Shown here: positions 1 through 35,364 of the stretch, piece after piece
Layout of the letters: every line of letters begins with the position of its first letter
Numbering within the stretch: position 1 is the stretch's first letter
NCBI GenBank assembly: GCA_030609365.1
Contig: JAUWCJ010000012.1
Location: 1 to 35,364, forward strand
Length of the DNA stretch: 35,364 nucleotides
Source of the DNA: Candidatus Eiseniibacteriota bacterium
Lineage (GTDB): Bacteria; Joyebacterota; Joyebacteria; Joyebacterales; Joyebacteraceae
Reading direction: 5' to 3'
The notes under the pieces: generated by a model
Database searches by the model: none
What the model was told of the DNA's origin: nothing
What the model saw: only the letters and a program-made list of their open reading frames with translations
Position numbers and translations under genes: made by a program

Positions 1-1771
1 GGAGATCGAAGATCACTACGGTTGCCCGCGGTACATAGCGCGGGTCATCTCCGACGTGACGATCGGGCCGTCGCCCGCGTGGCTTGCGGCCGCACTGAGA
101 AGCGTGGGCGCGCGTAGTATCAACAACATCGTGGACATCACCAACTTCGTGATGCTCGAGTTCGGGCATCCCATCCATGCTTTCGACTACGACAGACTCG
201 CGGAGCACAGGATCGTCGTCCGAAGGGCAAGGGCCGGAGAGGTCATGGTCACCCTGGACGACGTCGAGCGCACGCTGACGTCTGAACACCTGCTCATCTG
301 CGACGGGAAGAACCCCGTGGCGCTCGCGGGTGTGATGGGCGGCGCGGACTCCGAGGTCTCCGAAGCGACACGCAACATCCTGCTCGAGTGCGCCTGGTTC
401 GACCCCGTGGTGGTCCGTCGCGGAGCCTGGAAGCTCGGCGTCAGGACCGAGGCGTCCCAGCGTTTCGAGCACGGCGTGGACGCGCATGCCATGGAGATGA
501 TCGCGGCACGCGCGGCCTCCCTCATGGCCGAGCTGGCGGGGGGGAAGGTCGCGACCGGGTTCGTCGACGCCGGCACGGACGGTGGCGCCACTCCGACCAT
601 CACGCTCGATGTGCGCAGCGTCACTTCAATGCTCGGTGAGGACATCGGGCGCGAGGAGACCGTCGCCGCACTGACGTCTTTCGGATTCGGCGTCTCGGAC
701 GGCCAGGACGGCAAGCTGACGATCGACGTGCCGTCTCACAGGGCCGACGTCAGAGTGGAGGCCGACCTGATCGAAGAGGTGCTGAGATCGCGCGGTTACG
801 AGGGCGTGACACCGGAGGTGCCGTTCCATTCCATCGACGCGCCCCCGGACTCAGGTGTGGGGGCGAGGAACCGCGTCCTGGACGCGATGGTGCGACTGGG
901 TTTCTACGAGGTAATGACCACGTCGTTCATGAGCCAGAGCGCCATCGGTCGGCTCGGTGGCTCCGCAGTCTGGGGAGAGCCCATCGAGCTCTCGAACCCG
1001 GTCAACAAAGAGATGCCGTTCATGAGGACGACGGTCATGCCGTCTCTTCTGGACGTCGTGCGCAGGAACAGGAACGTGGGCGAGAAGGATCTGAGGATCG
1101 TTGAACTAGGCAAGACCTTCTGGAAGGACGGCGACGGACTCCGGGAACGATGGGTGCTCGCCGGGGCGCTGACGGGACTGGCAGGCCGGCACTCGTGGGG
1201 CGAAACGCCCAGGCCCATTGATTTCTTCGATGGGAAGGGCATTCTCTGGGCCCTGGCCGAAGCGCTCGATATTGACACCCCGGAAACGGCCTGCTACGAT
1301 GACCAGTTGCTGGATGCCGGAGCGAGGGCGGGATTCTCCGTGTGCGGTGAGGGACTGGGGTTCTTCGGGATGCTCTCGAAGAAGGTCCTTGCGGCGTGGG
1401 AGCTCCCGGACCCCGTGTTCGTTTTTGAGATCGACCTCGACAGACTGTGCGGGTTCATTCCGGCGGCCGTCGAGTACAAGGAACTGCCTCGATACCCCAA
1501 GGCGCGGCGGGACGTCGCGCTCGTCATCGGTGAACGTTCTGCGGCCGGAGACGTCTTGGCGGCGGTCGAGGGGCTGGAGGAGCCGCTCCTGGTGGATGTG
1601 CAGGTGTTCGACATCTACGTGGGCAAGCAGCTTCCGCCCGGCAAGAAGAGCCTGGGGTTTGGACTGACGTACATGTCGCGGGACAGGACTCTGACCGACG
1701 AGGAGGTCGATGAGGCGCATTCGCGCATCGTCAGCCACCTGACCAGTGAGTTTGACGCGGTGCTTCGGTAG
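1..1771 (+). CDS. pheT: Phenylalanyl-tRNA synthetase beta subunit (5' end outside window)
   Basis: Charges tRNA-Phe with phenylalanine as the beta chain of the cytoplasmic alpha2beta2 PheRS. The frame is open from base 2, so the N-terminal EMAP/tRNA-binding region lies outside the window. The visible part starts in the B3/4 editing domain ([19 protein letters not shown], then HAFDYD) with the editing-site GVMGG stretch. It runs through B5 and the catalytic-like domain ([10 protein letters not shown]) and ends in the FDX-ACB anticodon-binding domain ([11 protein letters not shown], then [15 protein letters not shown]). The C-terminus has the expected length and no break is seen. A short coiled-coil gene and zapA follow. 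Confidence 0.96.
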
Positions 1772-1841
1772 TCGTGCTGCCCGTGGCGCCGCTCGAGGAG
1801 TTCAGATCGAGGGTCGGAGGAAGCCCGCAAGAGAGTGAATC

Positions 1842-2075
1842 ATGCAGCTACCCGGTTTGGATGAATTGGAGTCGTCGGTGGCGAGAGCTATGGACGAGCT
1901 CAAACGGCTCAAGGCTGAGAACGCCGGACTGAACGAACGGCTTCAGGCCTTGGGAAAGGAGATAGATGGTCTGGGGGCCCTGGTGGACGGCATAGGGTCC
2001 GGCCAGAAAGTGGATTCCAAGACGAAGAAGCGAATGGGTGCCAGGCTGAAATCGATGGCAGATCACGTCGGATGA
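1842..2075 (+). CDS. Small coiled-coil protein, ZapB-like
   Basis: A 77-residue protein with no signal peptide or membrane segment. Residues about 7-45 have heptad-like spacing of Leu/Ala (LDELESSVARAMDELKRLKA) and form a predicted coiled coil. The tail is basic (KTKKRMGARLKSM). Size, composition and position immediately before zapA resemble the ZapB-type or unnamed coiled-coil genes that often precede zapA, so a division-associated role is plausible. That role is inferred from context, since no family motif is decisive. The ribosome site is weak (AAGAGAG before ATG 1842). Confidence 0.7.
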   Translation: MQLPGLDELESSVARAMDELKRLKAENAGLNERLQALGKEIDGLGALVDGIGSGQKVDSKTKKRMGARLKSMADHVG

Positions 2076-2192
2076 CGGCCTCTTTAGTGTGTTGTGTATA
2101 GAGCTGGGAACGAACGGTAGTAACGGGATAGTCTGGTAAGCAGCCTTGTTGGTTCGTCGGAGGTATGACTTCTGGGACACGATAGCACCGAG

Positions 2193-2474
2193 ATGAACAG
2201 CGTCAAGGTTGAGATATACGGTTCGGAGTATCGGATCCGCGGTGATGCCGATCCTGACTACATTCAGGAGATAGCTCACTACGTGGACAGTAAAATGAAC
2301 GAGGTGACCAGGGAGACCTCCCTGGGATCATCGCTCAAGGTGGCCATTCTGGCCGCGCTCAATATCGCCGGAGAGTTGTTCCGCGAGCGGGATGACAGGA
2401 ACAAATTGCTCGCGCAGGTCCAGGAACGGACCGAGGAGCTGTCACAGACGCTCGACGGCGAGTTGGGTGACTGA
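2193..2474 (+). CDS. zapA: Cell division protein ZapA
   Basis: ZapA binds FtsZ at the mid-cell ring and promotes bundling of protofilaments. The 93-residue product has the family layout. An N-terminal beta strand region (VKVEIYGSEYRIRGDADPDY) is followed by the typical Y(V/I)D.KM stretch (HYVDSKMNEV), a helix containing VAILAALNIAGELF, and a C-terminal coiled coil (RNKLLAQVQERTEELSQ). The length is normal for the family. The ATG at 2193 fits the family N-terminus, although no strong Shine-Dalgarno sequence precedes it. It lies 117 bases after the coiled-coil gene and before a hairpin-rich leader and rarA. Confidence 0.93.
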   Translation: MNSVKVEIYGSEYRIRGDADPDYIQEIAHYVDSKMNEVTRETSLGSSLKVAILAALNIAGELFRERDDRNKLLAQVQERTEELSQTLDGELGD

Positions 2475-2503
2475 TTCGAACCGCCTGCCAGTACTGCTTT
2501 GCC

Positions 2504-2646
2504 CCGAACTTCCCGTTCGGCGACCCCTTAGGGTCGCGTGGTGATGGTCACCACTCGGCGATCGTGACGGATCGCGCGTGATGATTCCCTAGCTCTGGAT
2601 ATGTTCCGACAGATACACGTGAGGACGCTTGCGCTCTTGCGCGTCC
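2504..2646 (+). ncRNA. Candidate structured RNA: hairpin array between zapA and rarA
   Basis: Four nearly contiguous perfect hairpins can be read directly: 2504-2520 (6 bp, loop TTCCC), 2520-2537 (7 bp, loop CTTA), 2538-2554 (7 bp, loop TGG) and 2558-2575 (6 bp). A further 6 bp hairpin lies at 2623-2646, just before the rarA ribosome site. None ends in a T-run, so simple termination is not obvious. The region after zapA is where 6S RNA sits in many bacteria, but 6S folds as one long hairpin with a central bubble, which I do not see here. It may be a small RNA, a 3' UTR element of zapA or a leader controlling rarA. Confidence 0.45.
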
Positions 2647-2675
2647 CACCGTGCGGCGTCGGGAGGGGATGTTCC

Positions 2676-4016
2676 GTGGGGACCGAAGCGGGCGAGAGCG
2701 GTGAGCTCTTCCCCCAGAACAGAGTCGAGCACATCTCGCTGGCGCGGAGGCGACGTCCTCTGAGCCTGGCCGACTATGTCGGTCAGGAGCACATCCTGTC
2801 CGAGGGGCGGCTCCTCAGGCGGGCGATCGAGAGTGACCGGCTCTTCTCCATGATCCTCTACGGCCCGCCAGGTTGCGGGAAGACGTCACTCGGGTACGTC
2901 GTCGCCGGGGCCACGCGGTCGGAGCTGGTGATGCTGAACGCCGTGGAGGCCGGTGTCTCGGACCTTCGGACCGCGGTGGCGAGGGCCAGGGCTCGGCTGC
3001 CTGTGCGGACGATCCTCTTCATCGACGAGGTACACCGCTTCAACAAGGCGCAGCAGGACGTTCTTCTGGCGCCGCTCGAGAACGACGTTGTGGCGATGAT
3101 AGGCGCGACGGTCGAGAACCCCTTCTTCTACCTGAACCAAGCGCTTCTCTCCCGCGTGCAGGTGTTTGAGCTGAGGCCGCTCGAGGAGTCTGAGATAAGG
3201 GCCATTCTCGAGCGCGCTCTTGTCGACGGGGACCGGGGGTTGGGAGACTACAGCGTGGAGCTCGCGGACGCGGCGCTCGACCACCTGGTTGACAACTCTC
3301 TGGGAGACGCGAGGAAGGCCCTGGCGGCTCTCGAGTTGGCGGCGCTGTCGACGCCGCCGGACAGAAACGGCGTCATCAGGATAGGCCTGGAAGCAGCCAG
3401 GGAGTGTCTGCGCCAGCGTGTGGTCCGATACGACAGGGACGGCGACTCGCACTTCGATGTGGCCTCGGCGCTCATCAAGAGCATCAGGGGGTCACAACCG
3501 GACGCCGCGCTGCACTGGATCGCCAGGATGATGGAGGGTGGGGAAGACCCGAGGTTCATTGCCCGCAGGCTGGTGATCTCAGCGTCTGAGGACGTAGGGT
3601 TAGCCGACCCCGGTGCGCTGGGGATCGCGGTTGCGGCGGCGCGGGCCGTCGAGATGCTCGGGATGCCGGAAGCGAGATACGCACTCGCCGAGGCGACGAT
3701 CTACCTTGCGACCGCGCCGAAGAGCAGAAACTGTGCGGACGCGATCGCGAGGGCCTCTGAGGACATCGTGAACGGGGTGGCGCTGGAAGTTCCCGATCAC
3801 CTCAGGGACGCAAGCTACAGGGGAGCGGAGCGGCTGCGGCACGGAGAGGGCTATGACCTGCCTGCCTCCGAGGCCGAGGGCCGCGCCCAGAACTACATGC
3901 CGGAGCATCGTTGCTACTACCGCCCCGGCGACCGCGGCTATGAGAGGGAGGTCCGGGAGCGTCTGAAGGAGTGGGACGGCGCTCTCACGTCTGCCCCAAC
4001 GGAGGACCGGACGTAA
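2676..4016 (+). CDS. rarA: Replication-associated recombination protein A (RarA/MgsA AAA+ ATPase)
   Basis: AAA+ ATPase related to clamp-loader subunits. It acts at stalled replication forks. The start is taken as GTG 2676, because GGGAGGGG at 2661-2668 lies at good spacing and the family N-terminus (PLSLADYVGQEHIL) follows soon after. An upstream ATG at 2601 would add 25 residues unlike the family. The 446-residue product shows Walker A GPPGCGKTS, Walker B FIDEVHRFNK, the NPFF/SR motif region (ENPFFYLNQALLSR) and sensor residues. The MgsA C-terminal region contains SIRGSQPDAALHWIARM and the YMPEHRCYYRPGDRGYE end. Length is normal. Confidence 0.93.
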   Translation: MGTEAGESGELFPQNRVEHISLARRRRPLSLADYVGQEHILSEGRLLRRAIESDRLFSMILYGPPGCGKTSLGYVVAGATRSELVMLNAVEAGVSDLRTAVARARARLPVRTILFIDEVHRFNKAQQDVLLAPLENDVVAMIGATVENPFFYLNQALLSRVQVFELRPLEESEIRAILERALVDGDRGLGDYSVELADAALDHLVDNSLGDARKALAALELAALSTPPDRNGVIRIGLEAARECLRQRVVRYDRDGDSHFDVASALIKSIRGSQPDAALHWIARMMEGGEDPRFIARRLVISASEDVGLADPGALGIAVAAARAVEMLGMPEARYALAEATIYLATAPKSRNCADAIARASEDIVNGVALEVPDHLRDASYRGAERLRHGEGYDLPASEAEGRAQNYMPEHRCYYRPGDRGYEREVRERLKEWDGALTSAPTEDRT

Positions 4017-4087
4017 GTCCTTCCGGCTCCAGGCGGACGAGAGGCTCAAGGGACCGCAATTAACATAGATGGGAGGGTGAGGCGTAC

Positions 4088-5653
4088 ATGGACAACAACC
4101 TGGTATCTGTAGTCATAATGTTCCTCATCGGCGTTGGCATCTTCCTCGCGGGCTGGTTCGCGAGGAGGCTGGTCGATCGCAGCAAGATCGTCAGCGCCGA
4201 GGAACTGGCCGAGAAAATTGTCAGGGAGGCGCAGCGGGAAGGCGAGACCCAGAAGAAGGCCGCCGTGCTCGAGGCCAAGGACGAGTGGTACAAAGCCAAG
4301 GCCAAGTTCGAAGAGGACACGCAGTCGACGAGGTCCGAGCTCGACAAGCTCCAGAGGTCCGTGGAGAAGCGTGAGGAGAACCTCAACCGGAAGGTCGAGT
4401 TCCTGGACAAGAAAGAGCAGGAGCTGAACACGCTGACCGGAGACGTGAAGAAGACCGAGGCTCAGGTCACCGAGCGCACCGAGAAGCTCTCCAGGCTTAT
4501 CGACGACCAGAATGAGAGGCTCGAGCGGATTGCCGGTATGAACCGCGACGACGCTAAGAAGCTCCTGATTAAGAACATGGAGAGCGACGCGAGGCTGGAG
4601 GCCGCGCGCATGGTCAAGGACATCAAGGACGAGGCGCGCAGACAGGGCGACAAGGAGGCGCGCGAGATCCTGACGCTCGCCATCCAGAGGTGCGCCGCGG
4701 ACCACGTGGTTGAGTCGACCGTGTCGGTCGTGAACCTCCCGGGTGATGAGATGAAAGGTCGCATCATCGGCCGCGAGGGCAGGAACATCCGGGCCTTCGA
4801 GACCGCGACCGGTATCGACGTTATCGTTGACGACACGCCGGAGGCCGTCATCCTCTCGGGCTTCGATCCCGTGAGGCGTGAGATTGCGAGGCTCGCGCTC
4901 GAGCGCCTGATAACCGATGGCAGGATCCATCCCGGGCGGATCGAGGAAGTCGTTGCCAAGGTGTCCAAGGAGCTGGACGAGCACATAGTCGAGCTGGGCG
5001 AGGAGGCGTGCCTCGACGTCGGTATCCACGACCTGAAGCCGGAGATGGTCAAGCTTCTGGGGAGGCTCCGCTACCGCACCAGCTACGGGCAGAACATGCT
5101 TCAGCACTCCAAGGAGGTCGCGTACCTCTGCGGACTGATGGCCGGCGAGCTGGAATTCAACGTGGCGGTCGCCAAGAGGGCTGGCCTCCTGCACGACATC
5201 GGCAAGGCCGTCGATCAGACCATGGAAGGCACTCACGCCGCTCTCGGTGCCGAGCTGGCGCGTCGCTACGGCGAAGATGACATCGTGATCAATGCCATCG
5301 AGTCGCACCACGAGGACGTCGAGCCGACCTCGATGATCGCCGTGCTGGTGCAGGCTTCGGACGCGGTGTCCGGCGCGAGGCCCGGCGCGAGGCGAGAGAC
5401 TCTCGAGACGTACATCAAGCGTCTCGAGAAGCTCGAGGCCATAGCGAGCAGCTTCGAGGGTGTCGAGAGGTCGTATGCGATCCAGGCGGGGCGCGAGATC
5501 AGGATCATGGTCCAGCACCGCAAGATCGACGATGCGCGCGCCGAGGCGCTCGCATCGGCAGTGGCGAGGAAGATAGAGGCTGAACTCAAGTACCCGGGCC
5601 AGATCAAGGTCGTGGTGGTCCGTGAGACGCGGGCTGTCGACTACGCCAAGTAG
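4088..5653 (+). CDS. rny: Ribonuclease Y
   Basis: Membrane-anchored endoribonuclease that starts mRNA decay. The 521-residue protein has one N-terminal membrane helix (residues about 5-24). A long charged coiled coil follows to about residue 200, with many EK/KE heptads. Next is a KH RNA-binding domain (GRIIGREGRNIRAFE) and then an HD domain (HSKEVAYLCGLM, LLHDIGKAVD) carrying the catalytic metal-binding His-Asp pair. The C-terminus IKVVVVRETRAVDYAK is the usual end of the family. GGGAGGG precedes ATG 4088. ymdB follows 41 bases later, an order common in many bacteria and linked functionally to RNase Y. Confidence 0.97.
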   Translation: MDNNLVSVVIMFLIGVGIFLAGWFARRLVDRSKIVSAEELAEKIVREAQREGETQKKAAVLEAKDEWYKAKAKFEEDTQSTRSELDKLQRSVEKREENLNRKVEFLDKKEQELNTLTGDVKKTEAQVTERTEKLSRLIDDQNERLERIAGMNRDDAKKLLIKNMESDARLEAARMVKDIKDEARRQGDKEAREILTLAIQRCAADHVVESTVSVVNLPGDEMKGRIIGREGRNIRAFETATGIDVIVDDTPEAVILSGFDPVRREIARLALERLITDGRIHPGRIEEVVAKVSKELDEHIVELGEEACLDVGIHDLKPEMVKLLGRLRYRTSYGQNMLQHSKEVAYLCGLMAGELEFNVAVAKRAGLLHDIGKAVDQTMEGTHAALGAELARRYGEDDIVINAIESHHEDVEPTSMIAVLVQASDAVSGARPGARRETLETYIKRLEKLEAIASSFEGVERSYAIQAGREIRIMVQHRKIDDARAEALASAVARKIEAELKYPGQIKVVVVRETRAVDYAK

Positions 5654-5694
5654 GGCCATGGGTACGGCGGTTTGACAGCTGAAGGGAGCCGTTG

Positions 5695-6480
5695 TTGAGG
5701 ATCCTCTTCATTGGGGACATAGTCGGGCGCGCGGGCAGGCGCGCGGTGGTCGCGCTGCTGCCCGGGTTGGTCGAGTCGCACGGTGTGGACTTCGTGATCG
5801 CCAACTGCGAGAACGCGGCCGGTGGACTGGGTATCACTGAGCGAGCCGCGATGGAGCTCCTGGATGCCGGGGTCCACGTGCTGACGGGCGGGGACCACAG
5901 CTGGGACCGGCCCGATGGCGTTCCGTTTCTTGACGCGTGCGAACGCATTCTTCGTCCTGCCAACTACCCCAAGGGCGTCGCTGGCCGGGGCACAGGGGTC
6001 TACGTGTCGCCCTCGGGAGTAAAAGTGGGCGTGGTCAACCTGCAGGGGCGTGTTTTCATGAAGTCTCTGGATTGCCCGTTCCGCACGGGGCTGGAGCTTG
6101 TGAAGTCCGTCAAGAAGGAGACTCCCATAGTCGTGGTGGATTTCCACGCCGAGGCAACGTCAGAGAAGACGGCTCTGGGCCTCTACCTGGCAGGAGTCGC
6201 CTCGTGTGTTCTTGGGACGCACACGCACGTCCAGACGGCGGACGAACGACTGTTGACCGGCCGCACGGCCTACATCACCGATGCAGGCATGACCGGTCCC
6301 GCGGACTCCGTGATCGGAATGATGACCGAGGTCGCTCTGGAGCGCTTTCTCATGGGCGTGCCCAGACGCTACGAAGTCGGGCAGGGTCCGGCGATTCTCA
6401 ATGGTGTTGTGGTCGATATCGAAGAGGAAACGGGCGCGGCCGTCAGTATCGAGCGCGTGGTCGCGCATCACGAGGCGTAG
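5695..6480 (+). CDS. ymdB: YmdB-type 2',3'-cyclic nucleotide phosphodiesterase (TIGR00282 metallophosphoesterase)
   Basis: Member of the calcineurin-like YmdB family. These are dimetal phosphoesterases that hydrolyse 2',3'-cyclic nucleotides and affect RNase Y output. TTG 5695 is preferred over TTG 5692. It is 6 bases after GAAGGGAG, and it gives the exact family N-terminus MRILFIGD. Metal or catalytic elements seen are D8 (GDIVG), E39 (CENAA), H68, H149-region DFHAEATSEK and GTHTHVQTADE. The usual GNH motif reads GGDH, so the metal-bridging Asn67 is Asp (codon 5893-5895). The 261-residue length is normal. It follows rny and precedes folD. Confidence 0.93.
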   Translation: MRILFIGDIVGRAGRRAVVALLPGLVESHGVDFVIANCENAAGGLGITERAAMELLDAGVHVLTGGDHSWDRPDGVPFLDACERILRPANYPKGVAGRGTGVYVSPSGVKVGVVNLQGRVFMKSLDCPFRTGLELVKSVKKETPIVVVDFHAEATSEKTALGLYLAGVASCVLGTHTHVQTADERLLTGRTAYITDAGMTGPADSVIGMMTEVALERFLMGVPRRYEVGQGPAILNGVVVDIEEETGAAVSIERVVAHHEA

Positions 6481-6530
6481 CGCGTCGCTTCCCTGAAGCG
6501 GAGGCGGCACTGTCTCAGCGGAGGTCGTCT

Positions 6531-7406
6531 GTGGACACGGTCCTTCTCAAAGGCAAGCCGGTCGCGGTCGGGATCAGGGCTGACGTTGCGCATCGCGCCG
6601 CGGCTCTTCCGTTCGATCCGACTCTGGCCGTCGTTCTGGTCGGGGACGACCCCGCATCCACGTACTACTCCGCCAGTATCGAGCGCGCCGCCGCGAAGCT
6701 GGGGGTCGTGACGCGTCTCGTCGGACTGGATCCGTCCGATGGTACAGAGCGTGTCGCGTCGGCTATCCGGGCACTGAGCCTGGATGCAACCGTGCACGGG
6801 ATCATCGTGCAGCAGCCCCTTCCAGACGGGATCACCCGGCACGTAGTGGAGGAGATAGCCGCGGAGAAGGACGTCGACTGCGCGACCACCTATTCCCTGG
6901 GTCTTCTGATGACCGGGCGCGAGACGTTCGCTCCGTGCACGGCGCTGGCCGTGCTCGAGATGCTGCACGGCCACGGAATCGGCGTGCCCGGCAGGCACGT
7001 CGTCATCGTCGGGCGCAGCACCGTCGTGGGGAAGCCCCTGGCCAATCTGCTCCTGCGCAAGTCCGAGCGAGGTAACGCCACCGTCACCGTCTGCCATACG
7101 GGGACGACTGACCTGGCGCTGCACACGCGGCGGGGCGATATCGTCGTGGCGGCCATGGGGCGTCCAGGAGCGATACGAGGCGACATGATCTCGGAGGGCG
7201 CCGTCGTTGTCGATGTCGGCGTCAACCAGATCGACGATCGGCAGAGTGAGAAGGGCTATCGCCTGGTCGGCGATGTGGTCATGGACGAGATGACCGGGCT
7301 GGCGTCCGCCGTGACGCCCGTGCCCGGCGGCGTGGGCACCCTGACCACGGCGCTTCTCCTGAGAAGCGTGGTGGTCGCGGCCGAGAATGCGGCCGCTCGG
7401 AAGTAG
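6531..7406 (+). CDS. folD: Methylenetetrahydrofolate dehydrogenase / methenyl-THF cyclohydrolase (FolD), with altered catalytic lysine
   Basis: Bifunctional one-carbon enzyme interconverting methylene-, methenyl- and formyl-tetrahydrofolate with NADP. The start is GTG 6531, with GGAGG at 6520-6524, giving 291 residues. Longer in-frame upstream sequence overlaps ymdB and is not FolD-like. Family motifs present are GDDPAS, GIIVQQPLPDGI, EKDVD, PCTALAVLEML, GRSTVVGKPLANLLL, VVVDVGVN and TPVPGGVGTLTTALLL. The conserved YxxxK motif reads YSASI: Tyr46 is kept but the Lys is Ile50 (codon ATC 6678-6680). That Lys is needed for cyclohydrolase activity in studied FolD and MTHFD enzymes, so this copy may work mainly as a dehydrogenase (inference). 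Confidence 0.92.
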   Translation: MDTVLLKGKPVAVGIRADVAHRAAALPFDPTLAVVLVGDDPASTYYSASIERAAAKLGVVTRLVGLDPSDGTERVASAIRALSLDATVHGIIVQQPLPDGITRHVVEEIAAEKDVDCATTYSLGLLMTGRETFAPCTALAVLEMLHGHGIGVPGRHVVIVGRSTVVGKPLANLLLRKSERGNATVTVCHTGTTDLALHTRRGDIVVAAMGRPGAIRGDMISEGAVVVDVGVNQIDDRQSEKGYRLVGDVVMDEMTGLASAVTPVPGGVGTLTTALLLRSVVVAAENAAARK

Positions 7407-7447
7407 TCAACGCCGGCCCCTCCCATACCCCGCTGGGAACGACAGAC

Positions 7448-8677
7448 ATGCGTGAGAGACAGGACGAGCCAATCTATAGTGTCAGTGAGGTGACCGCCCG
7501 TATCAAGGCGGTGCTCGAGACGTCGTTGCCCATCTTCTGGGTCGAGGGCGAGATATCGAACTTCGTCCACCACACGTCGGGTCACATGTATTTTTCCCTC
7601 AAGGACGAGAAGAGCCAGCTTCCCTGTGTGATGTTCAAGACGGCCAACCGCGGCCTGGTCTTCACCCCGGAGAGCGGGATGAACGTGGCCGCATGGGGGC
7701 GCGTCAGAGTCTACGAGCCGTCCGGCCGCTACCAGCTCTACGTCGAGGCGATGAAGCCGGCCGGCATCGGTGCGCTCGCCGCCGCGTTCGAGGAGCTCAA
7801 GCGCCGGCTGGCGGAGGAGGGTCTCTTCGACCCGGCGCACAAGAAGCCGATCCCGCGGTTCCCCGATACGGTCGCCGTCGTGACGTCAGCGACCGGAGCG
7901 GCGGTCCGCGATATCATCCGGGTGACCGGCGAGCGCTTCCCCGGAACGCGAGTGGTCGTCGTTCCGGCGGCAGTGCAGGGTCGGGAGGCCGTCCCGGAGA
8001 TAGTGCGCGCGATCGAGTTCATCGACGAGTGGGGCGAGGCCGATGTGGCCATCGTCGGGCGCGGCGGGGGGTCGCTGGAGGACCTCATGGCGTTCAATGA
8101 CGAGTCGGTGGCGCGGGCCATATACGCTGCGCACACTCCGATAGTGTCGGCCGTCGGACACGAGATAGACACGACGATCGCGGACCTGGTGTCCGACAGA
8201 CGGGCGGCGACCCCTTCGAACGCCGGCGAGCTCGTGGCGCCGGACAGGCACGACCTTGCGCGGGCGGTCGAGTCGCTGAGGTCCAGACTCGACGCGGCCA
8301 TCGAGGCTGGTCTTGCGGAGCTGGTCGAGAGGACGCGGGCCTGCGTCAGGGCGTACGCGTTCCGGCTGCCCGGGGAGCTGGTCGACAGACTGGCCCAGCG
8401 GACCGACGAGCACACACGGCGCCTGTTTGCCGCGGTCACCGTGCGGCTGAACACGGCCGGGACTCGCGTCGAGCGTCTGGCGTCGGAGTTGAGGCTGGCG
8501 GATCCCTCTCACATCATGGCGCGGGGATTCGCCGCGGTCTCCCTGATACCCTCCCTCACCCCCGTTCGGTCGGTGGGCGACGTCTCAGGCGGCTCTGGAG
8601 TCAGAGTAACGGTCGCCGATGGCTCTTTTGACTGCGAAGTGCAAAGCGTGGCTGCAAAGCCCGGGAGGACAAGTTGA
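7448..8677 (+). CDS. xseA: Exodeoxyribonuclease VII large subunit
   Basis: Catalytic subunit of the single-strand-specific exonuclease VII. The 409-residue product has the N-terminal OB-fold (YSVSEVTARIKAVLE, FWVEGEISNF, GHMYFSLKD). The catalytic domain follows with PIPRFPDTVAVVTSATGAAVRDI, the nuclease core GRGGGSLEDLMAFNDE, VSAVGHEID and DRRAATPSNAGE. The C-terminal helical region is shorter than in some homologues but includes the usual RG(F/Y) motif MARGFAAVS. The stop overlaps the TTG start of xseB, so the two subunits are translationally coupled. Confidence 0.96.
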   Translation: MRERQDEPIYSVSEVTARIKAVLETSLPIFWVEGEISNFVHHTSGHMYFSLKDEKSQLPCVMFKTANRGLVFTPESGMNVAAWGRVRVYEPSGRYQLYVEAMKPAGIGALAAAFEELKRRLAEEGLFDPAHKKPIPRFPDTVAVVTSATGAAVRDIIRVTGERFPGTRVVVVPAAVQGREAVPEIVRAIEFIDEWGEADVAIVGRGGGSLEDLMAFNDESVARAIYAAHTPIVSAVGHEIDTTIADLVSDRRAATPSNAGELVAPDRHDLARAVESLRSRLDAAIEAGLAELVERTRACVRAYAFRLPGELVDRLAQRTDEHTRRLFAAVTVRLNTAGTRVERLASELRLADPSHIMARGFAAVSLIPSLTPVRSVGDVSGGSGVRVTVADGSFDCEVQSVAAKPGRTS

Positions 8678-8913
8678 GCAAGCGGGCCACCTTCGAAGAA
8701 GACATGGGGAAGCTGGAGGCACTGGTGGATAAGCTGGAGCAGAAGGAACTGCCGCTCGAGGATTCCATCAAGGCCTTCGAGGACGGGATGAAGCTGGCGG
8801 GTACTCTGGTGAAGACGCTCGAGAAGGCCCAGGAGCGCGTGAGGAAGTTGACGAAGACGGAACAGGGAACCTTCGAGCTCGACGCGTTCGGGGGAGGGGA
8901 TGAAGACGAGTAG
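8674..8913 (+). CDS. xseB: Exodeoxyribonuclease VII small subunit
   Basis: Small helical subunit that binds multiple times along the XseA C-terminal helices. The 79-residue product has the family signature FEEDMGKLEALVDKLE followed by LPLEDSIKAFEDGMKL. The TTG start at 8674 overlaps the TGA of xseA, with GGGAGG at 8662-8667. The C-terminus overlaps the ispA start by 14 bases. The acidic tail (GGGDEDE) is not diagnostic. Confidence 0.94.
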   Translation: MSKRATFEEDMGKLEALVDKLEQKELPLEDSIKAFEDGMKLAGTLVKTLEKAQERVRKLTKTEQGTFELDAFGGGDEDE

Positions 8914-9802
8914 GCGGGAACGGAACCTCAAGGTTTATCTGAGTGAGCGCCGTGAGGCGGTTGACGCCGCGCTCGAGCGATTCCTGCCGAGCGCCTCAGC
9001 GCGACCTGCGAGGCTGCACGAGGCGATGCGGTACAGCGTCTTCTCGGGAGGGAAGAGGCTGCGGCCTATTCTGGCTCTGACGGCCTATGAACTCACAGGC
9101 GGTGAGGGCGACGCGGTTCTGGCGCCCGCCTGTGCGACGGAGCTCATACACACGTACTCGCTCATCCACGATGACCTTCCGGCGATGGACGACGATGCCA
9201 TGCGACGCGGCCGGCTGACCTGTCACAAGGCGTACGACGAGGCCACGGCGATACTGGCGGGAGACGCTCTTCTGCCGCTCGCGTTCGAGATCGTCGCGCG
9301 CGAGGGGCGGCTCACGCCCGAGAGAAGGCTCGCGGTCGTCGCCGAACTCGCGGCCGCCAACGGTCTTGACGGGATGGTGGGCGGCCAGGTCGCCGACATG
9401 GAGGGTGAGGGAACGGCAGTTACCGTCGAGGCGGTGGAGTTCATTCATCTGAACAAGACTGCCCGACCGCTCCGGGCCGCCGTCCTGGTGGGTGCTCTGG
9501 CAGCCGGAGCTCCGCCCGACAGCATTCTTGCGCTGGGCGTGTTCGGCGAGAGGATGGGTCTGGCGTTCCAGATCGCCGACGACCTCCTGGACGTGACGGG
9601 CACGGAGGGTGAGATGGGCAAAGCGGTCGGGAAAGACGAAGGCCGCGGAAAGCTGACATACCCGGCGGCGGTGGGCGTCTCGGGCGCCACGGCGCGGGCT
9701 GAGGAACTGACAGAGGAGGCGCTCGCAGCCCTGGACGTCTTTGGCGACCGGGCCTGGGCGCTTCGTGAGATCGCGCGCTTCGTGGTGGAGCGACGGAACT
9801 GA
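8900..9802 (+). CDS. ispA: Polyprenyl (farnesyl/geranylgeranyl) diphosphate synthase
   Basis: Short-chain trans-prenyltransferase that condenses isopentenyl diphosphate with allylic diphosphates. The 300-residue protein shows the first Asp-rich motif HDDLPAMDDDAMRRG, GGKRLRP near the N-terminus, QVADMEG, and the second Asp-rich motif QIADDLLDVTG followed by GKDEGRGKLTYP. Chain length (C15 versus C20) cannot be set from sequence by eye. It overlaps xseB by 14 bases and is followed by dxs, the usual xseB-ispA-dxs order. The ATG at 8900 follows GGGGGAGGGG. Confidence 0.94.
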   Translation: MKTSRRERNLKVYLSERREAVDAALERFLPSASARPARLHEAMRYSVFSGGKRLRPILALTAYELTGGEGDAVLAPACATELIHTYSLIHDDLPAMDDDAMRRGRLTCHKAYDEATAILAGDALLPLAFEIVAREGRLTPERRLAVVAELAAANGLDGMVGGQVADMEGEGTAVTVEAVEFIHLNKTARPLRAAVLVGALAAGAPPDSILALGVFGERMGLAFQIADDLLDVTGTEGEMGKAVGKDEGRGKLTYPAAVGVSGATARAEELTEEALAALDVFGDRAWALREIARFVVERRN

Positions 9803-9858
9803 CGGCCGCAGCGCGGCTGTTCAGCGCTCCGCTGGACAGGGGCTGACGGGAAAGAGCG

Positions 9859-11760
9859 ATGGCACGGATACTCGACGGCATAGATTCACCCGCTGACATC
9901 AAGAGACTCGGCACCGCTGAACTCACGACTCTCGCGGACGAGCTTCGAGACGAGATCATCCGGGTCGTCTCGAGAAACGGCGGGCATCTGGCCCCGAGCC
10001 TCGGTGTCGTCGAGCTCACTCTGGCCCTGCACTACGTGTTCGATTCGCCGGACGACAAGCTCATCTGGGACGTCGGGCACCAAAGCTACGCTCACAAGCT
10101 CATCACCGGTCGCAGGGATGCCTTCGAGACTCTCAGGCAGTACGGAGGGTTGTCCGGTTTCCCGCGCCGCGAGGAGAGCGCACACGACGCCTTCAACGTA
10201 GGACACGCCAGCACGTCCATATCGGCGGCGCTCGGCATGGCGTGCGCACGTGACTTCCTGGACGACGACAACCACGTCATCGCGATCATCGGTGACGGTT
10301 CCCTGACGGCGGGGCTGGCGTTCGAAGCGCTGAACCAGGCGGGGCATCTCAAGCGGAATCTGATGGTCATCGTCAACGACAACCGCATGTCCATCGCGAA
10401 GAACGTCGGGGCACTGTCCCAGTACCTCACGCGACTTCGCTCCGCCCCGACCTATCAGCGTCTCGAGTCCGAGGTCTGGGAGATCATGGGTAAGATCCCC
10501 GTGGTCGGTTCGAGGGCACGGGAACTGGCAAGCAGAGCGCTCGAGGGCATGCGTGGCCTTCTGGTCCCCGGCGTGCTGTTCGAGGAGCTGGGGTTCAAGT
10601 ACTTCGGTCCTCTCGACGGGCACGACATGGAGCTTCTCATCGAGGCTTTCGAGCGACTGAAGCACACGGACGGCCCGCTGATCGTTCACGTGATCACTCA
10701 GAAGGGAAGAGGCTACCAGCCGGCCGAGGATGACGCGTCCCGCTTCCACGGCATCGGTTCGTTCGAGAAGGAGACCGGGACGCTGACGGGTAAGGCGACG
10801 ACCATCTCGTACACGGCGGTCTTCGGCAAGACGCTCACCGCTCTGGCGGAGAACGATGAGCGCATCGTCGCGATCACCGCGGCAATGCCCGCCGGGACGG
10901 GACTCGCGGATTTCGCGGGACGGTTCCCCGAGAGGTTCTTCGACGTCGGGATAGCCGAGCAGCACGCGGTGACCTTCGCCGCCGGGCTCGCCTCGATCGG
11001 CATGAAACCCGTGGTGGCGCTCTACTCGAGCTTCCTGCAGCGGGCGTACGACCAGGTCATCCATGACGTCTGCCTGCAGCGTCTTCCCGTGAGGTTCATG
11101 ATAGACAGGGGCGGGATCGTCGGCGACGACGGGCCAACCCATCACGGCGTCTTCGATCTGACGTTCCTTCGTGCCGTTCCCGATCTTGTGATAATGTCAC
11201 CCAAGGACGAGAACGAGCTGGCGGCCATGGTCCGCACGGCTCTGGAGTACGACGACGGTCCGACCGCGGTCAGATACCCCCGCGGGGCGGGCCTGGGCGT
11301 CAAGATGGACTACGAGCCGCAGTCGCTGCCCATAGGCCGAGGCGAAGTTCTGAAGCGGGGCGGGGACATCAGCTTCATCGCGATTGGTTCGATGGTCGAT
11401 GTGGCCGTCAGGGCGGCGGAGGAACTGGCGCGAGACGGCGTAGATGCGTCGGTAATCAACGCGCGGTTCGTGAAACCGCTTGACCGAGAGATGATCGTAG
11501 AGGAGGCGCTGAGGACGGGGCGCGTCGTCACGCTCGAGGAGAACGTGGTCTCGGGCGGGTTCGGAGCGGCCGTGCTCGAGCTTCTGCAGTCGGAGGGCGC
11601 CGCGCGCGTGACGGTGCGGGTCATGGGTCTTCCCGACGAGTTCGTGACGCACGGGTCCAGGGCGCAGCTGCTCTCGGACTGCGGGCTCGCGCTCGAGGAC
11701 GTCGTGGCGTCTGCGCGCGCGCTCGTGACCACGCATGAGGCTGGACGAAGGAGGGCGTGA
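9859..11760 (+). CDS. dxs: 1-deoxy-D-xylulose-5-phosphate synthase
   Basis: Thiamine-diphosphate enzyme that joins pyruvate and glyceraldehyde 3-phosphate, the first step of the MEP isoprenoid pathway. The 633-residue length is normal. Motifs seen are GGHLAPSLGVVELT, WDVGHQSYAHKLITGR, the ThDP/Mg motif GDGSLTAGLAFEALN ending in VNDN, GLDGH-like GPLDGHD, DVGIAEQHAVTFAAG, DRGGIVGDDGPTHHG and a C-terminal transketolase domain (VVTLEENVVSGGFG). The spacing of only 4 bases to nadK suggests one transcript with ispA and nadK. Confidence 0.97.
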   Translation: MARILDGIDSPADIKRLGTAELTTLADELRDEIIRVVSRNGGHLAPSLGVVELTLALHYVFDSPDDKLIWDVGHQSYAHKLITGRRDAFETLRQYGGLSGFPRREESAHDAFNVGHASTSISAALGMACARDFLDDDNHVIAIIGDGSLTAGLAFEALNQAGHLKRNLMVIVNDNRMSIAKNVGALSQYLTRLRSAPTYQRLESEVWEIMGKIPVVGSRARELASRALEGMRGLLVPGVLFEELGFKYFGPLDGHDMELLIEAFERLKHTDGPLIVHVITQKGRGYQPAEDDASRFHGIGSFEKETGTLTGKATTISYTAVFGKTLTALAENDERIVAITAAMPAGTGLADFAGRFPERFFDVGIAEQHAVTFAAGLASIGMKPVVALYSSFLQRAYDQVIHDVCLQRLPVRFMIDRGGIVGDDGPTHHGVFDLTFLRAVPDLVIMSPKDENELAAMVRTALEYDDGPTAVRYPRGAGLGVKMDYEPQSLPIGRGEVLKRGGDISFIAIGSMVDVAVRAAEELARDGVDASVINARFVKPLDREMIVEEALRTGRVVTLEENVVSGGFGAAVLELLQSEGAARVTVRVMGLPDEFVTHGSRAQLLSDCGLALEDVVASARALVTTHEAGRRRA

Positions 11761-11764
11761 GGCG

Positions 11765-12631
11765 ATGAAGACCGTTGGCATCGTGGCCAATCCTACGAAG
11801 GACGGCGTGAGAAAGGCTATCGACGCCGTGCGAGGCTGGTGTGACGGACACGGGTTGGACGTGCTGGCCGATGATGGACTTCAGGAGTACGCCGCCGGTT
11901 CCGTGCCGAGTGTTCCCTCCAGCGAACTCGTCGAGAGGGCGGAGCTGGTCTTTGCCTTCGGCGGGGACGGCACCCTGTTGCGCGCGGTGCGCCTGGTCGC
12001 GACCGCCGGGCGGGAGACGCCGGTCATCGGCGTCAACCTCGGGAGCCTGGGTTTTCTGACCCAGATAGCGGAGGAGGAACTCGAGGACGTCCTCAGCGAT
12101 CTCGACCCCGCTGATCTTCCTTCCAGCAGGCGGATGATGCTCGAGGTGAGCATCAGAGGGCAGGAGGGGTCCGTCGTTGCTCTCAACGACGTTGTGATAT
12201 CCAAGGGCGCCGACTCGCGGATCATGTCGTTCGAGGCACGGGTGGACGGGGAACTGGTGACGCGCTACGCGGCGGACGGCCTGATCCTGGCGACGCCCTC
12301 CGGTTCGACGGCGTACTCCGTATCGGCGGGTGGGCCCGTCGTGACGCCCCGCGTAGAGGCCATAATTCTGACGCCGATATGCCCGCATTCGCTGAGCATG
12401 AGATCGTGTGTGATCCCTCCTTCCGCAGAGGTGGAGGTGGAGATGATCTCGTGCGACGATAGGACCGTGATCTCGACCGACGGAGACCGTGCCTTCGGTC
12501 TGTGCGAAGGAGACGTCGCGGTCGTGCGCACGGCCGCGATGCGCGCGGTGCTCGTGGATGTTTCCAAGCACTCGTACTACGAGATACTGAGAACGAAGAT
12601 GCACTGGGCCGGGCGCGTGAGGGAGCGCTGA
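11765..12631 (+). CDS. nadK: NAD kinase
   Basis: Phosphorylates NAD to NADP in the cytoplasm. It is taken from ATG 11765 (MKTVGIVANP), which follows AAGGAGG at 11747-11753. An in-frame ATG at 11735 lies inside dxs and gives a non-family extension. The 288-residue product has the GGDGTLLRAVR motif, GVNLGSLGFLT, the NDVVISKG stretch, and the DGLILATPSGSTAYSVSAGGP motif of ATP-NAD kinases. It supplies NADP for FolD and the MEP pathway encoded beside it. Confidence 0.95.
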   Translation: MKTVGIVANPTKDGVRKAIDAVRGWCDGHGLDVLADDGLQEYAAGSVPSVPSSELVERAELVFAFGGDGTLLRAVRLVATAGRETPVIGVNLGSLGFLTQIAEEELEDVLSDLDPADLPSSRRMMLEVSIRGQEGSVVALNDVVISKGADSRIMSFEARVDGELVTRYAADGLILATPSGSTAYSVSAGGPVVTPRVEAIILTPICPHSLSMRSCVIPPSAEVEVEMISCDDRTVISTDGDRAFGLCEGDVAVVRTAAMRAVLVDVSKHSYYEILRTKMHWAGRVRER

Positions 12632-12634
12632 AGC

Positions 12635-13198
12635 ATGGTTGGTACTCCTCGAGTGAATCTGCGGGACATCGCGGCGCCGCCGAATCTGGTGACGCTCGTC
12701 CGCATCGCGCTCGTGCCCGTGGCGTTGGTGTTCCTGGCAGGCGATCACAGGATCGCGGCCGTCACCGCTCTGCTCGTGATGTTCGTGAGTGATGGACTGG
12801 ACGGATACTTGGCCCGAAAGCTTGGCCGCGTCACGGAGCTGGGGAAGATCCTCGACCCGGCGGCCGACAAGATAGCAGTGGCGGCGGTCCTCGTGTATCT
12901 CGTCGTCGTCGGTGAGTTCCCGCTGTGGGTATTTCTGCTGGTCGTCGCGCGGGACGTCGCTATTGTGTTGGGGGGGATGGCGATAGTCAGGAAGTCCCGC
13001 TCCGTGCCGCAGCCGCTGATGGTGGGGAAGATCGGGGTCGTCGTGCTGGGCCTTGTCGTGCTCGTGTTCGCGGCGGATCTCCAGGTCCTGGAGCCGGCGG
13101 CTCTCGTGCTGTGCGTGGTCGCTGTCGTGACGTCCGGCGTTGCATATGGGGTGGTCGCGCGACGCGCTCTCTCGGGGGCACAGAACAAGACAGCGTGA
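12635..13198 (+). CDS. pgsA: CDP-alcohol phosphatidyltransferase (PgsA-like)
   Basis: Integral membrane enzyme, most likely phosphatidylglycerophosphate synthase, which transfers a phosphatidyl group from CDP-diacylglycerol to glycerol 3-phosphate. The 187-residue protein begins PPNLVTLVRIALVP and carries the full CDP-alcohol motif D-x2-D-G-x2-A-R-x8-G-x3-D-x3-D, visible as SDGLDGYLARKLGRVTEL followed by GKILDPAADK. Four to six hydrophobic segments follow. The ATG lies 3 bases after the nadK stop. Exact acceptor specificity is inferred from size and resemblance. Confidence 0.88.
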   Translation: MVGTPRVNLRDIAAPPNLVTLVRIALVPVALVFLAGDHRIAAVTALLVMFVSDGLDGYLARKLGRVTELGKILDPAADKIAVAAVLVYLVVVGEFPLWVFLLVVARDVAIVLGGMAIVRKSRSVPQPLMVGKIGVVVLGLVVLVFAADLQVLEPAALVLCVVAVVTSGVAYGVVARRALSGAQNKTA

Positions 13199-13224
13199 GC
13201 GGCGGCATCTGACGGGAGGCATCG

Positions 13225-14328
13225 ATCAAGAAGAGCAAGGTCCATTTCCTCAGAGTGGGCGCGGGTGGAGGGGACGACATCGCCGCGCGGCTCGAAGCGC
13301 TCCTGGATGAGAGCTCCCTCGCCGGCGTGATTGCACCCGGCGAACTTGTCGCTGTGAAGATGCACTTCGGCGAGAGCCGGGTCACCGGGCACGTCCGGCC
13401 GAGGTTCATGCGCAGGGTGGTCGTGTGGCTGCAGAAGCAGGGCGCCAGCCCGTTTCTCACCGACACCAACACGCTCTACCGGGGCTCGCGCACCGACACC
13501 GTTTCGCACCTGCGCACTGCAGCGGAGCATGGGTTCACGTTCCAGGCCCTCGGTGCTCCTGTGGTCATTTCCGGAGGGCTGCGAGGGACCACCGAGACTG
13601 TCGTTCCCGTTCAGGGCCACTTCGTCACGAACGCTGCTATAGGGCCGGAGTTCGTCAAGGCGGACGCCCTCCTCTCGGTGGCGCACTTCAAGGGCCACGA
13701 GGTCACGGGTTTCGGAGGGACGCTCAAGAATCTGGGGATGGGTTGCGCCTCGAGGGCTGGCAAGCTGGACATGCATTCGACCACCAGGCCCTACGTGAAG
13801 CCCTCCTGTACGGCCTGTGGCGTCTGCGTCTCGTGGTGCCCGGAGGACGCGATCACGGTGGGGGAGACGGCCGTGATAGACGAGGGGAAATGCATTGGCT
13901 GTGCCGAGTGCATAGCGGTCTGCCCGACGAAGGCGGTCGGCATTCGATGGAACGAATCGACTGACACGTGCCAGATGAAGATGGTAGAATACGCGTGTGC
14001 GGTGGTGGCTACGAAGCCCGGCAGGGCCGGGTACATCAACTTCATTACGGACGTTCATCCGGTCTGCGACTGCTTCGGAACGGAGAAGGTATCGATCGTC
14101 CCCGACATCGGAGTGGTGGTCTCGCTGGACCCCGTGGCGATCGACCAGGCCGCCTACGACCTTGTGAATGAGGCGCCGGCGGCGGCCGGGGAGCTGTCCG
14201 ACGGCTACCGCGCCGGAAGCGATAAGTTCAGAGATCTGCACCCGGACGTCGACCCGACGGTCCAGCTCAGGCACGCGGAGGAGCTGGGTCTCGGGACCCG
14301 AGATTACGAGCTGATCGAAATTGCATAG
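13225..14328 (+). CDS. DUF362 protein with two 4Fe-4S clusters; probable AUC start
   Basis: Cytoplasmic protein of the DUF362 family with a ferredoxin-type double cluster. Cys motifs are CTACGVCVSWCP and CIGCAECIAVCP near residues 195-240. The conserved N-terminal part reads KMHFGE, then FLTDTNTLYRGSR and GAPVVISGGLRG, and then HFKGHEVTGFGGTLKNLGMG. Family proteins begin M..SKVYF. Here KKSKVHFLR is encoded, but no ATG, GTG or TTG lies upstream of it before the in-frame TGA at 13210. The only plausible start is ATC 13225, 5 bases after GGGAGG 13214-13219. The alternative GTG 13255 lacks a ribosome site and removes the first beta strand. Redox role unknown. Confidence 0.88.
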   Translation: MKKSKVHFLRVGAGGGDDIAARLEALLDESSLAGVIAPGELVAVKMHFGESRVTGHVRPRFMRRVVVWLQKQGASPFLTDTNTLYRGSRTDTVSHLRTAAEHGFTFQALGAPVVISGGLRGTTETVVPVQGHFVTNAAIGPEFVKADALLSVAHFKGHEVTGFGGTLKNLGMGCASRAGKLDMHSTTRPYVKPSCTACGVCVSWCPEDAITVGETAVIDEGKCIGCAECIAVCPTKAVGIRWNESTDTCQMKMVEYACAVVATKPGRAGYINFITDVHPVCDCFGTEKVSIVPDIGVVVSLDPVAIDQAAYDLVNEAPAAAGELSDGYRAGSDKFRDLHPDVDPTVQLRHAEELGLGTRDYELIEIA

Positions 14329-14329
14329 A

Positions 14330-14406
14330 GCGCCCGTAGCTCAGCTGGATAGAGCACTGGATTCCGGTTCCAGGGGTCGGAGGTTCGAATCCTCTCGGGC
14401 GTACCA
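14330..14406 (+). tRNA. tRNA-Arg (anticodon CCG)
   Basis: A complete cloverleaf with encoded CCA. The acceptor is GCGCCCG with CGGGCGT (one G-U pair), discriminator A, then CCA at 14404-14406. The D stem is GCTC/GAGC and the anticodon stem CTGGA/TCCAG around loop TTCCGGT, giving anticodon CCG (arginine, codon CGG). The T arm is GGAGG TTCGAAT CCTCT. It begins 2 bases after the DUF362 stop and is followed by a perfect inverted repeat. Confidence 0.97.
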
Positions 14407-14410
14407 GAAC

Positions 14411-14447
14411 GGCTCGGGCCGGCGGCACAGAATCGCCGGCCCGAGCC
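14411..14447 (+). terminator. Perfect 14 bp inverted repeat after tRNA-Arg
   Basis: Arms 14411-14424 and 14434-14447 pair perfectly over 14 bp around a 9-base loop. It starts 5 bases after the tRNA CCA end. There is no T-run after it, so it could be a processing or stability hairpin, or a terminator that does not need a U-tract. Confidence 0.6.
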
Positions 14448-14494
14448 ACAAGGCGACCGCGTCGGGGGTGGCGGCGCGCTCCAGGAGGCACACC

Positions 14495-16705
14495 ATGAGG
14501 GCATCTTCTTTCGCCGCGGCCGCGGTCTGTCTAATGGTCGTCATGGCCACGACGACCGGCGCCGCGCCGCTCTACGCCGTGCGGCTGGCCGACGGCGTTT
14601 CTCTGACGGCCGTCGAGGACCTCGGAGCGGTGGTGAGGCACGTGGGACTCACCGAGATGATCGTGGAGGGTGGCGGAGGACTCGGGGACGAGTTGGCCGC
14701 GCGGGGTCGAGTGGCGAGAAGGCTGGCCGCGCCGCGCGCACCGGAGCTGCTCTACATCAGCTATCCGAGAGCGTCCGCCGACGAGCTGGCGCGCCTGGGT
14801 GACGTGCTCTGGTCGGAGGTCGGCGGCGCCGTCCTCATCTCGTGTGAGCCTGAGTACGTGGGCGAGCTCCGAGGTCTCTCGTATTCGCTGTACTCGCTTC
14901 CCCCGTCGGTCAACGCTGCCTCCTGGTTTGACAACACACCGCCCGCTCATGTGCTCGCCCGCTCGAGTGAGGACGAGCGCGCGGTCAGAGGCGTTGTTGA
15001 GGACGTCATGTCGTCCATCTCGTCCGATTCCCTGATGGCACATGTGCGTGCACTGGTGGAACATCCGGATGGGTCCTCCCGGTCGCGGTACGTACTTCGG
15101 GAGGAGTGTCTCACGGAAGCCAAACCGTACATAATGGACCGTCTGAATGAGTACCTGCCGACGCGGGCGTTCATCGACACGCAGCGCTTCACCGTTCGCG
15201 GCTACACGTGCGAGGAAGGCCCGGGCGGGACGATCCTCGAGTATCCCGCGGAGAACATCGTCGGAGTGCTGCCCGGGACCGGGCGGCTTTCGGGCTACTA
15301 CGTGATCTGCGCTCACTACGACGCCATAGCCAGCAACTCCTTCCCGTATCCGCACACGGAGCCCCCGTGGTTCTGGTGGTGCGAGAACCCCGCGCCGGGC
15401 GCCGACGACAACGCGACGGGCGTGGCCACCGTGCTGGAAGCCGCAAGGGCTCTGTCGGGCGTCAGCTTCCCGTTTGATATCCGCTTCGTGCTGCTCAGTG
15501 GTGAGGAGCTTGGGCTCCTCGGCAGCGCCGCGTACGCGGACTCCGTGGCCGGCTACCGCGCGGCGGCGGACTCCTTCGCCGCTCCTCCGGACACCATCTA
15601 CGGCGTGCTCAACGTCGATATGATCGCCCACAAGAGGGAACTCGAGCACCCCGACACCTGCCACATAGTCACCAATCCCGGCAGCGTCTGGCTCGCGAAC
15701 TGGATCGTCGATACTGCCGACTCGCTCTACGTGGATCTCTTCCCCGACTTCGAGGCTCGCAGGATCGACCAGGCACTCGGCTACAGTGACCACGCGTCGT
15801 TCTGGCGGCGCGACTACGATGCCATCATCGCGATCGAGCACTACAACCCTCGCAGAAGGAACACGAACTACCACACGATCGACGACGTGCTCTCGACGCT
15901 CTTCCCGTCGCAGCTTGTCAAGACGGCGCGCATGGTCACCGGCGCCGTCGCCCGACTGGCCGATCCCGACGGCCAGTTCAACCTCGCGGTATTCGCTGAC
16001 GACCTCGTGTTCTACGCGACGGACGCAGACGGGATCGAGTACCACTCCGACCATTTCGTCGTCGGGGAGCTGATCCCGGTGCGCGTGGACTTCCACGTGT
16101 TCGGCCCGGACGGGAACGCCGACGTCGTGCTGGAGGTCTGGGACGGTCCGCCGGACGAGGGCGAGCTTCAATCTGAGGCCTCGTTCTCGGGTATCATGGG
16201 CGGGGGAGAGGTGCTGACGCACAGGTTCGAGTGGGAACTCGGCGATGACGATTTCGGGGACCACCTGTTCAGCGTCCGTCTTGTCGTGACCGGAGACGAC
16301 GAACTGACCCTCACCGACAACGTCGTTGAGGGCATCCGCGTGCGCGTCGACGCGCCGGAGCTCTTCATCGCGGAGCACTTCACGTGGCCGAATCCGGCAA
16401 ACGATCTTGCGGAGCTCAACTTCGAGTACCGGTTGTCGCGCGAGATGGAGGGCAGCGTCACGATCGAGGTCCTCGACCTGCTCGGGCAGATCATCGGGAA
16501 GACCACCATGGTATACGATGCCCACCCCAGTTCGCCGAATGAAGGCGTGCTGCCTGGCATGAACACCGTCAGTTGGGAGAGCTTCGACGCGACCGGTGCC
16601 GACCTGGCGAGCGGTGTGTACATCTATCGCATAATGGTCTACGGCAGCTTCCTCGACGAGGATCCCACGGATCAGGTCATGGGCAAGTTCGCCATCGTGC
16701 GTTAG
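14495..16705 (+). CDS. Secreted M28-family zinc peptidase with C-terminal FlgD/T9SS-like Ig domain
   Basis: Exported metallopeptidase of the M28 (aminopeptidase/PSMA-like) family, 736 residues. The ATG at 14495 follows CAGGAGG, and an earlier in-frame ATG overlaps the tRNA and is rejected. Residues 1-23 form a signal peptide (ASSFAAAAVCLMVVMAT). Zinc and catalytic residues are visible: H274 (AHYDAIA), D304 (GADDNATG), E337-E338 (SGEELGLLGS), D375 (NVDMIA) and H433 (YSDHASFW). A beta-rich segment follows. The last 100 or so residues (FTWPNPANDLAELNF, then EVLDLLGQ and ASGVYIYRI, ending GKFAIVR) match the FlgD-Ig/type IX-sorting kind of C-terminal domain. It is probably surface-bound or released. 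Confidence 0.9.
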   Translation: MRASSFAAAAVCLMVVMATTTGAAPLYAVRLADGVSLTAVEDLGAVVRHVGLTEMIVEGGGGLGDELAARGRVARRLAAPRAPELLYISYPRASADELARLGDVLWSEVGGAVLISCEPEYVGELRGLSYSLYSLPPSVNAASWFDNTPPAHVLARSSEDERAVRGVVEDVMSSISSDSLMAHVRALVEHPDGSSRSRYVLREECLTEAKPYIMDRLNEYLPTRAFIDTQRFTVRGYTCEEGPGGTILEYPAENIVGVLPGTGRLSGYYVICAHYDAIASNSFPYPHTEPPWFWWCENPAPGADDNATGVATVLEAARALSGVSFPFDIRFVLLSGEELGLLGSAAYADSVAGYRAAADSFAAPPDTIYGVLNVDMIAHKRELEHPDTCHIVTNPGSVWLANWIVDTADSLYVDLFPDFEARRIDQALGYSDHASFWRRDYDAIIAIEHYNPRRRNTNYHTIDDVLSTLFPSQLVKTARMVTGAVARLADPDGQFNLAVFADDLVFYATDADGIEYHSDHFVVGELIPVRVDFHVFGPDGNADVVLEVWDGPPDEGELQSEASFSGIMGGGEVLTHRFEWELGDDDFGDHLFSVRLVVTGDDELTLTDNVVEGIRVRVDAPELFIAEHFTWPNPANDLAELNFEYRLSREMEGSVTIEVLDLLGQIIGKTTMVYDAHPSSPNEGVLPGMNTVSWESFDATGADLASGVYIYRIMVYGSFLDEDPTDQVMGKFAIVR

Positions 16706-16817
16706 GCGCCGATCACGACGAGTTCGGCGGGCAGCGGGCAAGGCGCGTGGGCGCACCGTGGGTACCGGTTTCATGGAGCCCGCTGCGGTGGTACACGCGA
16801 AAGGTCTGGAGAGAGTA

Positions 16818-17054
16818 GTGCGTCACCGTGACTCGCGTCCGCACGAGCAGAGGTTCTACAGGCTGGCAGTGGGCGGGGCGAATCTCGCGCTCGCGGCAAT
16901 GCTGTTCTACGGAGCCTCGAGGTACTTCGATCTCATTGCGCCGCGGTTTGGGCACCGCTTTGTGTACGTGCCTGTCCTGATGTGTGGCATCGCCGTGTGG
17001 GTGCTGACGAAGGGGCTCCTGATTCTTCTCAGGAGGGGGCGTGGGAACCACTGA
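16818..17054 (+). CDS. Small two-helix membrane protein of unknown function
   Basis: A 78-residue protein taken from GTG 16818, with GGAGAGAG at 16808-16815. Upstream in-frame starts (ATG 16773, GTG 16758) have weaker ribosome sites. The N-terminus is basic and hydrophilic. Two hydrophobic stretches, VGGANLALAAMLFYGAS and VYVPVLMCGIAVWVLTKGLL, should span the membrane, and the C-terminus is strongly basic (RRGRGNH). I do not recognise a family. Its end overlaps the start of the phosphatase-kinase fusion by 14 bases, so the two are probably translationally coupled and may act together at the membrane. Confidence 0.65.
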   Translation: MRHRDSRPHEQRFYRLAVGGANLALAAMLFYGASRYFDLIAPRFGHRFVYVPVLMCGIAVWVLTKGLLILLRRGRGNH

Positions 17055-18306
17055 GCATCCGGAATCGGTCAGGCGAGGACTCGTTGCGTTCGACGTGGAC
17101 GGCGTTTTCCTGCGGGGTCTCTTCCTCTCCAGAGTTGCCAGCACGACCAGCGCGTGGATCTGGATCCGGAGCATGTGGCTCGGGTTCCTGCTCAAGCTCG
17201 GACTGACAACCGTGAGCAGCGTGGTCGAGCGGGCGTACTCCTTCCAGCGTGGTGTACCGCTCAAGGATATTCTGAGCGTCGGCGGCACGCTCCGTCTGGT
17301 GCACGGCGCGCGGGAGCTCTGCGCGGAGCTCAGGGAGGCCGGCTACCACGTCGTCCTGGTCAGCGCCGGGGTTCCACAGCAGGTCGTCGAGAGGATCGCT
17401 TCCGAGGTCGGGGCGGACGGCGCCTGCGGCGTTCTGCTGGATGAGTCCGACGGAATTTTCACCGGACGGCTTCTCGGAGACCGCCATTCAGGACGCGGGA
17501 AGAGAGATGGTCTCAGGCGGATGCTTGAGGAGCGTGGCCTCAGCTGGTCGGACACCACCGTCGTCGTGGACGACGCCAGCAACACCGAGATAGTGGCGGC
17601 CGCGTGGCGGAGCATCGGTGTGAACCCGGAGTGGCGCATACTGCGCAAGGCGGACTTCGTCATCTACACTAGGGATCTTCGCGAGATCCTCGAGTTTTTC
17701 CCGGAGGGGTACACGAAGGGCGTGACGCTGCGGCAGACCGCCATACTGCACGAGGCATTCCGCAAGGCCATCCACTCCTGCTCGATCATCATCCCCGTTC
17801 TGGCCGCCTCGTGGAAGACGCCGACCCTCTGGCTCATTGGCTCGGTGACCGTGGTATATCTCCTGTCTGAGGTGATGAGACTGCTGGGCGTGGCCGTGCC
17901 CGTCTTCTCCACGGTGACCTGGCGTGCCATGCGCTCCTCGGAGCCCAGGATGGTCGTAGCGGGGCCGTTGCTGTTCGGAGTGGGCATTTTCATCACGGTC
18001 GCGCTCTTCGAGCCTGCCGCGGCCACCGTGGGCGTGCTGGTTCTGGCAATAGGCGATAGTGCCGCGAGTCTCGTCGGAAAGACCTTCGGAAGCACCACGC
18101 TGCCCCATAATCCCGGTAAGACGGTCTTGGGGTCGTTTTCGCTCTTCGCTGTTGGCGTGCTTGTTGCTATATTCTTTGTCTCGGTACCTTGGGCTCTTCT
18201 CGTGGGTGCGGTGGCCAGTCTGGTCGAATCGCTGCCGCTGGGGCCGAGTGATAATCTTCTGCTGCCGCTGGCCACAGCGGGGGTCGTCGCTCTGGCGCTG
18301 GTCTAG
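17041..18306 (+). CDS. Fusion: HAD-family (SerB-like) phosphatase + CTP-dependent polyprenol/diacylglycerol kinase
   Basis: A 421-residue two-domain membrane protein. Residues 1-215 form a HAD phosphatase of the phosphoserine-phosphatase type: motif I FDVDGVF (D18, D20), motif II LVSAG (S108), motif III Lys in GRGKRDG (K154) and motif IV VVDDASN (D177, D178, N181). Residues about 230-421 are hydrophobic and carry the signature of the Sec59/Dgk1/VTE5 CTP-dependent lipid kinases, GDSAASLVGKTFGS (D339), then GKTVLGS (K360). The GTG start follows AGGAGG. The two activities, removing and adding phosphate, sit in one chain. With the UDP-sugar genes next to it, a polyprenyl carrier is a reasonable substrate, but this is inference. 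Confidence 0.85.
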   Translation: MGTTEHPESVRRGLVAFDVDGVFLRGLFLSRVASTTSAWIWIRSMWLGFLLKLGLTTVSSVVERAYSFQRGVPLKDILSVGGTLRLVHGARELCAELREAGYHVVLVSAGVPQQVVERIASEVGADGACGVLLDESDGIFTGRLLGDRHSGRGKRDGLRRMLEERGLSWSDTTVVVDDASNTEIVAAAWRSIGVNPEWRILRKADFVIYTRDLREILEFFPEGYTKGVTLRQTAILHEAFRKAIHSCSIIIPVLAASWKTPTLWLIGSVTVVYLLSEVMRLLGVAVPVFSTVTWRAMRSSEPRMVVAGPLLFGVGIFITVALFEPAAATVGVLVLAIGDSAASLVGKTFGSTTLPHNPGKTVLGSFSLFAVGVLVAIFFVSVPWALLVGAVASLVESLPLGPSDNLLLPLATAGVVALALV

Positions 18307-18332
18307 CGCGCAGCGCGGGGATCGAATCATGT

Positions 18333-18349
18333 ACCCGCCTCCGGCGGGT
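18333..18349 (+). other. Short hairpin just before the nucleotide-sugar dehydrogenase ribosome site
   Basis: Arms ACCCGCC (18333-18339) and GGCGGGT (18343-18349) pair over 7 bp around TCC. The stem ends one base before AAGGAGG (18351-18357). It may modulate ribosome access or act as a weak attenuator. No T-run follows. Confidence 0.4.
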
Positions 18350-18362
18350 CAAGGAGGACGTG

Positions 18363-19655
18363 TTGCTCAAGGAGAAACTCCAGTCGAAGGAGGCGCGTCT
18401 GGCGGTGATCGGACTGGGCTACGTCGGGTTGCCGCTGTCCATGGAGTTCGCCCGTTCCGGTTTCCACGTCGTGGGAATCGACACCGACGCTCAGAAAGTT
18501 GGGCTTCTGAACGAGGGTGAGTCGTACATCCAGGATGTGCCGGCCGAGTGGATCAGGGATGCGCTCGACGCCGGGACGTTCGAGGCGACCACGGACTTCT
18601 CGGCACTGCAGACGGTGGACGCCGTCGACATCTGTGTTCCCACGCCACTCCGCAAGACCAGGGACCCGGACATCTCCTACGTCAGAGCCGCCGTAGCTGA
18701 CATCGCGAGGTTCCTGCATCCGCAGATGCTCGTGATCCTCGACAGCACCACGTATCCCGGTACCACCGACGAGGTGATTCTCTCGAGCCTGGAGGCGACG
18801 GGGCTCAAGGTCGGGGAGGACTTCTATCTTGCGTTCTCGCCCGAGCGCGTCGACCCCGGGAACGAAAAGTGGAACACGCGGAACATCCCCAAGGTCGTCG
18901 GGGGTGTGACGCCCGCGTGCACGGAGCACGCGGCTCTTCTCTACTCGCAGGCTCTTGGCCCGGTCGTGCCGGTGTCGTCGACGAAGGTCGCCGAGATGGT
19001 CAAGCTGCTCGAGAACACGTTCCGCAGCGTCAACATCGGTCTCGTGAACGAGGTTGCGCTCATGTGCGACCGCATGGGCATCGACGTCTGGGAGGTCATC
19101 GACGCCGCCGCGACCAAGCCGTTCGGGTTCATGCCGTTCTACCCGGGGCCGGGGCTCGGTGGTCACTGCATTCCCATCGACCCGTTCTACCTGTCCTGGA
19201 AGGCCAAGGAGAGCGGATTCGAGGCCAGGTTCATCGAGCTGGCCGGCGTCATCAATGGTAGTATGCCGTACCACGTCGTCTCCAAGGTCGTCGATGGCCT
19301 CAATGAGGACGGGAAGCCGGTCAAGGGCTCCAAGATCCTCCTCCTGGGTGTGGCGTACAAGGAGGACATCGACGATGTCAGGGAGGCGCCGTCACTCGAC
19401 ATAATGAAGCTCCTGCGGGAGAAGGGAGCCATCCTGTCGTACTCCGACCCCTTCGTCTCCACTCTGTATCAGGGCGGCTTCTCGTTGACCAGCCAGGAGC
19501 TGACGCCGGAGCTGCTCGGTGACGTAGACTGCATTGTCATCACAACGGCGCATTCGTCCATTGATTATCAGGCCGTGGTCGACGCGGGCACGCCCATAGT
19601 CGACACGCGCAACGCACTGAAGGGCTTCACCGGGGATCACATTCTGAAACTCTAG
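18363..19655 (+). CDS. wbpA: Nucleotide-sugar dehydrogenase, WbpA-like (UDP-N-acetylglucosamine 6-dehydrogenase)
   Basis: NAD-dependent enzyme oxidising C6 of a UDP-hexose or UDP-HexNAc to the uronic acid for surface glycans. The 430-residue product has the N-terminal Rossmann motif VIGLGYVGLPL, CVPTPL, DSTTYPGTT, the FSPERVDPGN stretch, LLENTFRSVNIGLVNE, and the catalytic Cys in GPGLGGHCIPIDPFYL. The last is typical of the WbpA/TviB group. The C-terminal domain has LLLGVAYKEDIDDVREAPS. TTG 18363 is 5 bases after AAGGAGG; GTG 18360 is only 2 bases away and less likely. Substrate specificity is inferred. Confidence 0.88.
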   Translation: MLKEKLQSKEARLAVIGLGYVGLPLSMEFARSGFHVVGIDTDAQKVGLLNEGESYIQDVPAEWIRDALDAGTFEATTDFSALQTVDAVDICVPTPLRKTRDPDISYVRAAVADIARFLHPQMLVILDSTTYPGTTDEVILSSLEATGLKVGEDFYLAFSPERVDPGNEKWNTRNIPKVVGGVTPACTEHAALLYSQALGPVVPVSSTKVAEMVKLLENTFRSVNIGLVNEVALMCDRMGIDVWEVIDAAATKPFGFMPFYPGPGLGGHCIPIDPFYLSWKAKESGFEARFIELAGVINGSMPYHVVSKVVDGLNEDGKPVKGSKILLLGVAYKEDIDDVREAPSLDIMKLLREKGAILSYSDPFVSTLYQGGFSLTSQELTPELLGDVDCIVITTAHSSIDYQAVVDAGTPIVDTRNALKGFTGDHILKL

Positions 19656-19680
19656 CGGTCTCTGCCGATTGGAGCGTTCG

Positions 19681-20607
19681 ATGTCAGTCATGCTCGTTAC
19701 GGGTGGGGCGGGGTTCATAGGATCTCATATCGTGGAGAGGCTCGTTGGCCTCGGCCACGAAGTGAGGGTCCTGGACAACTTTTCCACGGGGAGCCGCGAG
19801 AATCTATCTTCGGTCGAGGGCGTCGATATCATCGAAGGAGATATCCGCGACGTGCCCAGCGTTGAACGGGCCGTCAAGGGAGTCGAGGTCGTTTTTCACG
19901 AGGCCGCGCTTGCCTCGGTGCCGCGTTCGGTCGCTGACCCTGCTTCCAGCAATGAGGTGAACGTGACGGGAACGCTCAACGTGCTGGTCGCGAGCAGGGA
20001 CAGCGGAGTGCGGCGGCTGGTCTATGCTTCGTCCTCGTCGGTCTACGGGGACAGCCCCGAGCTGCCGAAGCGTGAGCGCATGGCTCCGTCACCCGAATCG
20101 CCGTACGCCGCGAGCAAGCTCGCTGGAGAGAACTACTGCCGCGTGTTCTCCTCCCTGTATGGTCTGGAGTGCGTGTCTCTCCGTTACTTCAATGTGTTCG
20201 GACCGAGGCAGGACCCGGGCTCGCAGTACGCCGCCGTCGTGCCCCTCTTCGTGAAGGCACTTCTTTCGGGAACGCCGCCGGTCATCTACGGTGACGGCGA
20301 GCAGTCGAGGGACTTCACTTACGTGGCGAACGTCGTCGATGCGAACGTGCTCGCGCTGTCCGCCACCGGTGTCGCCGGCGAGGTCTTCAACACCGCGTGC
20401 GGCCGCACATCCACTGTCAACGAACTCCTGGCCAAGCTGCAGGGAATCGTCGGCACTTCGCTCATAGCTCACCACACGGACACGAGGGCCGGAGACGTCA
20501 AGCACTCGTACGCGGACATCTCGAAGGCCGAGGGTGCACTGGGTCTCGGCTCGGGGGTCTCGCTCGACGATGGGTTGGCACTCACGGTCGACTGGTTCCG
20601 TTCGTAG
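19681..20607 (+). CDS. UDP-sugar C4-epimerase, extended SDR family (WbpP/GalE-like)
   Basis: NAD-binding epimerase acting on UDP-hexoses, probably UDP-GlcNAc/GalNAc or their uronic acids. The 308-residue product starts MSVMLVTGGAGFIGSHI (GxxGxxG). It has DNFSTGS, GDIRD and HEAALASVPRSVADP. The catalytic triad sits in SSSSVYG and the YAASK motif. FNVFGPRQDPGSQYAAVVP follows. The HEAAL.SVPRS segment and the RQDP motif resemble WbpP-type epimerases. It lies 25 bases after the dehydrogenase, and together they could make UDP-GalNAcA-type precursors. ATG 19681 gives the canonical N-terminus. Confidence 0.88.
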   Translation: MSVMLVTGGAGFIGSHIVERLVGLGHEVRVLDNFSTGSRENLSSVEGVDIIEGDIRDVPSVERAVKGVEVVFHEAALASVPRSVADPASSNEVNVTGTLNVLVASRDSGVRRLVYASSSSVYGDSPELPKRERMAPSPESPYAASKLAGENYCRVFSSLYGLECVSLRYFNVFGPRQDPGSQYAAVVPLFVKALLSGTPPVIYGDGEQSRDFTYVANVVDANVLALSATGVAGEVFNTACGRTSTVNELLAKLQGIVGTSLIAHHTDTRAGDVKHSYADISKAEGALGLGSGVSLDDGLALTVDWFRS

Positions 20608-20666
20608 GCACTGCCGTTTGAAGACACGCGGGCCGCGCGTGCGCGACGCCCGCCGGGAGGCAGACT

Positions 20667-22061
20667 GTGAAGAAGGTCTGGATTCTCGATACCGACGAGT
20701 CGTCAGCCGATGAACTTGTGAACGTGCTGTCCACTCTGGCGTATGACGTCGCCGTCTGGACCTCGCCGCGCAAGATGCTGGAGGCTCTGAGCGACGGTGC
20801 ACCGGACCTCGTGGTCGCGGAGCACGGTCTCGAGGGGACCGACGCGGTCGACGTACTGCGTGAGGTCAAGAGAGTGGGGGGGCGAGTGCCCGTCGTCATA
20901 GTGGCACGGCGGACCAGCAGCCAGGGCGCCATAGAATCGATGCGCGAGGGGGCCTACGACTACCTGCCTCGCGAGACGCTTCCGTCAGGGTTGGAGGACG
21001 CCGTGAGACGCGCGCTCTCCGCCGACGGCGGTATGATACGCACCGTGGGTTCGCCGGGACCGGGAGATGTCGCCGATCTCGGGGCCATCATCGGCAGGAC
21101 GCCGGAGATGGTCGAGATACACAAGCTGATCGGGCAGGTCGCGGCCACCGATGCCGCCGTCCTGGTGCATGGGGAGTCGGGAACCGGCAAGGAGCTTATC
21201 GCCAGGGCTATCCACTACAACAGCAACCGGCGTGAGCGCCCCTTCGTCGCCGTGAACTGCGCGGCGCTGCCCGGCGACCTGCTGGAGACCGAGCTCTTCG
21301 GCGGTCGCGGCGCGGGGGGCCAGGAGACGACGGGGCGGTTCGAGCTGGCGCGGGGCGGCACCATCTTCCTGGACGAGATAAGCGAGACCAGCCTCGCTGT
21401 GCAGGGCAGGATACTCACTGTAATGGAGGACGGGTTCTACGAGCGTCCCGGCACCAGGGCCAGGTCCAAGATCGACGTCAGGGTCATAGCCGCGACGGGA
21501 CAGAGTCTGGTCAAGCGCATGAAGGAGGATCAGTTCAGGGTTGACCTCTTCTATCGACTGAAGGTCATCTCCGTCTACATCCCGCCCCTCAGGGAGCGGA
21601 GGGCGGACATCGCGGTGCTGGCCGAGCACTTCCTCGAGCGTACAAGAACGAAAATGCAGAAGGACATCAGCGGCGTGACGCCCGCCGCGTTCGAGATGCT
21701 CGAAAGCTACCCCTGGCCGGGCAACGTGCGCGAGCTGGAGCAGGCCGTCCACCACGCGGTCGCGTTGAACAGGACCGGGGTTCTGGTGCCGGAGGACTTC
21801 GAGATGTCCGGCGATGAAGAGCTTGCCGACCTCAATGCCGCGGCCGCTCAGGGAGAGATCGCACATTGCGTCCGGGCTCAGCTGAGGAGGCGTTCGGAGG
21901 CCGGGGAGGAGAGCATCGGTGACGGGATCGTGGCTGAGGTGGAGGCGGTCCTTGCGCACGAGGCGCTCGAGCTGACCGGCGGCAATCAGGTGAAGGCTTC
22001 CAAGCTCCTGGGGATAAGCAGGAACACGCTGCGCAAACGCCTGTCCTGGAGGGAGTCATGA
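20667..22061 (+). CDS. NtrC-family AAA+ regulator with degenerate receiver and no GAFTGA loop
   Basis: A 464-residue transcription regulator with three domains. The receiver-like domain (1-125) has Glu52 at the phospho-acceptor Asp site (DLVVAEHG), one acidic-pair residue changed (LDTDES), Ala for the conserved Thr (VARRT) and Arg for Lys (YLPRE), so ordinary phosphorylation is unlikely. The AAA+ domain has Walker A GESGTGKE (169-176), NCAALPGDLLETELFG and Walker B GGTIFLDEI. The sigma-54-contacting GAFTGA loop is missing: residues 213-222 read GRGAGGQETT and are about four residues short. YPWPGNVRELE and a Fis-type HTH (NQVKASKLLGISRNTLRKRL) follow. It may act without sigma-54, as TyrR does. 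It overlaps lptE by 4 bases. Confidence 0.9.
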   Translation: MKKVWILDTDESSADELVNVLSTLAYDVAVWTSPRKMLEALSDGAPDLVVAEHGLEGTDAVDVLREVKRVGGRVPVVIVARRTSSQGAIESMREGAYDYLPRETLPSGLEDAVRRALSADGGMIRTVGSPGPGDVADLGAIIGRTPEMVEIHKLIGQVAATDAAVLVHGESGTGKELIARAIHYNSNRRERPFVAVNCAALPGDLLETELFGGRGAGGQETTGRFELARGGTIFLDEISETSLAVQGRILTVMEDGFYERPGTRARSKIDVRVIAATGQSLVKRMKEDQFRVDLFYRLKVISVYIPPLRERRADIAVLAEHFLERTRTKMQKDISGVTPAAFEMLESYPWPGNVRELEQAVHHAVALNRTGVLVPEDFEMSGDEELADLNAAAAQGEIAHCVRAQLRRRSEAGEESIGDGIVAEVEAVLAHEALELTGGNQVKASKLLGISRNTLRKRLSWRES

Positions 22062-22657
22062 TAGTACGTGCGATACTCCTGACGCGCGCCCGGAAGGCGC
22101 GCGGACGGACGGCCCCCGGAGGTGCCGCAGGGGCGCTTCCGACCACCGCGCTGCTCGTCGGCGTGCTGATGATCGGCACGGGGCTGGTGGTCCTGGGTGG
22201 CGCCGGGTGCTCGCACTACGGCTTCTCGTCGTCCGTGAAGACCCACATTTCCACGATCGCCGTGCCCGTTCTTCTGAACGAGACGCTGGAGTACGGCGCC
22301 GAGCAGGGCGTGACGGACGCGATAATATCCGAGTTCACCGAGGACAACGCTCTGAGAGTGGTCCGAGAAGAAGAGGCGGATTCCATTCTGAGAGGGGCGG
22401 TCCTTCTGTACGAGCGTTCCGTGATGTCGTACGACGCGGCGGGGAACCCGAAGGAGTACAAGGTCCGGGTCGTGGCGAAGCTGTCGTACGAGGACCTGAC
22501 GAAGAACGAGATCGTCTGGGAGGAAGAGATCGAGGGCTGGGCGGTCTACTCGGATACCGCGGCGGGTGGTTACGAGGCCACCGAGGAGGAGGCGCGAGCG
22601 CACGCCTTCGTGAAGCTGGCCCAGGACGTCCTTTCCAAGACAGTGCAGGGGTGGTAA
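22058..22657 (+). CDS. lptE: LptE-like LPS-assembly lipoprotein
   Basis: Outer-membrane lipoprotein thought to plug the LptD barrel for LPS insertion. The 199-residue product has a long basic N-region, a hydrophobic stretch (TALLVGVLMIGTGLVVLG) and lipobox GGAGC with Cys51. The mature start SHYGFSSSVKTHISTIAVPV, then YGAEQGVTDAI, ADSILRGAVLLYE and YDAAGNPKEYKVRV, fits LptE of the non-proteobacterial type. The N-region is longer than usual, so an internal start is possible. The ATGA overlap with the regulator and the 2-base gap to holA reflect the familiar lptE-holA linkage. Confidence 0.85.
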   Translation: MIVRAILLTRARKARGRTAPGGAAGALPTTALLVGVLMIGTGLVVLGGAGCSHYGFSSSVKTHISTIAVPVLLNETLEYGAEQGVTDAIISEFTEDNALRVVREEEADSILRGAVLLYERSVMSYDAAGNPKEYKVRVVAKLSYEDLTKNEIVWEEEIEGWAVYSDTAAGGYEATEEEARAHAFVKLAQDVLSKTVQGW

Positions 22658-22659
22658 GC

Positions 22660-23652
22660 ATGACGTTTGCTGAGTTTCAGAAAGCGCTGACCGGCGATTC
22701 GCTGCCGCCCGTGCTCGTCTTCCACGGCGAAGAGCCCTTCTTGGCAGGTCTGGGCGTCGATCTCCTGAAGAAGCACCTGCTCACTCCGGGAAGTGAGGCC
22801 TTCGATTTCGTCAGCCTGTCCGGGCGGGAGACCACGGCCGAGGCCATAGCCGCACACGCGGCCACCGTTCCCATGCTGTCCGAGAAGCGCGTGACAGTCG
22901 TCTACGAGTTTCTGGGGCTTGCCCCGACCCAGCGGACGCAGCTCCTGGCGTATGTCAGGAAGCCGGTGACGAGCGCCTGCGTGGCCCTCGTGAGCTTCGA
23001 GCGCTTGATGGGAAAGAACAAGTTCGAGCGCGAGCTTCTGGATACGGCAGAGTCCGTGGACTGCAGTCGGGCCTCCGGCAAGCAGCTCGTCGCCATCGTG
23101 AAGCGCATGTCCGAGAAGCGGGGCAGGGAGATCGAGGACGAGGCCGTGTCGGCTCTTGTCGACTGGACGGACGGCAGACTCAACAGCATCGCCAACGAGC
23201 TGGACAAGCTGGACTGTTTCGCACCCGAGGGCTCCTTGATAGGGCTCTCGGAGGTCGAGACCGTCGTGGGTGCCAGAACATCCGGGCTGCGCGATCTGGC
23301 GCTGGCCATCGGCGAGCGAGAGACCGGAAAGGCGCTGACGCTTCTTGACGAGCTCGCCGACGGCGGCATGGACGAGGCGCAGCTGGTCTCCCGGCTCTAC
23401 GGTTTCTGGATCGCGCTCTGGCTGGCCAGGACAGGCAGCGGAGGCGGTGGCCGGGGCTACGCCGGCGGCTCCTACGACCGAGTCTGGTCGAACAGGGGTG
23501 AACTGGTCGAGATGGCTCGCGGCAGGACGTCGAGAGAGTACGCGCACGGGGTCGGACGCTTCTACAGGGCGGACGTCGATATCAGGCGCGGCATGCCCCC
23601 GCGTCCCACGGTGGGGCTGCTTGTCTACGAACTTACCGCCGGCACGAGCTAG
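22660..23652 (+). CDS. holA: DNA polymerase III delta subunit
   Basis: Clamp-loader wrench subunit that opens the beta clamp. The start is ATG 22660, two bases after the lptE stop. The 330-residue product begins MTFAEFQKALTGDSL and has VLVFHGEEPFLAGL. The LLSEKRVTVV-like segment (PMLSEKRVTVVYEF), DGRLNSIANELDKL, and the C-terminal collar region (GLRDLALAIGERETGKALTLL) follow. An insertion rich in Gly (GSGGGGRGYAGGS) lies in the collar at about residues 257-270. Confidence 0.9.
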   Translation: MTFAEFQKALTGDSLPPVLVFHGEEPFLAGLGVDLLKKHLLTPGSEAFDFVSLSGRETTAEAIAAHAATVPMLSEKRVTVVYEFLGLAPTQRTQLLAYVRKPVTSACVALVSFERLMGKNKFERELLDTAESVDCSRASGKQLVAIVKRMSEKRGREIEDEAVSALVDWTDGRLNSIANELDKLDCFAPEGSLIGLSEVETVVGARTSGLRDLALAIGERETGKALTLLDELADGGMDEAQLVSRLYGFWIALWLARTGSGGGGRGYAGGSYDRVWSNRGELVEMARGRTSREYAHGVGRFYRADVDIRRGMPPRPTVGLLVYELTAGTS

Positions 23653-23653
23653 G

Positions 23654-24130
23654 ATGTCGATGCGGGGTGGGGGAGAGGGCGGGGGAGCGCGGCTGGCTCG
23701 GATCGGGAAGGCCCTCGAAAACGCGTACGGCAGACCGGAGCGCCGAACCCGGCGGGACCTTGTCGCCGGACTGGTCGGGACCATCCTCTCGCAGAACACA
23801 ACCGACGTGAATTCACGGAGGGCCTTTCAGGACCTCCGCGAGCGGTTCCCGCGTTGGGTCGACGTGGAGAGCGCGAACGTGCGCTCGATCGAATCTGCGG
23901 TCCGGCGCGGCGGGCTCGCCCGGACCAAGGCCAGGAGGATCAAACAGATCCTGCGCGACATTCACGCCACCACGGGCAAGCTGGACCTCGGTTTTCTGAG
24001 ACGGATGTCCGACGATGAGGTCATTGCGTATCTCCTCGCGCTCGACGGCGTGGGCATCAAGACCGCAGCCTGCCCCGTCAGGAGCGAGTGCGACCTCGGA
24101 CGTTCTGACGAAGTTCCCCAGAGCCCCTGA
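23654..24130 (+). pseudogene. Endonuclease III-like gene with internal deletion
   Basis: Resembles base-excision DNA glycosylases of the Nth family but encodes only 158 residues, against about 215-230. The N-terminal helical part is normal (VAGLVGTILSQNTTDVNSRR, then RTKARRIKQIL), as is the hairpin-helix-hairpin (LDGVGIKTAA) with its catalytic Lys. The next residues, CPVRSEC, resemble the far C-terminal iron-sulphur loop (CPL...C). About 65 residues, including the catalytic Asp and two cluster cysteines, are therefore missing at a junction near 24071. The frame stays open. It is probably non-functional, or an assembly deletion. It starts 1 base after the holA stop. Confidence 0.75.
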
Positions 24131-24148
24131 GCGCCTGCCAGAAATGGC

Positions 24149-24176
24149 TTGACGGGGCTTCCCCGCCTGTGCTAAT
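24149..24176 (+). promoter_or_regulatory. Candidate sigma-70 promoter for the FadL/PorV-like gene
   Basis: A -35 box TTGACG (24149-24154) and a -10 box GCTAAT (24171-24176) are 16 bases apart, with TGT just before the -10 box (extended -10). The -35 box shares TTGACG with the strong promoter at 32051-32080. The leader to ATG 24302 would be about 120 bases. Confidence 0.45.
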
Positions 24177-24301
24177 CAGATATAAGCGGTTCCGTGCTGG
24201 CGCGCATCTGCGCGACTGTTTCCGGAGTACGTACACGTATGTTGGTGCGCCTGGCCGGGCCGTGCCCCCGAGCATTTCGTCGCTTGAGAGGAGGGTGTGT
24301 G

Positions 24302-25711
24302 ATGCATTCCCGCGGAAGTATGCTGATTACGTGCGTTGCGTTGCTGGTCCTGGGACCGGTGCTGGCACTTGCGAACGGTTTCTACACGCCGACGGTGGGT
24401 CCGCGTGCGAGCGCCATGGGTGGCGCTTTCATCGGTCTTGCCGACGACTACAGCGCCGTCTACTGGAACCCCGCCGGCATCACCCAGATCAAGGGCATGG
24501 AGCTGACTGTCACGGGGCAGGACGTCATGTCGTTCGCCTCCCGTGACGGGTACGTGAAATATGAAGCGCCCGAGGACGCAGAGGGTCTCTTTGCCCGAGC
24601 TCACGTTGGGGCGACCAGCGAGGCCGTGAACCGGATAGCGCCCGGCGTGTTCTTCTACACGGATGCGGGGCCTCTGCGTTCAGTGTTCGACAAGGTCGGA
24701 ATCGCCGCCTACACCCTGATGGAATACGGCTCCAAGTGGGACGGCGACGACGTGCTCAGCAACGATGACTTTTTGCTCGGCGGCGGCTTCAGCGACACGG
24801 AACTCGTCGGCGACATGCAGGACTACGAGAGCAGCATCAAGACCTACATGTTCTCCCCGATTGTCGCCAAGGAGATCGTGCCGGGTCTGAGCGTCGGTCT
24901 GACGGCGAACATCGCTTACAGTCACTTCACGCTGAGCGACGTCTACATGAAGACGCGCGTCGACACCGTCGAGATGCCCTCGGCCGAAGATGACTACTAT
25001 CTCTACCTGACGCCGGTGCAGGTGACCGACGACGTCACCGGATGGGGCTACGGCGCCACTGCCGGAGTGCTCTACCGGGCCACCAGACAGGTCAGTTTCG
25101 GAGTGACGCTCCGGACGGCGATGAAGATCCGTTACGAGGGCGTCTCGCGCAATGTGCGGAGCGACGAGCCGGACGCGGAGTACCGGTCCGACTTCGATGT
25201 CATGCACCCGGGGTGCCTCGGTGGCGGCTTCGCCTACCGTGATTTCCTGTTTGACGGTCTGACGATGACGGGTGACGTGCAGTGGACGGCGTGGTCCACC
25301 ATCGACACGCTCAGCCGGGACATCGTGTGGGGTGCGGGGGGCGGCGGCTGGACAGCCGAAGAACGCGCGGCGTTCGAGACGACCGAGTTCAATTGGGAAG
25401 ACACCGTTGAGGTAGGCATCGGTTTCGACTACAGGCTGGGACGCTCGCTGTCGCTCAACTTGGGCTACAGGAACTCGCCGTCGCCGGTAGGGGACGACAA
25501 CTACTACGATTTCGTGCTCCCGCAGTCATCCAAGGACGTGGTCGCCGCGGGCGTGAGCTACCGCCAGGATTTCTGGCGCGCTGCGTTCGCGATCGAGTAC
25601 CACACTGGGGATGAACGCATGATCCGGGACACAGAGGACATAACGAACATGAACGGCAAGCACCTCGATGACGTGCTCATCCCGTCGCTGTCGTTCACCT
25701 ACGCGTTCTAG
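24302..25711 (+). CDS. Outer-membrane beta-barrel protein, FadL/OmpP1/PorV-like
   Basis: A 469-residue outer-membrane protein. ATG 24302 follows GAGAGGAGGG. A signal peptide covers about residues 1-25 (LITCVALLVLGPVLALA). The mature N-terminus NGFYTPTVGPRASAMGGAF with DDYSAVYWNPAGIT is the hallmark of the FadL/PorV superfamily (RA.GMGGA, NPAG). The rest alternates polar and aromatic residues as beta strands do, and the end SFTYAF has a terminal Phe, as barrel substrates do. It may import hydrophobic compounds or, if like PorV, serve in secretion; the sequence alone does not decide. A clear terminator follows. Confidence 0.88.
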   Translation: MHSRGSMLITCVALLVLGPVLALANGFYTPTVGPRASAMGGAFIGLADDYSAVYWNPAGITQIKGMELTVTGQDVMSFASRDGYVKYEAPEDAEGLFARAHVGATSEAVNRIAPGVFFYTDAGPLRSVFDKVGIAAYTLMEYGSKWDGDDVLSNDDFLLGGGFSDTELVGDMQDYESSIKTYMFSPIVAKEIVPGLSVGLTANIAYSHFTLSDVYMKTRVDTVEMPSAEDDYYLYLTPVQVTDDVTGWGYGATAGVLYRATRQVSFGVTLRTAMKIRYEGVSRNVRSDEPDAEYRSDFDVMHPGCLGGGFAYRDFLFDGLTMTGDVQWTAWSTIDTLSRDIVWGAGGGGWTAEERAAFETTEFNWEDTVEVGIGFDYRLGRSLSLNLGYRNSPSPVGDDNYYDFVLPQSSKDVVAAGVSYRQDFWRAAFAIEYHTGDERMIRDTEDITNMNGKHLDDVLIPSLSFTYAF

Positions 25712-25735
25712 CGGGACAGCGGAGCTTGATTTTCC

Positions 25736-25771
25736 GGCCGGCACCGCTCACCGGTGCCGGCCTTCTTCTTT
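25736..25771 (+). terminator. Intrinsic terminator after the FadL/PorV-like gene
   Basis: Perfect 11 bp stem (25736-25746 with 25752-25762), 5-base loop CTCAC, followed by the T-rich stretch TTCTTCTTT. It separates the outer-membrane protein gene from leuS. Confidence 0.9.
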
Positions 25772-25812
25772 CATAACACCGCGAGCAATGATCAGAGGAG
25801 AGGCTCGGTCGC

Positions 25813-28308
25813 ATGACACGCTATCCATTCGCTGAGATAGAGCCGAAGTGGCAGGAACGGTGGGAAGAGCAGAAGCTCTTCCGATGTTCGACGGACTCCG
25901 AGAACAGGTACTACTGCCTGGTGATGTACCCGTACCCGTCCGGCGATCTTCACGTTGGCCACGGCCGCAACTACATCATCGGCGACTCCGTTGCGCGCTA
26001 CAGGATGATGACGGGTAGGTCGGTCCTGACTCCCATGGGCTGGGACGCCTTCGGGCTGCCGGCCGAGAACGCGGCCATTGAGAAGGGCATCCACCCGCCG
26101 GTGTGGACGGACGCCAACATCATCAAGATGAAGGACCAGTTCCGCAGGTGGGGGATAGGTTACGACTGGGACCGGGAGTTTGCGTCGCACCAGCCCGGCT
26201 TCTACAGGTGGACACAGTGGCTCTTCCTCAAGCTCTTCGAGCACGGCCTGGCCTATCGGAAAGGCGCGCCGGTCAACTGGTGCCCGTCGTGCGCCACTGT
26301 TCTGGCGAACGAGCAGGTGGTCGAGGGCAAGTGCGAGCGGTGCAAGTCGATAGTGACCATCCGCGATCTTGAGCAGTGGTTCTTCAAGGTCACGGACTAC
26401 GCCGACAGGCTGCTCGATGGCCTGGACGAGCTGCCCGACTGGCCGGAGCGCGTCAAGCTGATGCAGCGCCACTGGATCGGGCGCAGCGAGGGTGTTGAGA
26501 TCGACTTCGCGGTCGCCGAGACCGGCGAGCGGCTGCCGTGCTTCACGACGCGAGTGGACACGATATTCGGCGTTACCTACATGGTGATGGCGGCCGAGCA
26601 CCCGGCGCTCAGGGGGCTCGTTGCCGGCACCGAGCATGAAGCAGAAGTGATGGCCTTCGCGGACCGCGTCAAGGGCGAAGGCTCGATAGTGCGCGGCGAC
26701 GCCGACGTCCCGAAAGAGGGCGTCTGGACCGGGCGGCACGTGATCAACCCCGTCAACGGCGAGAAGGTGCAGCTGTGGGTCGCCAACTACGTGCTCATGG
26801 AATACGGCACCGGGGCGGTGATGGCGGTCCCCGCACACGACCAGAGAGACTTCGAGTTTGCCAGGAACTACGGTCTGCCCATCCGCGTGGTCATCGACAG
26901 GCCCGGGGGCGGTCTCGACGGCGAGACGATGACAGAGGCCTACGTGGAGGACGGCGTCCAGACGAACTCCGCGCAGTTCGACGGGCTTTCCAATCGCGAT
27001 GCGATGGAAAAGATAGCCGACTGGATGGAGGGTGCCGGCATCGGGCACCGGACTGTCAGCTTCAGATTGAGGGACTGGCTCGTTTCGAGGCAGCGCTACT
27101 GGGGCACGCCGATCCCGGTCATCTACTGCGACCAGTGCGGTATCCAGCCCGTCCCGTACGACGAGCTTCCTGTCCTTCTGCCCACGGACGTCACGTTCTC
27201 GGGCAAGGGCGAATCACCGCTGACCACGTCGGAGTCCTTCCTCAACGCGACCTGCCCGAAATGCGGTGGCAAGGGGAGGAGGGAGACCGACACGCTCGAC
27301 ACGTTCGTTGATTCCAGCTGGTACCTCCTGCGTTACATCTCGCCCGGCGAGGAATCCGTTCCGTTCGTCAAGGCGGACGTCGACAGGTGGCTCCCGGCGG
27401 ACAGGTACATCGGCGGGATCGAGCACGCGTGCGGGCACCTCATCTTCGTCAGGTTCATGACAAAGGTGCTGAAGGACCTGGGGTTCCTGTCGTTCGACGA
27501 GCCGATAGAACGGCTCTTCTGCCAGGGGATGATCACGAAGGACGGCGCGAAGATGTCGAAGTCGGTCGGCAACGTCGTTCCGCCCGACAAGCTGATCGCG
27601 CGCTACGGCGCGGACACCGAGCGGCTCTACACGCTCTTCAGCGGACCGCCGGACCGGGACGCCGAGTGGAACGACACCGCGGTCGAGGGAGCGCACCGCT
27701 TCCTGAACCGAGTCTGGAATCTCGTGCTGGAGTGGCCCTTCGACCCGTCGGCGTCGGACGCCGTCTGTACGGAACTGGCCTGCGACGGCCTTCCTGACAA
27801 CGTGAACAACCTGCACAGGAAGGCGCACCAGACCATCCGGAAGGTCACAGCCGATATAGAGGCGTTCCACTTCAACACGGCCGTGGCGGCGACGATGGAA
27901 CTGGTCAACGCCGTGCGCTCTTTCATCGATGAACTCGGTGGGAGGGACGCCACGAGTGTTGAGCGCTCCGCCGTGTCCGAGGCAGTGGAGAGCGTGGTTC
28001 TGCTGCTGGCACCCATGGTGCCTCATCTGTCGGAGGAGCTGTGGGAGCGCATGGGTGGCAGCGGTTCGATCTTCGCTGCTGCCTGGCCGACGTTCGACGA
28101 GCTGGCTGCCGCCGAGGACGTCGTGACCATCGCAGTTCAGGTCAACGGGAAACTGCGTGGCGAGGTCCAGGCCGAGCGTGGCGCGTCCCAGGAGGCCGTT
28201 CTGTCGCTGGCCATGGCCGACGAGCGTATCCAGAAGCACGTCGAGGGCAAGACGGTCCGGAAAGTCATCCACGTTCCGGACAGGATCCTCAATCTGGTCG
28301 TGGGCTAG
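25813..28308 (+). CDS. leuS: Leucyl-tRNA synthetase
   Basis: Class I synthetase charging tRNA-Leu. The 831-residue protein has the HIGH-type motif in YPSGDLHVGHGRNY, the WDAFGLPAENAA segment and a zinc-binding knuckle (CPSCATVLANEQV, then CERC). It also has the CP1 editing domain (TRVDTIFGVTYMVMAAEHP, GTGAVMAVPAHDQRDFEF), a second CxxC (CDQCG) and the signature KMSKSVGN near residue 580. The C-terminus ends in the usual ubiquitin-like tail (VQVNGKLRGEV, then VRKVIHVPDRILNLVVG). AGAGGAGAGG precedes ATG 25813. Complete. Confidence 0.97.
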   Translation: MTRYPFAEIEPKWQERWEEQKLFRCSTDSENRYYCLVMYPYPSGDLHVGHGRNYIIGDSVARYRMMTGRSVLTPMGWDAFGLPAENAAIEKGIHPPVWTDANIIKMKDQFRRWGIGYDWDREFASHQPGFYRWTQWLFLKLFEHGLAYRKGAPVNWCPSCATVLANEQVVEGKCERCKSIVTIRDLEQWFFKVTDYADRLLDGLDELPDWPERVKLMQRHWIGRSEGVEIDFAVAETGERLPCFTTRVDTIFGVTYMVMAAEHPALRGLVAGTEHEAEVMAFADRVKGEGSIVRGDADVPKEGVWTGRHVINPVNGEKVQLWVANYVLMEYGTGAVMAVPAHDQRDFEFARNYGLPIRVVIDRPGGGLDGETMTEAYVEDGVQTNSAQFDGLSNRDAMEKIADWMEGAGIGHRTVSFRLRDWLVSRQRYWGTPIPVIYCDQCGIQPVPYDELPVLLPTDVTFSGKGESPLTTSESFLNATCPKCGGKGRRETDTLDTFVDSSWYLLRYISPGEESVPFVKADVDRWLPADRYIGGIEHACGHLIFVRFMTKVLKDLGFLSFDEPIERLFCQGMITKDGAKMSKSVGNVVPPDKLIARYGADTERLYTLFSGPPDRDAEWNDTAVEGAHRFLNRVWNLVLEWPFDPSASDAVCTELACDGLPDNVNNLHRKAHQTIRKVTADIEAFHFNTAVAATMELVNAVRSFIDELGGRDATSVERSAVSEAVESVVLLLAPMVPHLSEELWERMGGSGSIFAAAWPTFDELAAAEDVVTIAVQVNGKLRGEVQAERGASQEAVLSLAMADERIQKHVEGKTVRKVIHVPDRILNLVVG

Positions 28309-28326
28309 GCCGGGAGGACGCACTTC

Positions 28327-28572
28327 ATGGTCAGGCTCACCTGGCGAGGCAAGGAAACGTACGAGAACGGCGATCTGACCTTCGAGCCCGGCGAATCCCG
28401 GCTCTTCGAGAGCAAGGACGACATTCCCGCCGAGCTGCTCATGAACCACGCCTTCAGCGTCTCGGAGGTCGAGGGCGACGCCGGTTCGGTCGATGAGGAC
28501 CCCGGCGAGCGCCCCCGAGGCACCATTCCCAGATTCACCGAGGTTCCGCTGCCGGACGGCGATCCGGAGTAG
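28327..28572 (+). CDS. Small hypothetical protein downstream of leuS
   Basis: An 81-residue soluble, acidic protein. It has no signal peptide or membrane segment. The first 50 residues (VRLTWRGKETYENGDLTFEP, then DIPAELLMNHAFSVSEVE) look folded. The last 30 are rich in Asp, Glu, Pro and Gly and look disordered. GGGAGG lies before ATG 28327, 18 bases after the leuS stop, so it is probably co-transcribed. I do not recognise a family. Confidence 0.6.
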   Translation: MVRLTWRGKETYENGDLTFEPGESRLFESKDDIPAELLMNHAFSVSEVEGDAGSVDEDPGERPRGTIPRFTEVPLPDGDPE

Positions 28573-28673
28573 CGTACGCGGCGGAAGTGCCTCGGGGAAC
28601 ATCGGGGAAAGCACGCGAGGGAGTACGCGCCGAAGCGCGCAGGAAGAAGCACCCGGTGAGATACCCGGGGAAG

Positions 28674-28703
28674 GGCCGGCGCCGCCATCGGGCCGGCCTT
28701 TTT
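28674..28703 (+). terminator. Intrinsic terminator of the leuS operon
   Basis: GGCCGGC (28674-28680) pairs with GCCGGCC (28692-28698) and is followed directly by TTTTT (28699-28703). The inner bases can extend the stem. It ends the leuS and 81-residue-protein transcript. Confidence 0.85.
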
Positions 28704-28911
28704 GCGCTCCTGAACCGTGGTTCTGCCGTCTTCGACTAGTGGGTTTACAGAATATGTATTATGCGACGTACGGGAGGGAGGCTGACAGGCAACACACCGG
28801 GGCCTTCGGCGGCACCCACTGACACGTGCCGGACCCTGCCCCAGATGGTCGGCGCTACGCCCTGACCGCTGCTGAGCGTTCTCGTGTGAGATGTGGAACT
28901 GAGATGCAGAA

Positions 28912-28940
28912 CGGCGGGCTTCCGCTCCGGAAACCCGCCG
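28912..28940 (-). terminator. Hairpin downstream of the TPR membrane protein gene
   Basis: A 7 bp stem (28912-28918 with 28934-28940), one mismatch, then 5 more bp (28920-28924 with 28928-28932) around CTC. Read on the - strand it lies about 60 bases after the TPR gene stop and is followed by TTCTGCATCT, a weak U-rich tail. Confidence 0.6.
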
Positions 28941-28997
28941 CCTTGCGTGCTCTTGGATTCGCTGGGCACGCCGTACCACAGGCGCTGCAGAGCTGCG

Positions 28998-29684
28998 CTA
29001 CGAGTTCAGGTGGGCGGTCGCCTCAGCGAGATTGGTCCGCGCGTCACCGGCCCATGGTGTGTCGGGATGTCCGTCGACGATCTCAGTGGCGGTGTCCTTC
29101 ACTGCCTGCCAGTCGTTGGCCGAGCGGTAGCAGCGCATGGCGTCTGCGAGATAGCGCGCTGTTGTGGACTCGAGGTCACGCGACTGTGCGGCGAGTTGCT
29201 TGTAGATCTCGGCCGCTGCCGGGAAGTCGCGCCTCTGCTCCAGAACGGAGGCCTTGCCCTCGAGTGCGATCTTCCCGAGAGTGCCCTTCTTGCCGTAGCT
29301 GTCAAGGTATGCCTGGAAGTTCTCCAGGGCGGGATCGTACTGCTGCTGCTGGAAAAAGATGGTGCCCAGGTAGCACGTCGCCGCGCCGGCGCTCCGCGTG
29401 CCCGGATAGAGATCAATGACGGCCTGGTATTCCTGCGAGGCCTGCGCGAGCAGTCCTGAGCTTGCGCTCTGTGACGCAGTCATGAGATTCGCGCTGGCCG
29501 CCAGTTCCGTCGCGCTCTGTCCGCGAACCACCATCACAACTACCACGGCGATGACGGCGAGGACCGCCACGCCTATGAGGACCTTGTTCAGGTGATCCTC
29601 GATGAACTTGGTTCCCTTCGCAGTCGTTTCCAGAAGGACATCGTGCTTGAGGCCCTTCTTCGTAATGCGCGTCCTCTTGCCCAA
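28998..29684 (-). CDS. TPR-containing single-pass membrane protein (YfgM-like)
   Basis: A 228-residue protein. It has a basic cytoplasmic N-terminus (GKRTRITKKGLKHDVLLE), one membrane helix (VLIGVAVLAVIAVVVVMVV) and an outside helical part with tetratricopeptide-like repeats (YLGTIFFQQQQYDPALENFQ, AAEIYKQLAAQSRD). The layout matches YfgM/TPR_21-type proteins, which assist exported proteins near the Sec translocon. The TTG start at 29684 follows GGAGG with 5-base spacing and gives the family-like N-terminus. TTG 29711 has no close ribosome site. It lies downstream of the secreted-protein cluster with its own promoter. Confidence 0.82.
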   Translation of the reverse strand: MGKRTRITKKGLKHDVLLETTAKGTKFIEDHLNKVLIGVAVLAVIAVVVVMVVRGQSATELAASANLMTASQSASSGLLAQASQEYQAVIDLYPGTRSAGAATCYLGTIFFQQQQYDPALENFQAYLDSYGKKGTLGKIALEGKASVLEQRRDFPAAAEIYKQLAAQSRDLESTTARYLADAMRCYRSANDWQAVKDTATEIVDGHPDTPWAGDARTNLAEATAHLNS

Positions 29685-29762
29685 CGTGACCTCCGTGCGG
29701 GTGTCTGACAATGCGCCGAGAGAGCTCGCTACCCCTCCCCCGGCGGTCCGTTCCTGAAAAGT

Positions 29763-29791
29763 AAGTTAGCACGAACTACGGGCCGTGTCAA
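29763..29791 (-). promoter_or_regulatory. Sigma-70-like promoter for the TPR membrane protein gene
   Basis: On the - strand a perfect -35 TTGACA (29786-29791) and a -10 TAACTT (29763-29768) are separated by 17 bases. The leader to TTG 29684 would be about 70 bases. Confidence 0.6.
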
Positions 29792-29806
29792 CGGAAGCGG
29801 CGCGTA

Positions 29807-29832
29807 CCGCCGGCGTGCGGACTCGCCGGCGG
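29807..29832 (-). terminator. 9 bp hairpin after the 52-codon secreted-protein gene
   Basis: Perfect 9 bp arms (29807-29815 with 29824-29832) around an 8-base loop, 36 bases after the stop of the tiny gene. There is no U-run, and the promoter of the TPR gene starts just beyond it. Confidence 0.55.
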
Positions 29833-29867
29833 CGGATTCGCGGCCCAGGACTCCTGCCGGGCGCCAG

Positions 29868-30026
29868 TCAGGGTTGGAACAGGGCCTTTATTGCAGCCCA
29901 GGAGAGTCTGTCGACGGGTACGTACTGGAGGACCCGGCGCCAGGACACGGGGTCGGGCGCGCCGACGCAGGCAGCCGCGGCAAGCGCCACGGCGAGGCAG
30001 GTCATGCACACCAGCAGGACTCTCAT
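29868..30026 (-). CDS. Tiny (52-residue) exported protein with W..IKAL tail
   Basis: A short open frame: ATG at 30026, stop at 29868. The first 23 or so residues form a signal peptide (RVLLVCMTCLAVALAAAAC), followed by about 12 residues (PDPVSWRRVLQY) and then the tail VPVDRLSWAAIKALFQP. The tail matches the ends of the two larger secreted proteins upstream (PVE..[ST]W..IKAL[FY]R), which makes this more than a chance frame. A weak ribosome site (GAGGG) lies before the ATG. It could be a decayed family member reduced to signal plus tail, or a genuine small peptide. Confidence 0.65.
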   Translation of the reverse strand: MRVLLVCMTCLAVALAAAACVGAPDPVSWRRVLQYVPVDRLSWAAIKALFQP

Positions 30027-30046
30027 GTCTGCCCTCGCTCGCAGAG

Positions 30047-30079
30047 AGAGGGGCTCCGCCTCTTGGACGGAGCCCCTCT
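30047..30079 (-). terminator. 12 bp hairpin after the first large secreted-protein gene
   Basis: Perfect 12 bp arms (30047-30058 with 30068-30079) around a 9-base loop, 50 bases after the stop at 30129. It lies 20 bases before the tiny gene's ATG. The core GGGGCTCCG...CGGAGCCCC resembles the hairpin at 31037-31063 after the paralogue. There is no U-run. Confidence 0.65.
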
Positions 30080-30128
30080 GCAGCGCTCGCTCGTGCTTGT
30101 TCCGTTCCCAAACGGGAGCTCAGGCAGG

Positions 30129-30797
30129 CTACCTGAACAACGCCTTGATGATAGCCCACGTGGAGCCCTCGACGGGCGTGCTATCGCCCGGGAATGTCTG
30201 AGTGGAGTGGGCCGGGGAAGTCACGCAGACGTAGTCACACCAGTAGTCCGTGTGATCCGGGTCGTTCGTCGACGGCGTGCTGTAGAGACGTGCCTCGATC
30301 ACCAGCGCGTTGCCGTTTCCACCTGCGAACACCCACGTGTAGCTGACGAGATCCCAACCCGTGCCGGCTGTGTAGTCGGAGTTGCCGCCGGCCGAGCCGA
30401 GGTACGTGGTAACGTCGATGGAGTCCGAGTAGTGACCCCAGATACGCCACGACGGGCTGGCGCCCGGCGTGATGTCGTAGCCGTAGAAGCTGGCCGTCAC
30501 CTCGTCTCCGTCGTTCAGATTGGTGACCCAGGCGATGAACGCCTGTGGCGTCCCGGAGTGTGGGTCCTCAGCGACGTGCAGGTAATACTCGCCGTCGTAG
30601 GCGCCCGCGCAGGTGTAGTCCGGGAGTGTTGAGCCCTGCGAGCCCATCTGAGGACCCGACACGTTCGCCTCGCCGACCAGGTTGCCGTACGAACCGAGAA
30701 TCGTGCCGCCATCCTCCCAGCTGTAGTAGCTGCCGACCTGGGCATGCGCAGGAACGGCAAGCAGAGTGAGAGCCGCAATCAGAATCAGGTACCTCAT
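30129..30797 (-). CDS. Secreted WENGG/GTPQAF-type beta protein with C-terminal W..IKALFR tail (copy 1)
   Basis: A 222-residue exported protein. ATG 30797 follows AAGGAGG. The signal peptide is RYLILIAALTLLAVPAHA. The mature part looks like a beta-sandwich: YYSWEDGGTILGSYGN, YYLHVAEDPHSGTPQAFIAW, GDEVTASFYGYDITP, GTGWDLVSYTW and IEARLYS. It resembles carbohydrate-binding-like modules, but I cannot name a family. The tail is STPVEGSTWAIIKALFR. The protein is closely similar along its length to the gene at 31105-31782, so the two are tandem duplicates. TTGACT at 30946-30951 could be a -35 box but has no good -10 partner. Confidence 0.85.
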   Translation of the reverse strand: MRYLILIAALTLLAVPAHAQVGSYYSWEDGGTILGSYGNLVGEANVSGPQMGSQGSTLPDYTCAGAYDGEYYLHVAEDPHSGTPQAFIAWVTNLNDGDEVTASFYGYDITPGASPSWRIWGHYSDSIDVTTYLGSAGGNSDYTAGTGWDLVSYTWVFAGGNGNALVIEARLYSTPSTNDPDHTDYWCDYVCVTSPAHSTQTFPGDSTPVEGSTWAIIKALFR

Positions 30798-31104
30798 GGA
30801 GGCCTCCTTGGTCAGGTCCGCCGCCAGTAATTCCTCACCTCCGCGCGCGGGGGCCCTGACTCGTGCCGCTCTCGGGGCCGCGATTCGACCGAGCGCTCCG
30901 CGCACTCACACCACACAACCGCAGGTTGTCACGTGGGTGAGCGACAGTCAAGAGAAATCACGGCGCCCGTCCGATTTCTCACCTCCGCGCCCCCCTCTCT
31001 GTCCCTGGCCGAGTCGAGAGCAGGCACGAAGCGGAAGGGGCCCCGCCGATAAGGCGGAGCCCCCTGCAACTGCTTCCCTACCTGGTGCCAGACTCAGCGT
31101 CAGA
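30798..31104. other. Spacer between the two secreted-protein paralogues
   Basis: About 307 bases without a gene. It holds the terminator hairpin of the upstream paralogue (31037-31063), a 6 bp palindrome ACAACC-GCA-GGTTGT (30915-30929), and a TTGACT box (30946-30951, - strand). The stretch GCACTCACACCACACAACC (30902-30920) resembles bases 31826-31841 in front of the other paralogue. Confidence 0.6.
31037..31063 (-). terminator. 11 bp hairpin after the second large secreted-protein gene
   Basis: Arms 31037-31047 and 31053-31063 around a 5-base loop. In the - strand transcript the single odd position is a U-G wobble, so all 11 pairs form. On the + strand it would be a C-A mismatch, which fits transcription from the - strand. 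It resembles the hairpin at 30047-30079. No U-run is seen. Confidence 0.65.
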
Positions 31105-31782
31105 CTACCTGTAGAGAGCCTTGATGTTCGTCCAGCTCGACTCCTCCACCGGCGACACGAGCTCGGGGAAATGGATCGTCGCGTGATCGGGAGCCGTCAC
31201 CGTGATGTCATCGATCCAGTAGTCCGTGCGGTCGGGGTCCGATGTCGCCGGATCGCTGTAGAGACGCGCCTGGATCACGAGACCGCCGTGAGCGCCGCCG
31301 TCGGCGAAGAAGGTCCATGTGTGCGAGACCAGATCCCAGCCCGTTCCGGCCGTATAGGGATCGGCGCCGCCAGCGCTACCGTGGTAGCTGTTGACGTCTC
31401 CACCGGTCGCCGTGTAGCTGCCCCAGATCCTCAACGAGGGGCTGATGTCCGGCGTGATGTCGTATCCGTAAAACATCGCATCGACGATGTCGCCTTCCAG
31501 AAGACCGTCGACCCAGCAGACGAATGCCTGCGGCGTGCCGGTGTGCGGGTCCTCGGCCACGTGCAGGTAGTACGTGCCGTCAACTGCGCCGGGGCACGTG
31601 TAGTCAGGGAGCAGCGAGCCCTGCGAACCGGTCTGCGGGCCGGAGACGTTCGACGCGTCGACGAGGTTGCTGCCGTAGAAACCGAGGATGGTGCCGCCGT
31701 TCTCCCAGCTGTAGTTCAGCGTCTGCTGCGCAAACGCAGGCACCGCGATCAGAACGAGAGCGATAACAAACAGCTTCTTCAT
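31105..31782 (-). CDS. Secreted WENGG/GTPQAF-type beta protein with C-terminal W..IKALYR tail (copy 2)
   Basis: A 225-residue exported protein. ATG 31782 follows GGAGG with 5-base spacing. The signal peptide is KKLFVIALVLIAVPAFA. The mature part (LNYSWENGGTILGFYGSN, YYLHVAEDPHTGTPQAFVCW, DAMFYGYDITPDISPSLRIW, GTGWDLVSHTWTF, IDDITVTAP) is predicted all-beta. The end is SPVEESSWTNIKALYR. The sequence matches copy 1 throughout, including the tail. Acidic Asp clusters (DPATSDPDRTDYW) could bind calcium, but that is a guess. A strong promoter and a long leader lie upstream. Function unknown; probably surface or extracellular. Confidence 0.86.
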   Translation of the reverse strand: MKKLFVIALVLIAVPAFAQQTLNYSWENGGTILGFYGSNLVDASNVSGPQTGSQGSLLPDYTCPGAVDGTYYLHVAEDPHTGTPQAFVCWVDGLLEGDIVDAMFYGYDITPDISPSLRIWGSYTATGGDVNSYHGSAGGADPYTAGTGWDLVSHTWTFFADGGAHGGLVIQARLYSDPATSDPDRTDYWIDDITVTAPDHATIHFPELVSPVEESSWTNIKALYR

Positions 31783-32050
31783 TTTTTCCTCCACTTTGGG
31801 AGTGAACCTCTTTCAACGACCAACCCTCACTCACACAACACCCGGCCCGAATGCGGACTGCTCTTCTAAGCTGCACACCGGACCGAAATGATCACCTGAC
31901 AGGTCCCGCTACCACCTCCTTGTTTCGGGCCTGCGGACCGCTCGGCTCACGCCGGCCGATTGGCCCCTCTCTTGTCCCAACGAATACACGCATCTGGCCG
32001 CGTCCGCGTGTCTCGCTGGACGCAGCTCAGCTCATTCCCCAAGCAGGTAC

Positions 32051-32080
32051 ATTATACCACAAGGTTGGAAAATCCGTCAA
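32051..32080 (-). promoter_or_regulatory. Strong sigma-70-like promoter for the secreted-protein cluster
   Basis: On the - strand a -35 TTGACG (32075-32080) and a perfect -10 TATAAT (32051-32056) are 18 bases apart. The expected start of transcription is near 32044, giving a leader of about 262 bases before ATG 31782. Confidence 0.75.
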
Positions 32081-32127
32081 GTGCAAGTCTGAGGCAGAAA
32101 GGTGAGGATTTGGTTAGCAGGCAGCTC

Positions 32128-32158
32128 TCCGGCCCGAGATACCACGATCTGGGCCGGA
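32128..32158 (-). other. Second hairpin downstream of the NrdD-like operon
   Basis: An 8 bp perfect stem (32128-32135 with 32151-32158) with some inner pairing. It follows the terminator at 32163-32195 on the - strand and lies upstream of the 32051-32080 promoter. It may insulate the two units. Confidence 0.45.
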
Positions 32159-32162
32159 AACA

Positions 32163-32195
32163 GAACACCCGGCGGGGGTTGTCCGCCGGGCGTTC
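32163..32195 (-). terminator. Terminator of the DUF1858 / NrdD-like operon
   Basis: GAAC (32163-32166), one mismatch, then CCCGGCGG (32168-32175) pair with CCGCCGGG (32183-32190) and GTTC (32192-32195) around a 7-base loop. On the - strand it lies 21 bases after the stop at 32217 and is followed by TGTTTCC. Confidence 0.7.
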
Positions 32196-32216
32196 CATGT
32201 TCACAATCTTCTGCTA

Positions 32217-32498
32217 CTAGACAGTCGTCCTGTGGCGGTCTTTGAGCTCGCCCGTCTTGCCCTTGTTCCACCCGCTTGTGCGCGAGAAATAACCCGTGAC
32301 CCGCGTTATGTGGTCCACGTCCTTTCCCTGCGAGCAGGAGGCCGTAATGGCCTCGAGCGTGTTCGTATCGACTGCCGCGAACGTTGCGTGAGTCAGCGTC
32401 TCGAATCTGTCGTTCCTGATGACGATGCCTTTGTCGTCGAGCTGGTAGTCCCAACCGTCCTGCGTGTCGATCCAGCTCTTCAACTCCTCCATCTTCAT
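32217..32498 (-). CDS. Stand-alone NrdD-like glycyl-radical module
   Basis: A 93-residue protein that ends in the signature of the class III (anaerobic) ribonucleotide reductase C-terminus: RVTGYFSRTSGWNKGK followed by ELKDR. In full-length NrdD the Gly of RVxGY carries the glycyl radical; here that is Gly69. The zinc-binding Cys pairs that precede it in NrdD are absent, and there is only Cys55. The N-terminal half (MEELKSWIDTQDGWDYQLDD) is not from NrdD's catalytic barrel. It could act like GrcA/YfiD, a replaceable glycyl-radical subunit, or have a separate role. ATG 32498 follows AAGGAGG with 5-base spacing. It is co-transcribed with the DUF1858 gene 49 bases upstream. Confidence 0.82.
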   Translation of the reverse strand: MKMEELKSWIDTQDGWDYQLDDKGIVIRNDRFETLTHATFAAVDTNTLEAITASCSQGKDVDHITRVTGYFSRTSGWNKGKTGELKDRHRTTV

Positions 32499-32547
32499 CG
32501 CTACCTCCTTGCGCTGTCTCACCCCGGTGTGAAAACCCTCGTATTCG

Positions 32548-32766
32548 CTAGTCTACTTGCTCGGCCTGCGTCGCCTTGTTCAGATCTGACATCAGCGCCT
32601 CGACGTCGATCCCGTGCGCCGCCGCGCCCTCAGCGATCGACTCGAACGCCGCAACCGCGCAACCGATGCAGTGGAGTCCGTGCTGCATGAAGACCGGCAC
32701 GGTCTCAGGGTGGCTCTTCACCACGTCACCGATGGGCATTTCCTTCGTGAGGACCATCTCCGCCAT
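32548..32766 (-). CDS. DUF1858 domain protein
   Basis: A 72-residue protein of the DUF1858 family, seen alone or fused to ScdA/Ric- or hybrid-cluster-type proteins in anaerobes. Family features are the start VLTKEMPIGDVVKSHPETVP, the Cys pair HCIGCAVAAFESI (C33, C36) and the GAAAHGIDVEALMSDLN end. The two cysteines could bind metal, sulphur or a redox cluster. The ATG follows CAGGAGAG. It is first gene of a two-gene operon with the NrdD-like module, so a role in anaerobic redox or radical chemistry is plausible (inference). Confidence 0.88.
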   Translation of the reverse strand: MAEMVLTKEMPIGDVVKSHPETVPVFMQHGLHCIGCAVAAFESIAEGAAAHGIDVEALMSDLNKATQAEQVD

Positions 32767-32812
32767 GTGTCTCTCCTGTTGTTATCGTCTGGAGTGGTGC
32801 TTCCATCACGGC

Positions 32813-32841
32813 ATAATAACCTGACCCCTCCCCCGCTTCAA
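32813..32841 (-). promoter_or_regulatory. Promoter of the DUF1858 / NrdD-like operon
   Basis: On the - strand a -35 TTGAAG (32836-32841) and a -10 TATTAT (32813-32818) are 17 bases apart. The leader to ATG 32766 is about 40 bases. The -35 box lies inside the hairpin at 32832-32846. Confidence 0.6.
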
Positions 32842-32846
32842 GCGGG
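32832..32846 (-). other. Short hairpin between the ABC permease gene and the DUF1858 promoter
   Basis: CCCGCT (32832-32837) pairs with AGCGGG (32841-32846) around TCA, 10 bases after the permease stop. It may be a weak end of the ABC transcript, and it also overlaps the -35 box of the next operon. There is no U-run. Confidence 0.45.
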
Positions 32847-32855
32847 AAGTTGCGC

Positions 32856-34514
32856 TCATCCCGTGAATTCTTCTCTGGCCAGTCTGCGTCTCAGTCTGGC
32901 CGCCACGACCCGCTCGGCCAGCCAGGCGAGGCCCCAGAGGGCAAACACAAGGGGCCCGGTGGCCGCTGGCCTGTTCTGCATGACAAGTTGGATCCCTATC
33001 AGGAGCGGGACCATTGTGGTGCCCAGGATCATGAAGAACGCTATCTGGCGCGCCTGCCTGGTTCTTTCCACCTCCTGGGAGAGCGGCATGTGCGGCGAGG
33101 CGAGCGACAGGATGGCGAACGCGGTCAGGCACATCGGGAACACCATCAGGATGAAGACCGCGGCCCCGAGAACGGGCATCGCGAGGCTCAGGAGCACGAA
33201 CAGCAGCAGGAAGAACGGGACGAGGTAGCGCCAGACCACCAGCCTGCGCGCGCCGCGCAGGACTCCCGAGGGGTCCCCGAGGGGGGCCGCGTAGAAGAGC
33301 CAGCTGGCCTTCCACTGCTCGGTCTGCGTCATGGCGGTCGCGAAGAACAGAGACACGAAGATGCAGTAGAGCCCCATTATCTCCTGGAGCGCGACCGGGC
33401 TTCCGTCCGTCGACTGGACGAACGGGCTGTGCAGGTCGTGGCGGATGACCGCCGTGAGGTAGACGGCGAGCGGTAGACCGAACGCCGGGTAGACCCTGGA
33501 GCGGAGTTTCCGGTCGCGCCGCATGTAGGCATCCATGAGGACGTATCCGGCGCGCTCCGTGCCCGTCCCGAGTGAGGAGAGCCCGAGTCTGAAGAAGGGG
33601 CGCCCTCTCACGCGCCCGTCGATGCGCTCCTCGGCTTCGACCGAGGACGTCATCAGCTCGGATATCTTCCGCGAGTAGTCGAGCGATATCGTGCTCATAG
33701 CCGCCGCTATTACGAGAGCGGAGCCTGCCGCGGCCATCAGGATCAGGTAGACGTCCTGGCTGCCGCCCGTTCCCGCCAGCAGCTCGACCGACCCGGCGAA
33801 CCAGGCCGGCGGCGTGGCGTAGACCCAGGCGCCGCGGTTGAGCGAGAGCAGCATCGGGTTGTCCTCGATCATCCTCGGCAGCAGGAAGTACGCGAGAACG
33901 AGCACCAGTGTGACGCCCGAGTGCACGTAGGTCATGATGCTGGTGAAGCGCTGGTAGCTCACGACCTTGAGCGTGCCCGTGTAGATCAGCACCACTGCGG
34001 CGGTGGTCGCCAGGCACGCGACGATGCCACCCAGAACGTGGAAGAGACCGAAGAGCAAACCCGGTTCCAGCGAGCGGCTGCCGACGATCGCCGCGGGCAG
34101 GGTCAGCGCCAGCGCGATGGGCGTGACGTAGAACAGCATGTTGCCCAGCTTCGCCCAGAAGTACGTGCGCGAAGAGATGGGCCTGTGAGCGAGTACGTCG
34201 AAGTCATCCGGATGGGCCACGATGGTGACGTACTCCATGATGACCGCGAGGGCCGTCATGAACATCGCAGCACTCATCGTGAAGAGCGAGTAGGCGAAGA
34301 GGTCACCGTGGGGGCGCAGGCCGACGGCCATCAGAGTGCCCATCACGGTGTACGTGATGATGGCGATGACGAAGGGCGGCACTTTCCCGCGCCCCATCCC
34401 TCCGCGGGAGGTTCTGAGATCGAGCTTGATGCCGACGGTGAGGAGCGCCCTGAGCTGTCGCCAGTCGACGCTGTTCTCGCCTGCCCCGTATCTTCCCGTG
34501 CCCTCGCTGTTCAA
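32856..34514 (-). CDS. ABC-2-type transporter permease
   Basis: A 552-residue polytopic inner-membrane protein with about ten or more hydrophobic segments, for example VPPFVIAIITYTVMGTLMAV, FLLLFVLLSLAMPVLGAAVF and FMILGTTMVPLLIGIQLV. A central hydrophilic loop (YSRKISELMTSSVEAEERID) separates two halves. It has no nucleotide-binding domain, and the ATPase is encoded 3 bases upstream, so the two form an exporter. The TTG at 34514 is the chosen start (GAGGG about 8 bases before it). The substrate cannot be told. ABC-2 families move lipids, drugs, peptides or polysaccharides. Confidence 0.82.
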   Translation of the reverse strand: MNSEGTGRYGAGENSVDWRQLRALLTVGIKLDLRTSRGGMGRGKVPPFVIAIITYTVMGTLMAVGLRPHGDLFAYSLFTMSAAMFMTALAVIMEYVTIVAHPDDFDVLAHRPISSRTYFWAKLGNMLFYVTPIALALTLPAAIVGSRSLEPGLLFGLFHVLGGIVACLATTAAVVLIYTGTLKVVSYQRFTSIMTYVHSGVTLVLVLAYFLLPRMIEDNPMLLSLNRGAWVYATPPAWFAGSVELLAGTGGSQDVYLILMAAAGSALVIAAAMSTISLDYSRKISELMTSSVEAEERIDGRVRGRPFFRLGLSSLGTGTERAGYVLMDAYMRRDRKLRSRVYPAFGLPLAVYLTAVIRHDLHSPFVQSTDGSPVALQEIMGLYCIFVSLFFATAMTQTEQWKASWLFYAAPLGDPSGVLRGARRLVVWRYLVPFFLLLFVLLSLAMPVLGAAVFILMVFPMCLTAFAILSLASPHMPLSQEVERTRQARQIAFFMILGTTMVPLLIGIQLVMQNRPAATGPLVFALWGLAWLAERVVAARLRRRLAREEFTG

Positions 34515-34517
34515 TCG

Positions 34518-35318
34518 CTAGTCCCTCTTTACGCCGGTGACGCTCTCGGAGAACGCCCGGACGATATCGGGAAGGTCGCCGGTGGAGGTGAGCTCGCTGA
34601 ACACGCCCTCGAGCGAGGCCGTGCTCGTCAGGACCTTGAGTTCCTCCACGTCTCCGTCCGCGATGACGCGCCCGTTGTTGAGGATGACGATCCTGTCGCA
34701 GACCTTCTCGACGACCTCGAGGACGTGCGAGCAGTAGAACACGGTCTTGCCCTGCGAGGCCAGCTCTCGCAGCAGTTCCTTCAGGACCAGCGCGGTGTTC
34801 GCGTCGAGTCCGGACAGCGGCTCGTCCAGAAAGAGGACGCTGGGGTTGTGCAGCAGCGCCGCCGAGATGAGGACCTTCTGCTTCATGCCTCGCGAGAACG
34901 ACGTCATCGTGCGTCCCGCGGCGTCGGCGATGCCGAAGAGCTTGAGGAAGGTCTCCGCCTTTCCCTCCGCTTCGTCGTGATCGAGGTGATAGAGGTGCCC
35001 GACGAGCGTCAGGTACTCCCGCGGCGTCAGGTTCTCGTAGAGCGCGCCCGTCTCGGGCACGACGCCGATTCTGGCCTTCGCCTCGAGTGGCGACTCCGCG
35101 ATGTCGAAACCGTCAATCACGGCCGTCCCGGTCGTTGGCCTGAGCATCCCTGTCGCCATCTTCACCGTCGTCGTCTTGCCTGCGCCGTTCGGCCCGAGAT
35201 AGCCACAGATCTGACCGCGAGGCACCGTCAGGTTAACGCCCGTGACGGCCTCGACCTCCTCGAACGTTTTGGTCAGGTCACGGAAGACTACCGCGGCCTC
35301 GGGAGTGGGTGCGTTCAT
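34518..35318 (-). CDS. ABC transporter ATP-binding protein
   Basis: A 266-residue nucleotide-binding subunit of an ABC-2-type exporter. It has Walker A GPNGAGKTT, Q-loop VVPETGALYENLTPREYL, signature motif FSRGMKQKV (the SxGMxQ variant usual in this subgroup), Walker B VLFLDEP, D-loop SGLDA and switch His in YCSHVLE. The C-terminal part (IVILNNGRVIADGDVEELK) is typical. ATG 35318 follows GGAG at longer spacing. The promoter is not visible in the 46 bases that remain upstream. Confidence 0.93.
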   Translation of the reverse strand: MNAPTPEAAVVFRDLTKTFEEVEAVTGVNLTVPRGQICGYLGPNGAGKTTTVKMATGMLRPTTGTAVIDGFDIAESPLEAKARIGVVPETGALYENLTPREYLTLVGHLYHLDHDEAEGKAETFLKLFGIADAAGRTMTSFSRGMKQKVLISAALLHNPSVLFLDEPLSGLDANTALVLKELLRELASQGKTVFYCSHVLEVVEKVCDRIVILNNGRVIADGDVEELKVLTSTASLEGVFSELTSTGDLPDIVRAFSESVTGVKRD

Positions 35319-35364
35319 AGGCTGTTCTCCGGTCTCAGTGATCTTCTGTTCCTGCGATCAACGC

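Follow-up and report, generated by a model that had tools for sequence, protein, structure and literature searches.

A conserved C-terminal tail of about 16 residues on unrelated exported proteins of Eisenbacteria: a candidate sorting signal

What a bacterium displays on its surface is defined by C-terminal sorting signals. In type IX secretion (T9SS), PorU cuts off type A C-terminal domains (CTDs) and replaces them with a surface anchor. Type A CTDs depend critically on their C-terminal residues and on a lysine close to the end (PMC11285876, PMC10994853). T9SS CTDs can be as short as 40-51 residues, as in Prevotella intermedia, and for Hbp35 the last 22 residues are enough (PMC11969387). If the reading proposed here is true, a tag of ~16 residues with neither a transmembrane helix nor a folded domain would be unusually short for an envelope that includes an outer membrane. 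A limited full-text literature search returned no description of IKAMFR, WGSIKAMF or similar strings and nothing joining Eisenbacteria with secretion-system sorting, although such a search does not prove absence.

The window analysed here, a 35,364-nucleotide stretch of Candidatus Eiseniibacteriota DNA, encodes three neighbouring exported proteins whose exact C-termini carry the tail, just where the initial annotation had placed it (Table 1). Proteins 1 and 2 share 65% identity in pairwise comparison and are paralogous, so a tail common to that pair alone carries little weight. The third gene, as had also been noted, shares nothing with them beyond the tail; the mature part of its product barely exceeds the tail, the rest being signal peptide. 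Within that mature part lie two tail-like stretches, PVSWRRVLQY and PVDRLSWAAIKALFQP. The earlier statement that cysteine is lacking holds for the tail itself, but not for this ORF, which has a lipobox-type Cys at the end of its signal peptide. No informative Pfam match was obtained for any of the three proteins and no NCBIfam match for proteins 1 and 2, and the AF2 model of protein 1 is of low confidence (pLDDT 41.8).

Table 1. Tail-bearing ORFs of the window and the positions of their tails.
Feature	Coordinates	Strand	Description
Exported protein 1	31105..31782	-	225 aa; signal peptide MKKLFVIALVLIAVPAFAQ; beta-rich domain
Protein 1 C-terminal tail, PVEESSWTNIKALYR-stop	31105..31152	-	exact C-terminus
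Exported protein 2	30129..30797	-	222 aa; paralogue of protein 1
Protein 2 C-terminal tail, PVEGSTWAIIKALFR-stop	30129..30176	-	exact C-terminus
Third ORF, lipoprotein-like	29868..30026	-	52 aa; lipobox LAAAAC
Third ORF C-terminal tail, PVDRLSWAAIKALFQP-stop	29868..29918	-	exact C-terminus

Tails were counted across the window's genome (2.78 Mb, 206 contigs) by DNA pattern searches and by reading of the fetched stretches. A locus of the MAG CSMAG_2124 (Candidatus Eisenbacteria) matches this genome with 99.4% identity across 1846 bases. A strict pattern, TGGNNNNNNATHAARGC (W..IKA), gave 35 matches in the 2.78 Mb, compared with none for the reversed-pattern control. On translation, 34 of the 35 lie 9-11 codons from a stop, five of the 35 having been placed via looser-pattern coordinates and fetched stretches; the remaining match is internal to a long frame and looks like chance. 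The looser pattern yielded 65 distinct tailed ORFs, fetched and read, with the ~16-residue consensus [TS]PVE[DE]x[ST]WGx[IV]K[AS][LM][YF]R-stop. The distance from tryptophan to the end is exactly 9 residues in 54/65, and several tails carry 1-4 extra residues. Several positions that formed no part of the search pattern are strongly conserved among the 65, namely Pro at -6 (49), Val at -5 (53), Glu at -4 (46), Ser/Thr at -1 (61), Gly at +1 (52) and Arg at +8 relative to the tryptophan (51). A lysine near the C-terminus, present in 65/65, is part of the search pattern. The tails thus have the lysine near the C-terminus and the basic C-terminal residues that type A CTDs are expected to show.

The proteins that carry the tail are otherwise diverse. 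With the last 25 residues cut off, 63 bodies fell into 29 unrelated clusters at E<=1e-4. One sequence per cluster sufficed to recover the same consensus, conservation being confined to ~16 positions, and upstream of about position -7 nothing is strongly common across the 29 clusters. A strict signal-peptide heuristic scored 43/56 closed tailed ORFs against 39/228 background ORFs from the same and related loci, as expected of Sec-exported T9SS substrates; a laxer heuristic was positive for 50/56 tailed ORFs, yet also for 41/101 background ORFs. None of 62 tailed proteins has a transmembrane-like segment, scored as a 19-residue window with KD>1.6, in its last 60 residues. Carrier domains recognised by Pfam and NCBIfam include right-handed beta helix (10), choice-of-anchor J (3), choice-of-anchor X, FG-GAP, Cleaved_Adhesin, LTD and GEVED, which are typical neighbours of C-terminal anchoring signals; a thioester domain was recognised as well. 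Among the Pfam and NCBIfam matches, no model covers the tail and none is a C-terminal tag model; TIGR04183 is absent from the NCBIfam families matched at E<=0.01 by the 63 tailed proteins scanned. Overall, the proposal that the tail would recur at the exact C-terminus of many unrelated signal-peptide proteins is borne out by 65 ORFs in 29 clusters, with 43 of 56 closed ORFs positive in the strict signal-peptide heuristic, and these carriers support the suggestion of an export or attachment signal.

One carrier family behaves less regularly. We call these lipoproteins NTF2-like, a label that is a reading of the sequence with no database match behind it. They occur in tandem arrays, end in WExxxWxD...WGxIKAxYR and adjoin a PorV-family gene (L342:6946-8121, L209); further arrays lie at L334, L337, L328-L330, L335 and L338. 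One PorV orthologue adjoins tail-bearing lipoprotein genes in about 8/15 loci, the adjacency occurring in G000, G001, G004, G006, G008, G009, G010 and G014 and being absent from genus g3. Some copies of the family are fused or extended such that a tail-like motif becomes internal (GWGGIKYCF inside a 391-aa fused ORF), and the C-terminal rule is therefore not absolute in this family. The initial annotation had named confinement to a single beta-domain family, or internal rather than terminal tails, as grounds for abandoning the idea; neither holds, with the exception of the few internal or extended copies of this one lipoprotein family.

Beyond the window's genome, the tail is found throughout the sampled phylum. 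All 20 Eisenbacteria genomes, which represent one family and eight genera, carry 21-70 tail matches each (control, 0), extending the C-terminal recurrence past a single genome, and tails read from loci of other genomes were C-terminal in 36/36. Outside the phylum, GTDB genomes were scanned with WG[S..]IKAMFR-stop, giving at least 120 loci; since AMFR was fixed and the loci are a minimum count, the taxonomic breadth is a lower bound. Most of these loci encode one exported FN3-like protein of ~135 aa with the tail RxTWGSIKAMFR (L084-L203, for example L111:5033-5437), and the others are a few Eisenbacteria-like proteins and contig-end fragments. The single-copy FN3-like protein occurs at least in KSB1, Calditrichota, Neomarinimicrobiota, Delongbacteria, Ignavibacteria and further MAGs labelled as Bacteroidota. 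Of the 39 genomes in G026's phylum, 30 contain exactly one tail match and none contains two. The label "lineage-specific" given to the tail at the outset consequently fits its expanded use, which is found in Eisenbacteria only, but not the tail itself, which is present in single copy across several FCB phyla.

The tail of the FN3-like protein is more constant than its domain. Among 24 diverse examples the domain has few invariant columns, whereas TWGSIKAMFR is identical in 24/24, a constancy to which the scan pattern contributed. The invariance of nine tail residues among 109 single-copy genes is partly a product of the scan pattern; the Thr before the Trp, which the scan did not select, is present in 104/109, and a freer pattern applied to G026's phylum (third residue open, L/M, Y/F) still returned WGSIKA[MLI]FR in every match. 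Synonymous codons vary freely within the invariant tail of the 109 genes, from which it follows that selection acts on the peptide; a DNA- or RNA-level element is ruled out by the same variation. The fold is FN3/Ig-like and offers no functional hint. Genes found downstream include, in Ignavibacteria, those for SpoIID-domain lipoproteins and Maf and, in Delongbacteria, that for RuvB. As these and other neighbours vary from one lineage to the next, a conserved neighbour serving as processing enzyme was rejected as a candidate. A protein encoded upstream in L111 and L127 may be DUF4835/PorD-like and is given no weight as evidence here. The single-copy protein may have a local relative in an Eisenbacteria FN3-like protein with the degenerate tail VREVSWGCVEAQYR (L271, G000:C190:2020-2382). 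An apparent double tail in L162:4109-4365 proved to be an assembly artefact, a duplicated stretch spanning a run of N.

Tail-bearing lineages encode the type IX translocon SprA together with PorV-type shuttles, as hosts of T9SS substrates do. SprA has clear matches in 18/20 Eisenbacteria genomes, the exceptions being G015 (no match; 57% complete) and G019 (a weak partial match only; 78% complete), and each Eisenbacteria genome has 9-19 PorV-family matches and 43-107 type A CTD matches. SprA also has clear matches in G020 and G026, both of which carry the single-copy protein, and matches in 39/39 genomes of G026's phylum, 35 of them above the cut-off. Tail-bearing lineages are nested within T9SS-positive lineages, and because both tail and T9SS belong to the FCB group this co-occurrence is largely phylogenetic. 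A separate genome, G037, has 14 PorV-family matches, three type A CTD matches and no SprA match, and thus apparently holds PorV-like barrels without T9SS.

A further connection comes from what the carrier domains end in. Within the one family of genomes, choice-of-anchor J proteins end in the tail at seven loci (L303, L290, L291, L306, L298, L300, L311) and in a type A CTD at at least eight (L295-L297, L307, L309, L310, L299, L312). Likewise, five proteins of G026 have a type A CTD directly after the FN3-like domain, and the single-copy protein has the tail after the same domain. Read from the sequences, tail and T9SS CTD are thus shown to interchange, choice-of-anchor J proteins and the FN3-like domain ending in either. 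Because it occupies the site at which the T9SS signal lies in other proteins of these bacteria, the tail looks like an undescribed address label by which proteins are moved to, or fixed at, the cell surface.

We infer from these sequence comparisons that the tail directs sorting. Some kind of sorting or docking tag is highly probable, and the odds that T9SS is what reads it appear about even. Our preferred reading, to which we assign a probability of roughly 0.5, is that T9SS reads the tail, through a PorV-like shuttle, as a C-terminal sorting signal that is new and unusually short. Under this reading, tailed proteins would cross the inner membrane by Sec, a step that is well supported. The tail would then serve in the periplasm as a targeting label that needs no transmembrane helix, a step supported by its strict C-terminal place, its 29 unrelated carriers and its swaps with the T9SS CTD. 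The reader would be type IX secretion machinery, most simply one of the many PorV-family shuttles of these genomes together with SprA; the shuttle would bind the tail, with its tryptophan and basic residues, perhaps in the form of a short helix, and the protein would be passed to the cell surface. Other FCB phyla would use this signal for just one small, dedicated FN3-like protein in each genome, and Eisenbacteria for dozens of proteins.

Several observations count against T9SS as the reader. With 43-107 ordinary type A CTDs per genome, T9SS already has a signal in these bacteria. CTD motifs B and D are missing from the tail, which AF2 models as a helix, at low confidence (pLDDT 63-68), not as a strand. 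The SprA-positive genomes G022, G025 and G028 have no tail match. Finally, some tailed proteins are lipoproteins and so anchored already.

The strongest competing explanation, though an unlikely one, is a docking tag whose free C-terminus holds the exported protein to a periplasmic or outer-membrane receptor, for instance a PorV-like barrel, a PDZ-type protein or a surface scaffold, with no T9SS transport involved. The fixed spacing of 9 residues from tryptophan to the end in 54/65 tails would suit a receptor that reads a free C-terminus, the single-copy FN3 protein, whose tail is invariant in many phyla, resembles a constant member of some complex, and some carriers are lipoproteins; however, the swaps with the T9SS CTD, seen in two domain families and two phyla, suggest an equivalent sorting role. 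Still less probable is a processing signal recognised by a new, dedicated protease (sortase-like or tail-specific) that does not belong to T9SS, in a pairing like PEP-CTERM and exosortase without the transmembrane helix. Known tag/sortase pairs do match the choice-of-anchor carriers, the many-to-one use of the tag and the single dedicated target elsewhere, but those tags have the transmembrane-like segment near the C-terminus that is seen in 0/62 tailed proteins; no candidate enzyme was found, and the neighbours of the single-copy gene vary by lineage.

Direct adhesion to membrane or LPS by a short amphipathic basic helix is very improbable: the W/I/L/Y pattern with K and R and the low-confidence AF2 helix would suit it, but the helical hydrophobic moment is unremarkable (73rd-82nd percentile of shuffles) and a generic membrane helix would not call for residues as specific as the near-invariant W, G, K, A and terminal R. 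We give hardly any credence to a SecM-type translation-arrest sequence that monitors export, an idea prompted by the small single-copy exported protein and its invariant C-terminal peptide in several phyla; dozens of unrelated carriers in Eisenbacteria, variable downstream genes with no conserved secretion gene among them, and the 1-4 extra residues on several tails all speak against it, and the tail is not confined to one regulatory ORF that precedes a secretion gene. Ordinary paralogy, with the tail belonging to one beta-domain family, was suggested by window proteins 1 and 2 and is refuted by the 29 unrelated body clusters.

A bolder reading can be put forward tentatively, at a little under even odds: the tail could represent a new outer-membrane signal class of ~16 residues with its own receptor, running parallel to the type A CTD pathway. 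Several FCB phyla would have retained it on a single dedicated, secreted FN3-like protein, and Eisenbacteria would have made it a general address label on dozens of proteins. Such a tag would allow many exported proteins of an uncultured phylum, now hypothetical, to be annotated and would offer a minimal peptide for asking how T9SS-type shuttles recognise their cargo. The single-copy FN3-like protein with its invariant tail in several phyla is a separate puzzle.

Among described systems, the type A CTD (TIGR04183 / PF18962) resembles the tail in being a C-terminal signal on Sec-exported proteins without a transmembrane helix, in having a conserved lysine close to the end and a basic last residue, and in occupying the same place in two domain families. 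In contrast to the 70-100-residue beta-sandwich with motifs B, D and E, the tail comprises ~16 conserved residues across 29 clusters, with no Ig-like beta-sandwich, no motifs B and D, a conserved Trp and no TIGR04183 match. The short CTDs of P. intermedia, shrunken T9SS signals, likewise occur beside long ones in one genome, but they retain a three-stranded sheet as well as motifs B, D and E, none of which the tail has (PMC11969387). The type B CTD (TIGR04131) and its PorP/SprF shuttles provide a precedent for a second signal class with a different shuttle and for adjacent substrate and shuttle genes (PMC12618676), although type B CTDs span 150-235 residues and no TIGR04131 match is listed for the tailed proteins. 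PEP-CTERM/exosortase, GlyGly-CTERM/rhombosortase (PMC3237569) and LPXTG/sortase share with the tail a many-to-one C-terminal tag, choice-of-anchor proteins and sometimes one dedicated target per genome. These tags combine a transmembrane helix with a basic end, whereas a helix followed by a basic cluster is found in 0/62 tailed proteins, which also lack an LPXTG-like motif with a transmembrane helix. The tail is a member of none of the families tested, and its place would be among the C-terminal sorting signals.
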